Shown: positions 1 through 64,000 of the stretch, one piece after another
Numbering within the stretch: the stretch's first letter is position 1
Layout: every line of letters starts with the position of its first letter
Source of the DNA: Gemmatimonadota bacterium
GTDB lineage: Bacteria; Gemmatimonadota; Gemmatimonadetes; Gemmatimonadales; GWC2-71-9
Direction of reading: 5' to 3'
Assembly (NCBI GenBank): GCA_003223395.1
Contig: QHUZ01000052.1
Location: 1 to 64,000 of the forward strand
Length of the DNA stretch: 64,000 nt
Notes under the pieces: generated by a model
The model's input: only the letters and a program-made list of their open reading frames with translations
Told to the model about the DNA's origin: nothing
The model's database searches: none
Position numbers and translations under genes: made by a program

Positions 1-457
1 TGGGTTTTCATGCCGAACAGATGCGTCAGGGCGTGCGAGTACTTCGCGCTGAAGTGACCGTAGCGCACGCCGGCGTGGACTTCGACCGTGTTGTAGCGGT
101 CACCGGGATCGATGTTGTAACGCGCGCGCCGGGATACCAGTAGTACTGCAGCCCGAGATCCGTCCCGACCCTCCCGACCGTCCAACGGTACCCGCCGTAC
201 ACGTCGAGCTCGAGCGAGCCACCATTCAGGAACTGATTGCCGCTCACGTTGGAGCCCCACGTGGCCAGATACGCGCCGTTGACATGCGTGAAGTCCACGC
301 CCCCCTGCACCGCGGGCTGCGTGTAGGTCTGCGACAGCCCGCGAAATCGATAATCGCCCACGAGCGCCACATTTCCCGTGAGCGTGTGCGGCGACTGGGC
401 CGCGAGCGGCGCGGCGACTGCGGCCGCGATGGTCGACGCGATGAGCCGCGCGCGCAT
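1..457 (-). pseudogene. TorF family putative porin, partial at left edge and frameshifted
   Basis: The start ATG (457-455) overlaps the amt stop as TGATG. The product begins with a signal peptide ending L-A-A-Q and continues with GNVALVGDYRFRGLSQT, typical of the TorF/Gcw_chp outer-membrane family. After residues YYWYPGAR the frame ends at a stop near 26. Reading from about 119-129 in the next frame restores a sensible barrel sequence (YNIDPGDRYNTVEVHAGVRY) that is open to the window edge. One base therefore appears missing, or two extra, in the GC-rich run near 121-130. Its position after glnK-amt suggests an outer-membrane channel linked to ammonium uptake. This could be a sequencing error rather than true decay. 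Confidence 0.7.
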
Positions 458-1791
458 CAGACGCTCGGAACCGGCGCGGGCGTCGGCTCCACGGCGAAGG
501 TTTCGACGACCACGCTGCCCCCGAGCGAACCGCCCGTGCCGGCCGCGCTGCCGAGATCCGACCCGAAGTACGCCTCTTCGCCATGCTGGCTGAGATCGAG
601 GCCCGCGCTCTCTTCGGGCACGTCCGCCCGCGCGCCGATCGTCGCTTGGATAAGCGTGAGAATCGCGAGCGTGCCGAGGGCGGCGATCGCGATGGTGGCG
701 AGGATGGCGAGCAGCTGCACTCCCATCTGGCCGGCATTCCCCGCAAGGAGCCCGTCGCCTCCCGCAGGGTTCACGAGCTTGGTAGCGAAGACGCCGGTCA
801 GCAACGCGCCAGCGATTCCGGCGAGCCCATGGCACGAGAACACGTCGAGCGCGTCATCGAGCTTGGTCCGCGAGCGAATCTGAATAGCCGTGTAGCTCAC
901 ACCCGCTGCCAGCACCCCGATCACCAGTCCGGATAGCGGGGTGACAAATCCGGCCGCCGGTGTGATGCCGACGAGACCCACGACGAGGCCCGTGGCGGCA
1001 CCGACCGCCGTGATCTTCCCGGTGCGGATCAGGTCGAGCCCCGCCCACGTGACGAGCGCCGCGGCGGCGGCGGTGTTGGTGTTGACGAACGCCAGAGCCG
1101 CGAGGCCGTTCGCGGCCAGAGCGGAGCCGGCATTGAAGCCGAACCAGCCGAACCAGAGCAGCCCCGCGCCGAGCAGGACGAGCGGGACGTTGTGCGGCGC
1201 GATGGGGACGCGGCGATAGTCGCGCCGTGGTCCGAGGAACCATGCGGCGACGAGCGCCGAGACGCCGGCGCTGATGTGGACGACGGTTCCGCCCGCGAAG
1301 TCCAGCGCCCCGCGTTTCAACAGCCAACCGCCGGACCCCCACACCCAGTGCGCCAGCGGATCATAGATCAACGTCGCCCACAGGATGAGGAATACGATGT
1401 ATCCCCGGAAGCGCATCCGCTCCACGATCGCGCCCGAGATGAGGGCGGGAGTAATGATCGCGAACATTCCCTGGAACATCGCGTGCGCTTGGAGCGGGAT
1501 CGTCGCCGAATACGTGGGATTGGGATCGAGCCCCACGTGCTGCAGGCCGACCCATGAGAGGCCGCCCCACCATGGGTTCCCTGGACCGAATGCGATCGAG
1601 TACCCGACCAGCATCCACTGCACGCCGATCACGCCGAGCGCGACGACGCTCATCATCATGGTGTTGAGGGCATTCTTCGGGCGCACGAGGCCGCCGTAAA
1701 AGAACGCGAGCCCCACGGTCATCAACAGCACGAGCGCGCTGGAGGTGAGGACCCAGGCGGTATCGCCAGACGACAGCGTGGCTTGCGTCAT
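457..1791 (-). CDS. amt: Ammonium transporter, Amt family
   Basis: This 444-residue protein has about eleven hydrophobic segments and matches Amt/MEP ammonium channels. The conserved segments FAGGTVVHISAG and FSCHGLAGIAGALLTGVFA carry the two pore histidines. The start was chosen at ATG 1791-1789, which overlaps the glnK stop as ATGA and begins MTQATLSSGDTAW. There is no N-terminal signal extension. The C-terminal tail after the last membrane segment is about 50 residues long, rich in Gly, Glu and Val, and ends PTPAPVPSV. Coupling to glnK is the usual arrangement, because the PII trimer plugs the channel when nitrogen is plentiful. Confidence 0.96.
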   Translation of the reverse strand: MTQATLSSGDTAWVLTSSALVLLMTVGLAFFYGGLVRPKNALNTMMMSVVALGVIGVQWMLVGYSIAFGPGNPWWGGLSWVGLQHVGLDPNPTYSATIPLQAHAMFQGMFAIITPALISGAIVERMRFRGYIVFLILWATLIYDPLAHWVWGSGGWLLKRGALDFAGGTVVHISAGVSALVAAWFLGPRRDYRRVPIAPHNVPLVLLGAGLLWFGWFGFNAGSALAANGLAALAFVNTNTAAAAALVTWAGLDLIRTGKITAVGAATGLVVGLVGITPAAGFVTPLSGLVIGVLAAGVSYTAIQIRSRTKLDDALDVFSCHGLAGIAGALLTGVFATKLVNPAGGDGLLAGNAGQMGVQLLAILATIAIAALGTLAILTLIQATIGARADVPEESAGLDLSQHGEEAYFGSDLGSAAGTGGSLGGSVVVETFAVEPTPAPVPSV

Positions 1792-2192
1792 GCGGCACCT
1801 CCCATGCCGGCCGCGTTGATGGCCGCGCGTTGCACCGCGTCGGCGTTGACGGCAGTCAGGGCGGCGTTGTCCGCCTCGCCCGTACGGATGCGGATGACGC
1901 GCTCGATCGGTTGCACGAAGACCTTGCCGTCCCCAACCTCGCCGGTGCGCGCCGAGGAGAGGATCGCCTTGATGCACGGCTCGACGAACGGCTCGGAGCA
2001 CACCATTTCGATCTTCACCTTCTCGTGGAACTCCATGACGAGTGCCGTACCGCGATACTGCTCGACCAGCTCGTGTTCGCCGCCGTGTCCGCTGACGCGG
2101 CTCAGCGTGATGCCGGTGATCCCGGCGCGGAACAGCGCCGCCTTGACCTCGGGCAGGCGCTCGGGGCGCACGATCGTGGTGATGAGCTTCAT
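1788..2192 (-). CDS. glnK: Nitrogen regulatory protein PII
   Basis: PII signal protein that would bind ATP/ADP and 2-oxoglutarate and regulate the adjacent Amt channel. At 134 residues it is about 20 longer than the usual 112, the extra being a C-terminal tail rich in Ala and Asn. The start MKLITTIVRPERL fits family alignments, and both ends are ATGA-coupled to gltB and amt. The T-loop reads QYRGTALVMEF, so the uridylylation tyrosine (Tyr51 in the E. coli protein) is Leu51 here (codon 2042-2040). The B-loop is present as ARTGEVGDGKVFV. Control by GlnD-type uridylylation is therefore unlikely; effector binding alone may govern it. Confidence 0.93.
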   Translation of the reverse strand: MKLITTIVRPERLPEVKAALFRAGITGITLSRVSGHGGEHELVEQYRGTALVMEFHEKVKIEMVCSEPFVEPCIKAILSSARTGEVGDGKVFVQPIERVIRIRTGEADNAALTAVNADAVQRAAINAAGMGGAA

Positions 2193-5100
2193 GCTGGGCT
2201 CCCAGTCGATTGGAGGGGGGTCACCGGTTCGCTCACCGCCACCGCGGGCGGCGCGACTTTGCGGAACAGCGCGCGGTACGTCTCCCAATGCGCGAGGATC
2301 GCGCGGGCCCGCGCGCTGCCGCTCTTGTGGAAATGCTGCTGGATAAGCTTGCGCAGCACGCGCTCGTCCATCGAATTCAGCCCGCTCACCGCGACCATCT
2401 CCAGGTTGCAGCGTGATTCGAGCAAGCGGTGTTCGTCGAGGATGTACGCGATGCCGTTCGACATCCCGGCCGCGAAGTTCCGGCCGACCGGCCCCAGCAC
2501 CACGACGACGCCGCCGGTCATGTACTCGCAGCAGTGGTCGCCGGCGCCTTCGATCACGGCAACGGCCCCGGAATTCCGCACCGCAAACCGGTCCCCCGCG
2601 CTCCCAGCCGCGAACAGGCGTCCCGAGGTCGCGCCGTACAGCGCGGTGTTGCCGAGCAGCACATGGGATCCGCCGGTGTACGCGGCGTCACGGAATGGCC
2701 GGATGACGATCTCGCCGCCGCACAGCCCCTTCCCGACGTGGTCGTTGGCTTCGCCCTCGAGCTGCAGGTGCATCCGCGGCAGCGTGAAGGCACCGAAGCT
2801 CTGCCCGGCGCTGCCCCGGAAGCGCAACCGTAAGGGAGTGCCTGGTCCTTGGCTGCCATGCTCCCGCGCGAGCCGACCCGCGATGCGCGCGCCGACGGTG
2901 AGATGGTGATTTCCGATCGGGATGACTCGGGACGCCGTGCCGTCCTGCTCGAGAATCTCCGCATCGAGCGAAACGATGCCTGGGCGGACATTCCGCTCCA
3001 CGGTGCGCCGGCGCGCCTGCCCCGGCTGGGCGGGTGAGGCGAGAAGTGCTGAGAGGTCGAGCGTCTGCGCGCGCGGCGTTTCGGGACGGTCGATGCGCTG
3101 CAACAACTCCACCCGGCCGATGATGTCGTCCATGCGGCGCACACCGAGCGACGCCATGATGCGGCGCACGTCCTCGGCGATGTGCGTGAAGTAGGCGATG
3201 ACCTGCTCGGGAGTGCCGCGAAACTTCGCGCGCAGATCGGCACGCTGGGTCGCGATCCCGGTGGGGCAGGAATTCAGGTGGCACTGCCGCGCCATCGCGC
3301 AGCCGAGCGCCACGACCGTCGCCGTCCCGAACCCAAACGCCTCGGCGCCCAGCAACGCCGCGATCACCACATCGCGACCGGTGCGCAGCCCGCCATCGGT
3401 GCGCACCTCGATGCGCTCGCGCAGGCCGTTGCGGAGCAAGATCGCCTGCGTCTCGGCGAGCCCCAGCTCCCAGGGCGATCCGGCGTGCTTGATCGACGAC
3501 AGGGGCGACGCCCCCGTCCCGCCATTGTGACCCGAGATGAGCACGTAGTCGGCGTACGCTTTGGCCACACCCGCCGCCACCGTGCCGACGCCGGCTTCGG
3601 CGACGAGCTTCACGCCGACGCGCGCCGTCGGATTCACCTGCTTGAGATCGTGGATCAGCTGCGCCAGATCCTCGATCGAGTAAATGTCGTGATGCGGCGG
3701 TGGTGAAATGAGCGGAATGCCGGGGACCGCATGACGCAGCCGGGCGATGAGATCGGTGACCTTGTGGCCGGGAAGCTGGCCGCCTTCGCCCGGCTTCGAG
3801 CCCTGGGCGATCTTGATCTCGAGCTCGTCCGCGCGAACCAGGTAGTCCGCCGTGACGCCGAACCGGCCGGACGCGACCTGCTTGATCCGATTGTCAGCGC
3901 GATCGGAGTCGCCGCGCGCGACGTAGGTGGCCGGATCCTCGCCGCCCTCGCCGGAGTTGGAACGCGCGTGCATCCGGTTCATCGCGATGGCGAGCGTCGT
4001 GTGCGCTTCGGGCGACAGGGCGCCGAGCGACATGGCGCTGGAGATGAAGCGGCGACGGATGTCCTCGGCGGGCTCGACCTCCTCGAGCGGCACCGGCGCT
4101 TGCTCCCGGAAGTCGATCAGGTCGCGCGGACCCGCCGGGGCGCGGGCGCGAGTCCCCGCGACGAATCCGGTGTATTCGCCGTGCTGGAGCGCGCGGACGA
4201 GCGGCGGCGACCAGCCGTGGTCCTCGCCGTCGCGCCGATAGCGAACCCGCCCGTGATCGGGGAGTGCTCCCGCGCTCTGATGGCGCGTCAGTACATCCTC
4301 GGCGATTTCCTTGAATCCAATGCCCCCGATCACCGAAGCCGTGCCGGTGAAGCACCGGTCGATGATTTCGGGACCGAGCCCGATCGCTTCGAAGATCTGC
4401 GCGCCGACGTACGATTGGAGCGTCGAGATCCCCATCTTCGACAGGATCTTGAGCAGCCCCTTCTCGGCCGCGCTGCGATATTTGTCGGCCGACGATTCCT
4501 CGTCGCGCAGGCATTGCAACGCGAGCCACGGGTGTACGGCTTCCGCGCCGTACCCGAACAGCGCCGCGATATGGTGGACGTCCCACGCGTCGCCCGCCTC
4601 GGCGACCAGCCCGACACGGATGCGCTGCCGCGCTTGCACGAGCCGTTGATGCACCGCGCCGATCGCGAGCAGCATCGGGATCGGCGCCCGCGTCTTGTCG
4701 GCATCGCGGTCACTGATGACCAGGATCGTGGCGCCGCCGCCCCGCCGGACGGCCGCGACGGCATCCTGGGCCAGGTGCTCCAGGGCGCGCGACAACTCTT
4801 CCGGACCGGCCGCTGCTTCCCACGTCGCACTGAGGGTCGTGAGCTCCGCGCCGCCGGCGCGCCGCAGCGCCGCCATTTCTTCCGCGAGCAGGACGGGGTG
4901 CTCGATGCGAAGCAGCGTCTTGCCGCCGGGGCGTTGCGCCAGCAATGAGCCGCGCCGGCCCAGGTACATGACGAGCGACATGACGCGCTCTTCGCGGAGC
5001 GGGTCGATCGCCGGATTCGTGACCTGCGCAAAGCGCTGCCGCACGTAGGCGTAGATGCTCTGAGGCAGCCTGGACAACGGTGCGATCGGCGTGTCGTCGC

Positions 5101-6583
5101 CCATGCTCCAGATGGCATCTTTGCCTTCAGCCGCCATGGGCGAGATCACGAAGCGCAGATCTTCGTGGCTGTACCCGAACGCGTGCTGCCGTGCCGTCAA
5201 CTCTTCCGCGGGAAGCACCGGGCCCAGGCGTCCGACCTCGGTCGGCAGCTGCCGGATCGCGCGCGACGTCCAGCGGCGATACGGGCAGCGCTGCGCGACC
5301 TCGAGCTTTGCGTCCGCGCTGCGGAGTACGACGTTGCGGAGCGTATCGACCACGAGCAGCTCGCCGGGACCGAGCCGGCCGGATTCGACGACGGTCGCCG
5401 GATCGAGGTCGACCACGCCGACTTCGGATGCGGCGACGACGATGTTGTCGCGGGTCACCTTGTAGCGGCAGGGACGGAGCCCGTTGCGATCGAGCGCCGA
5501 GCCGGCGACGACGCCGTCGCTGAAGGCGAGCGCCGCGGGGCCGTCCCAGGGCTCCATCAGCCCCGCGTGATACTCGTAAAAGCTCCGCAGCGCGGGATGC
5601 ATGTCGGGAACGCGTTCCCACGCTTCCGGCAGCAGCATCATGAGCGCGTGCACGGGATCGCGGCCCGAGCGGACGAGGAGCTCCAGCGCGTTGTCGAGAC
5701 TCGTGGAATCGCTGCCGTCCGCCCAGATGACGGGCTTGAGCTGCTCGACGTCTCGGTCCCACACCGGCGCGGCGAGCGCCGGTTCGCGCGCGAGCATCGC
5801 ATTGCGGTTGCCCCACAGCGTATTGATCTCGCCGTTGTGGGCGAGCAACCGGAACGGCTGGGCGAGCGGCCAGCTCGGCAGCGTGTTGGTCGAGTAGCGC
5901 TGGTGGAAGACAGCGATGCCGGTCTCGAACAGCGGCGAGCGCAGGTCGGCGTAGAAGCCCGGCAACTCGGTGCCGACGAGCAGCGCCTTGTAGACGACGG
6001 TGCGGCATGAGAGCGAGCACACGAAGACGGGCAGCCCGGCGCTCGCGGCCCGCCGCTCGATCACGCGGCGCGCCAGATAGAGGCGCCGCTCCCACGCTTG
6101 GGCATTCGCGGGGCCGGACGGGGGGCCGACGAACACCTGGCGGATGGCCGGCTGGTTCGCCGCGGCGAGCGGGCCGAGCACGGTGGCGTCGACCGGCACG
6201 ACGCGCCAGCCGAGCACGGACATGCCCAGGCCGACGAGCACGGTTTCGATGAGGTCGATCGCCGCGTCGCGGGCACGCGCCGATGGTGGCAGGAAGAACA
6301 TGCCGAGCGCGACGCGCTCGACCGGCCCGACGCCAAGCAGGCGGTGCGGGATCTGCGTCAGGACGCCGGCGCCGTCGCCCGACTTGTCGTTGGAGGCGGC
6401 GCCGCGGTGGGCGAGCCGCGCGACGGCGGTGAGCGCCATCGCCAGGATGTCGTTGGTGCGTTCGCCGTCCGCGCGCGCGACGAAGCCGACGCCACACGCG
6501 TCGCGCTCGCGCCAGGGATCGAGCAAACGAAAAGCCCGCTCTGCTGAGGGAGCGGGCTGGCTGAGTTCGCGCTTTCTTGTCAC
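2189..6583 (-). CDS. gltB: Glutamate synthase, large subunit
   Basis: Transfers the glutamine amide to 2-oxoglutarate to give glutamate. Domains in order: an N-terminal Ntn glutaminase whose nucleophile Cys is in DACGVGF, a central domain, an FMN barrel (GHNGGTGASPLSSIKHAG), a 3Fe-4S motif (CHLNSCPTG) and a C-terminal beta-helix (GGSHVLLGNTALYGATSG). The GTG start at 6583 gives 29 residues before the nucleophile and would place a terminator-like hairpin inside the coding sequence. A TTG at 6526 gives MLDPWRERDACGVGF, closer to the short leaders of most bacterial GltB proteins, and is a credible alternative. The stop overlaps glnK. No gltD small subunit lies beside it, so the electron donor is encoded elsewhere or is a ferredoxin. 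Confidence 0.95.
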   Translation of the reverse strand: MTRKRELSQPAPSAERAFRLLDPWRERDACGVGFVARADGERTNDILAMALTAVARLAHRGAASNDKSGDGAGVLTQIPHRLLGVGPVERVALGMFFLPPSARARDAAIDLIETVLVGLGMSVLGWRVVPVDATVLGPLAAANQPAIRQVFVGPPSGPANAQAWERRLYLARRVIERRAASAGLPVFVCSLSCRTVVYKALLVGTELPGFYADLRSPLFETGIAVFHQRYSTNTLPSWPLAQPFRLLAHNGEINTLWGNRNAMLAREPALAAPVWDRDVEQLKPVIWADGSDSTSLDNALELLVRSGRDPVHALMMLLPEAWERVPDMHPALRSFYEYHAGLMEPWDGPAALAFSDGVVAGSALDRNGLRPCRYKVTRDNIVVAASEVGVVDLDPATVVESGRLGPGELLVVDTLRNVVLRSADAKLEVAQRCPYRRWTSRAIRQLPTEVGRLGPVLPAEELTARQHAFGYSHEDLRFVISPMAAEGKDAIWSMGDDTPIAPLSRLPQSIYAYVRQRFAQVTNPAIDPLREERVMSLVMYLGRRGSLLAQRPGGKTLLRIEHPVLLAEEMAALRRAGGAELTTLSATWEAAAGPEELSRALEHLAQDAVAAVRRGGGATILVISDRDADKTRAPIPMLLAIGAVHQRLVQARQRIRVGLVAEAGDAWDVHHIAALFGYGAEAVHPWLALQCLRDEESSADKYRSAAEKGLLKILSKMGISTLQSYVGAQIFEAIGLGPEIIDRCFTGTASVIGGIGFKEIAEDVLTRHQSAGALPDHGRVRYRRDGEDHGWSPPLVRALQHGEYTGFVAGTRARAPAGPRDLIDFREQAPVPLEEVEPAEDIRRRFISSAMSLGALSPEAHTTLAIAMNRMHARSNSGEGGEDPATYVARGDSDRADNRIKQVASGRFGVTADYLVRADELEIKIAQGSKPGEGGQLPGHKVTDLIARLRHAVPGIPLISPPPHHDIYSIEDLAQLIHDLKQVNPTARVGVKLVAEAGVGTVAAGVAKAYADYVLISGHNGGTGASPLSSIKHAGSPWELGLAETQAILLRNGLRERIEVRTDGGLRTGRDVVIAALLGAEAFGFGTATVVALGCAMARQCHLNSCPTGIATQRADLRAKFRGTPEQVIAYFTHIAEDVRRIMASLGVRRMDDIIGRVELLQRIDRPETPRAQTLDLSALLASPAQPGQARRRTVERNVRPGIVSLDAEILEQDGTASRVIPIGNHHLTVGARIAGRLAREHGSQGPGTPLRLRFRGSAGQSFGAFTLPRMHLQLEGEANDHVGKGLCGGEIVIRPFRDAAYTGGSHVLLGNTALYGATSGRLFAAGSAGDRFAVRNSGAVAVIEGAGDHCCEYMTGGVVVVLGPVGRNFAAGMSNGIAYILDEHRLLESRCNLEMVAVSGLNSMDERVLRKLIQQHFHKSGSARARAILAHWETYRALFRKVAPPAVAVSEPVTPLQSTGSPA
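6533..6558 (-). terminator. Terminator-like hairpin at the 5' end of gltB, candidate attenuator
   Basis: On the minus strand AGCCCGCTC and GAGCGGGCT form a perfect 9-bp GC-rich stem with an 8-nt loop, followed directly by TTTTCGTTTG. This is the form of an intrinsic terminator in the same direction as gltB. It lies between the annotated GTG start (6583) and a possible TTG start (6526), about 120-145 nt downstream of a possible promoter. If the TTG is the true start, this would be a leader attenuator. If the GTG is right, the hairpin is merely coded sequence. Confidence 0.45.
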
Positions 6584-6584
6584 G

Positions 6585-6671
6585 CTATCGTGCCCCGCCG
6601 CTCCCTCGAGAGGGTCCGCCGTGAATATTCGGCATATTCGTCAGCAGCAGGACAATCGTATGTTTATGCAT
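6585..6671 (-). CDS. Possible 28-residue leader peptide upstream of gltB
   Basis: A short frame starts at ATG 6671, only a few bases after the likely transcription start, and reads MHKHTIVLLLTNMPNIHG then a Gly/Ser/Arg-rich end, stopping at TAG 6585. It precedes the terminator-like hairpin by about 27 bases. It has no obvious run of a single regulatory codon beyond TIVLLL and no clear ribosome site. I list it as a candidate because promoter, short frame and hairpin are in the order expected for attenuation. Confidence 0.2.
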   Translation of the reverse strand: MHKHTIVLLLTNMPNIHGGPSRGSGGAR

Positions 6672-6682
6672 TGTTGAACATA

Positions 6683-6711
6683 AATATGCGAAGGAGTTCG
6701 AAAGTCTGCAA
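6683..6711 (-). promoter_or_regulatory. Candidate sigma70-type promoter for gltB-glnK-amt-torF
   Basis: TTGCAG and CATATT are separated by 17 bases on the minus strand, in an AT-rich patch unlike the surrounding sequence. Transcription would begin near 6676 and give a leader of about 90-150 bases, depending on which gltB start is used. Confidence 0.4.
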
Positions 6712-6719
6712 GGGGGGGA

Positions 6720-6747
6720 GTAGGGGCGCAGCATGCTGCGCCCCTAC
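6720..6747. repeat. 28-bp perfect palindrome, copy 1 of 4
   Basis: The half site GTAGGGGCGCAGCA is followed at once by its exact reverse complement. It lies 3 bases beyond the stop of the aminomutase gene and could act as its 3' hairpin. Further copies are at 9290-9317, 49480-49507 and 56497-56524. Confidence 0.9.
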
Positions 6748-6750
6748 CGA

Positions 6751-7827
6751 TCACCCTACCAGAATCGGCTCGGGCGGTTGGGTGTAGCGGTAGGTCTTAC
6801 CCGCGTAATTCCGGAGCACGACTTCCTTGTCGGTCAGCTTGACGACGTATTCGGGGAGCAGCGGGATCTTGCCGCCGCCTCCCGGCGCATCGATCACGAA
6901 GTGCGGCACCGCCAGCCCCGAGGTCCAGCCCCGTAGCGCTCGGACGATCTCCAGCCCCTTCTGGACGGTGGTCCGGAAGTGCTCGGCGCCCGCAACCTGG
7001 TCGCACATATAGATGTAGTACGGCCGTACCCGCGCGGCGAGCAGCTTCTGCATCAGCAGCTTCATGACCTCCGGGTCGTCGTTCACGCCCTTCAGCAGCA
7101 CCGTCTGGCAGCCCAGCGGGATCCCGGCGTCGGCCAACATTCCCAGTGCTTTCACCGCAGCCGGCGTCAGCTCGTCGGGATGGTTGAAGTGCGTGTTGAT
7201 GTAGAGGGGATGGTACTGCTTGAGGATCGCGCACAGCTCGGGCGTCACCCGCTCGGGGAGGTGGCACGGGACTCGGCTCCCGATCCGCAGCACCTCCAGA
7301 TGGGGAATCGCCCGCAGCCGCTTGCAGATCTCGTCGATCCGGCGGTCCGACAGCAGCAGGGGATCGCCGCCCGACATGATGACATCGCGAATCTCCTGGT
7401 GCTCCTCGAGATAGCGGAAGGCCGATTCGAGCTGCGCCAGCGGGATCTTCTGGGGGTCGCCGACTTTGCGGCGGCGCGTGCAGAAGCGGCAGTAGGCCGC
7501 GCAGACCGGGGATACGAGAAACAGCGCCCGGTCCGGATAGCGGTGCGTGATGTTGGGGACCGGCGAGTTCGCGTCCTCCGCCAGCGAATCCACGATGCCA
7601 TCGTGGACGTCCAGCTCCTGGACGGTCGGCACGTACTGCCGCCAGATGGGGTCGCCGGGTGATTTGATGAGGTCGACCATGGCGGGGGAAATGCGGAATT
7701 CGAAGTTTTCGGCGGCTTGCCGGAGGCGGGCGATATCCCCGACGTGTTCCGCGCCGAACCGCGCGGCCAGGGCGTCGAGGGAGGCGATGCTCTTCTTGCG
7801 GAGTAGCTCTTGCCAGGTCTCCGTCAG
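6751..7827 (-). CDS. kamA: Lysine 2,3-aminomutase (KamA family radical SAM/PLP enzyme)
   Basis: Interconverts L-lysine and beta-lysine using a 4Fe-4S cluster, SAM and PLP. The cluster motif is C109-x3-C113-x2-C116 (CAAYCRFC) after THRYPDR. The PLP lysine is K320 in DAPGGGGKIP. Asp276 (YMCDQ) and Asp313 are spaced exactly like Asp293 and Asp330 of the clostridial enzyme, which hold the lysine side-chain amine; the glutamate aminomutases lack them. The first ATG (7680) would cut off conserved N-terminal sequence (ETWQELLRKKS). The frame has no ATG, GTG or TTG upstream, but a CTG at 7827 overlaps the previous stop as CTGA, with AAGGA six bases before it. Last gene of the ATP-grasp/GNAT cluster. 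Confidence 0.88.
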   Translation of the reverse strand: MTETWQELLRKKSIASLDALAARFGAEHVGDIARLRQAAENFEFRISPAMVDLIKSPGDPIWRQYVPTVQELDVHDGIVDSLAEDANSPVPNITHRYPDRALFLVSPVCAAYCRFCTRRRKVGDPQKIPLAQLESAFRYLEEHQEIRDVIMSGGDPLLLSDRRIDEICKRLRAIPHLEVLRIGSRVPCHLPERVTPELCAILKQYHPLYINTHFNHPDELTPAAVKALGMLADAGIPLGCQTVLLKGVNDDPEVMKLLMQKLLAARVRPYYIYMCDQVAGAEHFRTTVQKGLEIVRALRGWTSGLAVPHFVIDAPGGGGKIPLLPEYVVKLTDKEVVLRNYAGKTYRYTQPPEPILVG

Positions 7828-8297
7828 GTCAGATCCTTGGTATAGATCACCAGATCGTCACCGGGCGCGTAATACCCCGGGATTGTCGCGGTCCTGGTGT
7901 AGCCGCGTGTTTCATAAAACCGGCGCGTCGGTGTGTAATCGGCGCGCGAGCTGGTCTCGACGACAACCAGCCGTCTGCCGTCAGCCGTCAGCCGTGACTC
8001 GACCTCGCCCAGCAACTGCGTTCCAACGCCAGATCCTTGGCGCAGGCGATCGACCACAATCCAGTACAGATCACTCGTCGCGACAGTGCCGGGAGTTGCA
8101 CCCCAGCACGCGTACCCGACCATTTGATCGTCTTCAAATGCGCCGACGAACTGATAGTCGTCGTCTCCCGCCAGGCTCTCGTCGAGCAGCTCGACCGCGG
8201 TGGCGACCTCGTCCTCGCGGAAGAGGCCCGTCCCACGCGTCAGCCGCTCAAGCCGTGCGCGGTGCGCGTGCCCGACGGGGCGCAGCGAGCAGCTCAC
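7824..8297 (-). CDS. GNAT family N-acetyltransferase
   Basis: A 157-residue GNAT-fold protein. The acetyl-CoA site is WIVVDRLRQGSGVGTQLL (the Q-x-x-G-x-G/A loop), followed by RRFYETRGY and GYYAPGDDLVIYTKDL. GTG 8297 was chosen because the N-terminal SLRPVGHAHRARLERL looks like a genuine GNAT first strand; this overlaps the upstream ligase by 50 bases. The stop overlaps the aminomutase CTG. In this context it may acetylate an amine of a beta-lysine-containing product. It is shorter than, and not clearly the same family as, the beta-lysine acetyltransferase AblB of archaea. Confidence 0.82.
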   Translation of the reverse strand: MSCSLRPVGHAHRARLERLTRGTGLFREDEVATAVELLDESLAGDDDYQFVGAFEDDQMVGYACWGATPGTVATSDLYWIVVDRLRQGSGVGTQLLGEVESRLTADGRRLVVVETSSRADYTPTRRFYETRGYTRTATIPGYYAPGDDLVIYTKDLT

Positions 8298-9267
8298 GCG
8301 CGGCCTTCGTTCCCTGGGCCTCCCGCAACGCAAGCTCGGCGATGCGGCGGATCAGCTCCGGGTAGTCCCATCCCGCGGCTTTCGCCATGCGCGACAGGCC
8401 CGCCTCGTCGGTGAGATCGGGATTGGGATTCACTTCGAGGATCCACGCGCGGCCTGCCTCGTCCACGCGGAGGTCCACCCGGCCGTAGCCTTTCCCCTGC
8501 ATCGTGCGCCACGCCGTCTCCGCCAGCCGGCACAGCCGGTCTGCGACGCGCTGCGGGATCTGGGCGGGGCACTCCGGGCGGCTGCCGAGATCCTCGGGCG
8601 ATCCGACGTGCCACTTGGCGGCATACGTGAGGATCGGCCACGTGCCCTCGGGCATCGCACTGAAATCGATCTCGGCGACGGGGAGCGTGCGCTCGCCGAC
8701 GATCCCGACGTTGAACTCGCGGCCGGCGATGTATTGCTGCACCAGCACCTCGTCGAACTGCTCGGTCATCACGGCGATGCGCGCCTTGAGGTTCTTGCGA
8801 TCGGTGACGACGGATTGCCGGTCGAGGCCCGCGCTGGCGTCTTCGGCCGCGGGCTTCACGATGGCGGGCAATGGGAAGTCGTCGTCGATTTTTCCCTGCG
8901 CGATCGTCCAGCGCGGCACCGGCAGGCCGGCGCGCTCCAGCAGCGTGTTGGCGACCGCTTTGCGGCGGCAGGCGGACGTCGTCCACGGGCCACAGCCGGT
9001 GTACGCGATGCCGGCCAGCTCCAGCGTGCCGACGACGTGATCTTCCCATTGCGCCACACCGCGCACGCCTTCGCAGAGATTGAAGACGAGGTCGGCCCGA
9101 CGGCAGACGTTGAACCAGCGCATGTCATGCCGGACCGGAACGCGCTGTACCTGATGATTGAGGGAGATGAAGATTCGGGCGATGTGGTCCACCGCCTCCA
9201 TCACGCCGGCGACGTCCTCGGCGGTCCAGTCATCGGCGCCGGGGTCGTAGAGGATAACGACTCTCAT
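8248..9267 (-). CDS. ATP-grasp ligase resembling D-alanine-D-alanine ligase (second of pair)
   Basis: A 339-residue carboxylate-amine ligase of the ATP-grasp fold. The N-terminal region has VFNLCEGVRG and LELAGIAYTGCGP in place of the Ddl signature. The ATP-binding lysine is in PAIVKPAAEDAS, and the metal-binding end is GRVDLRVDEAGRAWILEVN then PNPDLT. It begins at ATG 9267, overlapping the stop of the first ligase (ATGA), and its 3' end overlaps the GNAT gene. Only about 30% of residues look shared with its neighbour by eye, so the two probably act on different substrates. A cell-wall Ddl is unlikely, given the partners. Confidence 0.85.
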   Translation of the reverse strand: MRVVILYDPGADDWTAEDVAGVMEAVDHIARIFISLNHQVQRVPVRHDMRWFNVCRRADLVFNLCEGVRGVAQWEDHVVGTLELAGIAYTGCGPWTTSACRRKAVANTLLERAGLPVPRWTIAQGKIDDDFPLPAIVKPAAEDASAGLDRQSVVTDRKNLKARIAVMTEQFDEVLVQQYIAGREFNVGIVGERTLPVAEIDFSAMPEGTWPILTYAAKWHVGSPEDLGSRPECPAQIPQRVADRLCRLAETAWRTMQGKGYGRVDLRVDEAGRAWILEVNPNPDLTDEAGLSRMAKAAGWDYPELIRRIAELALREAQGTKAARELLAAPRRARAPRTA

Positions 9268-10334
9268 GCCGAGAGTGCCGTTGGTGTCTGTAGGGGCTCG
9301 GCATGCTGCGCCCCTACCAGCGCCTCTGCCTCGCGGCCTGTTATCCGCCGCCACGCGATCCGAACGACGTCCTGAATGAGCTCGTCGTAGGTGTAGCCGG
9401 CGACCCGAGCCGCCTTCGGGAAGCAGGAGTTCATCGCCGGATCGGGGATGATGCCCGGCAGGGGGTTGAGCTCGACGACGTTCGGGACGCCGAAGCGGTC
9501 CACGCGCACGTCGATGCGGCACCAGTCGCGGCACCCCAGCGCGCGATACGCATCGAGCGCCACGCGCTCCGTCTCGCGGCACAGCGACTCGGCCACACCC
9601 GTCGGCGGGCACTGGAAGATCGCGAGCGGATGCTCGCGCGTGTCCCAGATCCATTTCGCCTCGTAGCCGTAGACCGGTGGCGCACCGGCGGGCAGCGTGG
9701 CGAAATCGAATCCGACGATCGGGAGGCAGCGCACGTCGCCGTTGTTGCCGAGGATCGCGACCGTGAACTCGGGTCCCGGGAGATACGTCTCGACGAGCAC
9801 CGCCTGCTGGTAGCGCTCTAGCAGGAAGGGCACGCGCTCGGCGAGCTGTGCAGCGGTCTCGCATAAGTTATTGACAAATATACCTTTACCAGACCCCTCT
9901 GCGACCGGCTTCACGAACAGCGGAAATGGCAGCGGCATACGCTCCAGGTCCGCGACGCGCTCGATGACGCGAAACGGCGCGGTCGGCACGCCGCGATACG
10001 CGAGGATCTCCTTCGTCCGTCCTTTGTGCAGTGTCAGCGCGAGTGTGAGCGGGTCGGAGCCGGTGTACGGAATGTTCAGGTACTCGCACAGCGCGGGGAC
10101 GTGCGACTCGCGACACGGCCCGTGCAATCCCTCGGCCATATTGAAGACGATGTCGGGACGGGCGAGCGAAAGTTTTTGCGGCAAGAATTCGTCGGCTTCG
10201 AGACGAACGACGGTGCCAAAGAGACCCAGAGCCTGATCGACCGCGTCGATGGTAGACGGGTCATCCCATTCTGCGTAGGCATCCGACGAGGGCGTCACGT
10301 CGGGTTTCTCGTTGTATGCGAGACCAATCCGCAT
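9264..10334 (-). CDS. ATP-grasp ligase resembling D-alanine-D-alanine ligase (first of pair)
   Basis: A 356-residue ATP-grasp protein and probably the first gene of the cluster. Features in order: DIVFNMAEGLHGP, LNIPYTGSDPLTLALTLHK, the ATP-site lysine in FVKPVAEGSGKGIF, and the metal site DVRVDRFGVPNVVELNPLPG. The start MRIGLAYNEKPD (ATG 10334) is preferred over an in-frame ATG at 10427, whose extra codons run through a repeat array. The last codons, giving GAQHAEPL, are made by a copy of the dispersed 28-bp palindrome, so this C-terminal tail was probably acquired by repeat insertion. A possible promoter lies immediately upstream. Confidence 0.86.
   Translation of the reverse strand: MRIGLAYNEKPDVTPSSDAYAEWDDPSTIDAVDQALGLFGTVVRLEADEFLPQKLSLARPDIVFNMAEGLHGPCRESHVPALCEYLNIPYTGSDPLTLALTLHKGRTKEILAYRGVPTAPFRVIERVADLERMPLPFPLFVKPVAEGSGKGIFVNNLCETAAQLAERVPFLLERYQQAVLVETYLPGPEFTVAILGNNGDVRCLPIVGFDFATLPAGAPPVYGYEAKWIWDTREHPLAIFQCPPTGVAESLCRETERVALDAYRALGCRDWCRIDVRVDRFGVPNVVELNPLPGIIPDPAMNSCFPKAARVAGYTYDELIQDVVRIAWRRITGREAEALVGAQHAEPLQTPTALSA
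9290..9317. repeat. 28-bp palindrome, copy 2, inside a coding region
   Basis: Differs from the perfect palindrome at two positions in the left half (CTCG instead of CGCA). It lies within the last codons of the first ATP-grasp gene, with its frame kept open. Confidence 0.85.
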
Positions 10335-10342
10335 GTAAGTGC

Positions 10343-10371
10343 AGAATACGAAATGATGTACAGATACGCAA
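10343..10371 (-). promoter_or_regulatory. Candidate promoter of the ATP-grasp/GNAT/aminomutase operon
   Basis: TTGCGT and TATTCT are separated by exactly 17 bases on the minus strand. The -10 hexamer ends only 8 bases before the ATG at 10334, so the transcript would be leaderless or nearly so. Confidence 0.5.
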
Positions 10372-10379
10372 GAGAGAAA

Positions 10380-10480
10380 CGTCGAGAAAAGACGGCGAAA
10401 TGAAAACCGTCGAATGAAGATCGTCAAATGAACGACGTCAAAAAGAAAACCGTCGCAAGAATCGTCGAATGAAAAACGTC
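10380..10480. repeat. Degenerate 14-bp tandem array upstream of the ATP-grasp operon
   Basis: CGTC followed by an A-rich stretch (type CGTCGAATGAA) recurs at 10380, 10408, 10422, 10436, 10451, 10463 and 10477, with spacings mostly of 12-15 bases. The array fills the gap between thyX and the candidate promoter, and its last unit overlaps the thyX stop codon. It is markedly AT-richer than the genes on either side. Confidence 0.7.
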
Positions 10481-11231
10481 AGACCTTGTGGTAGACGACG
10501 CGGGCAGCCTCGTCCTTGTCGTCCGCAGTGTAAATCTCGAAATCGGAGAAGAGCGCGCCGGCTTCGGTCTGCAGCAGTCGCAGTACTCCGATCGCCATGC
10601 GCCGGATTTCAAGCTCGGCGCCCTCGCCGCAGCGCAGCTCGAGCATCGTGCGCCACGCACGCGCGTTCCCGGAGACGACGATCTTCACCTCGGTTGCGTT
10701 CGGCAGCACGCTCCGCGCCGCTTCGCGTGCCATTTTCCGCCGGTGCACCTTGTCGGCGACCCACTCGTAGCGCTGCATCAACCCTTCGACCGCGCGCACG
10801 TAGGCGGCCTGGGCCTCGGCGACCTGCTGCTGCCATTCCTCCTCGAGCCGCGCGTCGCCGGCGACGGCGGGCGGCATGACGAACGCGGCGTGTGACTCAT
10901 CGACGTAGCGCTGCGAGATCTGCGAATACCCGAACCCCGCGCGGTGGCGCACCAGCTCGTGCGAGCAGGAGCGCGAGATCCCCTCGATGAGCAGCACGTA
11001 GACGGCGTGCTCCAGCACCGAGCCGTGACCCTGCTTCTTGATGTTCTCGAGGTATTCCGCCGTCGTCCGATTCACCGGATTGTGCTGGCTCATGTAGCAC
11101 AGCCGGCCGGCGTACTCGGCGAGACGCTCGCCGTCGCTGGCCGCACCGCGCCACTGCACCTTGAGATGCGCTGGTTCGAGGAACTGCGGACGGGCGAGCA
11201 GCGTGATGCGCGGAGCACGAAAAACTTCCAT
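10479..11231 (-). CDS. thyX: Flavin-dependent thymidylate synthase
   Basis: Makes dTMP from dUMP using FAD and methylene-tetrahydrofolate. The ThyX signature is ELVRHRAGFGYSQISQRYVD, with the RHR triad binding FAD and substrate. Other conserved pieces are LCYMSQHNP, GHGSVLEHAVY, VLPNATEVKIVVSGNARAW and LRCGEGAELEIR. At 250 residues the length is normal. The start MEVFRAPRITLLARP (ATG 11231) lies 5 bases after the oxidase stop, so the two genes are probably co-transcribed, with no obvious functional link. The dCMP deaminase at 22.9 kb supplies the same dTTP pathway. Confidence 0.95.
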   Translation of the reverse strand: MEVFRAPRITLLARPQFLEPAHLKVQWRGAASDGERLAEYAGRLCYMSQHNPVNRTTAEYLENIKKQGHGSVLEHAVYVLLIEGISRSCSHELVRHRAGFGYSQISQRYVDESHAAFVMPPAVAGDARLEEEWQQQVAEAQAAYVRAVEGLMQRYEWVADKVHRRKMAREAARSVLPNATEVKIVVSGNARAWRTMLELRCGEGAELEIRRMAIGVLRLLQTEAGALFSDFEIYTADDKDEAARVVYHKV

Positions 11232-11236
11232 CGGGG

Positions 11237-12775
11237 CTAGTGTGCCAGTTCGAGTTTCGGCGTGGCCCATGCGGCGCTGCGCTCCACTTCTCGTAGTCGC
11301 GTGGCGATGTCTTCGGGAATGACCGCGGCACCGGCACCGACCTTCAGGGCGGCCACGGGCGACCAATCAGTCGCGGGAATGATAACACCCGGGTTCAAGA
11401 TGGACAGCGGGTCGTAGGCGCGCTTCACGTCGCGAAACAGCTGCATGACCTCCGGGCCGTAGAAGCGCTCCAGGATTCCCGCGCGCAGCCGGCCCACGCC
11501 GTGTTCGCCCGACGGGACGCCGTGCAGCCGGATCAGCAGATCGGTGACGTCGTCGAACAGCCCGCGCAATGCGTCGCGCCAGCCGTCGCGCGTCGTATCC
11601 GGAAGCGCATTCACATGGACGTGCCCGTCGCCCGCGTGTCCGAAGATCGCAACCGGAATGCCGCGCCGATCCGCCACGGCCCGGAGCCCCGCCACGTACG
11701 CGCCGAGCGCGTTAAGCGGCACGCAGCCGTCTTCGACGAGCTGCAGCGACCGCTGCGTGGGAGGAAGCCGAGACAGGGCGGGGGACGCCTCGCGGCGCAC
11801 ACTCCACAGCTGCTCGAGCCCCGCACGATTGACCGCCGTCTCGACGTGTGTCACCGCCTGCTTGAGGCCGCGCACCGCGTCGTCCACGACGCCGCGCGCG
11901 GCCGCCGCCGTTTCGCGCTCAACCTCGACGAGCAGCAGGCACGCGACCTTCGGCGCGTCGGGGACGAACTGCAGCAGGGACTCATCCAGCAACTCGAGCG
12001 CGGATGGTTGCAGCGACACCAGGTGCGGCACCGCGTCGGCCATCGACTCGAGATCGGCGAATCCGAGCGCGGCACCGGCGACGTCGGGAGGAATCGGATC
12101 GAGTCGCCAATGGACCTGGGTGATGATCGCGAGCGTCCCCTCGGAGCCGATCAAGAGATCGATCTCACCGCCTGACTCGGCGAAGCGGTCGAGCGCGTAG
12201 CCGCTGGAATTCTTCCGGGTCTTGGGAAAGCGATCTGCGATGAGCCGTCTGCAGGCAGCCGTCAGCGCAAACTTTCCCCCGTTCTCCGCTCCTCGCTTCA
12301 CGAGTCTCACCGTGCCGTCTGCCTCGACAACCTCCACCGCCTCCACCCAGCTTCGGATGCTGCCGTACCGCACCGTCCGGGGGCCAGCCGCGTTCGTCGC
12401 CACCATCCCGCCACTCGTCGCGAAAGCGCCGGAGGACGGGTCCGGCGGCAGTCGCAGGCCGTACGGTTTGGCGGCGTCGTTCACTTCGGCCCAGCTGACC
12501 GACGCGCCCGCACGGGCGGTGCGGCGGTGAGGATCGATGACCAGATCGGAAAAACCGGCGCTCAAGTCCACGATGACGCCATTTCCGACGTTGCCGCCGG
12601 GCATCCCGCTTCCCGCGCCCCGGGGGATCAGTGCGAGGTGTGACTCGCGCGCCTGATGCACGAGGGCAACGACGTCGTCCTGGTTCTCCGGAATCGCGAC
12701 CGCGGTAGGCAGAATGCGGTAGATGCCCGCACCCTCAGCGTATGCCGCGCGGACACGAGCGTCAGTGAGTAACAC
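11237..12775 (-). CDS. FAD-binding oxidase, glycolate/D-lactate dehydrogenase (GlcD) family
   Basis: A 2-hydroxy acid dehydrogenase of the FAD-linked oxidase family. The N-terminal PCMH-type FAD domain carries PRGAGSGMPGGNVGNG and TSGGMVATNAAGPRTVRYG; the C-terminal cap carries FGHAGDGHVHVN, GEHGVGRLR and PLSILNPGVI. I place the start at GTG 12775 (LLTDARVRAAYAEGAGIY), matching family N-termini. A GTG at 12832 would add 19 residues of unlikely sequence and overlap the divergent DUF116 gene. No GlcE or GlcF partner is present. Likely substrates are D-lactate or glycolate, but specificity cannot be read from the sequence. Confidence 0.9.
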   Translation of the reverse strand: MLLTDARVRAAYAEGAGIYRILPTAVAIPENQDDVVALVHQARESHLALIPRGAGSGMPGGNVGNGVIVDLSAGFSDLVIDPHRRTARAGASVSWAEVNDAAKPYGLRLPPDPSSGAFATSGGMVATNAAGPRTVRYGSIRSWVEAVEVVEADGTVRLVKRGAENGGKFALTAACRRLIADRFPKTRKNSSGYALDRFAESGGEIDLLIGSEGTLAIITQVHWRLDPIPPDVAGAALGFADLESMADAVPHLVSLQPSALELLDESLLQFVPDAPKVACLLLVEVERETAAAARGVVDDAVRGLKQAVTHVETAVNRAGLEQLWSVRREASPALSRLPPTQRSLQLVEDGCVPLNALGAYVAGLRAVADRRGIPVAIFGHAGDGHVHVNALPDTTRDGWRDALRGLFDDVTDLLIRLHGVPSGEHGVGRLRAGILERFYGPEVMQLFRDVKRAYDPLSILNPGVIIPATDWSPVAALKVGAGAAVIPEDIATRLREVERSAAWATPKLELAH

Positions 12776-12822
12776 CTTCCAAACTTGACACCGGGGGAGC
12801 ACAACGTGAAGCTTCGTTCCCG

Positions 12823-13689
12823 ATGGCTCCACAACAGACCGTTACGCCTCCCGCCCCTCCAACGAGCGCCCCCGCCCCCCGTGCTCAGCTGATCCATATC
12901 GAAGTGGATCGGCGGCTGGGCCACGAGTGGGACGAGTGGAATGGCCGCGCCCTGCCGGGCGGCGGTAACTTTTCGGCGGCCCCGCGGCTGTTCTTCCACT
13001 TCGCCGCACTCACCATTGCAGCAGTCACCGGCGCCGTCGCCTTTCTTCTTTATCTGATCGGGCCCCGGCTCGGGACGCTCTCACCGCTGGTGCCCAGGAT
13101 CCTGTGGTCGGTCCTCGCGGTGTTGGCGGTCCTGCAGTGGCTGTATCTGGGTGTGCTCGCGGCGTCGTTTTACAGCGGCCGCAATCTGCTGCCCGAACGG
13201 CTGATGGAGCGTGGTCCCTACCTGCAGCTGATGAATTACACCTCACTCATCGCGCGCGGCTTCGGGAAGCGCGACTGGGTCGAGCACGCTGCGATCGACG
13301 TGTACAACACGCTCGCGGAGCGCCGGGGCCGCAGGGTCGGGAAGGGCGAGCTGTTGGTCCTGATCCCACGCTGTCTCTCAAAGCAGGCGCTCGACGGCGT
13401 GCTGGAGATCGCCGGGCGCTACGAAGTGCCGGTCTTCGTGGCGACGCGCGGCCAGCTGGCCCGGCGGGTCATCCGGGAGCGCCGGCCCCGCGCCGTGGTC
13501 GCGGTGGCGTGCGAGCGTGACATGATGACCGGTTTGCGTGACGTTGCGGGAAAGCTTCCCGTCCTCGGTCTGACGATGCAGCTCCCCAACGGTCCGTGCC
13601 GCGACGCCGCTATCGACCTGGGACAGATGGAGCAATGGGTGCGCGGGCTCGTTGGCGCAGCGCCAGCCCCAGCACACACCAAGCCGTAA
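12823..13689 (+). CDS. DUF116 domain-containing membrane protein
   Basis: A 288-residue protein with a Pro/Ala-rich start, two hydrophobic segments (about residues 65-85 and 95-120), and a cytoplasmic DUF116 domain with LVLIPRCLSKQ, VFVATRGQLARR, VAVACERDMMTG and LPNGPCRDAAID. DUF116 proteins have conserved cysteines suggesting metal binding; their function is unknown. The gene stands alone on the plus strand, and its last 80 bases overlap the convergent permease. TTGACA at 12785 upstream has no good partner -10. Confidence 0.85.
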   Translation: MAPQQTVTPPAPPTSAPAPRAQLIHIEVDRRLGHEWDEWNGRALPGGGNFSAAPRLFFHFAALTIAAVTGAVAFLLYLIGPRLGTLSPLVPRILWSVLAVLAVLQWLYLGVLAASFYSGRNLLPERLMERGPYLQLMNYTSLIARGFGKRDWVEHAAIDVYNTLAERRGRRVGKGELLVLIPRCLSKQALDGVLEIAGRYEVPVFVATRGQLARRVIRERRPRAVVAVACERDMMTGLRDVAGKLPVLGLTMQLPNGPCRDAAIDLGQMEQWVRGLVGAAPAPAHTKP

Positions 13690-14971
13690 AGGCCAGCCAT
13701 TCCACTCCCGTAAAGCTTCCCGGTACCGCAGGCACCACTTTCATCAGGACGATCGCGACGCTCACCACCGCGCCGATCATCGCGATGGCGACGCCGTCTC
13801 GCAGGTGTTGGCGCCGCGCCAGCGCAATGAACGCCAGGCACGCGGCGCACCAGCCGATAGCTCCGACCGCCGCGCCGACTTCGCTGATCGGCACGAGCAC
13901 CGCGTCGCCGAGGAATGCGGCGGCGGCAGTCGGAATCGCCACAAATGCGATCGCCAGCGCGGGCGTCCCGAATCGCGGCTGCACCGCGCCGAGCGCGGGA
14001 TGGACCAGCCCACGCCGCCCGAGTGCGTAGACCAGCCGCGTGGCCGCGACGAAATTCCCGTTGAAGACCTTGAAGAGTGACAGAACCGCGGCCGCGAGAA
14101 TCAGTCGCGCGATCCAGGGCGTGCCGAAGGCGCAGGCGAATGCCGCGTCGGTCCCCAGATGCTGGCTGACGATGTCGGTCCACGGATATACCCACGCGAC
14201 CACGCCGACGATCACGACGTAGAAGAAGCCCCCGGCGAGCAGCGCGACGGTGATGATCCGCGGGAGGGTGCCCGGCCGGAGGTGCGGGAGCGCTTCCTCC
14301 GATGCCTTGGGAATCGACTCGAAGCCGGTCATGAAGTAGGGAACGATCTGCATGACGAGCAGGACGGAGATGAACGGTCCGACTGGTGCGAAGAGCGGCT
14401 CGACATTCGCTGGACTGCCCTCGCCGATGCCGAGCGTAACAAACAGTGCGAAGCACGCCAGCAGGCCGATGGTCGTGATGTCCTGAAAGCGTCCGCTGAG
14501 CCGGATGCCACGGTAGTTGACCACGCCGATGGCGGCCGTCAGCCCGAGACCGGCGAGCAGGCGCGGCAGCGTGATGGCCTTTCCCGCGACGGTGTACAGC
14601 GCGACGGCGTTCATCCCGGGAAACAGCCGTGCGAGGAGGTTGCCGATCGCCACCGCTTCCCACGGACAGACGATCGCGTACGCCAGGACCATCATCCAGC
14701 CGGCGGAGAAACTCACCGCCGACGGAAAGACGCGCTCGGTGTAGGCGATTTCGGCGCCGGCGTCGGGAATCAGTCGCACCAGGCGGCCGTAGGTGAGGGC
14801 GATCGGGAGGAGCAGCAAGGCGCCCGCCAGAAAGCCGAGCATCGCGCCCCCTGGTCCGCCGCGCCCCAGCCAGTCGTCGATGACGACCAGCCAACCGGCC
14901 CCCACCATGCTGCCGAAACCGAATGTGAAGTACTCGAGGGCGCCGAGGCTCTTAGTAAGTCGTGACTCCAA
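13610..14971 (-). CDS. APC family amino acid permease
   Basis: A 453-residue transporter with about twelve hydrophobic segments. The family hallmark GFGSMVGAGW lies in the first helix and FFNGNFVAATR-type sequence (KVFNGNFVAATRLVYALGR) in helix 8. It probably exchanges or imports amino acids with protons. TTG 14971 was chosen as start because AAAGGA sits five bases before it; the start overlaps the end of the upstream lipoprotein gene by 20 bases. Its 3' end overlaps the DUF116 gene on the other strand by 80 bases. Last gene of the thiolase operon; the substrate is unknown. Confidence 0.9.
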   Translation of the reverse strand: MESRLTKSLGALEYFTFGFGSMVGAGWLVVIDDWLGRGGPGGAMLGFLAGALLLLPIALTYGRLVRLIPDAGAEIAYTERVFPSAVSFSAGWMMVLAYAIVCPWEAVAIGNLLARLFPGMNAVALYTVAGKAITLPRLLAGLGLTAAIGVVNYRGIRLSGRFQDITTIGLLACFALFVTLGIGEGSPANVEPLFAPVGPFISVLLVMQIVPYFMTGFESIPKASEEALPHLRPGTLPRIITVALLAGGFFYVVIVGVVAWVYPWTDIVSQHLGTDAAFACAFGTPWIARLILAAAVLSLFKVFNGNFVAATRLVYALGRRGLVHPALGAVQPRFGTPALAIAFVAIPTAAAAFLGDAVLVPISEVGAAVGAIGWCAACLAFIALARRQHLRDGVAIAMIGAVVSVAIVLMKVVPAVPGSFTGVEWLAFTAWCVLGLALRQRARAPIAPSVPGR

Positions 14972-15392
14972 GCCTATCCTTTAAGGCGGCGAGAAGCTGC
15001 TCGGCGTGCAGCTGACCAGGCGAGCCGGGCGGCGCGGCGCGCTCGAGGTCGCGCGCCGTGCGCGATGGATCCTCCATCGGTCGGTACACGGCTTCAATCG
15101 TCACCCGCGACTTGCCAGGCACGTCAGGATCAGCCCAGAGGCGCAAGCGATGCGTGCCCGCGAACGCGTTCGTCTCCAGAAACGCGTCCCGGAGATTCAC
15201 GAAACGCACGCGGATGGTGTCGACGCGGAGCAATGAATCGGCAAACTGTGTGACGCGTTCGGGCGGTGCGTTGATCACTGCGTGCAGCGCCTCCGGCATC
15301 GGAGCAAACGCAGGACGGGTGGTGGTGGGCGTGCAGGCACCGAGCAGTAGGGCGAACGCCCACGCACCACGCACGACGCACGACGCATGCAT
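14952..15392 (-). CDS. Predicted lipoprotein of unknown function
   Basis: A 146-residue product with a short signal sequence and a lipobox (ALLLGAC, cysteine at about residue 20), then a mixed alpha/beta stretch with no family I recognise. The start ATG 15392 overlaps the upstream stop (TAATG). The first codons (MHASCVVRGAW) are made from a 7-bp tandem repeat (GCACGAC type) at about 15359-15392, so the N-terminus may have been remodelled by that repeat. Probably an envelope protein co-expressed with its neighbours. Confidence 0.75.
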   Translation of the reverse strand: MHASCVVRGAWAFALLLGACTPTTTRPAFAPMPEALHAVINAPPERVTQFADSLLRVDTIRVRFVNLRDAFLETNAFAGTHRLRLWADPDVPGKSRVTIEAVYRPMEDPSRTARDLERAAPPGSPGQLHAEQLLAALKDRLGVTTY

Positions 15393-15985
15393 TAGTGCGA
15401 GTGCGGCGGCGAGCCCGGCGGGTGGGTGTGCGGTGCCGTGGTCTTCGTGGTATCCGTTTTCGTACTATCCGTCGCCGCGTGGTCGTGCTCCTCACCGGGT
15501 TGATGCTCGTGGCCTGCCTCCCGATTCTGGAGCTCGCTCTGCAGCACGCGCGACGGAATGCCGGCCGCGTGCTGGAACATAAGCCTGCCGCCGAGCACGC
15601 CGGTCCACACCAATCCCAGGAGTCCGACGATGCTCAACATGCGCGTGAACGCGAGCTCCTGCGCCGGCATCTGGAAACGCCGGATGAGACGCCAGGCGAG
15701 GACGACCGTGAACAGGGCCATCGTCAGCAGCGCCATGTTCTCGTGTTTTTCCATGATCTCGTGAATCGCTGCACCATGGTCGATCGTGTTCGACGCGACT
15801 TTACCCGCGACGACCGCCGCCCACCCGCCGATCACGCCGGCCCACAGCGTCCAGATGGCCGCCCACATGAGCGATTCACGCTTCGTGATCGCCGCGGCGA
15901 CATCGAACAGCACCGCCACCAGGAGCAGGGCCGCGGGAAGATCGTTGAGCACCGCGTGCCAGTGTGCCGCGTCGTAACCGAGCAT
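15392..15985 (-). CDS. DUF2231-like membrane protein with His-rich tail
   Basis: A 197-residue protein beginning MLGYDAAHWHAVLNDLP, followed by four hydrophobic segments with conserved polar positions (HAVLNDLPAALLLVA, DHGAAIHEIMEKHENMA). This pattern resembles the DUF2231 family of predicted cytochrome- or metal-linked membrane proteins. The last 45 residues are polar and histidine-rich (HEHQPGEEHDHAAT and HTHPPGSPPHSH), suggesting metal binding outside the membrane. Both ends are coupled to neighbours by TAATG overlaps. Confidence 0.75.
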   Translation of the reverse strand: MLGYDAAHWHAVLNDLPAALLLVAVLFDVAAAITKRESLMWAAIWTLWAGVIGGWAAVVAGKVASNTIDHGAAIHEIMEKHENMALLTMALFTVVLAWRLIRRFQMPAQELAFTRMLSIVGLLGLVWTGVLGGRLMFQHAAGIPSRVLQSELQNREAGHEHQPGEEHDHAATDSTKTDTTKTTAPHTHPPGSPPHSH

Positions 15986-16872
15986 TAGAGTCCCAGATTG
16001 CTGACGATGGGTGGATTGGACGAGTAGTCGTAGAAGCCCTTGCCGGCCTTTCTGCCGTACATCCCCGCGAGCACCATCCGTTTGAGCAACGGCGGCGGCG
16101 CGTAACGCGCCTCACGGTATTCCTTGAACATGATCTCGGCGATGTGGTGCGTCGTGTCGAGGCCGACAAGATCGAGCAGCGTCAACGGCCCCATCGGGTA
16201 GCCGCAGCCCAGCTGCATCGCCTTATCGATGTCGGGCACGCTCCCCACGCCGCGTTCCACCGCGCGAATCGCGTCCAGCAGATACGGCACGAGCAGCAGG
16301 TTCACGATGAAGCCGGAGTTGTCCTTGGCCGCAACGGGCTCCTTGCCCAGCGAGGCCGCGAAGGCGAAGGCGCGCTTGAAGGTCTGCTCGGACGTCGTGA
16401 TGGTGCGGACCACCTCCACCAGCGGCATCACAGGCACCGGATTGAAGAAATGCAGCCCCACGAAGCGATCGGCGCGCTTCGTCGCCCCCGCCATCTCGGC
16501 GATCGTCAGGCTCGACGTATTGGAGGCAAAGATCGTCCCAGGGCCGCACAAGCCGTCGAGCTCGAGGAAGAGCACGTTCTTGAGCGCGAGGTCCTCAGTT
16601 ATCGCTTCGATCACGATGTCCACTGTGCGCAGGTCGGCCGCGACGGTCGTGAACTTCAGTCGCTTGAGCGCGGCGTCCCGGTCTGCGGGCTGGAGCTTGC
16701 CTTTTTCGACCAGCTTGCCGAGTGACTTCTCGATGCCGGCACGGCCCCGATCGAGGATCTCCTGGGAGACGTCGCGCACGGTCGTCTCGTATCCTGCCGT
16801 CGCCGCGACCTGGGCGATGCCGCTGCCCATCAAGCCGCAGCCGAGCACGCCGACGCGCTGGATGTCCGCCAA
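15985..16872 (-). CDS. hbd: 3-hydroxybutyryl-CoA dehydrogenase
   Basis: NAD(P)-dependent oxidation of 3-hydroxyacyl-CoA, or the reverse reduction of acetoacetyl-CoA. The N-terminal Rossmann fold has GVLGCGLMGSGIA. The catalytic His and Glu region is FVGLHFFNPVPVMPLVEVV, and the C-terminal domain has GCGYPMGPLTLLDLVGLDT. At 295 residues the length is normal. It starts with TTG at 16872; AGGAG eight bases upstream supports this. With the thiolase in the same operon it could form a C4 module for butyrate/polyhydroxybutyrate synthesis or fatty-acid oxidation; no crotonase lies nearby. Confidence 0.93.
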   Translation of the reverse strand: MADIQRVGVLGCGLMGSGIAQVAATAGYETTVRDVSQEILDRGRAGIEKSLGKLVEKGKLQPADRDAALKRLKFTTVAADLRTVDIVIEAITEDLALKNVLFLELDGLCGPGTIFASNTSSLTIAEMAGATKRADRFVGLHFFNPVPVMPLVEVVRTITTSEQTFKRAFAFAASLGKEPVAAKDNSGFIVNLLLVPYLLDAIRAVERGVGSVPDIDKAMQLGCGYPMGPLTLLDLVGLDTTHHIAEIMFKEYREARYAPPPLLKRMVLAGMYGRKAGKGFYDYSSNPPIVSNLGL

Positions 16873-16876
16873 TTCC

Positions 16877-17296
16877 TCAGCTCCTGGTTTTGGGCTTCGC
16901 GGGGGGGGGAGTCTCGAATGCCTTGCGTACCTCTTCGGCGATTCGGGCGAAGGTCTGCGACGCCCCGGGCAAGATGCCCTGGCTGGAGGAGCGAATGTCT
17001 CCGCGCTCGAGCCGGTCGAGCACCTGCTCCAATGTGACCTGCAGGCGCTCGTTTGCGCCCCGGTAAGTGCGCGCGACCATCGCGCCTCCCGCCGTCAGCC
17101 CGACACCCGGCACGAGCATCAACACCTGCGCCAGGGCGAGCGGGGGAGCGATGAGTGCGACCGCGCCGGTCATCCCCCAGCCCACAACCGCCATGACGGT
17201 GGCGCCGGTGATGCGTTTGGTGCGCTGCTGCCGGATGTCCGCCTCGAGTCGGACGAAACAAAATCCCGGCTCGAGCTGCACGACCTGCGCGGTCAC
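16877..17296 (-). pseudogene. C-terminal part of a broken membrane-associated protein
   Basis: The readable frame begins before the GTG at 17296: upstream codons give RRYSLAQAGEV and continue into TAQVVQLEPGFCFVRLEAD. It then has two hydrophobic segments, ending with LEQVLDRLERGD and a Pro/Lys-rich tail. The preceding frame (17293-17538) looks like the N-terminal half of the same protein. From memory of similar proteins, about 90 residues between the halves appear missing, with a frame change near 17320-17340. GTGA overlap would allow translation as a separate 139-residue protein if the gene is truly split. Confidence 0.5.
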
Positions 17297-17538
17297 CTCG
17301 CCGGCCTGCGCGAGCGAGTAGCGCCGTCTTCCCGCCAGCGCGCGCTGCGCGTCTGCTCCTCCAGCATCGCCTGCCGCAGGTAGCGGTCGGGAATACCGAC
17401 GTCTTTCCCGAGCGCCAGGACCTCGTTGTTCGTGAGACCGTCGCCGACGTCATGTTCTCCGGCCTGCAGCTCGGCAGCACGCTTGATGATGCGCTCCAGC
17501 GCCTCACGACTGACGAGGTCGCCTCCCTCTTTCGCCAT
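17293..17538 (-). pseudogene. N-terminal part of the same broken protein
   Basis: ATG 17538 overlaps the slipin stop (TGATG). The 81 residues read [20 protein letters not shown], then ELQAGEHDVGDGLTNNEVLA and PDRYLRQAMLEEQTRSA, a helical region, and then degenerate into Arg-rich sequence before a stop at 17293. The sharp change from conserved-looking helix to low-quality sequence at about 17340 is what suggests truncation. It could also be a short stand-alone protein. Confidence 0.5.
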
Positions 17539-18365
17539 CAGACCTTCGCTCTTCCCTTGGTGCGCGGTGCGGGGAGCCGTTCGCCCGCCGTCCGCTCCGG
17601 GAGGGCCCGGGTGGTGGAATCGGCGATCTTCTCCATGAAGCCCTTGAACAGGTCGATCGGAATTGGAAAGATGGTCGTCGAGTTGTTTTCGGACGCGATC
17701 TCGTTGACGGTCTGGAGGTAGCGGAGCTGGATCGCCGCCGGCTCGCGGCCGATGATCGCGGCCGCCTGCGCGAGCTTCTCGGACGCCTGCAGCTCGCCTT
17801 CGGCATTGATCACCTTGGCGCGGCGCTCGCGCTCCGCTTCCGCTTGACGGGCCATCGCGCGCTTCATCTCGGGCGGGAGATCCACGTCCTTGACTTCGAC
17901 GGCCGAGACCTCGATGCCCCACTCTTCGCAGCGGGTGTCGATGATCTGCCGCAGGATCGCGTTGATCTTCTCGCGATCGGCGAGGAGCTGATCCATCTCG
18001 GTTTCGCCCAGGACCGACCGCAGCGTCGTTTGCGCCAGCTGGCTCGTGGCGTACAGGTAGTTCTCGACGCCGACGACGGCCTTGTCCGGGGTCTTCACCC
18101 GCATGTACAACACCGCGTTGACCTTGATCGAGATGTTGTCGCGCGTGATCACGTCCTGCGGCGGAATGTCGATCGCCATGACGCGCAGCGACACCTTCTG
18201 CATCTTGGCGAGGAGCGGCGGCAGGAAAATAAGTCCCGGCCCTTTGGTGGGGCGCAGGTGGCCGAGCAGAAAGTAGACTCCCCGTTCGTACTCGCGCAGC
18301 ACGCGGAGCCCGGCGAACAGATAGAGGGCGATCGCTCCGATTGCCGCGAGGAGAATGTCGCTCAT
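17538..18365 (-). CDS. Slipin family SPFH/Band 7 membrane protein
   Basis: A 275-residue protein with one N-terminal membrane helix ([20 protein letters not shown]), then the SPFH domain ([60 protein letters not shown]) and an oligomerising helix ([20 protein letters not shown]). Slipins form membrane scaffolds, usually paired with an NfeD-type protease, which is not present here. The start ATG 18365 overlaps the thiolase stop. Sharing an operon with thiolase and hydroxyacyl-CoA dehydrogenase hints at membrane-lipid homeostasis, but that is inference. Confidence 0.93.
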
Positions 18366-19558
18366 AACACCTCGACGATGACGGCCGCGCCCTGCCCCCC
18401 GCCGATGCAGGCCGAGCCCAGGCCAAACCGCTTGTGCTCGCGCCTGAGCGCGTGCAGCAAATGAATCGTGATGCGCGTGCCGGTGGCCGCGAGCGGATGC
18501 CCGATCGCGATCGCGCCGCCGCACGCATTGGTGCGCGTGCGGTCCAGGCCGAGCTCGCGCTCGACCGCGAGGTACTGCGGTGCGAATGCTTCGTTCACTT
18601 CGACGAGATCCATCTGCTCCAGTTTCATGTTCGCCTTTGCGAGCGCCTTGCGGGCCGCGGGCGCGGGTCCGATGCCCATATGTCTGGGCTCGACGCCGGC
18701 GACCGCCCACGCGACCAGGCGGCCGAGCGGCTTCAAGCCGTGCGCCTTTGCATACTCCTCGCTCGCCAGCACCGTCGCCGCGCCGCCGTCCGAGATGCCC
18801 GACGCGTTCCCGGCCGTGACGAGCCCATCCTTCTTGAAGTACGGCTTCAGCCCGCTGAGTATTTCGAGCGTCGTTTCAGGCCGCATGTGTTCATCGGCGC
18901 GGAACTCGACTTCCTTCCCTTTCACTTTGATCGTGACCGGAATGACTTCGTCCTGGAACGCGCACGCGTCCCAGGCCTGCTTCGCGCGCTGCTGCGAGGC
19001 GACAGCGACTTCGTCGACTTCCTTCCGGGTGAGTTTGTACTTCTCGGCGAGGCTTTCGGCGGTCTCGGCCATCGACAGGCCGCATTGCGGGTCCTTCAGC
19101 GCTTCCCACAGCAGATCTTCGAGCGGCGCCGGTCCGAGGCGCAGGCCCCAGCGCGCGCCGCGGACGACGTGCGGCGCCTGGCTCATCGATTCCGCGCCAC
19201 CGGCGAGCACCGCGTCCGCCTCGCCGAGCAGAATCAGCTGGGCGCCCTGCGTGATGGCTTCGAAGCCCGAGCCGCACAGGCGGTTGACGGTCACGGCCGG
19301 CGCCTCGATCGGAAGCCCGGCCTTGAGTCCCACATGGCGGGCCATGTAGATCGCGTCGGCCGACGTCTGGAGTGCGTTGCCAAAAACCGTATGTCCGAAA
19401 TCGCTCGCGGGAACGCCGGAGCGCTGAATCGCGTGACGAGATGCCGCCGCGCCTAAGTCGATGGCGGAAAGGTCCTTCAAAGAGCCGCCGAACGCGCCGA
19501 ATCCCGTCCGAACCCCGGACAGGAAGACGACGTCTTTTGTGGCGCCCTGAGTTTTCAT
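18362..19558 (-). CDS. Acetyl-CoA C-acetyltransferase (thiolase)
   Basis: A 398-residue thiolase that condenses two acetyl-CoA or cleaves 3-ketoacyl-CoA. The acyl-accepting cysteine is Cys95 in [10 protein letters not shown]. Other catalytic elements are [24 protein letters not shown] and the second cysteine in CIGGGQGAA. The start [15 protein letters not shown] (ATG 19558) has GGAG eight bases upstream. It heads the operon that continues into slipin and, further on, the 3-hydroxybutyryl-CoA dehydrogenase. Confidence 0.95.
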
Positions 19559-19632
19559 GAGTGCGACTCCATCATAAGTGGGCGGAATATGGGTCTGCAT
19601 CGGATGCGACGGTAGGTCATCACGCGAAAACA

Positions 19633-19668
19633 CGAACGGCAGATGGGCTTGTTCCCATCCGCCGTTCG
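19633..19668 (-). terminator. Intrinsic terminator after the HTH/propeller gene
   Basis: CGAACGGC-GATGGG pairs with CCCATC-GCCGTTCG, a 14-bp stem with one bulged base pair and a short loop. On the minus strand it is followed by TGTTTTCG. It lies about 40 bases beyond the stop at 19707 and before the thiolase operon, so it probably separates the two transcripts. Confidence 0.6.
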
Positions 19669-19706
19669 CGATTTCCTGCCCGCGTCGACCAACGCCCGAC
19701 GTTCGA

Positions 19707-21149
19707 TCAGCGCACGACGTCAACCCATCCGGCCTCATTGGCCACAATTGCGACCGTGCCAAGTGCATCGAAAGCGATGTGGCGGGGCAGGCCGCCCGTC
19801 TCGACCGTTCCGACGCACGCCAGCGTACACGCGTCAACCAGCGCGATCCGGCCGGCCGTCCGCATGCTGGCGTAGACGACGTGTTGATCTGGTGTCAGCG
19901 CCACTTCGTTTACCGCAGTGTCGAAGCTGCGTCTCACGATTTTCCCGGTGGGTAAATGCACCAGGTCGATCCAGCCATGTTCGTTGCCGCTATAGAGGCG
20001 CAGGCCATCGGCGGAGATCGCGATACCCAGCGGTTGCCCGCCCACCTCGTAGCGATGCATGACAGACAGGCTTCGCGCATCGAGCTCGAGGATGGTGCCG
20101 GCTTTCCAGGTGGGCGCATACACGCGGTTGCCCGCGGGATGGACGGCCAATTCGGTACACGCCTGCGGCAGCGGGGTTGAGCGCACGATCCGCCCGCCGT
20201 TGTCGGTGAGTGCGCAAGCGGACAAGCGATCGAGATTCGTCGAGACGTAGAGGGTTCGCGCGTCTGGCGACAGCGCCGCGCCAAGCGGATCGCCTTCCAT
20301 TCCGATGGAGCCGGTCCGGCGCCGGGAGGACAGATCGACGACGGCGACGTCCTTGGTGAACTGATTCGTCACCCATGCCCGATCGCCCGAGGGCGAGATG
20401 AGCACGCGAGTTGGCGCGATGCCGACGCGTATCACGCCGGTGGACGACAACGGTTGCAGCTGCAGCCGCTGGAGCACGGCCGCGTGGAGTCGCGTCAGCC
20501 AGGCAGCGCCATCGGGGGCGATCCGGACGTCGAATGGATAGCCGGCAAGCCCCAGTCGCGACGCGATCACGCCGCGGGGCCGGCCCAGTTGATCGGCAGG
20601 GGCGCGAGGAGGCTTGCGCACCGCACGGACGGCGTAATCGGGTCTGAAGTCGCCGGCCCCGACTGCGCGTGCGCCACTCCCTCCCCCTGCCGCCTCCTGT
20701 CGCGCCGCCGCCTGGAGATACGGTTGGAGCGCCAGCTGATGCATTCCGCTCCAGATCGTCCGAAACCGCAGGACCGCACCGGCGATGCCGCCGCGTCGGA
20801 CGCGCGACCACGGCTGCCCCATCAACCGGCGCACGACCCGGTAGCAGGTTGCGGGTTCGAGATGCGACTGACGCGCCAACGCGAGCAACGATGCCCCGGT
20901 CTGCTCCCACTGGTGGACCCAGTAGAACAGCCGCGTCCATGCGGCCAGCTCTTCGAGCGGTGGCAGGCTCGCCCGGCGGAGGGTGCGGGCGACTTGATGG
21001 CGGGTACGGAGGCCCAGGAACGCGGCGACGTCGCCTGCCGGCGGTAGCAGCCCATTCTTGCAGGCGAGCACATCGACGACGGCCCGTGCTTCACCCGACA
21101 ACGACGGGAGTGCGACATGGAGGATCTTGGCCAGCGGCAGTGGCGGCAT
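19707..21149 (-). CDS. Unusual protein: HTH-like N-terminus fused to a YVTN-type beta-propeller
   Basis: Residues 1-125 are helical and charged (GLRTRHQVARTLRRASLPP, SLLALARQSHLEPATCYRVV), resembling a DNA-binding helix-turn-helix region. A Gly/Ala-rich linker follows, then from about residue 180 a series of blades of the type GDPLGAALSPDARTLYVSTN, PLGIAISADGLRLYSGNEH and TPDQHVVYASM, typical of YVTN/NHL propellers. No signal peptide or membrane segment is apparent, so it should be cytoplasmic. I do not recognise this combination. ATG 21149 has AAGG five bases upstream. It is monocistronic with its own terminator. Confidence 0.7.
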   Translation of the reverse strand: MPPLPLAKILHVALPSLSGEARAVVDVLACKNGLLPPAGDVAAFLGLRTRHQVARTLRRASLPPLEELAAWTRLFYWVHQWEQTGASLLALARQSHLEPATCYRVVRRLMGQPWSRVRRGGIAGAVLRFRTIWSGMHQLALQPYLQAAARQEAAGGGSGARAVGAGDFRPDYAVRAVRKPPRAPADQLGRPRGVIASRLGLAGYPFDVRIAPDGAAWLTRLHAAVLQRLQLQPLSSTGVIRVGIAPTRVLISPSGDRAWVTNQFTKDVAVVDLSSRRRTGSIGMEGDPLGAALSPDARTLYVSTNLDRLSACALTDNGGRIVRSTPLPQACTELAVHPAGNRVYAPTWKAGTILELDARSLSVMHRYEVGGQPLGIAISADGLRLYSGNEHGWIDLVHLPTGKIVRRSFDTAVNEVALTPDQHVVYASMRTAGRIALVDACTLACVGTVETGGLPRHIAFDALGTVAIVANEAGWVDVVR

Positions 21150-21221
21150 CACTACCTTCGCCCGGGGGGATTAATTCGTACCCAGACTCAACGAATCAGT
21201 GCCCATTCTGTCAACTGGGAT

Positions 21222-22295
21222 TCAAACCAGGGTCCCCAAGGCAGATACGACGGCTTTCGTGCTGCCGTTACCGCCAAGGTCGGGTGTGCGGGCGCGACCC
21301 GCCAGCACCGTGCGGACCGCCCGCTTGAGGTCCGCTGCCGCGGCCGGGTGGCCAAGGTGCTCGAACATCAAGCCGCCGGTCAAGACCGCGGCAATGGGGT
21401 TGGCGACGCCCTTGCCGGTGAGGGCCGGCGCGGAGCCGTGCACCGGCTCGAACAGGGCGTGCCGGCTCCCAGGATGCAGGTTGGCGCTGGCCGCGATACC
21501 GAGTCCCCCGACGAGTCCGGCTCCCAGATCGGACAGGATGTCGCCGTAGAGATTGTTCGTCACAATGACCTCGAAGCGCTGGGGCTCCCGCACCAGCTCC
21601 AGCGCCAGGGCGTCCACGTAGCGATGCTCCGCCGTGATCCCCGGGTATTCCTTGGCCACTGTCTTGAACCGCTCCTGCCAGATCCGGTGCGTCGGAATTG
21701 CGTTCGACTTATCGCTCATCGTCACGCGCGTCTTGCCGTGCGCTTTCGCCCAGTCGAACGCCGCGCGGATGATCCGCTCGACGCCTTTGCCGGTGTTCAC
21801 TTCCTCAGCGATGTGCTCGTCTCCGCTCGAGCGGCCGCGGCCCAGATACTGGCCTTCGGTGTTCTCGCGGAAAATCACGAAATCGACGGCGGGACGACCG
21901 GACGGCCCGACGGCCGGAAGTCGAAGGGGAGTGAGATCGGGGTGGAGAAGTTCTACCGGCCGGAAGTTGACATAGAGATCGAGCTTGAATCGCAAGCCGA
22001 GCAGGATGTCGCGCGCGTGCTCGTTGCCCGGTACGCGCGCATCGCCGAGTGCGCCGAGCAAGATCGCATCCACATCATCACGCAGATGTTGGAACGCGGC
22101 GTCGGGGAGTGTTTCTCCCGTCTTCAAATAATGGTCGGCGGAATACGGCAGACGTTCCCAGGCCAGCGAAACCCCATGTTTTGCGGCCACACGATCCAAG
22201 ATTGGGATCGCCGCTTCGATCACTTCAGGGCCGATACCATCTCCAGCAATGACAGCGATCTTGGCCGTCCGGCCGTCGGGCCGTCGGGCCGTCAT
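21222..22295 (-). CDS. Isocitrate/isopropylmalate dehydrogenase family protein
   Basis: A beta-decarboxylating dehydrogenase of about 357 residues with the NAD/metal motifs IAVIAGDGIGPEV, FRENTEGQYLGRG, VTMSDKSNAI and NNLYGDILSDLGAGLVGGLG, plus PVHGSAPALTGKGVANP. Candidates are 3-isopropylmalate dehydrogenase, homoisocitrate dehydrogenase or tartrate/malate dehydrogenase; no leucine genes are nearby. The N-terminal MTARRPDGRTA and an internal PAVGPSGRPAV are each encoded by an 8-bp tandem repeat array. The true ancestral start may therefore be nearer KIAVIAGDG. The start overlaps the zinc-ribbon stop (ATGA). Confidence 0.9.
   Translation of the reverse strand: MTARRPDGRTAKIAVIAGDGIGPEVIEAAIPILDRVAAKHGVSLAWERLPYSADHYLKTGETLPDAAFQHLRDDVDAILLGALGDARVPGNEHARDILLGLRFKLDLYVNFRPVELLHPDLTPLRLPAVGPSGRPAVDFVIFRENTEGQYLGRGRSSGDEHIAEEVNTGKGVERIIRAAFDWAKAHGKTRVTMSDKSNAIPTHRIWQERFKTVAKEYPGITAEHRYVDALALELVREPQRFEVIVTNNLYGDILSDLGAGLVGGLGIAASANLHPGSRHALFEPVHGSAPALTGKGVANPIAAVLTGGLMFEHLGHPAAAADLKRAVRTVLAGRARTPDLGGNGSTKAVVSALGTLV
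21885..21916. repeat. 8-bp tandem array (GACGGCCG type) inside the dehydrogenase gene
   Basis: Four consecutive 8-mers: GACGGCGG, GACGACCG, GACGGCCC and GACGGCCG. The frame is preserved and encodes the loop PAVGPSGRPAV. Orientation is opposite to the array at the start of the same gene. Confidence 0.8.
22263..22294. repeat. 8-bp tandem array (GGCCGTCG type) covering the dehydrogenase start
   Basis: Four units GGCCGTCC, GGCCGTCG, GGCCGTCG and GGCCGTCA run directly into the start codon, so the last unit forms the minus-strand ATGACGGCC. The same arrangement recurs at 32126-32157 in an unrelated gene. Confidence 0.85.
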
Positions 22296-22927
22296 TCAAA
22301 TCCCGTCGCACGCCCGCAGGCCAGACAGTAGGCCCAGCCCACGTCCAACGCGTTGCCGCAGCCCTGGCACCGCAGGTCGCCTTCGAGCGGCTGGCCACAG
22401 TGCGGGCAGAACCTCACGTCGCGATTGCCGGGCAGCACTCCGCCGCAGTACTCGCATTGATTTTCAGACGGACCCCCTCGCTCCGGCGGGCGCGCGACGC
22501 GAAATCGCTCCGGATGCACGAGCTGGGGCGAGGCTGGGATGGGGTTTTCGTCTTCATCATCGTCGGTTGGCGGCGCGTACGCGCGGTCCGCCAGCAGGAC
22601 GCGCTCGGCGGCGTGGCCGTTGACCATCACCTGCGCGTCGGGAAAACTGCGAAAATACGCGGGATCGGGGTTTACCGTCGCGATCTCGCTCTGCATTGCT
22701 TCGCGCACGCTGTCCGGCTCCAGCTGGACGTAGTTGCGCTCGCCCGACAGCAGCCGGAGCACCGTCATTTCGTAATCCTGGTGGGTCGCGACGTTCAGGT
22801 GTGAGCGATTGGAGCGATACGGCACGAGCCGCTCGTAAATTTGCGCCGCGGGAAACGGCACCGCGACGCGCGTTTCCTTGGCGAGCGCGGCGACGAGCAG
22901 ACCGAACAGACGGTCGAGCTCGTCCAC
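22292..22927 (-). CDS. Zinc-ribbon domain protein
   Basis: A 211-residue protein starting at GTG 22927, which overlaps the dCMP deaminase stop (TAGTG). The N-terminal 120 residues are a helical domain I do not recognise (DELDRLFGLLVAALAK, PYRSNRSHLNVATHQDYE). The C-terminus holds three CxxC pairs in a double zinc ribbon: CEYCGGVLPGNRDVRFCPHC, then CQGCGNALDVGWAYCLACG. Probably a cytoplasmic adaptor or nucleic-acid-binding protein. An acidic linker (PPTDDDEDENP) separates the two parts. Confidence 0.75.
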   Translation of the reverse strand: MDELDRLFGLLVAALAKETRVAVPFPAAQIYERLVPYRSNRSHLNVATHQDYEMTVLRLLSGERNYVQLEPDSVREAMQSEIATVNPDPAYFRSFPDAQVMVNGHAAERVLLADRAYAPPTDDDEDENPIPASPQLVHPERFRVARPPERGGPSENQCEYCGGVLPGNRDVRFCPHCGQPLEGDLRCQGCGNALDVGWAYCLACGRATGFE

Positions 22928-23412
22928 TACGCTCCGTTCCTCCACGCGTTCATCCACCGGTCGTACAGGACCGGTACGACACCGCCCTGCTGCAGCACTT
23001 CCACGCCCGAAGGATCGCGATACGCCTTGCGGTAGAACACGTGCGTGACGCCGGAGTTGATGATGAGCTTGGCGCACATGACGCACGGCGACGCGCTGAC
23101 GAATACGACCTTGTCGCGGACGTTCCCCGGTGCCTTCACGAGCGCATTCATCTCCGAATGGATGCAGCCGCAGTTGCCGGGCACCGCCGAATCACATTTG
23201 TTGGGCAGGCCGCGCGCGTTGCCGTTGTACCCGATCGCCAGGACGTTCTCGAGTCGCTGATCGGTGACGACCGTTCCCACCTGCAGGCGCACGCAGGTCG
23301 AGCGCTTGGCCAGCTCCTCCGCCATGCGCATGTACACCTCGTAGAGCGGGATGCGATCGACGGGAACCGACGGATCGGCGGCTACCAGGTGGTCTTTACT
23401 TGCTCCGCTCAT
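22927..23412 (-). CDS. dCMP deaminase family protein
   Basis: Zinc-dependent cytidine/deoxycytidylate deaminase of 161 residues. The catalytic motif is CIHSEMNAL and the zinc cysteines are in SASPCVMCAK. KRSTCVRLQVGTVV and IGYNGNARGLPNKCD are typical of dCMP deaminase/ComEB. The product dUMP would feed the flavin-dependent ThyX encoded at 10.5 kb. ATG 23412 (MSGASKDHLV) overlaps the RNase H-like gene by 17 bases; an in-frame upstream ATG would extend further into that gene. Confidence 0.9.
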   Translation of the reverse strand: MSGASKDHLVAADPSVPVDRIPLYEVYMRMAEELAKRSTCVRLQVGTVVTDQRLENVLAIGYNGNARGLPNKCDSAVPGNCGCIHSEMNALVKAPGNVRDKVVFVSASPCVMCAKLIINSGVTHVFYRKAYRDPSGVEVLQQGGVVPVLYDRWMNAWRNGA

Positions 23413-23977
23413 GCAGCTCCTTGTCGGGATCGAAGTCGACAAACTTGCCGCGCGCCCGCTGCTGCGCGAGCCAGGTGTCGAAGCCGGACGGAATCAGGCC
23501 GTTGGAGCGCTCCTGCTGCTCGGCGGCGCGGATCGCCACGACATTGGCGTATTCGTTCTTGACGTGCTCGTTGTGGCCGCGCACCCAGCGCCATTCTACT
23601 GCATGTGCGGCCGACACCTGCTTCAGCTTCTGCCACAGCTCGGCGTTCTCGAGCGCCCCCGTCTTGCGACGCCAGCCCCGCGCCTCCCAGTCCTTCGACC
23701 ACTCATTCATCCCCTTCACCAGATACTCGGAATCCGAGACGAAATGGACGATGGCGTGGCGCCACTGGCGGCGGATCCATTCGAGTGCGGCAATCGCGCC
23801 GGCGAGCGCCATCTTGTTGTTCGTCGTCTGCGGCGAGCACTCATAGAAATCCCAGCGCGCCACACTGTCTCCCGCGGGCGCTTCGATCAACGCTCCGTTT
23901 CCGCCCGGACTCGGCTTTGTGGAATCGTTGCCGAGGCAGCTTTCGTCGGCATGCACGAGCACGAACGGCGTGGTCAC
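23396..23977 (-). CDS. RNase H-like protein with altered active site
   Basis: A 193-residue protein with a clear RNase HI fold pattern: VHADESCLGN, TTNNKMALAGAIAALEW, VSDSEYLVKGMNEW and WVRGHNEHVKNEYANVVA. Compared with E. coli RNase HI, the first and third carboxylates (Asp10, Asp70) are kept. Glu48 (TTNNRMEL) is Ala, and Asp134 (NERCDELA) is Asn. Two of four metal ligands are lost, so ordinary RNA:DNA cleavage is doubtful. GTG 23977 overlaps the Usp stop (GTGA). Confidence 0.83.
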   Translation of the reverse strand: MTTPFVLVHADESCLGNDSTKPSPGGNGALIEAPAGDSVARWDFYECSPQTTNNKMALAGAIAALEWIRRQWRHAIVHFVSDSEYLVKGMNEWSKDWEARGWRRKTGALENAELWQKLKQVSAAHAVEWRWVRGHNEHVKNEYANVVAIRAAEQQERSNGLIPSGFDTWLAQQRARGKFVDFDPDKELHERSK

Positions 23978-24735
23978 GGCTGAATGACCACCGGGATGTC
24001 GGTGTGCAGCAGGATCTCCTCGGCGTGCGAGACCCTGACGTCGCTGCGGCGGCCCTCCCCCGAGCCCACGTGCGCGCCCGCGAACAACGCATCGCATTTC
24101 GTGCGCTCGATGACGCGCGCCACCGCCGCCCCCGGCGTGCCGGGCTCAATGTGCGTGACGAACTTGACGCCTTGCAGGGACAGCATGGCTTCTGCCTCGC
24201 CGATGATCATTGAGCCCATGGCTGGATCGACCGTCGCGTGAATCACATGCACCGTGCTGTGCGTGACACTCGCGAAGCGCGCGACGAGCGCGAGTGCGCG
24301 CTGCGCCGTCTCCCGGCCGTCGTACGCGATCGCGCAGGAATTCATCGGCGAGGGCTTGCTGGCGCACACGATGACCGATCGCTCGGCGATGCGAATCAGC
24401 GACGTCACCGTCTTGCCGAGCACGTCGGCGGGCGCCGAGCGGCCGCGGCGACCCACCAGCACCGTATCGACGTCCCGGGCGAGCGCGGCCAGCTCGACAT
24501 CGGGGTCGCCATGCTTGACGATCGTTTCCACCTGGAGCCCGGCGTCCTTGACCCGCTCCTCCGCCCGCTTGAGCAACTCGCCGGAGTCGGAGACGCGCCG
24601 GCCCAGGCGGTGCGTCTCCTTGATATGCGCCACCACCAGCTTGGACTTGAACCGGAGGCCGAGGTGGACGGCTTGCTCCAGCGCTTCGTCGGCGTTGGGA
24701 CTGCCGTCCAGACCTACGAGCAGGCGTGTGAACAC
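23974..24735 (-). CDS. Universal stress protein, two UspA domains
   Basis: A 253-residue cytoplasmic protein made of two Usp domains. The first begins TRLLVGLDGSPNADEALEQA and ends VDTVLVGRRGRSAPADVLGKT. The second begins SCAIAYDGRETAQRALALV and ends CDALFAGAHVG then EILLHTDIPVVIQP. The first domain has a G-R-R-G-(x)n-G-(K/S) ATP-binding loop; in the second this loop is degenerate. It starts at GTG 24735. Its role in this operon with RNase H-like, dCMP deaminase and selD genes is unclear. Confidence 0.9.
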   Translation of the reverse strand: MFTRLLVGLDGSPNADEALEQAVHLGLRFKSKLVVAHIKETHRLGRRVSDSGELLKRAEERVKDAGLQVETIVKHGDPDVELAALARDVDTVLVGRRGRSAPADVLGKTVTSLIRIAERSVIVCASKPSPMNSCAIAYDGRETAQRALALVARFASVTHSTVHVIHATVDPAMGSMIIGEAEAMLSLQGVKFVTHIEPGTPGAAVARVIERTKCDALFAGAHVGSGEGRRSDVRVSHAEEILLHTDIPVVIQP

Positions 24736-24750
24736 AATTGGTAGCGGCGC

Positions 24751-25002
24751 TCAGGGGAGCACCGCGAAACTCTCCAGGTCGCGCAGCCGAAACGTGAGCA
24801 GCTCGCCGGTCATCGGGAGCCGGCCCGCCAGGACGTCGTCACGGCCACTCGTCTCGAGACGCTCGGCCACCACGACATATTCGGTGCCCCGACGTCGCAG
24901 CGCTACCCGCCGCCGCTGGCTCACGGCCCGCTCCAGTGCGTCGAGCGCGTCGGGCGTCAGCGCGCGGTATTCCGGAATCGCGGGGAATGGGGGTCCGCGC
25001 AT
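24751..25002 (-). CDS. Hypothetical 83-residue protein
   Basis: A small charged protein (start MRGPPFPAIPEYRALTPDAL) with a predicted helix followed by a beta-rich part (RRVALRRRGTEYVVVAERLE, GELLTFRLRDLESFAVLP). It begins one base after the selD stop and ends 15 bases before the Usp start, so it is probably translated from the same message. I recognise no family. Confidence 0.6.
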   Translation of the reverse strand: MRGPPFPAIPEYRALTPDALDALERAVSQRRRVALRRRGTEYVVVAERLETSGRDDVLAGRLPMTGELLTFRLRDLESFAVLP

Positions 25003-25003
25003 T

Positions 25004-26059
25004 TCAGGTCACCGTCATCGCGCCTGCCACACCGCGCGTGAGACGGCCGATTCGCGCGGCCGCGGGAGTCCCCTCGCGCTCCAAGGCGGCGACCAGCGCG
25101 CCCGCGCGGTCGGGATCCACGGCGATCAATAGACCACCGGACGTCTGCGCGTCGAACAGCAGAACGCGAATCGCCTCGGGGACCTCGGCGCCGAACTTCA
25201 CGTCAGGTGCGACCGTGTCACGATTGCGTTTCGAACCGCCCGGAATCGCCCCCCGCTCGGCGAGCGCGACGGCAGTGGGGAACAGCGGGATGACTGCCGC
25301 ATCGAGCTCGGCTGCCAGACCGCTCGCGGCGAGCATGTTGTGTAAGTGACCCAGCAGGCCGAAGCCCGTCACGTCGGTCGCGGCGTGCACGCCGCCTCCG
25401 GTCGCGCGCATCGCGCGGGCGGCGCCGGCGTTCAAGGTCGCCATTGACGTGACGGCAGCGCTGATGTCGGCCGCCGTTGCGAGATCCCGTTTCAAGGCCG
25501 TCGTGAGCACGCCCGTTCCGATCGGCTTGGTCAGCACGAGGGCATCGCCGGCGCGGGCGCGCGCGAGCGTGACGACCCGGTGGGGATGCACTTCACCGAT
25601 CGCGACCATGCCGTACTTGGGTTCGGGATCGTCCACCGAATGGCCGCCGAGTACGAAGGCGCCCGCTTCCTTCGCGATGTCGGCGCCGCCGCGCAGCACG
25701 TCGCCCAGCAGCTCGTAGGGCAATTTGTCCCGCGGCCAGCCGACGAGATTCAGCGCGAGCAGCGGTGTCCCGCCCATCGCATAGACGTCCGAGAACGCAT
25801 TGGCGGCCGCGATTCGTCCGAAGTCGTACGCATCGTCCACAATGGGCGTGAAGAAATCGACCGTCGCCACGATCGCGCGATCCGGTGTCAGCTGATACAC
25901 GGCGGCGTCGTCCCGCGTCGAAGCATCGACGAGGATGCGTGGATCGGTGATTGTCGGCACGTGGCGCAAGACCTGCGCCAACTCGGCGGGGCCGAGCTTG
26001 CAGGCTCAGCCGGCGCCGTGCGAGTAGCTGGTGAGGCGCACGATGGATTGCGTGGACAT
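25004..26059 (-). CDS. selD: Selenide, water dikinase (selenophosphate synthase), itself a selenoprotein
   Basis: Makes selenophosphate from selenide and ATP. The frame from ATG 26059 reads MSTQSIVRLTSYSHGAGUAC then KLGPAELAQVLR, where U is an in-frame TGA at 26008-26006, exactly at the catalytic Cys/Sec site of SelD (Sec18). The rest is a normal SelD: TVDFFTPIVDDAYDFG, ANAFSDVYAMGGTPLLALNL, GGHSVDDPEPKYGM and ATDVTGFGLLGHL. A stem lies directly after the UGA. Standard gene callers begin after the TGA at about 25981 and lose the active site. The organism must also have selA/selB/selC elsewhere. Confidence 0.93.
25972..26008 (-). promoter_or_regulatory. Candidate bacterial SECIS hairpin with the selenocysteine UGA
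   Basis: Directly after the TGA, CCTGC (26004) pairs with GCAGG (ending 25972), and inside it CTCGG pairs with CCGAG around a 5-nt loop CCCCG. Position and size fit a bacterial SECIS. The loop lacks the GU seen in the E. coli element, so this is tentative. Confidence 0.5.
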
Positions 26060-26080
26060 CGTGCGCGGAAGATGAGGGGT

Positions 26081-28084
26081 CTACCGGAGCGCCGCTACCT
26101 CCGCGGGGACCCGATCCAGCTCCCGATACTCGAAGCGCACGACTCCATCAGCGTCGAGGACAAAATAGGAGGGTGTGCCCCACTGGCTGAACGCGCGGCT
26201 CGCCTCCCGCCACGCGTCGGCGTAGACGGGGAATGTGAGTTTCTGGTCCGCGAGGAACCGCTGCAAGTCGTCCGAGACGCGCTCGTCCGTGATCGTCACG
26301 ATGGCCACACCCTGTTTCCGCAGCCGACCGGTCAGACGCTCCAACGCGGGCAGCTCCTCCAACGACGGGCCGCAATGGCGGGACCAGAAGGCGACGAATG
26401 TCACGCGACCGCGCGTGAGCGTGTCGAGGCGCACCGCGCTGCCACCGGCTCGTTCCAGCCGCGCTTCCGGAGGGAGGCCTCGACGGACCGCCATGTCCAG
26501 CAGGCGGCGGCGCATCTCGCTGCGGCCCTCCTGAACGAGCCGCGCCCACTCGGCTGAGTCGACCGGGACTCCGGTGAGCTCCTCCGTCGCCGGATCGGCG
26601 GCCACAAGCCCCAGCAATCGAAGGGCGCCCGCCGTGTCGCCGACTGAGAGTTGGATCTGCGCGACGCGGCGGAACAGTGTGACATCCCAACCCTCCCCCA
26701 CGGCCAGCCGGAGTGTGTCGAGACCCGCCGCCGTTCGGCCGCTCGCCACCAGCGCGTCGCCCAACGCGACCAGAATCTGGCGCGCGCTCGCGGCGTTGAC
26801 GGCACGCTGCTCCTCCACGGTGCGCTCGAGCGCTCGCCGCGAGTCGTTCAGCATCTGAAGACCCTCGAGGTGGCGGCGCAACCGCCGCATGCCCTCCTCG
26901 CGGAGGGCGGGATAGCGCGTGAACACCGTCGCAATCCACGAAGAATCGCGCGGGTTCATCACGAGGTAGTGATCCGCCCAGCGCACGAGGCCCGCGGAAT
27001 CTCCCACGCGCTGCGCCATGCTCCACCCCACGTTGACCAGGTTGCCGTGTGCCGGACCTGCTTCGTCCCACAGGCGGTCCAGGTCGGCCAGCGCCCGCAC
27101 TGAGTCCTTGTCTTTCCACGCGCGGGCCCCGATGGCGAGCGCGCGATTTTGGACGGCCAATGGCGACGTAGGTGCCTCTCGCTCCAGGCGACTGCGCCAA
27201 AACGCCTCGCGGACGCTGTCTCCCACGTCCATGGCGTACCAGAACATGTCTCCGAGGTCGTCGCCTGTGAGGGACGCGCGACGCGCGAGCCGGTCGTGAA
27301 AGGCCTTCAGGCGGGTCCTGTGTCCGTCGAGAGCGCTGTCCAGGTGCGATTGACCGAGCACATACTTCTCGTAAAAGAACAGGTTCGACCAGCTGCCGAC
27401 GCGGTCGGGATACAGGGCTGCCACCTGACGCGCCGTCTCGTAGCCCTCTTCCCAGTTCCGACCCATCATGTCGTTTTCACGCTGCTTCAGGGCGTCGAAC
27501 GTCGGCCGGCCCTCGGGGTCGTGGACCAGCAGTTCCCATAAGCGACGTCCGTTGCTGTCAACGATCCGGCCGTCCGCGTCCTCCACCGCGAAGGCGGCGT
27601 ACACGACCGAGTCCGGCAAGCGAAGGTTGGTTCGGAACAATCCGCCTCCGGCGCGCGTCAGCTGAGCGGCGACTGCCTGCCTCGTCGTGCGCTGGTAGGC
27701 GTCGTCACGCGTGCTGCGGTAACGCACTCTGAGGATGAGCCGGTCGCGGCCGGTAAGAGTGCTGGGCGCGCGATATGTGACCTGCACCGTCGCGCCAGCG
27801 CGAGGCGTCGCCGGCGTGAATGTGAGCTCACCTTGGATATCGCCCGCTGTCAGCGTTGCCGCCGGCCAGGCGAACCAAAGTCCTGCGCCTGCTGCAAGAA
27901 CCAGAACGGCTGCTGCGGCGACTCGCCAGCGGGCTGACGCACGGAGCGGATCGGCGAGCGGCAGAATGACGTGCTCGTTGGCCGCGAGGCGCTCGTGAAT
28001 GCGCTCGAGCAGGTCGGGGGACGCCGCTGCACTCGGCAACCGAGCGATCGCCGTCTTCATCTCGTGGATCCAGGAATCGTTCAC
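26081..28084 (-). CDS. Anti-sigma-type membrane protein with periplasmic thioredoxin-like domain
   Basis: A 667-residue protein. Residues 1-50 are cytoplasmic (IHEMKTAIARLPSAAASPDL), a single membrane helix follows (RVAAAAVLVLAAGAGLWFAW), then a beta domain (about 75-190), a long TPR-like helical region, and a C-terminal TlpA/AhpC-type domain (VTFVAFWSRHCGPSLEELPA, WGTPSYFVLDADG). The redox motif is C-G-P-S: the second cysteine is Ser and the residue before the HCGPS histidine is Arg. ATG 28084 overlaps the sigma factor stop, so it is very likely the partner of that sigma factor. No zf-HC2 zinc motif is visible. Confidence 0.8.
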   Translation of the reverse strand: MNDSWIHEMKTAIARLPSAAASPDLLERIHERLAANEHVILPLADPLRASARWRVAAAAVLVLAAGAGLWFAWPAATLTAGDIQGELTFTPATPRAGATVQVTYRAPSTLTGRDRLILRVRYRSTRDDAYQRTTRQAVAAQLTRAGGGLFRTNLRLPDSVVYAAFAVEDADGRIVDSNGRRLWELLVHDPEGRPTFDALKQRENDMMGRNWEEGYETARQVAALYPDRVGSWSNLFFYEKYVLGQSHLDSALDGHRTRLKAFHDRLARRASLTGDDLGDMFWYAMDVGDSVREAFWRSRLEREAPTSPLAVQNRALAIGARAWKDKDSVRALADLDRLWDEAGPAHGNLVNVGWSMAQRVGDSAGLVRWADHYLVMNPRDSSWIATVFTRYPALREEGMRRLRRHLEGLQMLNDSRRALERTVEEQRAVNAASARQILVALGDALVASGRTAAGLDTLRLAVGEGWDVTLFRRVAQIQLSVGDTAGALRLLGLVAADPATEELTGVPVDSAEWARLVQEGRSEMRRRLLDMAVRRGLPPEARLERAGGSAVRLDTLTRGRVTFVAFWSRHCGPSLEELPALERLTGRLRKQGVAIVTITDERVSDDLQRFLADQKLTFPVYADAWREASRAFSQWGTPSYFVLDADGVVRFEYRELDRVPAEVAALR

Positions 28085-28638
28085 GCTCCACCTCCCAACG
28101 CACGCCGCAGCGCGCGCACCGCGCGGTGCAACCGCACCTCACTCGTTCCCGTGCGGATGCCGAGCAACCTCCCGATCTCCGCGTGGGAGAATCCCTCGAC
28201 CTCCTTCAGCACGAACACCATTCGCAGGTCGTCCGGAAGTGCGGCGATGGCGCCTTCGAGATCCCAGCGAACTTCAGGCGTTTCTGACACGGCGGTTTGC
28301 TCACCGGCGAGATCGAGAGCGACCTCATGCCGGCGGGTGCGTCGCCGAACCCGGTCGAGAGCCAGCCGCACCGTCACGGTGCGCAACCACGCACCGAAGC
28401 TGCCTCGCTCGGCGTAACGCCGAACCGCCATTGGCAAACCCACGAACAAATCCTGCACGACATCCTCCGCGTCGACGGCAGATCCCGTTATGCGACGCGC
28501 GAGATTCAAGAGCGCACTTGCGTGCCGGTGGAAGAGGGCATCCAGCGCGTCCAGATCACCGGTAGACAAGCGCTGAACGAGCGCCGCATCGTCGGAGCGT
28601 TCACTCGCGAATGGAATCGACGGCTCTGATACTGGCAC
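28081..28638 (-). CDS. ECF sigma factor (sigma-70 family)
   Basis: A 185-residue extracytoplasmic-function sigma factor. Region 2 has ALFHRHASALLNLARRITG and DAEDVVQDLFVGL; region 4 has LPDDLRMVFVLKEVEGFSHA then EIGRLLGIRTGTSEVRLHRA. It starts with GTG 28638. The gene is translationally coupled to the downstream anti-sigma/thioredoxin fusion, which suggests release of the factor on an envelope redox or protein-folding signal. Upstream, TGTAAGGTTTCC and CGTTTC spaced about 10-13 bases apart may be its own target promoter. Confidence 0.93.
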   Translation of the reverse strand: MPVSEPSIPFASERSDDAALVQRLSTGDLDALDALFHRHASALLNLARRITGSAVDAEDVVQDLFVGLPMAVRRYAERGSFGAWLRTVTVRLALDRVRRRTRRHEVALDLAGEQTAVSETPEVRWDLEGAIAALPDDLRMVFVLKEVEGFSHAEIGRLLGIRTGTSEVRLHRAVRALRRALGGGA

Positions 28639-28696
28639 AGCGGTCTCTTAGAAGAGAAACGTACGGCGGGGAGGAAACCTTACAGGTCGAAGATAC

Positions 28697-29071
28697 CTAC
28701 GAGAGGCGCCAGGCGAGCAGGGACCCGGCCACAAGATATCGGACAATGTCGAAACACGTGCCAGCGATCACGACCCGGGGGGGCACGGGATCCTGACCCC
28801 ACCTCGGGCCGCTCGCGAGCCCACCAAGCAAAAGGAAGAGCAGCCACCACTCACTGCTGCCCAATGAGTCGAACCACAACGAGGCGAGCAGCGTCAAAAG
28901 ACCCGCTTCGATGACACGCCATCTCAAGACGCGCAGACGAGTGGCGGTATAAACCGGTCCGGTAGGAGGCAGTTGCGTCAGCTTGGCGATGAGATAGCCG
29001 CTTGCAAACGTCGTCATGACAAAGCAGATGACGATCAGGAGCCACGCGACGACTAGCCGGCCGAGCGTCAC
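28697..29071 (-). CDS. Small integral membrane protein of unknown function
   Basis: A 124-residue protein with four hydrophobic segments (VVAWLLIVICFVMTTFASGY, EAGLLTLLASLWFD, EWWLLFLLLGGLASG, VVIAGTCFDIVRYLVAGSLL). GTG 29071 lies one base past the aminoacylase stop, so it is probably co-transcribed with it. I recognise no family. Confidence 0.65.
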   Translation of the reverse strand: MTLGRLVVAWLLIVICFVMTTFASGYLIAKLTQLPPTGPVYTATRLRVLRWRVIEAGLLTLLASLWFDSLGSSEWWLLFLLLGGLASGPRWGQDPVPPRVVIAGTCFDIVRYLVAGSLLAWRLS

Positions 29072-29072
29072 C

Positions 29073-30779
29073 CTAGCGCGACCCGCGGTATCCTGGACCC
29101 CGGAGTCCCCGACCCGGACGCGCGTCCGTCATCTGCCCATGCTTCAAAACCATGCGCCCATTCACGAACACGTACTCGATGCCGACCGAAGTCTGGTGCG
29201 GCTGCTCGAACGTCGCGCGGTCGATCACGGTGACCGGATTGAACACGGTGATGTCGGCGTACATCCCGGGTCGCAACAGGCCGCGATCGGCGAGACCGAC
29301 GCGCTGCGCCGCGAGCGACGTCATCTTCCGCACTGCGAACTCCAGCGGGAACAGCTTCAGATCGCGTGAGTAGCGGCCGAGGATGCGCGGAAAACTGCCG
29401 TAGGCGCGCGGGTGCGCGGACTGCGTGCCGAGCGGTCCGTCGGGCGCCACGCCGCCGAAATCGGTATTCACCGCCATCCACCACTGTTTCATCCCGGCCT
29501 GCACGTCGGGCTCATTCATGATTGCATAGACTGCGTCGGTGCGATGACCGCCTTCGGCGAGGACGATGTCGAAGACCGTCTCGACCGTATCCCGATGGTG
29601 CATCGCGGCAATCTGGGCGACCGTCTTGCCCTGCATGTAGCGCAACGAATCCTGAAACGTGCCGGTGATCAGAACGCCGGTGCCGCCGCCCGCCGCGACG
29701 AAGAAGCTTTCCGTCTGTGGGTTGACGATTTCTCGGTGCAGCCGGGTGCGGGTCGCTGGATCGCGCAGCCGGATGAGCAGCGAGTCCCAGCCTCCACTCT
29801 CGGCCCACGTAGGAATCGACGCATCGAGTGAGGTCGCGGCGCGGATATACGGATACTGGTCAGCAGTCACGTCGAGCCCGGCCGCACGCGCGGAATCGAT
29901 TTTCGCGAGCACGCGGGGCATCTGTCCCCAGCTTCGACGTCCCGAGAGCTTGAGATGCGACACCTCGGCCGGAATCTGCGCTTCCTTGGCGATCCGGAAG
30001 ACTTCGTTCAGCGCCTCGTCGATATGCTGGCCTTCATCCCGCATGTGGGACGCATAGATGCCGCCGTGCCGGCTGGCGGCGCGCGCGAGCGCGATCAGCT
30101 CGTCGGTCTTGGAATAGCTCGCGGGCGCGTATTCGAGCGCCGTCCACACGCCCAGCGCGCCTTGCTCCATCAGCGTGTCGACGATCGCCGTCATGTGCGC
30201 GAGCTCCGCCGGAGTCGGGTCGCGATTCTCATTGCCGACCACAGCGAGGCGCACCTGCGTCGCGCCGACGAAGGTCGCGATGTTGAGCGCCACGCGTTGC
30301 CGCTCGAGCTGTGCGAAGTAGCCGTTCAAGTCACGCCAGTCTTCGCGGTAATGCCATTTCTTCATGGCGTCGGAATCGTCCTGCACCAGCCTGTCGGTGA
30401 GCGGCGCGACCGAGCCGCCCTCGCCCGTCACTTCCGTCGTGATGCCCTGCGTCACCTTCGAGAAGACGCGGTTGTCGATCAGCGCGTTGATCTCGGACTG
30501 GCCCATCATGTCGATGAAGCCGGGGGCGACGACGAGCCCGCTCACGTCCACTGTGTCCTTCGCCGTCGCGGTGCCGAGAAAACCGACTGCAGCGACGCGG
30601 TCTCCGCGGATCGCGACGTCGCCGCGGTAGCGCGGGTTGCCGCTGCCGTCGATGATCCAGCCGCCCTTCAGGACCACGTCGTAAGGCCCGTCGGCGCTAT
30701 GCGCCGGCGTTCCCCTCCCGCAGCCGGTGAGCAATAAGAGGAGGAGCAGACGGCCGATGGCCGATGGCGTTGTTGTCAT
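29073..30779 (-). CDS. D-aminoacylase-like amidohydrolase, secreted lipoprotein
   Basis: A 568-residue product with a lipobox signal (LLLLLLLTGCGRG). The amidohydrolase core matches N-acyl-D-amino-acid deacylases: YASHMRDEGQHIDEALNEV, PAEVSHLKLSGRRSWGQM, a late AAQRVGLADRGLLRPGMYAD, and the closing DITVFNPVTVID. The normal metal-binding His-x-His after PGFID is replaced by PGFIDMMGQSEINALIDN. The start ATG 30779 overlaps the upstream amidohydrolase stop as ATGA. Probably periplasmic and acts on acyl-amino acids or peptides, but catalysis needs testing. Confidence 0.83.
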   Translation of the reverse strand: MTTTPSAIGRLLLLLLLTGCGRGTPAHSADGPYDVVLKGGWIIDGSGNPRYRGDVAIRGDRVAAVGFLGTATAKDTVDVSGLVVAPGFIDMMGQSEINALIDNRVFSKVTQGITTEVTGEGGSVAPLTDRLVQDDSDAMKKWHYREDWRDLNGYFAQLERQRVALNIATFVGATQVRLAVVGNENRDPTPAELAHMTAIVDTLMEQGALGVWTALEYAPASYSKTDELIALARAASRHGGIYASHMRDEGQHIDEALNEVFRIAKEAQIPAEVSHLKLSGRRSWGQMPRVLAKIDSARAAGLDVTADQYPYIRAATSLDASIPTWAESGGWDSLLIRLRDPATRTRLHREIVNPQTESFFVAAGGGTGVLITGTFQDSLRYMQGKTVAQIAAMHHRDTVETVFDIVLAEGGHRTDAVYAIMNEPDVQAGMKQWWMAVNTDFGGVAPDGPLGTQSAHPRAYGSFPRILGRYSRDLKLFPLEFAVRKMTSLAAQRVGLADRGLLRPGMYADITVFNPVTVIDRATFEQPHQTSVGIEYVFVNGRMVLKHGQMTDARPGRGLRGPGYRGSR

Positions 30780-32158
30780 TTCCATGTCGCTCTCAGGGAG
30801 TCCGGCCGGATCATCCGGCCGCGGATCATGACCAGCGCGATGTTGCGCGTGGCCGCGATGTTGCTGATGGGGTTGCCGTTGAGCACCACGAGGTCGGCGA
30901 CTTTGCCGGGCGCGAGCATGCCGAGTGAATCCGCATGCAACAGCTGCGCGCCGCGGCGCGTGGCGGCGGTGATCGCTTCGAGCGGCGTGAGCCCGGCGCC
31001 GACCAGCAGCGCCATCTCTTCGTGCAGCGAATACCCGGGAATCAGCAGTTGATTGGCGGCGTCCGAGCCCGCCGCAATCGCGCCGCCGGCCCGCTTGTAC
31101 TCGCGGACGAATTGATCCTGCCGCCGGCGCGAGCGCCGGAACGCGTCGAAATCCGCCGAGCGCCATCCGGTGCGGCGCAGCAGGCTGGGCACGTTGCGGA
31201 CACTCTGGGCGCTCTCGGGCACGTCCTCCATCCCGGGGCGCGTGAGCAGAATCGGGTTATCGAGCCGGGCAAGCATGTCGTGCACCACCAGCGTGGGGAC
31301 GATCGCGACCTTCGTCTGCGCGAGCGCGCGCGCGGTGCGGGCGATGGTGCTCGAATCGAGGCTCGCCCAGCCCTTTTCTTCAACCGTCCAACCGGTCAGG
31401 AAGCTGGTGTGCGCGTTTGCGTAGGTCTGGTCGCCCGTGGCGGCCTGGACGACGCCGGCCATGTGCTCGATCGAGATGACGCCCATGCGCGCCGCTGTCA
31501 ACGCGTCGGTTTTCCCCAGGTGCGCCGCTACCGGTAGATGGAGTTTCTCCGCCTCGTCGAGCAGCGGCCGCAGCAGGCTTGGCGTGATCTTCGTGTAGAC
31601 CTTGAGGTAATCCACGCCGGCGACGGCATGTTGATCGACCGCGCGCCGTGCCTGGTCCGGCGTCGCGACGCCCGTTGCGTTGGGATAGGTCGTCGGCGTG
31701 CCGTCGATCATGGCGCCCGCGCTGAACATGCGCGGGCCCAGGATCGATCCGAGATTCAGCTCGTTCTTGAGCGTGAGCACGGTGTCGGTGCCGCCGTGCA
31801 GATCGCGCACGGTCGTGACGCCCCACGCGACGTAGCGTCCCGTCGCCCACCGCTCCACATGGGCGTGTGCATCGATCAGACCCGGGATGATGGTCTTGCC
31901 GACCAGGTTGATGCGCTCGGCGTTCGTCGGAACCGGGATTTCGTTGACGCGGGCGATCGTTTCGATGTGCCCGTTGCGAATGATGATCAGGGCGTCCCGC
32001 TTCGGCGCGCCACCCGCACCGTCGATCAGCGTCGCGCCCTCGAGCGCGATGACGCGATCCCGGGTGACGCCCAACCTTTCGCCGACCTTGCTGCAACTGG
32101 CAACCAGCACGAGTCCCAGCAGAACGGCCGTCCGGCCGTGAGGCCGTCCGGCCGTCAT
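30776..32158 (-). CDS. Amidohydrolase family lipoprotein (imidazolonepropionase-like)
   Basis: A 460-residue periplasmic metal-dependent hydrolase. The first metal motif is IIPGLIDAHAHVERW. The carboxylated lysine is probably in YLKVYTKITP. Later ligands are LPVAAHLGKTDA, SIEHMAGVV and the Asp of AAGSDAANQLL, with the closing PGKVADLVVLNGNP. This matches the Xaa-Pro dipeptidase/imidazolonepropionase-like group. The signal sequence ends VASC. The start codon lies in an 8-bp repeat array (MTAGRPHGRTA). It is coupled at both ends by ATGA overlaps. Confidence 0.9.
   Translation of the reverse strand: MTAGRPHGRTAVLLGLVLVASCSKVGERLGVTRDRVIALEGATLIDGAGGAPKRDALIIIRNGHIETIARVNEIPVPTNAERINLVGKTIIPGLIDAHAHVERWATGRYVAWGVTTVRDLHGGTDTVLTLKNELNLGSILGPRMFSAGAMIDGTPTTYPNATGVATPDQARRAVDQHAVAGVDYLKVYTKITPSLLRPLLDEAEKLHLPVAAHLGKTDALTAARMGVISIEHMAGVVQAATGDQTYANAHTSFLTGWTVEEKGWASLDSSTIARTARALAQTKVAIVPTLVVHDMLARLDNPILLTRPGMEDVPESAQSVRNVPSLLRRTGWRSADFDAFRRSRRRQDQFVREYKRAGGAIAAGSDAANQLLIPGYSLHEEMALLVGAGLTPLEAITAATRRGAQLLHADSLGMLAPGKVADLVVLNGNPISNIAATRNIALVMIRGRMIRPDSLRATWK
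32126..32157. repeat. 8-bp tandem array (GGCCGTCC type) covering the amidohydrolase start
   Basis: Units GGCCGTCC, GGCCGTGA, GGCCGTCC and GGCCGTCA run into the start codon in the same phase as the array at 22263-22294. Both genes therefore begin MTAxRPxGRTA. Confidence 0.85.
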
Positions 32159-32604
32159 TTCGAATCCGATGACGTGTGGTCGTGCAAGATCCGCCAGCGA
32201 TCTCCCTGCCGTTGGAGCACCAAGGTAAACGGTCCGCTGGCGACCACCGAATCCCGCTTCGACAACTTGAACCGGGCAGTTGCATATGCGAAATCGGGTG
32301 TGAGCACGCGCACGCGCAGCTCATCAAACGAAAGCGAATCCCGCGACTTCCCCGGTGCGAAGTAGTTCGCCTGGTACCGATCGTACATCTTCTGCCAGCC
32401 GTACATGACATGACCGCCTGCCATGTAGCTGGTCAACGAGTCGTTCGCGTAGTCGCCCATGAAGCCGGTGAGATCGCCACGATTCCAATCGGACGCCGAG
32501 CGCTGCAGCATCGCGGCGATTTCTTTCGGTGGATCGCCGAGCGGAATTGCGGGGGCTCGGCACGCGATCAGTGCCACGAGTACGGCGTACGGCGCACGGC
32601 GCAC
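32155..32604 (-). CDS. SnoaL/DUF4440-like lipoprotein
   Basis: A 149-residue protein starting at GTG 32604 with a perfect AGGAGG six bases upstream. The signal sequence MRRAPYAVLVALIAC ends in a lipobox, and its first codons come from a 7-bp repeat array. The mature part (MLQRSASDWNRGDLTGFMGD, GWQKMYDRYQANY, VLQRQGDRWRILHDHTSS) is the cone-shaped alpha+beta fold of NTF2-like proteins. Such proteins are usually small-molecule binding or of unknown role. It is the first gene of the amidohydrolase operon. Confidence 0.85.
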   Translation of the reverse strand: MRRAPYAVLVALIACRAPAIPLGDPPKEIAAMLQRSASDWNRGDLTGFMGDYANDSLTSYMAGGHVMYGWQKMYDRYQANYFAPGKSRDSLSFDELRVRVLTPDFAYATARFKLSKRDSVVASGPFTLVLQRQGDRWRILHDHTSSDSK

Positions 32605-32605
32605 G
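32578..32605. repeat. 7-bp tandem array (GYACGGC type) at the SnoaL-like gene start
   Basis: GTACGGC, GTACGGC, GCACGGC and GCACGAT follow one another and end at the start codon. Related arrays are at 48724-48751, 48787-48806 and about 15359-15392. Confidence 0.75.
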
Positions 32606-32623
32606 ATTTGCCTCCTAACGTGG

Positions 32624-32658
32624 CCCGCGGGAGCGTCTCGTCGAGACGCTCCCGCGGG
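32624..32658. repeat. 35-nt near-perfect palindrome between genes
   Basis: CCCGCGGGAGCGTCTCG is followed by one T and its exact reverse complement. It lies between the Lys-rich small gene and the SnoaL-like gene. There is no U-run on either side, so it resembles a REP-like hairpin more than an intrinsic terminator. Confidence 0.75.
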
Positions 32659-32675
32659 TGACATAGCGAACGGTG

Positions 32676-32918
32676 TTAGCGGCGGCGTTTCTTCTTGCCT
32701 GCCTTTTTCTTTTTCGCCGGCTTCTTCCGTGCCTTCGGCCGCGCCTTCTTCTTGGCGGCTTTCTTTTTCTTCTTGGCCTTCGGCTTGGAAGATGGGCGCG
32801 AGTCTTCGTCCGGCATCGACGATGGCATCGGCGCAGGCGTGGGCGCCGACGGGAACATCGGCTCCATGAAGCCCGGTCCGGGCCAACTACTCTCCGTTAC
32901 ATCCATCTGCTCAAGCAT
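32676..32918 (-). CDS. Small lysine-rich protein, histone H1-like tail
   Basis: An 80-residue product starting MLEQMDVTESSWPGPGFMEP with AGGAG eight bases before ATG 32918. The first half is acidic, Pro- and Met-rich. The second half is almost only Lys, Ala, Arg and Pro (KPKAKKKKKAAKKKARPKAR and onward), like the AKKK tails of bacterial histone H1-like proteins or basic RNA/DNA-binding tails. It could bind nucleic acid or polyphosphate. The strong ribosome site argues that it is real despite its low complexity. Confidence 0.7.
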   Translation of the reverse strand: MLEQMDVTESSWPGPGFMEPMFPSAPTPAPMPSSMPDEDSRPSSKPKAKKKKKAAKKKARPKARKKPAKKKKAGKKKRRR

Positions 32919-33092
32919 CGGATCTTCTCCTATGCTGATAGGTGCGGGGGCGTCGTGGGTGGCCTATAGCTTACCGCGGGATTCAGACCTCGCAAGTGAC
33001 ACGGACTACCGCGTTTTAGGTCCCCGCTGGTGGGGGCGATTGTGACAAGTTGGCTTGACAACGGCATTTAGCCGGACACACATTCGCCACCC

Positions 33093-35375
33093 ATGATACG
33101 ACGCGGACTCATCGTCGCGCTCGCGTGCGTCGCGCCGGGCGCAGCGGCGGCGCAGAACGTCTCCGAAGTCCAGGTCGCCCCTCCAACGGTGACCATCCGC
33201 GTCGGGGAACGCAGTGGTTTGCTCGCCACGGCGTTCGATCGCATCGGGAATGTCATCCCCACCGTCCGCATCATCTGGTCGTCCAACAACGTCAACATCG
33301 CGAAGGTCGATAACAGCGGCACGGTCACGGGGGTCGCCAACGGCGTGGCCATCATCGAGGCCCGCGTAGGCGCCCGCCGCGGCCAGGCCGCGGTCCAGGT
33401 CACGGGGGGAGCCGCTCCTGCTCCGCCAGCTGCCCCCCCGGCCGGTCCGCCCGCGCCGCCCCCACCCCCCCCGGGTCCGGACCCATTTGCGGGGCAACCG
33501 CCGGGCAGTGGACCGGCCGCGGCGCTGCGGCTCGAGCCGGGGGTCGTCTACCTGCTGCCGTCGGAGAATTGGCGCGTCTCCCCGCGGGCACTGCGGGAGG
33601 ACGGTTCTCCGGCGGCGCCCGTCATGGTCGTCTGGACGTCGTTGAGCCCGGCCGTGGCGAGCGTCGATCAAAGTGGGAATGTAGTAGCGCTCTCGCCTGG
33701 TCAGGGCACGATCCAGGCGACCGCTTCGGGCGCTGGGGGGCTCACTGCAACCGCGCCGGTGGTCGTGCAGCAGGCGGAATTCACGGTGCGGGAGGGCTCA
33801 CCCCTGATGCTCTCGCCGGGCGAAGTCGACACGGTGCACGTGGTCGTCGCCGCGCAGAGCAACCGGACGGTCAATCCGCTCGTGTTGCAGTGGTCGTCCA
33901 GCGATCAGAGCGTGGCGCGCGTCAGCCTCGCGGGCGCGGTGACCGCAGCCGGGCCGGGCAAAGCGATCCTGACCGTCTCAGGGTTGCTACAGAGCAAGAG
34001 CATCGAAGTGTCGGTCCATCCAGTGGTGGCCAAGCTCACAGTTCTCCCCAGGCTCTCGGAGGAGGTTCAGGTACCACTGACCGGCAGCACTAAATTCGAG
34101 GCGCACGCCCTCACGGCCGACAACGCACCGGTTCCGGAAGCGCCTTTCCGTTGGACCGTCACGGATCCTGGGATCGCGAGCTTCGACGTGAAGACCGGAC
34201 TCCTGACGGGTCGCGCGGTGGGGAAGACGCAGCTGATGGTGCGGGGGCCGGGCGCTGGTCTCGTCGTGACCTGGAGTGTCAGCGTGATCGCCGGCTCGGT
34301 GAAGTTCACCGAGGCCCGCGTGGGGCTCGGAGTGAATCAGCGGCGCACCCTGCGCGCCAACTACGCCGACGACCAGGGGAACGTGCTCGGCCCCGCCTCC
34401 AACCTCACCTGGAACAGCGACAGTCCGCAGGTCGCGACCGTGGGGGAAGACGGCACGGTTGCCGGCGCCGGGTATGGGCATGCGAAGATCACGGCCAGTG
34501 CCCCTGGCGGGAAGACCGCAGTCGCGGACGTGTACGTCGTCGGCGAGATCCTCGTCGCCAGCTCGCGGGGGAACCCGCCCGGCAAGTTCCAGCTCTATGC
34601 CGTGGACCGCTCCAACCTCGCCCAGCTCACGAAGCTCACCCCCGACACGACGTCGGCGAGCGATCCGGCCTTCTCTCCCGATGGCTCGCGCATCGCATTC
34701 GTTTCCCAGCGCGATGGCAACCCCGAGATCTACGTGATGAACGCGGACGGGACGGGGTCCACGCGGATCACGAACGACCCGCAGGCCGATGGCCGGCCGT
34801 CGTTCACGCCGGACGGCCAGGCGTTGGTCTTCCATTCCGCGCGGACCGCGGGGAAACAGCAGATCTGGTTCGTCAATGTGGATGGCGCCGGCCTGACTCA
34901 GCTGACCCGCGACTCGGTCAACGCCATGCCCACAGTGTCGCCCGACGGGCAGACCATCGCGTACGTCTCGACGCGCAACAAAGAGTCGCACATCTGGCTA
35001 ATGGCGCGGGATGGCTCCAATCAACGGCAGTTCACGCGCGGCCTGCAGCAGCGCGAGTCCGACCCCCGTTTCCTGCGCGATGGCGCCCTGGCCTATCTCG
35101 CGGAGCGGCGTGAAAACAACCGCACCGTTCAGCAGGTGATGCGAGCCGATCTCGCGACGGGTGCGACGACGGCGATCACGGGCACGGACCTGGCGATTGC
35201 CTCGTTTGCGGTCTCGCCCGCCGGCGACCTGGTCGCGCTCGTCGTGAACGCCGAGCCGCAGAACCGCCGCAATCCCACGTATCGCGTGTACATCCAGCCG
35301 GTGAGCTCCGCGACGCCGATCCCCGTACCCGCCACGGGGACGGAGCAGATGATTACGCCGACGTTCCGGCCCTAG
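33093..35375 (+). CDS. Secreted protein with Ig-like (BIG2) domains and a TolB-type propeller
   Basis: A 760-residue exported protein with signal peptide MIRRGLIVALACVAPGAAAA cleaved before QNVSEV. Several BIG2-type Ig domains follow (WSSNNVNIAKVDNSGTVTGV; WTSLSPAVASVDQSGNVVAL; and more to about residue 480), the first two separated by a Pro/Gly linker. The C-terminal third is a TolB-like propeller (DPAFSPDGSRIAFVSQRDGN, PSFTPDGQALVFHSARTAG, PTVSPDGQTIAYVST). Probably a periplasmic or surface protein binding polymers or other envelope proteins. TTGACA at 33056 is a possible -35 element. Confidence 0.88.
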   Translation: MIRRGLIVALACVAPGAAAAQNVSEVQVAPPTVTIRVGERSGLLATAFDRIGNVIPTVRIIWSSNNVNIAKVDNSGTVTGVANGVAIIEARVGARRGQAAVQVTGGAAPAPPAAPPAGPPAPPPPPPGPDPFAGQPPGSGPAAALRLEPGVVYLLPSENWRVSPRALREDGSPAAPVMVVWTSLSPAVASVDQSGNVVALSPGQGTIQATASGAGGLTATAPVVVQQAEFTVREGSPLMLSPGEVDTVHVVVAAQSNRTVNPLVLQWSSSDQSVARVSLAGAVTAAGPGKAILTVSGLLQSKSIEVSVHPVVAKLTVLPRLSEEVQVPLTGSTKFEAHALTADNAPVPEAPFRWTVTDPGIASFDVKTGLLTGRAVGKTQLMVRGPGAGLVVTWSVSVIAGSVKFTEARVGLGVNQRRTLRANYADDQGNVLGPASNLTWNSDSPQVATVGEDGTVAGAGYGHAKITASAPGGKTAVADVYVVGEILVASSRGNPPGKFQLYAVDRSNLAQLTKLTPDTTSASDPAFSPDGSRIAFVSQRDGNPEIYVMNADGTGSTRITNDPQADGRPSFTPDGQALVFHSARTAGKQQIWFVNVDGAGLTQLTRDSVNAMPTVSPDGQTIAYVSTRNKESHIWLMARDGSNQRQFTRGLQQRESDPRFLRDGALAYLAERRENNRTVQQVMRADLATGATTAITGTDLAIASFAVSPAGDLVALVVNAEPQNRRNPTYRVYIQPVSSATPIPVPATGTEQMITPTFRP

Positions 35376-35388
35376 ATTTCAGGCGCCC

Positions 35389-36438
35389 ATGCGCGCCTGC
35401 GTTCTCACCGCCACCGGCGGAATAGACAAACTCGCCATCATCGATGTTCCTGACGCCTCCGCGCCCGGGGCGGGAGAGGTGCGCGTCCGCATTCGCGCCG
35501 CGGCTCTGAACCACCTCGATTTGTTCGTCGCAGACGGACTTCCGGGCGGGGGGACCGCGGAGCGCTTTCCGTTTGTCGTCGGCGCCGACGGCGCCGGGGT
35601 TGTCGAAACCGTCGGCCCCGGCGTCACCAACGTGCAGCCCGCCGATCGGGTGCTCATCAATCCGGGCATCTCCGATTGCACGTGCGAATTCTGCCGCGCG
35701 GGCGAGCATTCGCTCTGCGTGAACTATCGACTCTTGGGCGAACACCTCCCGGGGACAATGGCCGAGCTGGTGACGGTACCGGCGCAAAACGTGGTGCGCG
35801 GGCCCAACCTGTCCCCGGCGCTCACCTGGGCGGAAGCCGCGGCGTTCTCGCTTGTGACGCTGACCGCCTGGCGGATGCTCGTGACACGGGCGCAGCTCAA
35901 GGCCGGCGAGACGGCGCTCATTTGGGGAATCGGCGGGGGCGTGTCCTTGACCGCGATGCGCATCGCCAAGCTCGTCGGCGCGCGGGTCATCGTGACCTCC
36001 TCGGACGACGCCAAACTTGCCGCGGCGAAGCAGCTCGGCGCGGATGTGACCCTCAACCACCGCACCCAACAGGTGGCCGCCGAGGTGCGTGCCCTGACCA
36101 ACAAGCGCGGCGTGGATGTCGTGGTCGAGAATGTCGGAGCCGCGACGTGGGACGACTCGCTCCGCTGTCTCCGGCGCGGGGGCCGACTGGTGACCTGTGG
36201 TGCGACATCCGGGCCGCAGGTCCATCTCGATCTGCGGCGGGTGTTCTGGCATCATTGGAGCATCCTGGGTTCGACGATGGGGAATGCGGCGGAGTACGCG
36301 GAGGTCGTCGGACGGCTGGCGAAGGGAGAGTTGCGACCGGTTGTCGATCGCGTCTATCCGCTGGACCACGCACGAGATGCATACGAGCGATTGGCCCGGG
36401 GCGAGCAGCTCGGTAAGCTGGTCGTGGAGTTGCCTTAA
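35389..36438 (+). CDS. Zinc-type alcohol dehydrogenase/quinone reductase (MDR family)
   Basis: A 349-residue medium-chain dehydrogenase/reductase. The N-terminal GroES-like domain has ALNHLDLFVADG and GADGAGVVETVGPGV. The structural-zinc loop is DCTCEFCRAGEHSLC, in which the first usual cysteine position is Asp. The nucleotide fold has ALIWGIGGGVSLTAMRIAKL, slightly altered from GxGxxG. The substrate is unknown. It starts 14 bases after the previous stop and is followed by gyrA, whose promoter may lie in its last codons. Confidence 0.88.
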   Translation: MRACVLTATGGIDKLAIIDVPDASAPGAGEVRVRIRAAALNHLDLFVADGLPGGGTAERFPFVVGADGAGVVETVGPGVTNVQPADRVLINPGISDCTCEFCRAGEHSLCVNYRLLGEHLPGTMAELVTVPAQNVVRGPNLSPALTWAEAAAFSLVTLTAWRMLVTRAQLKAGETALIWGIGGGVSLTAMRIAKLVGARVIVTSSDDAKLAAAKQLGADVTLNHRTQQVAAEVRALTNKRGVDVVVENVGAATWDDSLRCLRRGGRLVTCGATSGPQVHLDLRRVFWHHWSILGSTMGNAAEYAEVVGRLAKGELRPVVDRVYPLDHARDAYERLARGEQLGKLVVELP

Positions 36439-36458
36439 AGAGCCTAAGTATTTAATTT
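36430..36458 (+). promoter_or_regulatory. Candidate gyrA promoter
   Basis: TTGCCT and TAATTT are separated by 17 bases, overlapping the last codons of the dehydrogenase gene. The AT-rich run at 36447-36466 stands out against the GC-rich background. Transcription would start near 36465, about 28 bases before the ATG. Confidence 0.4.
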
Positions 36459-36492
36459 TTATCATCTTACACCTCTCCGATACCGATCTCAC

Positions 36493-39015
36493 ATGACAGG
36501 ACCGAACGTCCGCGAACGGATACTCCCTCGCCTGATCGAGGACGAGCTCAAAGAGTCGTTCCTCGACTATTCGATGAGCGTCATCGTGCAGCGCGCGCTG
36601 CCCGATGTCCGCGACGGCCTGAAGCCCGTGCACCGCCGGATCCTCTACGCGATGAACGAGCTGGGGCTCGTTCCCGGCCGTCCGTACAAGAAGAGCGCGA
36701 CGGTCGTGGGTGATGTGCTCGGCAAGTACCATCCTCATGGCGACGTCGCGCTGTACGACACCCTGGTGCGGATGGTCCAGGATTTCTCCCTGCGCTACCC
36801 GCTGGTAGATGGGCAGGGGAATTTCGGATCGGTCGACGGCGACTCCGCTGCGGCGTACCGCTACACCGAAGCGCGCCTCACCCGCGTCGCGATGACGATG
36901 CTGGAGGACATCGACAAGAACACCGTCGCGTTCGTCCCGAACTTCGACGACCGGCTGCAGGAGCCGACGGTGCTGCCCGGCCGGCTGCCCAACCTGCTCG
37001 TCAACGGTTCCGCGGGCATCGCGGTCGGCATGACCACGAACATCCCGCCGCACAACCTGAGCGAGGTCGTGCAGGCCGTGGTGCATCTGGTGGACCACCC
37101 GACCGCGACGATCAAGGACATCAGGAAGTTCATCAAAGGCCCCGACTTCCCGACCGGGGCGATCATCTACGGCCGCGACGGGATCAAGGAGTGTTACGAG
37201 AAGGGTCGTGGGCGCATCGTCATCCGTGCTCGCGCCATCGCGGAAGAGAAGGAATCGACCGGCAAGCAACAGATCGTCGTCACCGAGTTCCCCTATCAGG
37301 TCAGTCCCGAGCGCGTGCACGAGCAGATTCGCGACCTCGCGCTCGCCAAAAAACTCGAAGGCATCAGCGACGTCCGGAACGAGTCCGATAAGGAAGGGAT
37401 CCGGCTCGTGATCGAGCTGAAGCGCGACGTCATACCCATGGTCGTGCTCAATCAGCTCTACAAGCACACGCAGATGCAGCAGACGTTCGGCGCCATCATG
37501 CTGGCCCTGGTGGACGGTACGCCGAAGGAGCTGACACTCCTCGAGCTGCTGCAGCACTTCATCGAGCACCGCCATACCGTCATCACCCGGCGCACCGAGT
37601 TCGAGCTGCAGCGTGCGCAGGATCGCGAGCACATCCTCGAAGGCTTGAAGATCGCCGTCGACAACATCGACGAAGTCATCAAGCTCATCAAGAAATCGAA
37701 GGACACACCGAGCGCCGATGCGGCGTTGCGGAAGCGGTTCAAGCTGTCGGAGAAGCAGTCGGCCGAAATCCTCAACATGCGGCTGGCGCGGCTCACCGCT
37801 CTGGAGATCACGAAGCTCGAGGAGGAGCTGAAGGACGTCCGCAAATTCATCAAGGAGTGCAGGGAGATCCTGGCCTCCAAGCCGCGGCGCATGAAGATCC
37901 TGAAGGAAGAGCTCACCGAGCTGGCGCACGGCTTCGGCGACGAGCGGCGCACGGAGATCGTGGCCGATCAGGGCGAGTTCTCGATCGAGGACCTGATCGC
38001 CGAAGAGGACATGGTGATCACCGTGTCCCACGCCGGCTACATCAAGCGGCTTCCCGTCTCGGCGTACCGGCGGCAGCGGCGCGGCGGCAAGGGCGTGATC
38101 GCCGCCCACCAGAAGGAAGACGACTGGGTCGAGCACCTCTTCATCGCGTCGACGCACGACTACGTGATGTTCTTCACCGAACAGGGGCAGTGTTACTGGC
38201 TCAAGGTGCACGAGATCGGACAGGCGGCGCGTGCCGCGCGCGGCAAGCCGATCCTGTCGTGCGTCGCCATGAAGCCCGACGAGCGGCTCGCCGCGCTGGT
38301 GCCCGTGCGGGAGTTCTCCGAAGATCAGTTCCTGCTGTTCACCACGAAGGACGGCGTGGTCAAGAAGACGGTGCTGTCGGAGTTTGGGAACCCGCGCTCG
38401 GTCGGCATTCGCGCCATCAACATCGAGAAGGGCGACGAGCTGATCGACGTGCAGGTCACGGACGGCAAGAACGACATCGTGCTGGCGACCGGGCACGGCA
38501 TGAGCATCCGCTTCCACGAGAAAGACGTGCGCGACATGGGCCGCACGGCGACCGGCGTCAAGGGCATCGCGCTCGACAAGAAAGACCACGTCATCGACAT
38601 GGTCGTCGTGCGCCGCAAGTCCACGCTGCTCACCGTGACCGAGAAGGGGATGGGCAAGCGCTCGGAGCTGGATGAATACCGCGTGCAGCATCGCGGCGGC
38701 CGCGGCATCATCACGCTGAAACGCAACGAGAAGACCGGCGACATCGTGGCGTTGAAAGAGGTGCTGCCCGACGACGAGCTGATGATGATCACCAAGAAGG
38801 GGATCATGATCCGGGTACCGGTTGAGGGGATCCGCATTTCCGGCCGCAACACCCAGGGCGTGAAGGTCATGAACCTGACGCCGGGCGACCTCGTCGTCGA
38901 TGTGGCGCGTGTCGTGAAAGAAGATGAAGACGAGGAGATCGACGAGGACGAGCACGAGACGCCGCCACCCAAGTCCAAGTCCAAGCCCAAGCCCAAGCCG
39001 AAGCCCAAGAAGTAG
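36493..39015 (+). CDS. gyrA: DNA gyrase subunit A
   Basis: An 840-residue type II topoisomerase subunit. The catalytic tyrosine is Tyr124 in [11 protein letters not shown], and the GyrA box is RRQRRGGKG, which distinguishes it from ParC. C-terminal pinwheel blades follow, ending in an acidic stretch and a Lys-Pro tail ([13 protein letters not shown]). The quinolone-determining loop reads [10 protein letters not shown], so Val85 stands where E. coli has Ser83; Asp89 (Asp87) is kept. gyrB is not in the window. The Lys-Pro repeat tail is probably a lineage-specific extension. Confidence 0.97.
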
Positions 39016-39016
39016 C

Positions 39017-39952
39017 GTGGTCACTTCCCAGGACATCCAGGAAGCCGCAGCCGGCCTGCGGGGCATCGCGCGCCGCACTCCGCTCCTCTATGTCGAGGAG
39101 TTGGGCGCCCATCTCAAGCTCGAGAACGAACAGCCGATCGGCGCGTTCAAGATCCGCGGCGCCTACAACGCCATCCGGAAACTCCCCGACGCCGTGCGCA
39201 AGCGCGGCGTCATCACGTTTTCGTCGGGAAATCACGGGCAGGCGGTGGCGTACGCCGCGAAGCAATTCGGCGTGCGGGCGGTGATCGTGATGCCGGAAAC
39301 GACGCCCGCGGTGAAAGTCGACGGGGTCAAGAAGTGGGGCGGGGAGGTCGTCTTCGCGGGCCGCACGTCCGAGGATCGGCGCATCAAGGCGGAGGAGATC
39401 GCCCGCACGGAACAGCTCGCGATCGTACCGCCGTTCGATCATCCCGACATCGTGGCGGGCCAGGCGACCGTCGCGCTCGAAATCGTCGAGCAGCTTCCTG
39501 AGGTCGAGACGGTGGTCGTCCCGGTAGGCGGCGGCGGCCTGATTTCGGGCGTCGTGACGGGTCTCACCGCAGCGGGCAGCAAGGCCGCGGTGTGGGGGGT
39601 CGAGCCGGCCGGCGCGCCCAAGCTGCACCACTCGCTCGCGGCCGGAACAGTCGTCCATCTCGAGCGCACCAGCAGCATCGCCGACGGTCTGATCACGCTC
39701 AACGTCGGCGACGTGCCGTTTGCCGAGCTGACGCGGGAGAAAGACCGGCTGCGGGGGGTCGTCCTGGTGGAGGATGACAGTATCCGCGCCGCCGTGCAGT
39801 TTCTATGGCGCACCTGCCGACTCGCGGTCGAGCCGTCGGGCGCGGCCACGACGGCGGCCCTCCTCGCCGGCGCGGTGCCACGCTCCCGCACCACGGTGCT
39901 CGTGGTCAGCGGTGGCAACGTGGATCGCTCGCTTCTCGAGGCAACGGATTGA
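39017..39952 (+). CDS. Threonine/serine dehydratase-like PLP enzyme
   Basis: A 311-residue fold-type II PLP enzyme. The PLP lysine is in GAFKIRGAYNA, the phosphate-binding loop is VVPVGGGGLISGV, and the substrate loop is FSSGNHGQAVAYA. There is no ACT regulatory domain, so it resembles catabolic threonine dehydratase (TdcB) or serine racemase rather than biosynthetic IlvA. The start was chosen at GTG 39017, one base after the gyrA stop. Its TGA overlaps the next ATG (TGATG). Confidence 0.88.
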   Translation: MVTSQDIQEAAAGLRGIARRTPLLYVEELGAHLKLENEQPIGAFKIRGAYNAIRKLPDAVRKRGVITFSSGNHGQAVAYAAKQFGVRAVIVMPETTPAVKVDGVKKWGGEVVFAGRTSEDRRIKAEEIARTEQLAIVPPFDHPDIVAGQATVALEIVEQLPEVETVVVPVGGGGLISGVVTGLTAAGSKAAVWGVEPAGAPKLHHSLAAGTVVHLERTSSIADGLITLNVGDVPFAELTREKDRLRGVVLVEDDSIRAAVQFLWRTCRLAVEPSGAATTAALLAGAVPRSRTTVLVVSGGNVDRSLLEATD

Positions 39953-41388
39953 TGGCTGGTCCCGCTACGCGAGTCCTGGTCGCCGACGACGACGCCTCGT
40001 TGGTCCAGACGCTGACCTGGATCCTGAAGGAAAACGGATACGAGGTCGCGGTCTGCCCTGGAGGCGACGGACTCTTCGCGAAGCTCGAGGAGATCAAGCC
40101 CGCGATCCTGCTGCTCGATATCATGATGCCCAAGGTGGACGGGCTGCAGCTGCTCGAGCGGCTCAAGCAGGACGAGCGCTACCGCGACCTGCCGGTGCTC
40201 ATGGTGTCGTCCATGCCGCCGGAAGAAGCGACCGTCCGCGCGCTCGGCCTCGGCGCGGCCGACTTCATCTCCAAGCCGTTCCGGGTGCGGGAGCTGCTCG
40301 CGCGCGTCGAAGCGCACATCCGGGTCGGCCGCGCGCTCGCGCAGGCGCGGGAGGAAGCGCGCAGCCGGGCCGCGATGGTGGACATCCTTCACGAGGTGAC
40401 CGACTCCCTCAAGCCGGACGAGATGTACCACATCCTCGCCCGCCGGGTGGCCCGCGCGCTCAACATCTCCAAATGCTCGATGGTGCTCGCGAAGCCCGGC
40501 GATCACCAGGGCGTGGTCGTGGCCGCGTATGAAAACCCGATGCTGCGCAATCTCCAGATCGAGCTGGCGCGCTACCCCGAGATCCGGAAGGCCGTGTCGA
40601 GCGGCCGGCTCGTCCTGGTCGAAGACGTGGCGACCGATCCTCTCTATGAAGAAGAACGGCGCCGCTGGGAGCGGGACGCGATCAAGGTGCCCACGCGCTC
40701 GGCCGTCGCCCTGCCGTTCTGGATGAAGGACCAGCAGATCGGCGTCTTCTTCCTGCGGACGACCGGCGACGATCCGCCGCTCACCCGGGCGGACGCGCAG
40801 TTCGCCGAGACGGTCATCAAGACGGCGGTATCCGCAATCGAGAAGGCCTACGACTTCGAGAGCGCCGTGTCGGACAAGCAGCGGCTCGAGAAGCTCGCTT
40901 CCACCGACGCGCTGACCGGGTGCATGAACCGGCGCGCCCTGGCCGAGGCGCTGGCGCAGGAGCTGGACCGCGCGCGGCGTTACAGCCTGGCGCTGACGAT
41001 CCTGCTCGCGGACATCGATCGTTTCAAATCGATCAACGACACGCGCGGCCACATCGCCGGCGACTCGGTGCTGCGGCAGGTCGGCGAGCTGCTGCGGCGC
41101 GAGGCGCGCTCGGTCGACATCGTGGCGCGGTATGGCGGCGAGGAGTTCGTCGTCGTGATGCCGGAGACGGCGCCGCACGGCGCCACGATCTTTGCCGAGC
41201 GCGTGCGCATGCGCGTCGCGAACCGGGACTTCGCCGACCCCGGATCCGATCCGATCCAGCTCACAGTCAGCATCGGACTCGCATCGTTCCCGGACGATCG
41301 CGTCCACAGCGCGGACAGTTTCGTGTCGCTCGCCGATCAGGCCCTCTATCGCGCCAAGAACGAAGGGCGCAACTTGGTCCGGCAATGA
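39952..41388 (+). CDS. Response regulator-GAF-diguanylate cyclase
   Basis: A 478-residue signalling protein that would synthesise cyclic di-GMP. The N-terminal receiver (TRVLVADDDASL, phospho-acceptor Asp in LLLDIMMPKVDG, Lys in ISKPFRVRELL) is followed by a short coiled helix, a GAF-like sensor (about 140-310), and a GGDEF domain with DALTGCMNRRAL and active site RYGGEEFVVVMPE. An inhibitory I-site RxxD is not obvious just before GGEEF. The cognate histidine kinase is not adjacent. It is coupled to the kinase gene downstream by ATGA, suggesting joint control. Confidence 0.93.
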   Translation: MAGPATRVLVADDDASLVQTLTWILKENGYEVAVCPGGDGLFAKLEEIKPAILLLDIMMPKVDGLQLLERLKQDERYRDLPVLMVSSMPPEEATVRALGLGAADFISKPFRVRELLARVEAHIRVGRALAQAREEARSRAAMVDILHEVTDSLKPDEMYHILARRVARALNISKCSMVLAKPGDHQGVVVAAYENPMLRNLQIELARYPEIRKAVSSGRLVLVEDVATDPLYEEERRRWERDAIKVPTRSAVALPFWMKDQQIGVFFLRTTGDDPPLTRADAQFAETVIKTAVSAIEKAYDFESAVSDKQRLEKLASTDALTGCMNRRALAEALAQELDRARRYSLALTILLADIDRFKSINDTRGHIAGDSVLRQVGELLRREARSVDIVARYGGEEFVVVMPETAPHGATIFAERVRMRVANRDFADPGSDPIQLTVSIGLASFPDDRVHSADSFVSLADQALYRAKNEGRNLVRQ

Positions 41389-42527
41389 GCGAGCGCCGCT
41401 GCCCGAAATGCGGATCCGTGTATACCGACGCAGGCGCCCGCTTTTGTCCGAAGGACGGCAGCATGCTCGTGGAAATCCAGGCCCGGAAGCCCGCGGCTCC
41501 CCCTTCCCCCAAAGCGAGCGGGGGAAGCGGCACCGGCGTCCGGACACCGCTGCCGCCGGGGAAAGCCGGTCTCGACCGCGCCTCGAGTCTGTCCAATCAG
41601 ATCCTGGACGCCCGCTATCAGGTGATGAAGAAGCTGGGCGAGGGTGGGATGTCGTATGTCTATCTCGCCAAGGAAATCTCGACCGGCGACACCGTCGCGA
41701 TCAAAGTTCTCTCGCCGCGGCTAGCGTCGGACAAGAGCTCCGTCGAGCGCCTGCGGCGCGAAGCGGGACTCGCAATGCGGCTCGATCATCCCAACGTCTG
41801 CCGCATCCTGCGACTCGGCGAATCGGAAGACGGGCTGATCTATCTGGTGATGCCGTTCCTGAAGGGCGAACTGCTGTCCGACCGGGAAGTGCGCGGCGGC
41901 CCGATGGACATGACGCTCGGCGTGACGTTGCTCAAGCAGATGTGCGCCGGCCTGCATCATGCCCATGAGCTGCAGATCATTCATCGCGACCTGAAGCCCG
42001 AGAACGTCATGCTGGTGCCGGACGACGACGGCGGGGGGGGCGGAGGGGGCGCGGGGGGCGTCGAGCGCGCTGTGGTGATGGACTTCGGTCTTGCCAAGGA
42101 GCGGCGCGCCGATCCGGCGATCGCCAAGCTGACCGCGACGGGGATCATCCTGGGCACGCCCGAGTTCATGAGTCCCGAGCAGATCCGCGGCAAACCGCTC
42201 GACGCGCGCAGCGACATCTACGCCCTCGGCATCGTGGCGTTCGAGATGTTCACCGGCAAGCTGCCGTTCTCGGGCCGCAACGCGCAGGAAATGATGATCG
42301 CGCGGCTGCGGAGCCAGCCCATCGCGATCCGCACCCTGCGTACCGACGTCCCCGACACGGTCGAGAAAGCACTCGCCAAGGCACTGCAGACGAATCCGGA
42401 CAACCGCTTCTCGACCGCGATCGAGTTTGCTGAAGCGCTGACGGGCTCTGCCCCCTCGTCGGGCGGCGGCGGCGGCGGCGGGGGCGGCGGCGGATTCCTC
42501 GGCAAGCTGAAGGAAAAGTTTTCGTGA
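41385..42527 (+). CDS. Serine/threonine protein kinase with N-terminal zinc ribbon
   Basis: A 380-residue Hanks-type kinase. It opens with a zinc ribbon (CPKCGSVYTDAGARFCPKDG), then a Pro/Gly linker. The kinase core follows: GEGGMSYVYLAKE, VAIKVLSPRLA, HRDLKPENVML, MDFGLAKER, GTPEFMSPEQIRG and DARSDIYALGIVAFEM. Eight or more glycines interrupt the segment between the catalytic loop and DFG, and a run of eleven glycines precedes the C-terminal GFLGKLKEKFS. No membrane helix is present, so it is cytoplasmic. It overlaps the GGDEF gene (ATGA). Confidence 0.93.
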   Translation: MSERRCPKCGSVYTDAGARFCPKDGSMLVEIQARKPAAPPSPKASGGSGTGVRTPLPPGKAGLDRASSLSNQILDARYQVMKKLGEGGMSYVYLAKEISTGDTVAIKVLSPRLASDKSSVERLRREAGLAMRLDHPNVCRILRLGESEDGLIYLVMPFLKGELLSDREVRGGPMDMTLGVTLLKQMCAGLHHAHELQIIHRDLKPENVMLVPDDDGGGGGGGAGGVERAVVMDFGLAKERRADPAIAKLTATGIILGTPEFMSPEQIRGKPLDARSDIYALGIVAFEMFTGKLPFSGRNAQEMMIARLRSQPIAIRTLRTDVPDTVEKALAKALQTNPDNRFSTAIEFAEALTGSAPSSGGGGGGGGGGGFLGKLKEKFS

Positions 42528-42531
42528 GGCC

Positions 42532-43623
42532 GTGAAGCGGTTCCCCGCGTTCGACCCACCGGAGTACGTCGACTGGAAACCGGATCCCGCGCTGGTGCGC
42601 GCGTTCCGGTCGACGCTCGAGACGAATCCAGAACGCGCCCGGATCGTGTCCACCCTGACTCCCGACTCCAAGCTCCAGCTTTATCGCGGCCTGCTGCGCG
42701 CCCGGCTGCATGACGTCGAGCTGAAGCGCTGGGTTCGCACCGGCGTGATTTCTAAAGCGTGGCTGGGGACCGGCGAAGAAGCGACGACGGTCGGCCCGGT
42801 CCACGCACTCGAGCGCGGCATGGACATCGTCGCGCCGATGATCCGCAACGCCGCCGCCTGCTGCGAGATGGGGATGCCGCTCGCCGACATGCTGCGCGCG
42901 TATCTCGCGACGGCGGACTCTCCGAGCGCCGGGCGCGACCTCCATGTCGGCTCGTTCCGGCACGGGGTGCTCCAGCCGATCTCGCATGTCGGTGACATGG
43001 TTCCCGTGATCACGGGGATCGCACTCACCTTCAAGATCAAGCGCGAGCCGCGGGTGGCAATGACCTGGGTCGGCGATGGGTCGACCAAGACGGCCGCCGC
43101 GCACGAAGGGACGAACTTCGCGGCGGTACAACGCGTCCCCGCGATCTTCATCATCGAGAACAATCAGGTCGCGTTGGGTACGCGCCTCGAGCAGCACCAT
43201 CTGCCTGCCGACTTCAAGGATTGGCCCGCCAGCTACGGCGTGTGGGGCGCCTCGTTCGACGGCAACAACGTGCTCGACGCGTACGCCGTCACACGAATCG
43301 CGGCCGAGCGGTGTCGCAGTGGTAACGGGCCGGCGCTGTTGATCGCGGAAACGTTCCGGATGGGCGGCCACGCCACGCACGACGAGCGCGAGGCTCGGGA
43401 TACGTTTCCGGCTGAGCTGTTTCGCTCGTGGGGGAAGCGCGATCCCATTGGTCTCTATGAGGAGTACTTGAAGGAAGACGGCGTGAAGGCCAAGCAGCTC
43501 GGCGAGGTCGAGGCTGACGTGACGGCGCAAGTCGCCAAGGCCGCCGAGGAGGCGATCGCGAGTCGGGAAAGGATGCCGAAGGCGGAGAGCGCGTTGGATG
43601 GGGTGTATGCGAACGGTCGGTAG
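42532..43623 (+). CDS. Thiamine-pyrophosphate dehydrogenase E1 alpha subunit
   Basis: A 363-residue E1-alpha protein of pyruvate or branched-chain 2-oxoacid dehydrogenase complexes. The TPP motif spans VGDGSTKTAAAHEGTNFAAV to FIIENN, the GDG-to-NN spacing of the family. Other pieces are WLGTGEEATTVGP, GRDLHVGSFRHGV and GGHATHDEREARDTF, the usual phosphorylation-loop position. No E1 beta, E2 or E3 gene is adjacent, so it is either an orphan subunit or pairs with genes elsewhere. GTG start at 42532. Confidence 0.88.
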   Translation: MKRFPAFDPPEYVDWKPDPALVRAFRSTLETNPERARIVSTLTPDSKLQLYRGLLRARLHDVELKRWVRTGVISKAWLGTGEEATTVGPVHALERGMDIVAPMIRNAAACCEMGMPLADMLRAYLATADSPSAGRDLHVGSFRHGVLQPISHVGDMVPVITGIALTFKIKREPRVAMTWVGDGSTKTAAAHEGTNFAAVQRVPAIFIIENNQVALGTRLEQHHLPADFKDWPASYGVWGASFDGNNVLDAYAVTRIAAERCRSGNGPALLIAETFRMGGHATHDEREARDTFPAELFRSWGKRDPIGLYEEYLKEDGVKAKQLGEVEADVTAQVAKAAEEAIASRERMPKAESALDGVYANGR

Positions 43624-45202
43624 CATGCTCGCGGCGTTGCTCCTGTCGGGGCCGGCAGTGGCGCAGCGAAGCGGGATCGATGTGAAGAGCTACTGGTTCT
43701 TCGTCACGCTTCCCGATTCAGGGCGCGAGATCCACGTCGCGGCCGTGGTGACTTTCGAACATCAGGTCCCTGGAGACAGCGTGCTCGCGCTCAATCTCGT
43801 CGGCATGACTATTGACTCGGTGAAGGTCTTGGTCCCCACGCGTGGCGGCTTGAGTAGAGAATTCACGTATGACGGCCGCGTGCTCCGTATCCCTCTACGG
43901 CCTCAGCCGGCGACGATAATCGCGGTAGTAGGTTACCACGGCACTCCGCAAGATGGCTTGATCATCGGCTCGAACGCACGCGGCCGCCGCGTCGCCTTCG
44001 CCGATAACTGGCCGGAGCGAGGGCGCTTCTGGCTCCCCACTGTCGATCGCCCGAGCGACAAGGCGATGACGCGGTTCTCGATCCGGGCCCCGGCGGTGTG
44101 GCGCGTGGTTGCGAACGGGAAGTTGACCCCGGGGGAGGGCGGTCGTGAGTGGGACGAATCGCATCCGATCCCCACTTACACCATGGTCATCGGCGCCAAT
44201 GAGTTCACAGTCAGTACGCACCGCCCGGTGATCACCGGCCGCGACACGATCCCCATCGAAGTCTGGACCTACCCTGAGGACTCGGCGTTCGCCGACTCCG
44301 TCCCGTTTCGGCGTGCGACGGAGATTGTCGAGGTGATGCAGCGATTGATCGGGCCCTTCCCCTACGAGAAGCTCGCGCACGTGCAATCGTCCACGAAATT
44401 CGGCGGGATGGAGAACTCGAGCGCCATCTTCTACGCCGAGAAGCCGTACGTCGAGCGGCGGATGGGCGAGGGCGTCGTTCGGCACGAGACCTCGCACCAG
44501 TGGTTCGGCGATGCGGTCACGGAGCGCGACTGGCCCGATATCTGGCTCTCCGAAGGATTCGCCACCTATTTCGATGGCGTCATCGGCGCTGCGCTGGACG
44601 GTGACACGGTGCTTGTAAACAGCATGCGTGCGAATGCCGAGTCGTACTTCAAATCCGACGTCACCGACCGCCCGATCGTGGACTCGGGCTATGCGGCCGA
44701 TCCGATCAAGCTCCTGAACGCGAACAGCTATCCCAAGGGCGCGTGGGTGCTGCACATGCTCCGCGGCACGATCGGCGATTCGGCCTTCTTTCGCGGGCTC
44801 CGCAGCTACTACCGCACCTACCGGGACTCGACCGCAACGAGTGAAGACTTCCAGCGCGTAATAGAGAAGGAGGCCCGAGCGAATCTTGGTTGGTTCTTCC
44901 ACCAATGGCTGTACCAACCGGGGTACCCGCAGCTCGATGTGACCTGGCAATACGACGCGGGAGCGAGGAAAGTGCTTCTGGGTATCACCCAACGCCAAAA
45001 ACCGGAGTGGGGTCTCTTCCGACTCCCGCAACTGACGCTCGAGTTCCGCGGAGCGAACGGCGCGACGGTGCGGCGCGACGTCGCCGTCACGGGCGACAGT
45101 CGCGAGACCACCACTCGCGTCGACCTGCCGTTCGCGCCTACCGAGGTCCGCGTGGACCCGGACGGCAAGCTGCTGCTGCGAGTCACCATCGGTCGGAGGT
45201 AA
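43607..45202 (+). CDS. M1 family aminopeptidase, secreted
   Basis: A 531-residue zinc peptidase with signal peptide MRTVGSMLAALLLSGPAVA cleaved before QRSG. The exopeptidase motif is STKFGGMENSS, the zinc motif is VVRHETSHQWFGDAV and the third ligand is LSEGFATYF. It is shorter than typical M1 enzymes because the C-terminal helical domain is reduced, ending in a beta-sandwich-like part. ATG 43607 overlaps the E1-alpha end by 17 bases; a second ATG at 43625 would remove the basic start of the signal peptide. Likely periplasmic peptide breakdown. Confidence 0.92.
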   Translation: MRTVGSMLAALLLSGPAVAQRSGIDVKSYWFFVTLPDSGREIHVAAVVTFEHQVPGDSVLALNLVGMTIDSVKVLVPTRGGLSREFTYDGRVLRIPLRPQPATIIAVVGYHGTPQDGLIIGSNARGRRVAFADNWPERGRFWLPTVDRPSDKAMTRFSIRAPAVWRVVANGKLTPGEGGREWDESHPIPTYTMVIGANEFTVSTHRPVITGRDTIPIEVWTYPEDSAFADSVPFRRATEIVEVMQRLIGPFPYEKLAHVQSSTKFGGMENSSAIFYAEKPYVERRMGEGVVRHETSHQWFGDAVTERDWPDIWLSEGFATYFDGVIGAALDGDTVLVNSMRANAESYFKSDVTDRPIVDSGYAADPIKLLNANSYPKGAWVLHMLRGTIGDSAFFRGLRSYYRTYRDSTATSEDFQRVIEKEARANLGWFFHQWLYQPGYPQLDVTWQYDAGARKVLLGITQRQKPEWGLFRLPQLTLEFRGANGATVRRDVAVTGDSRETTTRVDLPFAPTEVRVDPDGKLLLRVTIGRR

Positions 45203-45205
45203 CCA

Positions 45206-46300
45206 ATGTGCCAGCGTGTGTTGTTCGTCGCATTACTCGCCATCGCCTGCAACGGAACTCCCGCGCGTGGCCAGGGGCAGGCGCGGAGCGACGATGCGCT
45301 CCGCGTGCCGCCTGGGTTCAAGATCGCGGTGTTTGCGGAGAATCTCCAAGGCGTCCGATTCATGACGCTCGGCCCTGGTAACGCGATCTACGCCTCGCAG
45401 CCGGGCCCCGGCCTGATCGTCAGGCTGACCGACGCGAATCATGACGGCGTCGCCGACAGCGTGGTGACGATCGCGAGTGGATTGAAAGGGCCCTTCGGCA
45501 TCGCCTTCCGGGGCGACACCATGTACGTCGCTGAGGAGACCGAGCTCGTTCGCTTCGATCCTGGCTCCCGGGCACCGGTCCGAATGATGCTCCTGCCGAG
45601 TGGCGGCCATTCGACCCGGACGATCGTCTTCGGGCCCGACGGCAAGCTGTACCTGGCCGTGGGCTCCTCGTGCAATCTCTGCGACGAGGGCAAGGACTCG
45701 ATGCGGGCGGCGGTCACGCAGCTCAACACCGATGGCTCGGGCGGCCGCATCTTCGCGAAGGGCCTGCGCAACACGGTCGGCATGGCATTCAATCCCAAGA
45801 CGGGTGAGCTGTGGGGCGGGAACAACGACCGCGACAATCTCGGCGATGACCTGCCGCCCGAGCACATCAACATCATCAAGGACGGCCGCAACTATGGCTG
45901 GCCCGACTGCTATCTCCCCGGCAAACCCAACCCCGAGTATGGATCAGCGAACTGCTCGAATGTCGAGCCGCCGGCGATCACGGTGCAGGCGCACTCCGCA
46001 CCGCTCGGGCTCGCGTTCTACACCGGCACGCAGTTCCCGCGGGAGTATCGCGGCGACGCGTTCGTCACGTTGCACGGCTCGTGGAATCGGTCGGTGCCGA
46101 CCGGGGCGAAGGTCGTGCGCGTCGAAGTAGACAGCACCGGCCATCGTGCTGTGGGTGTGGAAGATTTCATTGTCGGCTGGCAGCGTCCCGATGGCTCGCG
46201 CTGGGGGCGGCCGGTGGGACTGTTGGTGCTTCCTGATGGATCTCTGCTCGTGAGTGACGATCGCGCCGACAAAATCTGGAGGGTGACCTATGGACGGTAA
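45206..46300 (+). CDS. PQQ-dependent sugar dehydrogenase (sorbosone dehydrogenase-like)
   Basis: A 364-residue secreted six-bladed propeller. Signal peptide LLAIACNG suggests a lipoprotein. Family motifs are VPPGFKIAVFAENLQGVRFM, GGHSTRTIVFGPDGKLY, GSSCNLCDEG, GLRNTVGMAFNPKTGELWGG and NYGWPDCYLPG. These match glucose/sorbosone dehydrogenases using pyrroloquinoline quinone. The ribosome site GGAGG lies six bases before ATG 45206. It is coupled to the M1 peptidase upstream and to the dienelactone hydrolase downstream. Confidence 0.9.
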   Translation: MCQRVLFVALLAIACNGTPARGQGQARSDDALRVPPGFKIAVFAENLQGVRFMTLGPGNAIYASQPGPGLIVRLTDANHDGVADSVVTIASGLKGPFGIAFRGDTMYVAEETELVRFDPGSRAPVRMMLLPSGGHSTRTIVFGPDGKLYLAVGSSCNLCDEGKDSMRAAVTQLNTDGSGGRIFAKGLRNTVGMAFNPKTGELWGGNNDRDNLGDDLPPEHINIIKDGRNYGWPDCYLPGKPNPEYGSANCSNVEPPAITVQAHSAPLGLAFYTGTQFPREYRGDAFVTLHGSWNRSVPTGAKVVRVEVDSTGHRAVGVEDFIVGWQRPDGSRWGRPVGLLVLPDGSLLVSDDRADKIWRVTYGR

Positions 46301-47108
46301 TACGGCGGCGGAGGGCGGCGAGAGGCGGCGAATGGCGGCAAAGGCTGTGCTGGTGGCTGGCGTGGGAATTCTAGCGACAGCGGCGATGAATTTGCCGCCC
46401 TCCGCCGTCCTTCGCCGCCTCTCGCCGCCCGACATTCACTCAGAGTACGTCAAGTTCCTCTCCGGCAAGGACACAGTGACGGCCTACATCGCCTACCCCG
46501 AGCGCCCGCAACCGGCGCCTGCGGTGATCGTCATCCACGAGATCTTCGGCATGTCGGATTTCATCCGGCAGACGACCGAACAGCTGGCGAAGGATGGTTT
46601 CGTCGCCATCGCGCCCGACCTGTTGTCACGTCGGGGCGGCACGCCCGCGACACCCGACTCCGCGCGCAAGCTTATCGCAACATTGAACCCCGATACCGTG
46701 ACCCAGGATCTCGATGCGACCCGGGCCTATCTCAACAAGCTGAAACCGGTACGCTCCGGTGAGATCGGCATCATCGGCTTCTGCTGGGGTGGCGGCCAGA
46801 GCTTCCGGTACGCGACGAACACGCCGCAGCTCAAGGCGTTCGTGGTGTGTTACGGTCCGAGTCCCAATGCGGCCGACATGGGGAAGATCCGCGCGAAAGG
46901 GCTCGGGGTCTACGCGGAGAACGACGCACGCATCAACGCGGGGTTGCCCGATGCCGCAGCGGCCATGAAGGCCGCAGGCAAGGACTATCCCTATGCCGTC
47001 TATCCGGGCGTGGGGCACGGGTTCTTGCGGACGCGCGAAAAACCGGAGGTGGCAGACAGCGCGTGGAATGCCGCGATCCGGTTCTTTCGGGCGCAGCTGA
47101 AGAGCTAA
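46290..47108 (+). CDS. Dienelactone hydrolase family protein
   Basis: A 272-residue alpha/beta hydrolase. The nucleophile is Cys in IGFCWGGGQS, as in dienelactone hydrolases; Asp is in YAENDARI and His in GVGHGFLRTR. The first 45 residues include a membrane or signal segment (AVLVAGVGILATAAM) between two Arg/Gly-rich stretches. Both stretches are encoded by the arms of a long GGCGGC-type inverted repeat. ATG 46290 lies in the end of the previous gene with GGAGG seven bases upstream. Its stop overlaps the stop of the convergent S41 gene. Confidence 0.88.
   Translation: MDGNTAAEGGERRRMAAKAVLVAGVGILATAAMNLPPSAVLRRLSPPDIHSEYVKFLSGKDTVTAYIAYPERPQPAPAVIVIHEIFGMSDFIRQTTEQLAKDGFVAIAPDLLSRRGGTPATPDSARKLIATLNPDTVTQDLDATRAYLNKLKPVRSGEIGIIGFCWGGGQSFRYATNTPQLKAFVVCYGPSPNAADMGKIRAKGLGVYAENDARINAGLPDAAAAMKAAGKDYPYAVYPGVGHGFLRTREKPEVADSAWNAAIRFFRAQLKS
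46305..46432. repeat. Long inverted repeat in the hydrolase signal region
   Basis: GGCGGAGGGCGGCGAGAGG-type sequence at 46305-46343 recurs as its reverse complement at 46393-46432, with about 50 bases between. Each arm is itself built of GGCGG-rich sub-repeats. Confidence 0.7.
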
Positions 47109-48439
47109 CGGCGCGCGGCCTCGGTCAGGTAGGCGCGCGCCCGATCGAGCACCGCGTCGCGCCCGGCCAACACGTCCTCGACCCGTACCGCCACGGGGAT
47201 TTGCGGCGCGATCCCCGTCGGCACGAACTCCTTGCCGTCGGGGAACGCGTCCCGCGCTGCGGTTACGCGCACCTTCCAGCCACCCGACAGCGTCCGCACC
47301 ACCGTCTGTCCCGTACTCCCGGCGGACGACTCGCCGAAGGTCGGTCCGCGGCCGCCCGCCTGAAACGCGACAAGGAAGTCCTCGGCCGGACCGGCGGTGC
47401 GTGGCGACATGAGGACCGCCACCGGCCCCGTGTATGCGGCGTGCTCGTGGGTTGGCGGCGGCCAGATCATGCCTGACGGCGTGCTGACCCAGAGACTGGT
47501 GGAATCGGGACGGTACAAGGGCATGCGTTGCCGCGCCGAGAGGAAGGGACGCTCGATGAGCCGGGACAGGAGCGCATAGCTGTTATCACGGCCATCGACC
47601 GTCCAGGTCGCCTCCCGCAGATCGACGATCAGGCCGCGATGTCGCGGTCCTTCGCGGACGGCAGCGCCGATCGCGCGGTCGAATTGACTGACGACATCCG
47701 GATCTACGAACGAGGTCACCCGGACCCAGATTGCGCCGTCGGGCAGCGTATCGAGTTCGAGGGCGTGAGGCTCGATCGGCCAGCGCGCCGCCAAGGGCAC
47801 GCTACGCGTGAGGCTCGCGCCGCGCTCGGCGCCACCAGGGAGGCGCAGCACGAGCAGCAACGCGGTGCCGCGCTCGCCTTCCAGCATCCGGACGACCGCC
47901 CGCTCCCAGCGGCTCGCATCGTTCGCGGCCGAGACTTCCGGCAACACGGAGTCGCGGATCCACTGCGCCGCGGGGACGCCCTGCACTGCAAGGACTTCCG
48001 CCAGCCGCTCGGGACGGGCGACTCGCATCTCGTCGTTTACGGCATAGTCCATAATGAAGGGCCGCCGCTCGATGCTGCGCAGTTCGAGCGGGGGGCGTGC
48101 AATGCGGTTCGCGATGCTCGACGGCGGCAGGATCTCGAGCTGGCCGTCGTTCAACAGCGCGCCCCAACGCCGCAACCGATGGAAGTATTGCAGGTCGGTG
48201 GGAGCGGGACGTGCTTGCGTAGCCGTGACTGTCGCCGCGAAGGCCGAGTCCCAATTCGCGCGGACGGCGTCCCAGTAGGCATAGTTGTAGCGCGCTTCGG
48301 CCCACAGGCCAGCGGCGATCAACTGTCGCTCGACGGGATTCGCGCGCTGCGCCACGAGCGGCGCGGGGGCGGGGGCGGGGGCGGCGAGCAGCACCGGGAA
48401 CCACACTGACAACCACGGCGTACGGGATGGCATGGCCAT
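47105..48439 (-). CDS. S41 family peptidase-like protein, catalytic serine apparently lost
   Basis: A 444-residue exported protein (signal peptide ending APLVAQ). The C-terminal half has the S41/tail-specific protease core: GLIVDLREATW, PVAVLMSPRTAGPAEDFLVA, GESSAGSTGQ. In active enzymes the segment reads like T-x-S-A-A-E or T-x-S-P-A-E; here Ser is Gly. It may be a substrate-binding pseudo-peptidase. The start may be ATG 48433 (MPSRTPWL) or 48439. The start overlaps that of the divergent phosphoesterase gene. Confidence 0.8.
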   Translation of the reverse strand: MAMPSRTPWLSVWFPVLLAAPAPAPAPLVAQRANPVERQLIAAGLWAEARYNYAYWDAVRANWDSAFAATVTATQARPAPTDLQYFHRLRRWGALLNDGQLEILPPSSIANRIARPPLELRSIERRPFIMDYAVNDEMRVARPERLAEVLAVQGVPAAQWIRDSVLPEVSAANDASRWERAVVRMLEGERGTALLLVLRLPGGAERGASLTRSVPLAARWPIEPHALELDTLPDGAIWVRVTSFVDPDVVSQFDRAIGAAVREGPRHRGLIVDLREATWTVDGRDNSYALLSRLIERPFLSARQRMPLYRPDSTSLWVSTPSGMIWPPPTHEHAAYTGPVAVLMSPRTAGPAEDFLVAFQAGGRGPTFGESSAGSTGQTVVRTLSGGWKVRVTAARDAFPDGKEFVPTGIAPQIPVAVRVEDVLAGRDAVLDRARAYLTEAARR

Positions 48440-49467
48440 AATTTATCTGTTGCTGTTCGCAGCGCCCCAAGTGCTGCTGTACCTCTACCTGCGCGAGCGC
48501 CTGCCGCTCTCGGCGCGCCGCTGGCTCACGCTCGTCTTTGTCGTCTTCAACATCCCCTGGGGCATCGTCGCCGTGCGGATGTTCTCGGGCAGCCTGTGGG
48601 GCATCAGCCGCGTCCCCTACATCGCGCCCTGGATCGCGTGGCAGTTTCTGGGCTGGATATTCTGTGGCCTGGTCACTCTCTACCTGCTAGGCAAGGGAGC
48701 GGTGTGGCTGGTGGGCAAAGTCGTGCGCCGTACGCCGTACGCCGTGCGCCGGGAATCCGAGCAGTCCGAGCAGTCCGGCGCACAGCTCACGGCGCACGGC
48801 GCACGCATTTCACGCCGCAAGTTCTTGGTCCGGGCCACATATGCAGCAGACCAATGCGCTGGGTGCGGATCTAATCGTGCAGACGGGTGACATGATCGAC
48901 ATCTCGCAGTCGTACATCCCGGACTACGTGCGCGCGTTTCGTGATCTCCAGGCGCCGCTGGGCGTCGTCACCGTGCTCGGCAATCACGATCGGTACACGG
49001 GCCAGGACGCCGTCATTCGCGGTGTGAAGGATGCGGGGCAGGTGTTCGTGAAGAATGGCGTCCACGTGATCGAGCGCGGCGCCGCCGCGATCGCACTCGT
49101 GGGAATCGACGACCCCCACGCCTGGCGCGCCGACGATCCGCAGGACGATGACATCGACGCGGCGCTCCGCCTTACTCCATCCGCCAAGGACGCGTTCCGG
49201 ATCCTGCTCGCCCACCGGCCCGGCGCATTCGACGGCGCCGCGCCGCGTGGCATTCCACTCACGCTGGCCGGCCACATCCACGGCGGGCAGTTTTATCTGC
49301 CGGTGATCGGTTGGTCCCCTGGCCGGCTGATCACGAAATACGTGATGGGCCATTTCACGCAGGGCACGAGTCAGCTCTACGTCAGCCGTGGCATCGGCGT
49401 GGTGGGCGTGCCATTGCGGGTGTTTGTGCCGCCGGAAATCGCGTTGTTTGAACTACGTCGGGCGTAG
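48432..49467 (+). pseudogene. Metallophosphoesterase with membrane N-terminus, internally deleted
   Basis: The first frame (48432-48890) gives three membrane helices (AIIYLLLFAAPQVLLYLYLR and following) and a Tat-like ISRRKFLVRATYAA, then loses sense. The second frame (open from about 48865 to 49467) continues ALGADLIVQTGDMID, then VTVLGNHDRY, LLAHRPGAFD and AGHIHGGQF. Family members carry about 50-60 residues between these parts, including the first metal motif D-x-H. That segment and the frame are missing at 48865-48872. The remaining piece could still be translated from ATG 48841 but would lack metal ligands. A 7-bp repeat array (RRTPYAVRR codons) lies at 48724. Confidence 0.75.
48724..48806. 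repeat. Composite 7-bp repeat arrays in inverted orientation
   Basis: GTGCGCC, GTACGCC, GTACGCC and GTGCGCC (48724-48751) are followed, after a 9-bp direct repeat (TCCGAGCAG twice), by the inverted form GCTCACGGCGCACGGCGCAC (48787-48806). Together they could fold into a hairpin. They encode the linker before the Tat-like motif. Confidence 0.7.
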
Positions 49468-49479
49468 TCGTTCGTGTGG

Positions 49480-49507
49480 GTAGGGGCGCAGCATGCTGCG
49501 CCCCTAC
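49480..49507. repeat. 28-bp perfect palindrome, copy 3
   Basis: Identical to copy 1. It lies between the convergent ends of the phosphoesterase (49467) and the TetR gene (49514), where it could serve as a bidirectional 3' hairpin. Confidence 0.9.
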
Positions 49508-49513
49508 ACTCAC

Positions 49514-50089
49514 TCACACACTTATGGCTTTCCATGCCGCTTCGATTACTAATCGGGCACCTGTGTCTCCGGGCTTCCACTCCCCCGCAACGACCTTTTC
49601 CAACGCATGGCTGATCGCCGCCAACCAAACGCCTGCCCAGATCTCTACCGCCCCCGCCCGCACCGAGCCCTGCGCCTTTCCCTCGGCAACAATCCGTTCC
49701 AGCGTTAACCGAAACTCGCGCTCGGTCCTCCGGCTTTCGTCGTCGAGTATGGCTCCGGGCGGCTCGAGCAGCCCGAGCTTCACGACGGCGGTGTCGTGAG
49801 CCGCTCCCTCGATCAGCCCCTGCGCGACCGCGGTTAACTGTGCGCGGGCGGGCCCGGCATCGCGGTCCCGGGTAGTTTCCTGGACGAGCTTCGTCGCCCA
49901 CCGCTGCGCCGCGCGATACATCTCATTGAAGAGCTGCTGCTTGCTCGCGAAATGCCGATAAATCGTTCCTTCGGCGATGCCCGCCTTCTTCGCGATCTGC
50001 GCCGTCGTCGTGTCGTGGTAGCCGCGGGTGGTGAAGAGCTCGAGGGCCGTTCTGATCAGTCGCTGCCGCGTCAGTTCGGTTGCGGTCAC
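49514..50089 (-). CDS. TetR/AcrR family transcriptional regulator
   Basis: A 191-residue repressor. The N-terminal HTH is ALELFTTRGYHDTTTAQIAK then AGIAEGTIYRHFASKQQLF; the C-terminal ligand domain is helical (LIEGAAHDTAVVKLGLLEPP, AVEIWAGVWLAAISHALEKV). GTG 50089 is the likely start. The divergent gene 66 bases away encodes a saccharopine-dehydrogenase-like enzyme and is a possible target. The ligand is unknown. Confidence 0.9.
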   Translation of the reverse strand: MTATELTRQRLIRTALELFTTRGYHDTTTAQIAKKAGIAEGTIYRHFASKQQLFNEMYRAAQRWATKLVQETTRDRDAGPARAQLTAVAQGLIEGAAHDTAVVKLGLLEPPGAILDDESRRTEREFRLTLERIVAEGKAQGSVRAGAVEIWAGVWLAAISHALEKVVAGEWKPGDTGARLVIEAAWKAISV

Positions 50090-50155
50090 GGCTGCGAATC
50101 TACTAGCTTTCCGGCCGTTTCATCTCCCATCGATCATTTTGGAGGCGTTGCCGCG

Positions 50156-51292
50156 ATGCGCATGCTCGTGCTGGGCGCTGGTCTGCAGGGTTCTGCCTGC
50201 GCGTACGATCTCCTGCAGCGCCCTGACGTCAAGCGCGTCACGCTCGCCGATCTGAATCCCCGCCGCGTGGCCGCGTTCCTCAAGAAGAAAACGGACAAAC
50301 GCCTCGTCGTGTCGCGTCTCGACGCGAAGAGTCACCCGCGGCTGCGGAAGCTGATGCGGGGTCACGACGCCGTCATGAACGCGCTGCCGTACTACTTCAA
50401 CTATCCGGTTGCGAAAGCTGCCGTTGCCATGGGGCTACACTGCGCCGACCTGGGCGGCAACACCGAAATCGTCCAAAAGCAGAAGACGCTGCACGCCGCC
50501 GCCCAGAAGAAACGGGTCTCGATCATTCCCGACTGCGGTCTCGCCCCCGGAATGGTCAACATCATCGCGGCCGAGGGGATCCGGCGCGTCGGAGACGCCG
50601 AGAGCGTCAAGATTTTTGTTGGCGGTCTGCCGCAAAAGCCCGAGCCGCCGCTCAACTATCAGATCGTCTACTCGCTCGAGGGTGCGCTCGATTACTACAC
50701 GACGCCGTCGTGGGTGCTGCGCGAGGGCCGGCCCGAGCGCGTGGATGCCTTGTCGGAGCTCGAGGATGTGGACTTCCCGAGCCCCGTCGGGACACTCGAG
50801 GCATTTCACACCGGTGGCGGCATCTCGACCATGCCTTGGGCGTATCAGGGCAAGGTGCGCACCATGGAGTACAAGACCCTCCGCTACCCTGGCCACGTCG
50901 CGATCATGCGACCAATCCGCGAGATGGGACTCCTGTCGGTGGAGCCGGTAAAGATGAAAGGCACGGAGATCGTGCCGCGCGACGCGTTCATCGCCGCGGT
51001 GTCGCCCCAGCTCACCAAGCCCAACGGCCGCGACCTCGTTGCGCTGCGGGTGGAAGTGCAGGGGAGGAGCGGCAAGCGCGTGGCTTGGCAGCTGCTCGAC
51101 TATTTCGACGAGGCGACGGGGATCAGCGCGATGATGCGGACGACCGGGTATTCGCTCGCGATCACCGGCGTCATGCAGGTAGACGGCCGAATCAGGTCAG
51201 CAGGCGTGTATACGCCGGATGAGGCGGTTCCCTTTCAGGCGTATGTGGACGAATTGAAGCGGCGTGGCGTCGAAATTCGAGAAGTCCGCTAG
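50156..51292 (+). CDS. Saccharopine dehydrogenase family protein
   Basis: A 378-residue NAD(P)-binding enzyme. The Rossmann motif VLGAGLQGSACAYDLLQRPD is at the very N-terminus, followed by VTLADLNPRRV, MNALPYYFNYPVAKAAV, CADLGGNTEIV and PDCGLAPGMVNIIA, which place it with saccharopine/lysine-pathway reductases. ATG 50156 was chosen because the Rossmann strand starts there. The last four bases overlap the stop of the convergent outer-membrane gene. It could act in lysine or carboxynorspermidine-type metabolism. Confidence 0.9.
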   Translation: MRMLVLGAGLQGSACAYDLLQRPDVKRVTLADLNPRRVAAFLKKKTDKRLVVSRLDAKSHPRLRKLMRGHDAVMNALPYYFNYPVAKAAVAMGLHCADLGGNTEIVQKQKTLHAAAQKKRVSIIPDCGLAPGMVNIIAAEGIRRVGDAESVKIFVGGLPQKPEPPLNYQIVYSLEGALDYYTTPSWVLREGRPERVDALSELEDVDFPSPVGTLEAFHTGGGISTMPWAYQGKVRTMEYKTLRYPGHVAIMRPIREMGLLSVEPVKMKGTEIVPRDAFIAAVSPQLTKPNGRDLVALRVEVQGRSGKRVAWQLLDYFDEATGISAMMRTTGYSLAITGVMQVDGRIRSAGVYTPDEAVPFQAYVDELKRRGVEIREVR

Positions 51293-52431
51293 AAGGTCCA
51301 GGCGGTCGCGAACGTGACCTGAGCTCCCTCCGAGCCTTTGCCCGCCTCCACCAGAACTAGCGTGTTTCGCAGGAGAGCCAGTGCCACGCCGCCACCCCAC
51401 GCGGCATGCAGGCCCTGCCGCGTGAGCCGAACCGCCTCGCCCGGAGCGAAGACTCGGCCCGCATCGTAGAAGGCTATGAGCTTGAGCTCCAGCAGCCGCG
51501 GCGACCACAGGATGCCGTACCGAGCCTCGATGCCGCCGACGATCTTGCCGGGCCCGACAAAGCGTCCGTCGTAATAGCCGCGCAGCGACCGAAATCCTCC
51601 CAGCGCGACGACCGGCCCCTCACTCGTTTCCATCGTCTGCTGGACCGCGAGCGGCGCGGTGCCGGTGACGCGCTCGCCGCCGATCCGCCCCGCGAGCACC
51701 AGCCGTTGGAGCGGATGCACATACGCGTGGAACGACGCGCTCGTCCGCGTATAGCCCCGCCCCCGGCCGACCAGCGCTTCGGCGAAGACGCCGCGGTGCG
51801 GATCCACCTCGAGATCGCGCAGGTCGAAGACGACGCCGACGCGTCCGACGGCGTCGTTGAACGGCGAGTCATCGACAAGACCGGCGGTGCGGTCGCGCTT
51901 GAAAACGCTTTCGCCAGGCAGCTGACGGAAATCGGTGTGTTCGAACGTGCCACCCACGAGCACGCGCAACGGGCCGGTCACTTTGCGTTGCACCGTGAGT
52001 CGCGCCCCATCAGTCCTGCGGCTGACACGGTAAAAGTACGAGCGCCCCACTCCCTTGGTGCTATCGCGCGCGTACAGCGTGCCGTTGCCCTGCCCGAAAT
52101 AACCGAGGCGATTGGCGCGGGTCAGGCTGAGCGTCAGACCGATCCGCCAACCGTCCCAGTAGGCGGGCGCCTGGGCATCGACGATGAAGGCGTGGCTCCC
52201 CTGCGTACTCGCGCCGACATCGAAGGCGATGCGCCCGAAACTCGGCTCCGGGCGCTCGACGAAGCCAATCGGGCTCGACCAGTCGTAGTGCCCGGCCAGC
52301 CAGAATCCATCCGCGGAGCTGTAATAGACGAATGGGTAGACATGATCGACCCAGTTGTGTTTTGGATTTGGCTCCTGCGCCGCGAGTGGCGAAGCCAGCG
52401 CGAGGAGGAGAAGCCCTATGCGCGTGTGAAT
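51289..52431 (-). CDS. Omp85/BamA-like outer-membrane barrel protein
   Basis: About 380 residues: signal peptide IGLLLLALASPLAAQ, then amphipathic beta-strands. The Omp85 loop motif is GGFRSLRGYYDGRFVG, the barrel strands are VVGGIEARYGI and LELKLIAFYDAGRVF, and the C-terminal strand is AQVTFATAWTF. No POTRA domain precedes the barrel. No ATG, GTG or TTG starts the frame before the signal peptide. ATT at 52431 (M/I-HTRIGLLLL) gives the best signal sequence; an ATA at 52419 would overlap the asparaginase stop. The start is therefore uncertain. Confidence 0.8.
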   Translation of the reverse strand: MHTRIGLLLLALASPLAAQEPNPKHNWVDHVYPFVYYSSADGFWLAGHYDWSSPIGFVERPEPSFGRIAFDVGASTQGSHAFIVDAQAPAYWDGWRIGLTLSLTRANRLGYFGQGNGTLYARDSTKGVGRSYFYRVSRRTDGARLTVQRKVTGPLRVLVGGTFEHTDFRQLPGESVFKRDRTAGLVDDSPFNDAVGRVGVVFDLRDLEVDPHRGVFAEALVGRGRGYTRTSASFHAYVHPLQRLVLAGRIGGERVTGTAPLAVQQTMETSEGPVVALGGFRSLRGYYDGRFVGPGKIVGGIEARYGILWSPRLLELKLIAFYDAGRVFAPGEAVRLTRQGLHAAWGGGVALALLRNTLVLVEAGKGSEGAQVTFATAWTF

Positions 52432-53465
52432 AGGTAGGCCGTATCGCGGATCTTGGCTTCCACCCCGTCGTGCACCGCGAAATGATTGGGATAGAGCGAC
52501 GCGGCGCCGAACTCTCCCCGCTTGGTCACCGCGTAGAACACGAGGTCGAACTTGGGCTTGGCCTGCGCGTCCAGCAGCCGCGCCTCGGTCTTGGCGACGA
52601 CGCGCTTCAGCGTCTCCAGACACGCATCCGTCGGTTTCATGCCGCGGCGCAGGTGCTCGACCGTCAGGAACCCGCCGCACACCTTGATGTTCGCCTCGCC
52701 GAGTCCCGTCGATCCCGCCGCGCCGACGTCGTTGTCGCAGTACTGCCCGGCGCCGATGATCGGCGAGTCGCCCACGCGGCCGGGAATCTTCCAGGAAAGG
52801 CCGGCGGTCGTCGTGACGGAGGAGAGGTCGCCCTGCGGCGTCACGGCGTCGCAATTGATCGTCCCGGTTTTCGTGACGACCAGGTGATCCGAATCCGGCA
52901 CGTCCAGATAGTTGTCCGTGGGGCTCAAGTTGGCGCGCCAGCGCAGCCACGCCTCGCGCGAATGCTCGGTCAGCAGATCTTCTTCCTTGAAGCCGTACGA
53001 GAGCGCGAAGCGCTTGGCGCCTTCCCCGACCAGAAAGATGTGGGTCGTGTACTTGAGGATCAGCTTCGCGACTTCGGAAGGAGTCTTGATGTTCTCGAGC
53101 GCACCGACCGCCCCCGCCCGCTTGGTGGGACCGTGCATGCACGAGGCATCGAGCTGCACCACGCCGTCCGCGTTGGGCAGGCCACCATAGCCGACGGAAT
53201 CGTCGTTGGGATCGAGCTCCTGGATCTTCACGCCTTCGATCACGGCGTCGAGCGTGTCCGCGCCCTGCATCAGCGTGTCGAACGCTTTTTGCACGGCGCG
53301 CAGGCCGTTGGCACTCGCGATCGCGACGGGCTTGGCCGCCCAGCGGGACTGTGGCGGCAGCGGACGGGGCGGGCGCATCGGATGCGGAATTGCCATGACT
53401 GCACTCGCGGTGACGCCACTCGCGGCGGACCGCAGGAACTCGCGACGCGAGAGAGATTCGAGCAT
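52416..53465 (-). CDS. N4-(beta-N-acetylglucosaminyl)-L-asparaginase-like hydrolase, Tat-exported
   Basis: A 349-residue Ntn hydrolase of the asparaginase T2 family, cleaving itself before a threonine. The twin-arginine signal SRREFLRSAASG directs export. The autocleavage and catalytic Thr is in the GTINCDAVTPQGD segment, with downstream GRVGDSPIIGAGQYCDNDVG and GAAGSTGLGEAN. VGYGGLPNADGVVQLDA is typical of glycosylasparaginases. It probably removes asparagine-linked groups or isoaspartyl peptides. It is followed by the Omp85-like gene, whose start lies in its last codons. Confidence 0.92.
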   Translation of the reverse strand: MLESLSRREFLRSAASGVTASAVMAIPHPMRPPRPLPPQSRWAAKPVAIASANGLRAVQKAFDTLMQGADTLDAVIEGVKIQELDPNDDSVGYGGLPNADGVVQLDASCMHGPTKRAGAVGALENIKTPSEVAKLILKYTTHIFLVGEGAKRFALSYGFKEEDLLTEHSREAWLRWRANLSPTDNYLDVPDSDHLVVTKTGTINCDAVTPQGDLSSVTTTAGLSWKIPGRVGDSPIIGAGQYCDNDVGAAGSTGLGEANIKVCGGFLTVEHLRRGMKPTDACLETLKRVVAKTEARLLDAQAKPKFDLVFYAVTKRGEFGAASLYPNHFAVHDGVEAKIRDTAYLFTRA

Positions 53466-53519
53466 GCACGGTTTTAGCCACTCGTCTTGCGGCTGTCAAC
53501 TTGCTATCGTTTGCACCCC

Positions 53520-54227
53520 ATGGAGCTTTCGCTCGTCGTCCCCGCGTACAACGAGCGGGATAACCTCGCACCGCTGCTCGCCGAGATCGCGGCCGCCCTC
53601 ACAGGCCGGAGCTACGAGGTCATCGTCGTGGACGACGGCTCGACCGACGGCACATTGGCGGAGCTCAAGTCGCTCCGGCAGCGGTATCCCCAGCTGCACG
53701 TCATCGCGTTCGAGCGCAACGCCGGTCAGACCGCCGCGTTCGCGGCCGGGTTTCGGGCCGCGCGCGCGCCGGTGGTCGTCACCCTGGACGCCGACCTGCA
53801 AAACGATCCTGCCGATATTCCGGCGCTCGTGGACACCCTGCAGCGGACGGGGACAACGGCGGTGGCGGGCTATCGGGCCGCGCGGCGGGACACGCCGTGG
53901 AAGCGACTGCAAAGCCGGATCGCCAATGGCGTGCGCAATCGGCTCAACGGAGAAGTCATCCGGGACACGGGCTGCTCGCTCAAAGCCTTTCGTACCGAGG
54001 CTCTGCGCGCCTTGCCCCTGTTCACGGGGATGCATCGTTTTCTCCCGACGCTGATCAAGATGCAGGGCGGTACGGTGACTGAAGCGCCGGTGGGGCACCG
54101 GCCGCGGAAACATGGCGTCACGAAGTACGGTATGTGGAATCGCGTGTGGCGGTCGCTGCAGGATGCGTTTGCGGTGCGCTGGATGCAGCGTCGGGCGTTG
54201 CGGTACCGCGTGCGGGAGGAGCTCTAA
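53520..54227 (+). CDS. Family 2 glycosyltransferase (dolichol-phosphate mannosyltransferase-like)
   Basis: A 235-residue GT-A fold enzyme: LSLVVPAYNERDNLAPLLAE, EVIVVDDGSTDGTLAEL, NAGQTAAFAAGFRAARA, then LDADLQNDPADIP (metal-binding DxD) and RDTGCSLKAFR. No C-terminal membrane helices are visible, so it is probably cytoplasmic and acts on polyprenyl-phosphate at the membrane. The start is ATG 53520, since the upstream codons are not typical. It is directly followed by a zf-HC2 protein gene with no gap. Confidence 0.92.
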   Translation: MELSLVVPAYNERDNLAPLLAEIAAALTGRSYEVIVVDDGSTDGTLAELKSLRQRYPQLHVIAFERNAGQTAAFAAGFRAARAPVVVTLDADLQNDPADIPALVDTLQRTGTTAVAGYRAARRDTPWKRLQSRIANGVRNRLNGEVIRDTGCSLKAFRTEALRALPLFTGMHRFLPTLIKMQGGTVTEAPVGHRPRKHGVTKYGMWNRVWRSLQDAFAVRWMQRRALRYRVREEL

Positions 54228-54578
54228 ATGACCGATAGCACACACGAGCAGTGGCTCGTGCAGATCGATGCCGAGCTGGACGGTGAGCTGTCGCTCGTCG
54301 AGCGCGCGGCGCTCGCCAAGCATCTGGCGACGTGCTCGCACTGCGCCGGCGCACGGGCGAGCCACTTGGAAGTCCGTGTCGCCCTGGCACGCTCGGCCGG
54401 GAATCCGCACGCGTTCGTCGTGCCCCGCCCGGCGATCCGCGGCGGCACGCTCGCGCTCTGGGTGTTCGTGGCGCTGGTGACGGGACTCCTCGCGGGATGG
54501 GTTGCGGACCGCCGCTGGGGCGGGCCGGGCGGAGGCGCTACACTCGAGGAGTCGCGTGGGACTGTCGTCGTTCACTAG
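54228..54578 (+). CDS. Anti-sigma factor-like zf-HC2 membrane protein
   Basis: A 116-residue protein with the zinc-binding motif KHLATCSHCAGARAS (H-x3-C-x2-C) in a cytoplasmic N-terminus and one membrane helix (LALWVFVALVTGLLAGWVA). This is the form of group 1 anti-sigma factors, yet no sigma factor gene is near. Its start codon follows the glycosyltransferase stop directly. Confidence 0.8.
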   Translation: MTDSTHEQWLVQIDAELDGELSLVERAALAKHLATCSHCAGARASHLEVRVALARSAGNPHAFVVPRPAIRGGTLALWVFVALVTGLLAGWVADRRWGGPGGGATLEESRGTVVVH

Positions 54579-55416
54579 CGCCATGCTCGCGCTGTCCGCG
54601 CTGCAGGGGCCAGGCACCCGGCTCACGTATCGCATTCGGGTCATCGAGCCTGCCGCCGTCGCGCCGCGTACGCTCGCGAGCGGCGCGGTCAGCGGCCCGC
54701 TCGATAGCGACATGCGCCTGAGACTCCGCACCGACACGGCCGAGGTCGAAGCGCTGTTTCAGGTGACACCGACGGTCGGCGATACCGTGACACTCGGCGG
54801 TGAGTTCTATACACGACGGCAGGTGGGCCGCTCGCGCCGGGGGCTGCCGTTGTGGGAAGAAGACACCTACCGGCGGGTCGTGCGGCTGGCGTGGAGCGAT
54901 ACGGCGCGAGTCTATCCGTTCGGCGTGGGTGCGTCGCCTCGTCCGCACCCCCGGGCGTTGTGGGTCGAGTTGATTCTCCAGCGCGAGTTTGCGGGAGGCG
55001 AGGCGCGGGCCGCGGAAGAGTTCGATCTGGTCGATTCGACGCGCGACTTCCGTCTCGAGGCGGTCGTCCGCCCCAGACGCGCGCGCGTGGTCCTCAACCT
55101 GGTGCGCGGCGACACGGTCAGCGCGCCGCGCGGCATCGACCTGATTCCCGAGGAGCCCCCGCGGGTCGTGCAGCTCGTGCTCAAGGGGCGCGCCACGACG
55201 CTGGTGGTGAGTCTCACGCGTCCCGACCCGGCGCGCTCGATGCGCGACCGCGCGCTCGCGCTCGACGCCGACGTCGTCTGCCTGCGGGTCTCGCAGCCCG
55301 CCGTGCTGCAGCCATTCGGCACGATCTGCGGGCGCCTCAACAACGTCGCGCGCCAGCTGCCCCTCCCGACGGGTGACACGCTCGCCGCCACGTTTGCCTG
55401 GCCCGGTCCGCGCTGA
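54556..55416 (+). CDS. Hypothetical exported protein
   Basis: About 286 residues beginning MGLSSFTSAMLALSALQGPG (GTG 54556), with a weak signal-like segment. The remainder is beta-rich (RLTYRIRVIEPAAVAPRTL, VEALFQVTPTVGDTVTLGGE) and Arg-rich. The start overlaps the zf-HC2 gene and the TGA overlaps the next ATG. I recognise no family. Confidence 0.65.
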   Translation: MGLSSFTSAMLALSALQGPGTRLTYRIRVIEPAAVAPRTLASGAVSGPLDSDMRLRLRTDTAEVEALFQVTPTVGDTVTLGGEFYTRRQVGRSRRGLPLWEEDTYRRVVRLAWSDTARVYPFGVGASPRPHPRALWVELILQREFAGGEARAAEEFDLVDSTRDFRLEAVVRPRRARVVLNLVRGDTVSAPRGIDLIPEEPPRVVQLVLKGRATTLVVSLTRPDPARSMRDRALALDADVVCLRVSQPAVLQPFGTICGRLNNVARQLPLPTGDTLAATFAWPGPR

Positions 55417-56477
55417 TGGCCTCACGCAAGAAGCGGCTCGACCCCGCGATCTTCCACCTTCCCGTCGACAAGATGCGGGAAGGCTATTACTCCGACAAAT
55501 ACTTCGTTCGCGCGCGCGAGCTGCTGCGGAAGGATCACCACCGGCCTCGCGTCACGATGCAGGTCTTCGGAAAATCGCACGCGTACCTCGGCGGCATCGA
55601 TGAGGCGATCGCGATTTTGAAACTGTGCGCGGAACGCTGGGACGAGCTGGTGGTCCAGGCGCTGTACGATGGCGACGAGATCCAGCCGTGGGAGACCGTG
55701 CTCCTCATCGAAGGCCCGTACGACGCCTTCGCCGTCCTGGAGACGCTCTATCTCGGCGTGCTCGCCCGGCGCACGCGCGTGGGGACGAACACGCGGCAGG
55801 TCGTCGAGGCCGCGAAGCCGAAAGAGGTGATGTTCTTCCCCGCGCGGCACGATCACTGGCTGGTGCAGACCGGCGACGGCTATGCCGCCCACATCGCCGG
55901 CGCCATCGGCGTGTCCACCGACGCCCAGGCGTCGTGGTGGGGCTCCGAAGGGATCGGCACCGTGCCGCACGCGCTCATTGCCGCCTACGACGGCGACACC
56001 GTCCTCGCGTCGCGCAAGTTCGCCGAGCAAAGTGATCCGTCGATTCGCCTCATTACGCTGGTGGATTTCGACAACGACTGCGTCGGGACGTCACTCGCGG
56101 TCGCGCGCGAGCTCGGCGACCGGCTGTACGGCGTCCGGCTCGACACGTCGGAGACGCTCGTGGACAAATCGGTCATCCCCCAGATGGGAACGTTCAAGCC
56201 GACCGGCGTGAACCCGCAGCTCGCCTGGAACGTGCGGCGCGCGCTGGACGCGGAGGGCTTCAAACACGTGCGGATCGTTGTCTCGGGCGGCTTCACCGTC
56301 GACAAGATCCGGCAGTTCGAGGAGCAGGGCGTGCCGGTCGACGCGTACGGCGTGGGCTCGAGCCTGTTCCAGGGCCGGTTCGATTTCACGGCCGATGTCG
56401 TGATGCTCGAGGGGAAGCCGTGCGCGAAAGTCGGCAGGTCGTACCGGCCGAATCCACGATTGGAACGGGTGACGTAG
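55416..56477 (+). CDS. Nicotinate phosphoribosyltransferase
   Basis: A 353-residue phosphoribosyltransferase of the NAPRTase/quinolinate group. Motifs are MREGYYSDKYFVRAREL, GPYDAFAVLETLYLG, VMFFPARHDHW and ISTDAQASWW-type (GVSTDAQASWWGSEGIGTVP), with the PRPP region LDTSETLVDK and RIVVSGGFTVDKI. It makes nicotinate mononucleotide for NAD salvage. The isochorismatase/nicotinamidase-like gene at 59.8 kb could supply nicotinate. A palindrome copy lies 20 bases past the stop. Confidence 0.92.
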   Translation: MASRKKRLDPAIFHLPVDKMREGYYSDKYFVRARELLRKDHHRPRVTMQVFGKSHAYLGGIDEAIAILKLCAERWDELVVQALYDGDEIQPWETVLLIEGPYDAFAVLETLYLGVLARRTRVGTNTRQVVEAAKPKEVMFFPARHDHWLVQTGDGYAAHIAGAIGVSTDAQASWWGSEGIGTVPHALIAAYDGDTVLASRKFAEQSDPSIRLITLVDFDNDCVGTSLAVARELGDRLYGVRLDTSETLVDKSVIPQMGTFKPTGVNPQLAWNVRRALDAEGFKHVRIVVSGGFTVDKIRQFEEQGVPVDAYGVGSSLFQGRFDFTADVVMLEGKPCAKVGRSYRPNPRLERVT

Positions 56478-56496
56478 GCGCGCTGGAAGGGCGGAT

Positions 56497-56524
56497 GTAG
56501 GAGCGCAGCATGCTGCGCCCCTAC
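56497..56524. repeat. 28-bp palindrome, copy 4
   Basis: One mismatch from the perfect palindrome (GTAGGAGC at the left end). It lies between the nicotinate phosphoribosyltransferase stop and the arg operon promoter region. Confidence 0.85.
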
Positions 56525-56586
56525 CCACATTTGTTCCAACGCCCCTCCGCACTGTTCAGCGCATCTTGCGTGGCACTCCCCGCCTG

Positions 56587-56592
56587 CATAAT
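56587..56592 (+). promoter_or_regulatory. Candidate -10 element of the arg operon
   Basis: CATAAT matches TATAAT at five of six positions. A TTGCGT lies 15 bases upstream, shorter than ideal. Transcription would begin about five bases before the argC ATG. Confidence 0.4.
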
Positions 56593-56602
56593 TTTCCGTT
56601 CA

Positions 56603-56620
56603 AATGAATAATCATGCATC
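56603..56620 (+). promoter_or_regulatory. ARG-box-like operator overlapping the argC start
   Basis: AATGAATAATCATGCATC matches the classical ArgR/AhrC operator (AATGAATAATTATTCATA) at 15 of 18 positions. It covers the argC ATG and first codons and the expected transcription start, where a bound repressor would block initiation. Confidence 0.55.
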
Positions 56621-57563
56621 CATCCCGGTCGGCGTACTGGGTGCGTCCGGCTATGTCGGTCAGGAGCTGCTGCGCCTGTTGCACGGCCATCCGGATGCCA
56701 CGGTCGCGTTTGCGACCGCCGAGTCCGCGGCCGGTGAGTGGGTCGATGGGCACGAGCTGATCAAGGCGGATGACGCGCCGTGGCAGCAGGCCGAGATCAT
56801 CTTGTCGGCGTTGCCGCACGGCGTGTCGGCGCGCTACGTCCGCGAGGCGCGCGCCGGTGGCAAACGCACCGTGGATCTCTCGGCCGACTTCCGGCTCTCC
56901 CCCGACGCCGTGTACGGTCTCACCGAATTCACGCGCCCGCGGCTCGCCGACGCCGAGCTCGTCGCCAACCCCGGATGTTATCCGACGGCCGCACTGCTCG
57001 CGTTGATCCCGCTCGCGCAGCTCGGGCTGATCGATGCGTCGCGTGAGGTCATCATCGACGCGGCGTCCGGTGTCACGGGTGCCGGACGCAATCCCAAGCG
57101 CGAGCTCCTCTTCGGCGAAGTCACCGAGGACTATCGCGCGTACGCGATCGGCAACACCCACCGCCATCTCGCCGAGCTGAAGCAGGCGTTGTCGCGCGAG
57201 GGGGGCTTCACCGGCGACCTCGTCTTCACGCCGCACCTCCTGCCGGTGAAGCGCGGCATCCTGGAAACGATCCATGTGCCGCTCACGCGGGTGCTCGATC
57301 AGGCGACGGCCGAAGGACTGTACAGCGCCACCTACGACGCCGAGCCGTGCGTGCAGGTGATGCATGGCGCGCTGCCGTCGCTCAAAGACGTCGTCTATCG
57401 GAATCGCGTGGCGATCGGCGTAGCCGAAGTCGTCGATGTTCGCCGGCCGCGGCTGACGGTCATCGCCGCGATCGACAACCTCGTCAAAGGTGCGGCGGGG
57501 CAGGCGATCCAGAACATGAACGTGATGCTCGGACTTCCCGAAACGGCGGGACTCGCGTGCTGA
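56604..57563 (+). CDS. argC: N-acetyl-gamma-glutamyl-phosphate reductase
   Basis: A 319-residue NADPH-dependent reductase, third step of arginine synthesis. VGVLGASGYVGQELLRLL is the nucleotide fold, and the catalytic Cys is in VANPGCYPTAALL. DAASGVTGAGRNPKRELLF and GNTHRHLAEL complete the family pattern. ATG 56604 lies inside the ARG-box-like site. It is the first gene of argC-argB-argD-argA; argB begins before its stop. Confidence 0.95.
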   Translation: MNNHASIPVGVLGASGYVGQELLRLLHGHPDATVAFATAESAAGEWVDGHELIKADDAPWQQAEIILSALPHGVSARYVREARAGGKRTVDLSADFRLSPDAVYGLTEFTRPRLADAELVANPGCYPTAALLALIPLAQLGLIDASREVIIDAASGVTGAGRNPKRELLFGEVTEDYRAYAIGNTHRHLAELKQALSREGGFTGDLVFTPHLLPVKRGILETIHVPLTRVLDQATAEGLYSATYDAEPCVQVMHGALPSLKDVVYRNRVAIGVAEVVDVRRPRLTVIAAIDNLVKGAAGQAIQNMNVMLGLPETAGLAC

Positions 57564-58339
57564 ACGTGCGCGTCGTGAAGATCGGCGGCAACGAGCTCGA
57601 TCGGCCCGAATGGGTCGCCGAGTGTGCTCGCGCCTTGAGCACGATCGGTCCCGCCGTGGTCGTCCACGGCGGTGGCCGGGCGGTGAGCGACTGGTCGCGC
57701 CGGCTCGGCTTGCCGGTCGAGCAGCGTGACGGCTTGCGCGTGACGACGCCGGAGATCGCACAACTAGTCGAGATGGTGCTCGGCGGCCCGATGAATCGGC
57801 TGCTCGTGACCGCGCTGCGCACTGCCGGGCTCGATGCGATCGGACTGTCGGGCGTTGACGGCGGCCTCCTGACCGCCCAGCCGCTCCAGAACGGCACGGC
57901 CTTGGGCGAGGTTGGGGAGATCGTGAGCGTGCGGGCGTCGCTGCTGCAGAGTCTGCTGCTCGCGGGGCTCACGCCGGTGGTGGCGCCGGTCGCCCCCTCG
58001 GTCAGCGCTCCCGTGCGGCCGCTCAACGTGAATGCCGACCAGGCCGCGGCGGCTATTGCCGCAGCCCTGGGCGCGCACGAGCTGCTGTTCGTCTCCGATG
58101 TCCCCGGCGTGACGATCGAAGGCGTCACCCAGCCTACCCTTGCGGCGGCCGAAATTGAGACAATGATTGAAGGGGCCGTAGCGACCGGCGGTATGGCCGC
58201 CAAGCTGCGTGCCGCCGCGCAGGCGTTGGGGGCGGGTGTACGGGCCGTACGGATTGGCGATCTCGATATGTTCGCGCACGCCACCGCCGGCACCCGCCTT
58301 CTCGCGGCTCCTCCAGCGACCGCACGGCAACCCGCGTGA
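57557..58339 (+). CDS. argB: Acetylglutamate kinase
   Basis: A 260-residue amino-acid kinase that phosphorylates N-acetylglutamate. RVVKIGGNELDRPE and AVVVHGGGRAVSDWSRRLG carry the ATP and substrate glycines. GLSGVDGGLL and NVNADQAAAAIAAAL complete the fold, and GAVATGGMAAKLRAA binds phosphate. GTG 57557 overlaps the argC stop by seven bases. Its own stop overlaps the argD GTG start as GTGA. Confidence 0.93.
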   Translation: MLNVRVVKIGGNELDRPEWVAECARALSTIGPAVVVHGGGRAVSDWSRRLGLPVEQRDGLRVTTPEIAQLVEMVLGGPMNRLLVTALRTAGLDAIGLSGVDGGLLTAQPLQNGTALGEVGEIVSVRASLLQSLLLAGLTPVVAPVAPSVSAPVRPLNVNADQAAAAIAAALGAHELLFVSDVPGVTIEGVTQPTLAAAEIETMIEGAVATGGMAAKLRAAAQALGAGVRAVRIGDLDMFAHATAGTRLLAAPPATARQPA

Positions 58340-59276
58340 CAACTCCGCTGACGACTGCAGACGCCACGGCATTGCTGGGCGTCTATGCGCGCGTCGGGCC
58401 GCTGTTCGTCGCCGGCGAAGGCTCGGAGCTGATCGCCGAGGACGGTACGCGCTACCTCGACTTCGTCGCCGGTATCGCGGTCAACGCCCTGGGTTACAAC
58501 AGCCCGGTCATCCGCGAAGCCGCGCTGCGCGCGCTGGACACGGGACTGATCCACGTCTCGAACCTGTATCGCACCGAACCCGGCGAACGGCTGGCGGCCG
58601 AGCTGACGAAGGCATTCGGCGGCCAGGTCTTCCTCTGTAACTCGGGCGCCGAGGCGAACGAGGGCGCGTTCAAGTTCGCGCGCAAATGGTCGAAGAAGAC
58701 CGAGATCGTCGCGTTCAGCGGCTCGTTCCATGGCCGGCTGTTCGCTTCCCTCGCTGCTACCGATCGCCCCGACTATCGCCGCCCGTTCGAGCCGCTGCTG
58801 GGCGGCGTGCAGATCATTCCGCTGGGCGACATCGAAGCCGCGACTCGCGCCATCACGAAAGAGCGCACCGCTGCCGTCATCATCGAGCCGGTGCAGGGCG
58901 AGGGGGGCGTTCGCAGCGTCGCAGATGAGTTTCTGGTCTTCTTACGGAAACGGTGCAGTGAAACGGCCACCGCATTGATCTTCGACGAAGTGCAGTGCGG
59001 CCTCGGGCGCACCGGGACGCGAAGGGCGAGTGGCTGGGGACGCAGCTAAACAGACTCGCCGCGCGCTCACCCCGCGTGCGCGAAGCGCGGGGCCGCGGTC
59101 TGATGTGGGGCCTCGAGCTCAACGAAGTCGCCGCCCCGGTCGTCGCCGCGGCGCGCGAGCGTCACCTCCTGATTCTGACCGCAGGGCCGACCGTGATACG
59201 CATCGTTCCGCCTCTCACGATCACGCGTGAGGAGCTCGAGCGCGGTGTCACGATCCTCGAAGAGGTGCTTGCGTGA
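58336..59276 (+). pseudogene. argD: Acetylornithine aminotransferase, internally deleted and frameshifted
   Basis: From GTG 58336 the frame is a normal class III aminotransferase up to ALIFDEVQCGLGRTGT (about 229 residues), then changes to nonsense and stops at 59049. A second frame, readable from about 59020, gives AKGEWLGTQLNRLAARSP and RVREARGRGLMWGLEL to the stop at 59276. Compared with E. coli ArgD about 80 residues are missing, including the PLP-binding lysine loop. The product cannot be active if the sequence is right. Coupling (GTGA) to argB and argA is intact on both sides, so loss is recent or an assembly error. Confidence 0.85.
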
Positions 59277-59773
59277 CCGGTCTGTCCATCAAGCCGCGCC
59301 GCGCTCCCCAGCCCGAAGCAACGCTGCGCCCAGCCACCCTCGCGGACGTCGCCGCGATGGAAGCATTGATGGCGCCGTTCGTGGTGACGGGCGACCTGCT
59401 GCCGCGCTCGAACTACGATCTCTGCCGGCATATCAAGGAGTACGTCGTCGCGCTGGCTCCCGATGGGAACCTCGTCGGCACCGGGAGTCTCAAGGTCTAC
59501 AGCACGCAGCTGGCGGAGATCGCCGGGCTCGCCGTACGCGACGACCAGCAGGGCCGCGGGGTGGGCAAGGCGCTGGTCGAAGCGCTGCTCGTAGACGCGC
59601 GCGCGCACGGATTGGACGAGGTGTTCGGCCTGACGCGCAAACCCCTGTTCTTCTTGAGGCTTGGCTTCCGCGTCGCCGAAAAGGAGCAATTCCCGCTCAA
59701 GGTCTGGGCCGACTGCACGCGGTGCCCCCGGCAGCACGCCTGCGATGAGGTGGCGGTAGCGCTGAAGCTTTAG
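59273..59773 (+). CDS. argA: N-acetylglutamate synthase-type GNAT acetyltransferase
   Basis: A 166-residue GNAT that would acetylate glutamate in the first step of arginine synthesis. LRPATLADVAAMEALMAPFV is the family start and VRDDQQGRGVGKALVEALL the acetyl-CoA loop. The C-terminal ADCTRCPRQHACDEVAVAL is typical of short ArgA proteins. GTG 59273 overlaps the argD stop (GTGA). It lacks the amino-acid kinase domain of classical ArgA, so feedback inhibition probably differs. Confidence 0.88.
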   Translation: MTGLSIKPRRAPQPEATLRPATLADVAAMEALMAPFVVTGDLLPRSNYDLCRHIKEYVVALAPDGNLVGTGSLKVYSTQLAEIAGLAVRDDQQGRGVGKALVEALLVDARAHGLDEVFGLTRKPLFFLRLGFRVAEKEQFPLKVWADCTRCPRQHACDEVAVALKL

Positions 59774-59795
59774 CCCCGTCTAGATTTCCCGTCCC

Positions 59796-60467
59796 ATGCC
59801 CACTTCTCGCGTCATTTTCTGGGACGTTGACACCCAGTACGACTTCATGAAGGCCGACGGCAAGCTGTACGTGCCCGACGCCGAGCAGCTCATCCCCAAT
59901 CTCCGGAAGCTCACGGACTACGCCCACGGGCACGGCATCCGTATCGTGGCCAGCGCCGACGATCACGTCCGAGAGCACCCCGAGATCTCGGCCACGCCGG
60001 ACTGGAAGACGACCTTTCCGCCGCATTGCCTGCGGGGGACGCCCGGACAACGGAAGATCGCCGAGACCGCCCTGCGGGATCCGCTGGTGATCGAGCCGGA
60101 GCCTCAGGACGCCACGGCGCTCGCCACGCGGGTGCGCAACCATCGTGGCGACATCCTCTTTCATAAGCACCGTTTCGACGTCTTCTCCAACCCCAATGTC
60201 CTTCCGGTACTAGACGCGCTGAATCCGCACGACATCGTTCTCTACGGCGTCGCGCTGGACGTCTGCGACAAGTACGCGATCGAAGGGCTGCTGCAACACC
60301 GCCCCCAGGTCCGCCTGTTTGCGGTGGTGGACGCCATGAAGCCGATCGACCGCGACGTCGCCGAGCATCTGCTCAAAGAGTGGGGCGAGGAGGGTGTACG
60401 GTTGGTGAAGACCAGTGAGGTCGTCGTGGGCGGTCTGGTCGAAGAGCTGGAGCGGGCGAGCGCATGA
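59796..60467 (+). CDS. Isochorismatase-family cysteine hydrolase (nicotinamidase-like)
   Basis: A 223-residue hydrolase. The triad residues are Asp in FWDVDTQYDFM, Lys in FHKHRFDVF and Cys in VALDVCDKYAIEG. SADDHVREHPE binds metal in nicotinamidases. It could release nicotinate for the nicotinate phosphoribosyltransferase encoded at 55.4 kb. The stop overlaps the next start (ATGA). Confidence 0.87.
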   Translation: MPTSRVIFWDVDTQYDFMKADGKLYVPDAEQLIPNLRKLTDYAHGHGIRIVASADDHVREHPEISATPDWKTTFPPHCLRGTPGQRKIAETALRDPLVIEPEPQDATALATRVRNHRGDILFHKHRFDVFSNPNVLPVLDALNPHDIVLYGVALDVCDKYAIEGLLQHRPQVRLFAVVDAMKPIDRDVAEHLLKEWGEEGVRLVKTSEVVVGGLVEELERASA

Positions 60468-61576
60468 CATCGACGGCATCGGTTCCAACCCACGCGGTAG
60501 CTGTGCCCACATTCGGCAAGTTCTTCCTCCCGGGACCGACAGACGTTCATCCCGAGGTTCTGGAGGCCATGATCCGGCCCATGGTCGGGCATCGTTCGGG
60601 GGCGATGGAGAAGCTGCTCCAGAACGTCGCGCCGAAGCTCGGCGCCGTGGCTCGCACGAGTCGCCCTGTCTTCATCGGCACGAACTCGGCGACCGGCTTC
60701 ATGGAGATGGCCGTGCGCAACGGCGTCCGGCGCCGCGCGCTGTCGCTCGTCAACGGCGCCTTCAGCGAGCGGTTCGCCGGTATCGTCGGTGCGTGCGGCA
60801 AAGAGTGCATCCGGCTCGACGTCCCGCTCGGCGCGGCGGTCGAACCCGACATGCTGCGCGACGCGTTGAAGCGCACGCCCGTGGACGCCGTCACGTGCGT
60901 CCACTCCGAGACGTCCACCGGCGTTCTACAAGATGTCGCCGGCTACGCCGCGGTCGTCCAGGAATTCGATGACGTCCTGCTGCTCGTCGACTGCGTCACC
61001 TCGATGGTGGGCTCCCCGGTCGAGACCGATGCCTGGAAGCTCGACTTCGCGTTCACCGGGTCGCAAAAGGCTCTCGCGCTTCCGCCCGGGCTCGCGCTCG
61101 GCGTGGCGTCGGAAGGGATGGTCGAGCGCGCCAAGACGCTCGAGGAGCGCGGTGCCTACTTCGATTTGATCAGCTTCCTGACGGCAACGACCAAATTTCA
61201 GCCGACCAACACACCCGCGATCTCACTGCTCTACGCGCTCGAGGTACAGCTCGGGCGGATCGAGCGCGAGGGCGGCATCGAAGCACGCTGGAAACGGCAC
61301 GACGCCATGCGGCGGCGCGTCGAAACGTGGGCTCCCGAGCACGGCATCAAGTTCCTGCCGGGCGAAGGGCGCCACAGTTGGACGGTGTCCTGCCTCCGGC
61401 TCCCCGAGGGGAAACACTCCAAGGATGTGGTCGGCGTGCTGAAGCAACAGGGATGGACGATCGGGGCCGGCTACGGCGCCCTGAAAGACTCCACCATCCG
61501 CATCGGGCACATGGGCGATCACACCGTCGCCGCGCTGGACGACCTGTTGCCGTTGATCGCTCGGGCGCTGGAATGA
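60464..61576 (+). CDS. Class V aminotransferase (phosphoserine/serine-pyruvate type)
   Basis: A 370-residue PLP enzyme with FFLPGPTDVHPEVLEAM and GHRSGAMEKLL at the start, the PLP lysine in FTGSQKALALPPGLALG, and VHSETSTGVLQDV. Immediate coupling to serA (ATGA) suggests it acts in serine synthesis as the phosphoserine aminotransferase step; sequence alone also fits alanine-glyoxylate or serine-pyruvate aminotransferase. Confidence 0.87.
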   Translation: MTSTASVPTHAVAVPTFGKFFLPGPTDVHPEVLEAMIRPMVGHRSGAMEKLLQNVAPKLGAVARTSRPVFIGTNSATGFMEMAVRNGVRRRALSLVNGAFSERFAGIVGACGKECIRLDVPLGAAVEPDMLRDALKRTPVDAVTCVHSETSTGVLQDVAGYAAVVQEFDDVLLLVDCVTSMVGSPVETDAWKLDFAFTGSQKALALPPGLALGVASEGMVERAKTLEERGAYFDLISFLTATTKFQPTNTPAISLLYALEVQLGRIEREGGIEARWKRHDAMRRRVETWAPEHGIKFLPGEGRHSWTVSCLRLPEGKHSKDVVGVLKQQGWTIGAGYGALKDSTIRIGHMGDHTVAALDDLLPLIARALE

Positions 61577-63180
61577 CGTGGCGCGTCGTCGTCGCCGATC
61601 GGGTGGCGAAAAGCGGTCTCGACCTGCTGTCCAATACATCTGACATCGAAGTCGTGGACGTCGCGGGCAAGCCGGCGGAGCTGGATAAGGCGATCGCGGG
61701 CGCGCACGCGCTGATCGTGCGCAGCGAAACGCGCGTGACGGCGCCGCTGATGGCCCGCGCGCCGAACCTGCGCGTCGTCGCGCGCGCAGGCACCGGCGTT
61801 GACACGATCGATGTCCCGGCCGCGACGCGCCGGGGCATTGCGGTCATGAATACTCCCGGCGCCAACACCGTCAGCGCCGGCGAGCACGCGATGGGTCTCC
61901 TGCTCGCGCTGGTCCGGCGCATATCGGACGCCGCAGCCGCCATGCGGCGCGGGGAATGGGACCGCAAGCGCTTCGAAGGGACCGAGCTGCGCGGCAAGAC
62001 GATCGGCGTCGTGGGCCTGGGGCGGATCGGCGGCCACGTCGCCCAGCTGGCGCGCGCGTTCGGCATGCAGGTGGTCGGTCACGATCCGTACTTGCCGCCC
62101 GAGCGCGCCAGCGAAATGCACGTCCGCCTGCTCCCGATCGATCAGCTGCTCCGCGCGGCTGACGTCGTCACCCTGCATGTCGCGCTGACCGACCAGACGC
62201 ACCATCTCATCGACGCGAACCGCCTCAAGCTGATGAAGCCGACCGCCGTGCTGATCAACACGGCGCGCGGGGAGCTGGTGGACGAAGCGGCACTGGCGGA
62301 CGCGATCAAGGAAAAGCGCATCGGCGGCGCGGCCATCGACGTGTTCGCGGTCGAGCCGCTGCCCGCGGACTCGCCGCTCCGGTCGCTCGATCGCGTGATC
62401 CTGACGCCGCACCTCGCCGCCTCGACCGCCGAGGCCCAGGAGCGCGTGGCGATGGAGATCTGCAGCGCCGTCCGGGAGGCACTGGTCGCGGGCGACCTCT
62501 CGTTCGCGATCAACGTGCCCGGGATGGGCGGAGACCTGCTGCGCCGGTTGGCGCCGCTCCTCGATCTGGCCCGCCGCCTCGGCCGCCTGGCGCTGGCCCT
62601 GGCGGATGGAACCGTGAAAGCGGTCGAAGTCGCCTACGGCGGCAAGGAAGAGGCGGCGCAGCGGCCGGTGCTCGTTTCCGCGCTGGAGGGGCTCCTTGCA
62701 GCGATGAACGCCGGCCCCGTGAGCCTGGTGAATGCGCAGGTGCTGGCCGAAGAGAAGGGCATCAAGCTCGGCACGAAGACGGGTGCGCCGGAGGCGGGCT
62801 TCGAGACGTCAATCGGTGTGAAGGTTGACACCGCCCGGGGACGCGTGCGCGTCACCGGAGCGCTCATCGGCGGCAGCCACGGCCGTGTCATCCGGATCGA
62901 CGACTATCACGTTGACGTCGCTCCCGATGGCTGGATGCTGGTGATCCGTAACCGCGACGTGCCGGGCGTGATCGGCCGAGTCGGCTCGGCGCTCGGGAGC
63001 GCCGGCATCAACATCGCGAGCTACCATCAAGCCCGCCGCTCGTCCCCGACCGCCGACGGTGGACCCGCGGACGCGCTTGCCGCGATCAACGTCGATCAGG
63101 CGCTGACCAACGGCGTGCTCGACAAGCTGCAGGGATTGCCGGATGTGCTAGACGTCCGGCTGGCGAACTTCGGAGATTAG
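61573..63180 (+). CDS. serA: D-3-phosphoglycerate dehydrogenase, long form
   Basis: A 535-residue NAD enzyme, first step of serine synthesis. Nucleotide fold IGVVGLGRIGGHVAQLARAF; catalytic Arg in INTARGELVDEAAL; catalytic His in LTPHLAASTAEAQ. After residue 320 come the intervening ASB domain (VKAVEVAYGGKEEA) and a C-terminal ACT domain (MLVIRNRDVPGVIGRVGSAL), which usually gives serine feedback control. ATG 61573 overlaps the aminotransferase stop. Confidence 0.95.
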   Translation: MTWRVVVADRVAKSGLDLLSNTSDIEVVDVAGKPAELDKAIAGAHALIVRSETRVTAPLMARAPNLRVVARAGTGVDTIDVPAATRRGIAVMNTPGANTVSAGEHAMGLLLALVRRISDAAAAMRRGEWDRKRFEGTELRGKTIGVVGLGRIGGHVAQLARAFGMQVVGHDPYLPPERASEMHVRLLPIDQLLRAADVVTLHVALTDQTHHLIDANRLKLMKPTAVLINTARGELVDEAALADAIKEKRIGGAAIDVFAVEPLPADSPLRSLDRVILTPHLAASTAEAQERVAMEICSAVREALVAGDLSFAINVPGMGGDLLRRLAPLLDLARRLGRLALALADGTVKAVEVAYGGKEEAAQRPVLVSALEGLLAAMNAGPVSLVNAQVLAEEKGIKLGTKTGAPEAGFETSIGVKVDTARGRVRVTGALIGGSHGRVIRIDDYHVDVAPDGWMLVIRNRDVPGVIGRVGSALGSAGINIASYHQARRSSPTADGGPADALAAINVDQALTNGVLDKLQGLPDVLDVRLANFGD

Positions 63181-63186
63181 CGGTCC

Positions 63187-63206
63187 TCAAAGCAGGACCT
63201 GCTTTC
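63187..63206 (+). terminator. Weak hairpin after serA
   Basis: AAAGCAGGACCTGCTTT forms a seven-base-pair palindrome close behind the serA stop, followed by CACC rather than a U-run. It may be a partial terminator. Confidence 0.25.
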
Positions 63207-63248
63207 ACCGTACATTCCGCGACGGATCCGTAAATCAAGGAGCAAAGC

Positions 63249-64000
63249 ATGAGAGTCGTGTTCGGTCTGCTGACGCTGTTCACATCGGTGCTCCCACCGG
63301 CTGCGGCGCAGGTCCCGGACAACGTCAACGAGATGCTGCGCCGCATTTACGCCTCGGCGGATTTCGCGCCGCAGCGCTTCGGACCGGCGCGGTGGATCGA
63401 AACCGGTACCGCCTATACCACGGTGGAGAAGTCCGACATCGTGCGCTACGAGACCTCCACCGGCACTCGCAGCATCTATGTCTCGGGCAGCCAGCTCACA
63501 CCGGTCGGCTCAAGCGAAGCCCTCGACATCGATGACTACGGATGGTCGGCCGATGGCAACCTGTTGCTGCTTTTCACCAACACTCAGCGCGTGTGGCGGC
63601 AGAATACCCGCGGCGACTACTGGGTGCTCAATCGAAAGACCGGCGCGCTGAAACAGCTCGGCGGACCGAGCGCCCCGCCGTCCTCGCTCATGTATGCCAA
63701 GTTTTCACCCGCCGGCGATCGCGTGGCCTATGTGCGGCAGGGAAACGTCTACGTGGAGCGGCTGTCGGACGGCGCAATCACGGCCCTGACGAGCGATGCC
63801 GACTCGCTCCACGTGAACGGCATGACCGACTGGGTTTACGAGGAGGAGTTCGACCTCCGAGACGCCTTCCGCTGGTCACCCGACGGTTCGAAGATCGCCT
63901 ATTGGCGGTTCGACATGACGGGCCTCGGCACCTATTTCCTCGTCAACGACACCGACTCGCTCTATCCGAAAATCACGCCGATTCAATATCCCAAGGTCGG
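63249..64000 (+). CDS. Dipeptidyl peptidase IV family (S9) protein, N-terminal part
   Basis: Starts at ATG 63249 with AAGGAG seven bases upstream and stays open to the window end. A signal peptide (MRVVFGLLTLFTSVLPPAAA, cleaved before QVPDN) precedes a beta-propeller: DIDDYGWSADGNLLLLFTNT, MYAKFSPAGDRVAYVRQGN and AFRWSPDGSKIAYWRFD. The motif TDWVYEEEFDLRDA matches the double-Glu loop of DPP-IV that binds the substrate N-terminus. The catalytic hydrolase domain lies beyond the window. Confidence 0.9.
   Translation, partial: MRVVFGLLTLFTSVLPPAAAQVPDNVNEMLRRIYASADFAPQRFGPARWIETGTAYTTVEKSDIVRYETSTGTRSIYVSGSQLTPVGSSEALDIDDYGWSADGNLLLLFTNTQRVWRQNTRGDYWVLNRKTGALKQLGGPSAPPSSLMYAKFSPAGDRVAYVRQGNVYVERLSDGAITALTSDADSLHVNGMTDWVYEEEFDLRDAFRWSPDGSKIAYWRFDMTGLGTYFLVNDTDSLYPKITPIQYPKV

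Follow-up and report, generated by a model that had tools for sequence, protein, structure and literature searches.

A four-gene operon in a 64,000-nucleotide stretch of Gemmatimonadota DNA (hereafter the window) probably encodes a dedicated beta-lysine amide pathway, the product of which is likely to be intracellular and usually acetylated. The operon combines two Ddl-fold ATP-grasp ligases (lig1 and lig2) with a GNAT N-acetyltransferase and a lysine 2,3-aminomutase-type enzyme (KamA), and the co-inheritance of these genes strongly supports the conclusion that all four serve one pathway. By homology, KamA is predicted to make beta-lysine and both ligases to form amides; beyond this, we infer how the steps are ordered, what second substrate is used, which position is acetylated and what physiological role the product has. 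In the proposed scheme KamA would convert L-lysine to beta-lysine, and lig1 and lig2, acting via an acyl-phosphate, would form one amide bond each, with beta-lysine serving as acyl donor or amine, to yield a small beta-lysine amide such as a di- or tripeptide. The GNAT would in most lineages acetylate a free amine, either on the precursor or on the product, and the final molecule, a compatible solute or a polycation, would probably be retained in the cell. It may act as a compatible solute, by analogy with acetyl-beta-lysine, or it may be a polycation, as suggested by the polyamine operons described below. A more specific and decidedly tentative proposal is that paired Ddl-fold ligases make a polycation of beta-lysine, as oligo-beta-lysine or as a beta-lysyl-polyamine conjugate, an unrecognised class of intracellular small molecules that, in several phyla, would replace or accompany the classical polyamines.

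No paper describing this gene set was found in the literature searched; an earlier mention is possible in a 2009 survey of ATP-grasp gene neighbourhoods, reportedly by Iyer and colleagues. The cassette points to a widespread small molecule, apparently undescribed so far. The four-gene order is conserved across phyla and the first metabolite, beta-lysine, is clear. If the reading is correct, beta-lysine has another cellular fate besides EF-P modification, acetyl-beta-lysine and antibiotics, and database entries calling lig1- and lig2-type proteins D-Ala-D-Ala ligases need correction.

The earlier note described four overlapping minus-strand genes at 6751-10334, and the ORFs, strand and overlaps were all found where it placed them (Table 1). 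Consecutive genes overlap by ATGA (lig1/lig2, 9267-9264), by 50 bases (from the GNAT GTG at 8297 to the lig2 stop at 8248) and by CTGA (GNAT/KamA, 7827-7824). Pfam searches of the four ORFs returned two Dala_Dala_lig_C matches, one GNAT match, and Radical_SAM plus LAM_C. In the window the cassette is flanked upstream by thyX and a glcD-like oxidase gene and downstream by gltB. The CTG at 7827 is the sole start for the full-length KamA frame. Several relatives carry ATG at this position, which makes either the use of CTG as start or a recent mutation likely. Starting at an internal ATG in this frame (7680) would cut away conserved sequence.

Table 1 Features of the beta-lysine cassette in the window.
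Feature	Description	Coordinates	Strand	Length (aa)	Start or position	Basis
lig1	Ddl-fold ATP-grasp ligase	9264..10334	(-)	356	ATG start	Pfam, AF2
lig2	Second Ddl-fold ATP-grasp ligase	8248..9267	(-)	339		Pfam, AF2
GNAT	N-acetyltransferase	7824..8297	(-)	157	GTG start	Pfam
KamA	Lysine 2,3-aminomutase-type radical SAM/PLP enzyme	6751..7827	(-)	358	CTG 7827	Pfam, curated models
Promoter-like element	TTGCGT-17-TATTCT	10343..10371	(-)		Ends 8 nt before lig1 ATG	

A lig1 profile run against the genomes of named species revealed 80 loci, most of them in Gemmatimonadota and others in Kryptonia, Ignavibacteria, Melioribacter, other Bacteroidota, a deltaproteobacterium, Nitrospinota and Auribacterota; 61 of the 80 had enough downstream sequence to be evaluable. 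The carriers come from several phyla and from soil, groundwater and hot springs. Nearest among the named loci are those of Gemmatimonadota soil metagenome-assembled genomes (lig1 91% identical), and the order thyX-lig1-lig2-GNAT-KamA recurs in genomes of the same family and order. Conserved co-occurrence of the four families in this order, which the earlier note had set as a check, was borne out: lig1-lig2-GNAT-KamA is complete on one strand at 51/61 evaluable named loci, mostly of Gemmatimonadota, and in the phylum of Kryptonium, where lig1 is present in 53 of 296 sampled genomes, the full cassette has the same order and strand at 16 of the 19 evaluable sampled loci. Partial gene sets are found in Auribacterota and Nitrospinota. 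A chance arrangement of the four genes is excluded by this conservation in other genomes. Identities between the window and other phyla are 56-59% for KamA, 50-55% for lig1, 36-39% for lig2 and 36-41% for the GNAT, and the thyX, glcD-like and gltB flanks are not retained in those phyla. The surroundings vary, and among the cassette neighbourhoods examined no fifth gene recurred constantly, nor did any transporter, NRPS or export gene. As no exporter is constant beside the cassette, an intracellular product is most likely, and the secreted metabolite that had been raised as a possibility is the less likely case. Separately, at L183, L185 and L187 a lone lig1 homologue is flanked by a NusB/RsmB-like gene on one side and a gene encoding a small protein of membrane type on the other, with no lig2, GNAT or KamA gene nearby.

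Co-occurrence was also found at the level of whole genomes. Among 298 Gemmatimonadota genomes, lig2 is present in 92 and KamA in 86, with both in 82, neither in 202 and only one in 14 (Fisher p ~2e-56, a statistic that ignores phylogeny). Four genomes have KamA only, and in two of these (G225 and G299) it is on a short contig beside a GNAT gene or weak ligase sequence. The other ten have lig2 without KamA. Five of the ten, and no others of the 298, encode kamA2, a distant KamA-superfamily protein first met in the KamA slot of L052 (genome G248) (p 5e-6); in the remaining five neither KamA nor kamA2 was detected. The radical-SAM cysteines, both lysine-reading Asp residues and the PLP Lys are retained in kamA2. 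The replacement of KamA by so remote a superfamily member suggests a need of the pathway for the product of a 2,3-aminomutase, an activity that kamA2 would itself presumably have.

At L253 and L263, kamA2 is outside the cassette; it shares an overlap with a gene for an aminotransferase, and a GntR-type regulator is encoded close by (identities read from sequence). This arrangement could indicate lysine catabolism and counts against the pathway reading. Lysine fermentation is known to be entered through lysine 2,3-aminomutase (LAM), and a catabolic route via beta-lysine with the other genes hitch-hiking would draw on this and on the aminotransferase beside kamA2 in some genomes; it is nevertheless very improbable, as the cassette contains no catabolic genes and the overlap with two ATP-consuming ligases is conserved across phyla.

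The residues that the earlier note had assigned in KamA (C109/C113/C116, D276, D313 and K320) are all confirmed in the 358-residue frame. The protein aligns over 316 residues with the LAM of Clostridium subterminale (2a5h), the sole solved relative found, and the CxxxCxxC cysteines, the PLP Lys and both lysine-reading Asp residues (D293/D330 equivalents) are kept by all cassette KamAs read, across phyla. Against curated models KamA scores 439 bits for lysine 2,3-aminomutase, 393 for glutamate, 318 for arginine and 233 for EpmB; the first is below the TIGR03820 equivalog cut-off of 525 bits and still the best of all the aminomutase models. LAM_C is matched over only positions 2-58 of 127, indicating a shortened C-terminal domain. 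A shortened domain is also found in YjeK/EpmB (PMC2821294), and is the feature that would favour a role for KamA in EF-P beta-lysylation. The chance of such a role is negligible, given the far lower EpmB score, and it is ruled out by two features of the source genome. EpmA was not found there, the sole strong match to the model being a full-length LysRS of 495 aa encoded beside prfB, and the single EF-P reads PGNL, with Asn for Lys34, where modified EF-Ps read PGKG (PMC2821294). KamA is LAM-like.

Both ligases are predicted with good confidence by AF2 (pLDDT 86.6 for lig1 and 88.6 for lig2), and the nearest solved folds of both are Ddl. A cell-wall variant, in which the ligases would produce either a modified D-Ala-D-X terminus or a crossbridge of beta-lysine, has this fold in its favour. 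The scores, however, are 164 and 149 bits against a Ddl family cut-off of 243. Aligned to Escherichia coli DdlB, for which we take the residue roles (ATP/Mg, catalytic and D-Ala site) from general knowledge of Ddl, both proteins keep K97, K144, E187, K215, R255, D257, E270 and N272. In every cassette sequence aligned, both have lost the E15 motif and carry H63 -> E and Y216 -> W; lig1 retains S281 behind a four-residue insertion, while lig2 has S150A, G276D (Cys in L095) and S281A. In the maximum-likelihood tree lig1 (97/84) and lig2 (97/94) each form a clade of their own, apart from true Ddl (100/100), with two exceptions: one duplicated label for L106, and another ligase of the source genome on the lig2 side with a long branch. 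The true Ddl of the source genome is on another contig (L119). On their sequences, lig1 and lig2 are not the cell-wall enzyme, since the D-Ala-site residues are changed, the clades are separate and the true Ddl is elsewhere; a main role as cell-wall Ddl was accordingly rejected. The cassette also contains no mur/pbp genes, and the cell-wall variant is hardly credible, in agreement with the lesser likelihood first given to it. The new acidic and aromatic residues in the substrate sites would suit an amine-bearing substrate. A Ddl-like ligase of the source genome (L118:1771-2769) lies outside the cassette beside a zinc-ribbon protein gene.

The GNAT had no match to the beta-lysine acetyltransferase (AblB) model among the curated models; its best match is RimI-type and below the cut-off, and among solved chains it comes closest to 2r7h (E 1.4e-33), which is named a 'putative D-alanine N-acetyltransferase'. 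Judged from these comparisons, it is not AblB. AblA and AblB make the compatible solute N-epsilon-acetyl-beta-lysine (PMC12776343). The cassette might encode such a solute pathway, with AblA joined to an unrelated acetyltransferase and the ligases as accessories, given that KamA is closest to AblA/LAM and that the KamA and GNAT genes are usually adjacent. We regard this as improbable: besides the lack of an AblB match, the region has no riboswitch or other Rfam match, and lig1-lig2 is the most constant part of the cassette, the two genes adjoining at 60 of the 61 evaluable named loci, and the GNAT is absent from 5/61. From these frequencies the ligases appear central, and acetylation would be common and not universal. 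The core of the earlier note's proposal, a beta-lysine pathway with two non-cell-wall ligases and a GNAT, is supported, and none of the three outcomes that the note named as refuting it was observed: the genes are conserved together, the ligases do not cluster with true Ddl, and the aminomutase is LAM-like in a genome with no EpmA and an EF-P without Lys34. The exact product is the part that does not follow.

Evidence against the pathway reading with KamA comes from the phylum to which the deltaproteobacterial locus L103 (a "Deltaproteobacteria" metagenome-assembled genome) belongs. There, lig2 adjoins lig1 at all 12 of the strong lig1 loci retrieved, and KamA is a neighbour at three; at seven (L218-L221 and L225-L227) the ligase pair follows a pyruvoyl arginine decarboxylase (PvlArgDC) gene, with polyamine genes in place of a neighbouring KamA. 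These seven arginine-to-putrescine loci mostly include agmatinase-family and deoxyhypusine-synthase-family genes, as does L103, and a methyltransferase gene comes after in most. In G312, the only such genome looked at, KamA is located elsewhere. In favour of the pathway, KamA is also linked to divergent ligase homologues at L230, L231 and L236; at the first two of these a single stretch combines a divergent lig1 with genes for a PAS histidine kinase and a sigma-54 response regulator, KamA and lig2. A third, RimK-like ATP-grasp gene was observed at L221.

These loci raise the alternative of a polyamine conjugate, in which the ligases would couple a polyamine (putrescine, homospermidine or agmatine) to an amino acid, whether (beta-)lysine or a different one, KamA would supply one acyl donor, and the GNAT and, in some lineages, a methyltransferase would decorate the product. 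The new invariant acidic and aromatic residues in the substrate sites of both ligases are also in its favour. It is nonetheless rather unlikely, as none of the cassette neighbourhoods inspected in Gemmatimonadota and in the Kryptonium phylum has an adjoining polyamine gene, and PvlArgDC is absent from 59 of the 92 lig2-positive Gemmatimonadota genomes, including all those of family f2. A dependence on PvlArgDC in Gemmatimonadota was rejected on the same count.

Upstream of lig1, a putative promoter (TTGCGY-17-TATTCT) ends 8-9 nt 5' of the ATG in 12 of 13 same-genus sequences, that of the window included. It scores under the threshold of a generic consensus scan. The element suggests that the operon has its own promoter, with a predicted leaderless mRNA. 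An Rfam search of 6400-11400 gave no match and no riboswitch, and riboswitch control of the operon was rejected. Two sets of repeats were also observed. A REP-like palindrome, GTAGGGGCGCAGCATGCTGCGCCCCTAC, with close variants, occurs in four copies in the window (9290-9317, 6720-6747, 49480 and 56497); the first is within the 3' end of lig1, where it extends the protein by a disordered tail of low pLDDT (residues 340-356), and the second is directly 3' of kamA. Degenerate repeats of ~13 bases (TTTTCATTCGACG-like) lie at 10370-10480 between thyX and lig1, and were not seen in the corresponding intergenic stretches of L032-L034.

The cassette has features in common with four known systems. The N-acetylglutaminylglutamine amide pathway makes a peptide solute by ATP-grasp ligation and N-acetylation, as proposed here for the beta-lysine amide, and differs in having no known aminomutase and a different ligase; the cassette in turn has no asnO-like gene. 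With DdlA/DdlB, lig1 and lig2 share the ATP-grasp fold and the ATP and Mg residues, and they differ in the substrate-site changes given above and in their separate clades. Like EpmB of the EpmA/EpmB system, KamA is a KamA-superfamily aminomutase without the full C-terminal domain, although it is closer to LAM, and the source genome has no EpmA and an EF-P without Lys34. The AblA/AblB pathway likewise has a lysine 2,3-aminomutase-type enzyme and a GNAT. In contrast to AblA/AblB, no salt-linked regulation was found for the cassette, its GNAT is not of the AblB type, the C-terminal domain of its KamA is shortened and two Ddl-fold ligases are at its centre.

Follow-up and report, generated by a model that had tools for sequence, protein, structure and literature searches.

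A single gene of a Gemmatimonadota genome joins an AraC-like double helix-turn-helix (HTH) head, through a variable linker, to a seven-bladed YVTN-type beta-propeller, both folds being predicted. The encoded protein appears to be a gene switch, in which a DNA-binding head would sit on a type of propeller that its relatives normally export, and would be a variant of the one-component regulators with a propeller as its input. We consider it reasonably probable that it acts as a one-component regulator in which the propeller, in the cytoplasm, is the part that responds to a ligand or partner. A preliminary description of the window (the whole stretch of DNA analysed, 64,000 nucleotides) had suggested such a regulator, and its interpretation is supported here, sensing of a ligand or partner being what we infer. 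Two points go beyond it: the HTH can be assigned specifically to the AraC-like type, and the propeller falls in the same group as the propellers with lipoprotein signals that adjoin 12 of 18 fusion genes. The features of the locus are as follows.

19707..21149, minus strand: HTH-propeller fusion gene, 480 amino acids plus stop, aligned with 16 homologues
20745..21149, minus strand: AraC-type double HTH domain, residues 1–135 (AF2 model, fold matches, profile matches, pI 11.5)
20571..20744, minus strand: linker, residues 136–193, variable and mostly modelled at low confidence (alignment and model; pLDDT below 50 at residues 138–145, 147–152 and 154–187)
19710..20570, minus strand: seven-bladed YVTN-type propeller, residues 194–480 (profile, sequence and fold matches, model)
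21222..22295, minus strand: upstream neighbour, isocitrate/isopropylmalate dehydrogenase family (Pfam Iso_dh, synteny)
18362..19558, minus strand: downstream neighbour, thiolase (Pfam Thiolase_N/C, synteny)

The fusion gene and its distribution

The open reading frame, whose strand and coordinates were already correct in the preliminary description, runs from an ATG at 21149 to a stop codon at 19707–19709 and encodes 480 amino acids; translation could also begin at a GTG one codon 5′ of the ATG, and just seven codons above the ATG remain open in this frame. It is a real gene, carried by a genome (G000) of 3.41 Mb in 123 contigs that is 97.6% complete. The nearest named relatives of this genome are Gemmatimonadetes metagenome-assembled genomes, with depth labels that suggest soil. 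A chance or chimeric reading frame was dismissed because fusions align across both domains and because dN/dS is low in five orthologue comparisons made with the window gene. The alignment has 17 rows, 16 of them complete fusions and one (L043) cut at its N-terminus by a contig end. Values of dN/dS were 0.065–0.113 for the head, 0.112–0.169 for the propeller and 0.13–0.45 for the linker, the fastest-evolving part of the protein; head and propeller are both under purifying selection, the head more strongly in all five comparisons.

Matches to the head occur in 40 of 101 genomes of the family, a sample from a larger group that includes the genome studied here. Among them are 17 fusions in 11 of the 101 genomes, six of which carry two. 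Across the phylum the head profile has a match in 85 of 395 genomes, and all matches under E 1e-28 lie within the family of the window; the weaker ones are mostly in longer open frames. A further genome scan gave 18 loci, comprising 16 fusions, a single solo head and a locus with two propeller proteins (L073); judged by length, their contigs are those of the family set except for L073 and L065. The latter is the eighteenth fusion and lies on a contig deposited as Acidobacteria gp6 (QHWT01000129.1). Its visible order of family-2 glycosyltransferase (GT2), fusion, lipoprotein genes and acyltransferase is that of the Gemmatimonadota loci, and for this reason mis-binning is more likely than transfer. 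Stand-alone AraC-like heads without a sensory domain were also seen (L004/L038, at G000:C15:8584-9012, and L018–L028); ten of these, in open frames of 138–217 amino acids, were aligned, and one (L026) is split across two frames.

The AraC-like head

The preliminary description had noted a helical, DNA-binding-like N-terminus and had named structure prediction and a profile search of residues 1–125 as the way to check it. Both point to the bihelical AraC/XylS fold. An AF2 model of residues 1–131, built from an alignment of 19 heads (nine fusions and the ten stand-alone proteins), has a mean pLDDT of 92.1, a pTM of 0.85 and eight helices. It shows the AraC/XylS hallmark, two HTH units joined by a long helix in a domain of about 100 residues, the long helix of the predicted model being that at residues 65–84.

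Residues 4–13, 19–30, 38–44, 50–59, 65–84, 88–94, 99–110 and 114–130, minus strand: helices of the head (AF2 model)
20973..21002, minus strand: putative recognition helix of the first HTH, residues 50–59 (alignment and model; role inferred from alignment to HTH_18 proteins)
20820..20855, minus strand: putative recognition helix of the second HTH, residues 99–110 (alignment and model; role inferred)

AraC-type domains are the best-matching solved structures. In VIA-align, AraT (Z 11.1), 3oio (10.9), MarA with DNA (9.6) and AraC (9.2) matched the model. A Z under about 13 can arise from an arrangement that many helical models share; against this speak the gap that separates unrelated rows and the fact that the matches cover most of the domain. 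The first 28 rows (Z 11.1–5.6) are all regulators of the AraC/XylS family, some of which we take to belong there from their names where the titles are silent; the next row has Z 4.8. Foldseek gave no match under E 0.001 for the head model, its best rows being AraC, MarA, STM3175, CdpR and others, with probabilities of 0.97–1.00. By hhalign, the profile of the 19 heads matched that of six HTH_18 regulators of the same genome over 108 columns (probability 95.2, E 2.9e-8). These six all exceed the Pfam cut-off and were picked by family, not found with the head. Controls from the same genome gave probabilities of 1.3 for five IclR-type regulators (E 0.04) and 1.7 for eight TetR-type regulators (E 0.028). 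A further match, over 125 columns (probability 96.2, E 2.7e-9), is to five longer relatives of the head, all five with an HTH_18 match, which had been found using the head itself and were chosen by eye among eight loci (L029–L036).

The relation to AraC is visible only by these structural and profile-profile routes. The head of the window protein is below every Pfam HTH cut-off shown, and HTH_18 and HTH_AraC are both absent from the Pfam matches of the protein; the head is accordingly termed AraC-like and not a member of HTH_18. Weak Pfam matches among the 19 heads were to HTH_IclR (six heads, best E 0.0083), HTH_AraC (three, best 0.001) and HTH_18 (two, best 0.024). No AraC chain was among the best 60 of 155 matches (up to E 10) of the head profile to PDB sequences; the lysozymes in the top rows of that search, at E 0.06 and above, were taken as chance.

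In the putative recognition helices, R50, Q52 and R55 of the first HTH and Y103, R104 and R108 of the second are invariant in all 17 aligned fusions, and R50, R55 and W114 are common to the fusions and the ten stand-alone heads in the alignment. The 16 complete heads of the 17 rows have a pI of 10.0–11.6, and the last 290 residues of the fusions one of 6.3–9.2. Together, fold, profile match, invariant helix residues and basic pI suggest that the head binds DNA.

The propeller

The YVTN-type propeller named in the preliminary description is real. The window protein scores 44 bits against NCBIfam beta_rpt_yvtn (TIGR02276; cut-off 27.85) and 32.3 bits against Pfam Lactonase (cut-off 21.7), the latter with a best stretch confined to residues 413–472. 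Its closest solved sequence is the surface-layer propeller 1l0q (E 3e-27), which is also the best structural match to the propeller model (E 5.9e-22). That model is regular and all-strand, with pLDDT block means of 88–95, and the protein has both the YVTN repeats and the seven-bladed fold. WD40 scaffolds such as G-beta and RACK1 are numerous among the best 50 structural matches listed. Two equivalogs fall short of their cut-offs: YncE (NF052280), at 52.5 against 400 bits, and 6-phosphogluconolactonase, at 12.7 against 370.

Gene neighbourhoods

Eighteen fusion loci were compared, 17 from the family and L065, and they fall into two main places. In the window, the stop of the dehydrogenase gene is 72 bases from the fusion gene, and dehydrogenase, fusion and thiolase are all on the minus strand. 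This order, without a lipoprotein gene between, is found in six loci (the window and L044–L048). In two others (L050, L051) the dehydrogenase and thiolase flanks are farther off, and a gene for a lipoprotein with two propellers lies between fusion and thiolase. The second place, seemingly that of ten of the 18 loci, has the order KpsF/API, LptC, LptA, LptB, RpoN, GT2, fusion and at least one propeller lipoprotein, followed in most by a methyltransferase or hexapeptide acyltransferase and then other genes. RpoN and GT2 are visible in eight of these ten; L065 shows GT2 only, and the cut locus L043 only downstream genes. The names RpoN, GT2 and hexapeptide come from Pfam, those of Lpt, KpsF and methyltransferase from inspection by eye, and a gene labelled as a deacetylase had no Pfam match at the threshold used.

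In 12 of the 18 loci, a propeller gene with an apparent lipoprotein signal is directly downstream of the fusion on the same strand. The window locus and those of its five closest orthologues have no such gene; the genome of the window retains a full pair on contig C87, where a second fusion (G000:C87:21480-23999; L037, 8481–11003), 42% identical to that of the window, is followed by a propeller lipoprotein within an LptC-LptA-LptB-RpoN-glycosyltransferase locus. Two propellers occur in some of the downstream lipoproteins, and a Big-type Ig-like domain in one of them that was scanned. The two propellers of the L041, L042 and L043 lipoproteins are linked by unbroken runs of 22, 19 and 25 prolines. 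PADLOC gave no match for the window fusion or for one lipoprotein; the sole match of a second lipoprotein, at E 0.0098, was taken as chance, and a role in a defence system was set aside.

Location of the protein

Location was judged from lipobox patterns and hydropathy, the latter also applied as a filter to the lipoproteins. Among the 17 fusions with an N-terminus, none has a strict lipobox in the first 60 residues, against 8 of 12 first downstream lipoproteins. A loose lipobox occurs in 13 of the 17 (residues 27–30, VLAC or similar) and in 11 of the 12 lipoproteins, L053 being missed; as it does not discriminate, only the strict pattern was used. In the window protein, charged residues directly precede the loose site and the orthologues L011 and L012 lack the cysteine, so the site was read as chance. 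It is missing in 4 of the 17 fusions, and falls inside the predicted helix 19–30 of the head. Hydropathy maxima over the first 60 residues were 0.62–1.45 for the fusions and 1.36–2.39 for six lipoproteins, ranges that touch, and within residues 1–200 of the window protein no stretch of 17 residues has a mean hydropathy above 1.12. Given no convincing sign of export, the absence of a signal peptide reported in the preliminary description stands, and we conclude that the fusion protein is, as far as its sequence indicates, cytoplasmic.

Export of the fusion, with the N-terminal helices as an export or anchoring element, is what its propeller relatives would lead one to expect, as they carry lipoprotein signals, and the loose lipobox of the majority of fusions is in line with it. 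The strict pattern is absent from the 17 fusions and present in 8 of the 12 lipoproteins, and the loose site, missing in 4 of the 17, follows charged residues in the window protein and lies in a helix of the AraC fold; export is extremely improbable.

Origin of the fusion

A search with the C87 lipoprotein gave matches in 24 of the 101 family genomes, fusions being counted among the matches. Thirteen loci have such a propeller gene and no fusion within their flanks (L113–L122, L124, L125 and L073), and ten of these (L113–L118, L120–L122 and L073) have RpoN, GT2 and then the propeller gene without an HTH match. Two genomes (G015, G077) combine this fusion-free order with a fusion-lipoprotein pair at another place. 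The 11 propeller proteins of the ten loci have a strict lipobox in four cases, a loose one only in four and neither in three (L116, L121 and the second of L073). Right after rpoN-GT2, with or without an intervening fusion, L040, L052, L053, L073 and L113–L122 have YVTN-like propeller genes whose products bear apparent lipoprotein signals.

The propellers of the fusions and of the lipoproteins are homologous, and form a group (100/99) to which two further propeller proteins of the genome studied here do not belong. In a tree without an outgroup, the 18 fusion propellers lie behind one branch (97/90). With two outgroup rows, and with 12 of the 41 rows of the former tree left out, 96% of bootstrap trees have a branch that sets the fusions to one side, with a support of 80/15. 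Both trees counted the two L073 propellers as lipoproteins beside a fusion, though L073 has no fusion, and this label is wrong for 2 of its 15 rows in the outgroup tree. In a tree of the heads, eight of ten solo heads stand apart, and L022 and L023, on a long branch, lie within the fusion group at an open fork. A single origin of the fusion is likely from these trees. Since ten other loci hold a propeller gene at the same place without a fusion, the fusion looks like a propeller of the lipoprotein group attached to an AraC-like head; its propeller may derive from within the lipoproteins, the deep forks of the outgroup tree being weak (80/15 and 89/78).

In the simplest history, the propeller lipoprotein at the rpoN-GT2 locus would be old, and a propeller of its group would there have been joined to an AraC-like head, of the sort that this bacterial family also has as a solo protein. 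The fusion-lipoprotein pair would later have been copied into the dehydrogenase-thiolase locus, where the lipoprotein may have been lost, or never copied, in the lineage of the window.

DNA upstream of the fusion

A direct repeat upstream of the fusion gene is a candidate operator or promoter.

21188..21215, minus strand: direct repeat GTTGA-N18-GTTGA upstream of the fusion, candidate operator or promoter (conservation)

In the six dehydrogenase-thiolase loci without a lipoprotein, the repeat is exact in four and has one mismatch in two, and it persists where the DNA between has diverged (L047, L048); in 11 other loci scanned, the best match has at least three mismatches. Of shuffled versions of the window sequence, 39% contain some exact 5-mer direct repeat at a spacing of 18–26; what counts is thus solely the conservation at a fixed spacing, among sequences related by descent. 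The first copy holds a TTGACA box in four of the six loci, which we take to be the −35 consensus. The two copies of the repeat may serve as half-sites or as promoter elements.

Two other candidates were rejected. An AT-rich block near the start codon, noticed by eye as a possible operator common to both kinds of locus, has a pattern (GGWATTAATNCC) that occurs once in the genome, at neither fusion gene, and an inverted repeat at 21174–21196 loses its palindromic form in the orthologues. By eye, a TATTAAT- or TATTAAA-like box stands roughly 5–13 bases ahead of the fusion start codon in L037, L039, L040, L041, L042 and L052; were it a −10 element, the transcripts would have little or no leader.

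Comparison with known regulators and propellers

Rob (1d5y) and STM3175 (7r3w), both among the fold matches of the head, have the same order as the fusion, an AraC-type head followed by a linker and a C-terminal sensory domain; in both, the head stands first and the ligand domain last (PMC10414762). Their C-terminal domain is GyrI-like, whereas that of the fusion is a seven-bladed propeller.

To our knowledge, the known systems with a propeller and an HTH, the hybrid two-component systems (HTCS), sense outside the membrane, and many HTCS end in an AraC-type HTH. Those of Bacteroidetes with Reg_prop double propellers are similar to the fusion in that they couple a propeller sensor to transcription control (PMC3243724). 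In these, the propellers lie in the periplasm and pass their signal on by way of membrane, histidine kinase and receiver domains, unlike the window protein, which has no kinase or receiver match in Pfam and no membrane segment by hydropathy within residues 1–200.

The fusion shares its seven-bladed YVTN propeller with 1l0q and E. coli YncE (3vgz), but differs from propellers of this type in having no convincing signal peptide and an extra N-terminal domain of DNA-binding-like character. The lipoproteins of the lptCAB-rpoN-GT2 locus are closer, with a propeller homologous to that of the fusion and a terminal NE.GWVD-like motif that is similar by eye; in contrast to the fusion, they have an apparent signal peptide, mostly a lipobox-like cysteine and no HTH, and some have Ig-like domains or two propellers. 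A literature search, judged by titles and the starts of abstracts and covering work outside subscription, found no AraC-propeller or YVTN-HTH regulator; in the part of PMC10599522 at hand, the YVTN and HTH proteins are separate genes.

Proposed mechanism and alternatives

In the mechanism that we favour, the N-terminal double HTH would bind DNA, a flexible linker would tie it to the cytoplasmic propeller, and the propeller, as a sensory or partner-binding domain, would alter the activity or assembly state of the head. Such a regulator probably arose at the LPS-transport/rpoN/glycosyltransferase locus, where an AraC-like head would have gained a propeller of the lipoprotein group. Its most likely target in most loci is its own operon, the lipoprotein included, and regulator and lipoprotein may have a ligand or partner in common, as the homology of the two propellers suggests. 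As the window locus has no lipoprotein gene, the target there may be the fusion gene itself or distant genes. A more specific form of this mechanism, which we hold only tentatively, is that duplication made a matched sensor-effector pair: a cytoplasmic copy of the surface propeller, on an AraC-type head, would read the same ligand as the exported lipoprotein. That ligand might be, e.g., an envelope glycan or its precursor, handled outside by the lipoprotein, while its internal level would set the surface protein and the neighbouring polysaccharide genes.

Other roles for the propeller would leave out sensing. Propellers are common interaction platforms, and the propeller could be a scaffold that assembles a sigma factor, polymerase or enzymes at promoters, or that multimerises, with the HTH as its DNA anchor and no control by a ligand. 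The WD40 scaffolds among the best 50 structural matches listed, and the lack of an identified catalytic motif in the propeller, are consistent with this. Proteins with lipoprotein signals use the same propeller group, which suggests that it also has something to bind outside the cytoplasm; a scaffold is still compatible with this, and we regard a pure scaffold as unlikely though worth keeping in mind. An enzyme, e.g., a lactonase-like one, whose gene is autoregulated by the attached head, would agree with the Pfam Lactonase score; the shortness of the best stretch of that match, near the C-terminus, and the very low score of the 6-phosphogluconolactonase equivalog speak against it, and we give it little credence.

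A different objection concerns the head, which might be a degenerate AraC-like module for protein contacts or for RNA, without sequence-specific DNA binding. Its sub-threshold standing in Pfam, and the absence of an AraC sequence from the 60 of 155 PDB profile matches listed, would fit such a module. The invariant positions of the putative recognition helices in the 17 aligned fusions and the strongly basic character of the head would not, nor would the sharing of R50, R55 and W114 with the ten stand-alone heads, and a degenerate head is in our judgement improbable. A one-component regulator with a cytoplasmic propeller as its sensor is the reading that we retain.

If true, this reading would illustrate how a surface protein of the same locus can be turned into a one-component regulator, and the YVTN propeller lipoproteins of these Gemmatimonadota would gain a first lead to their function. 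Most loci encode regulator and lipoprotein side by side, so that both the ligand and the control of the operon are directly testable.
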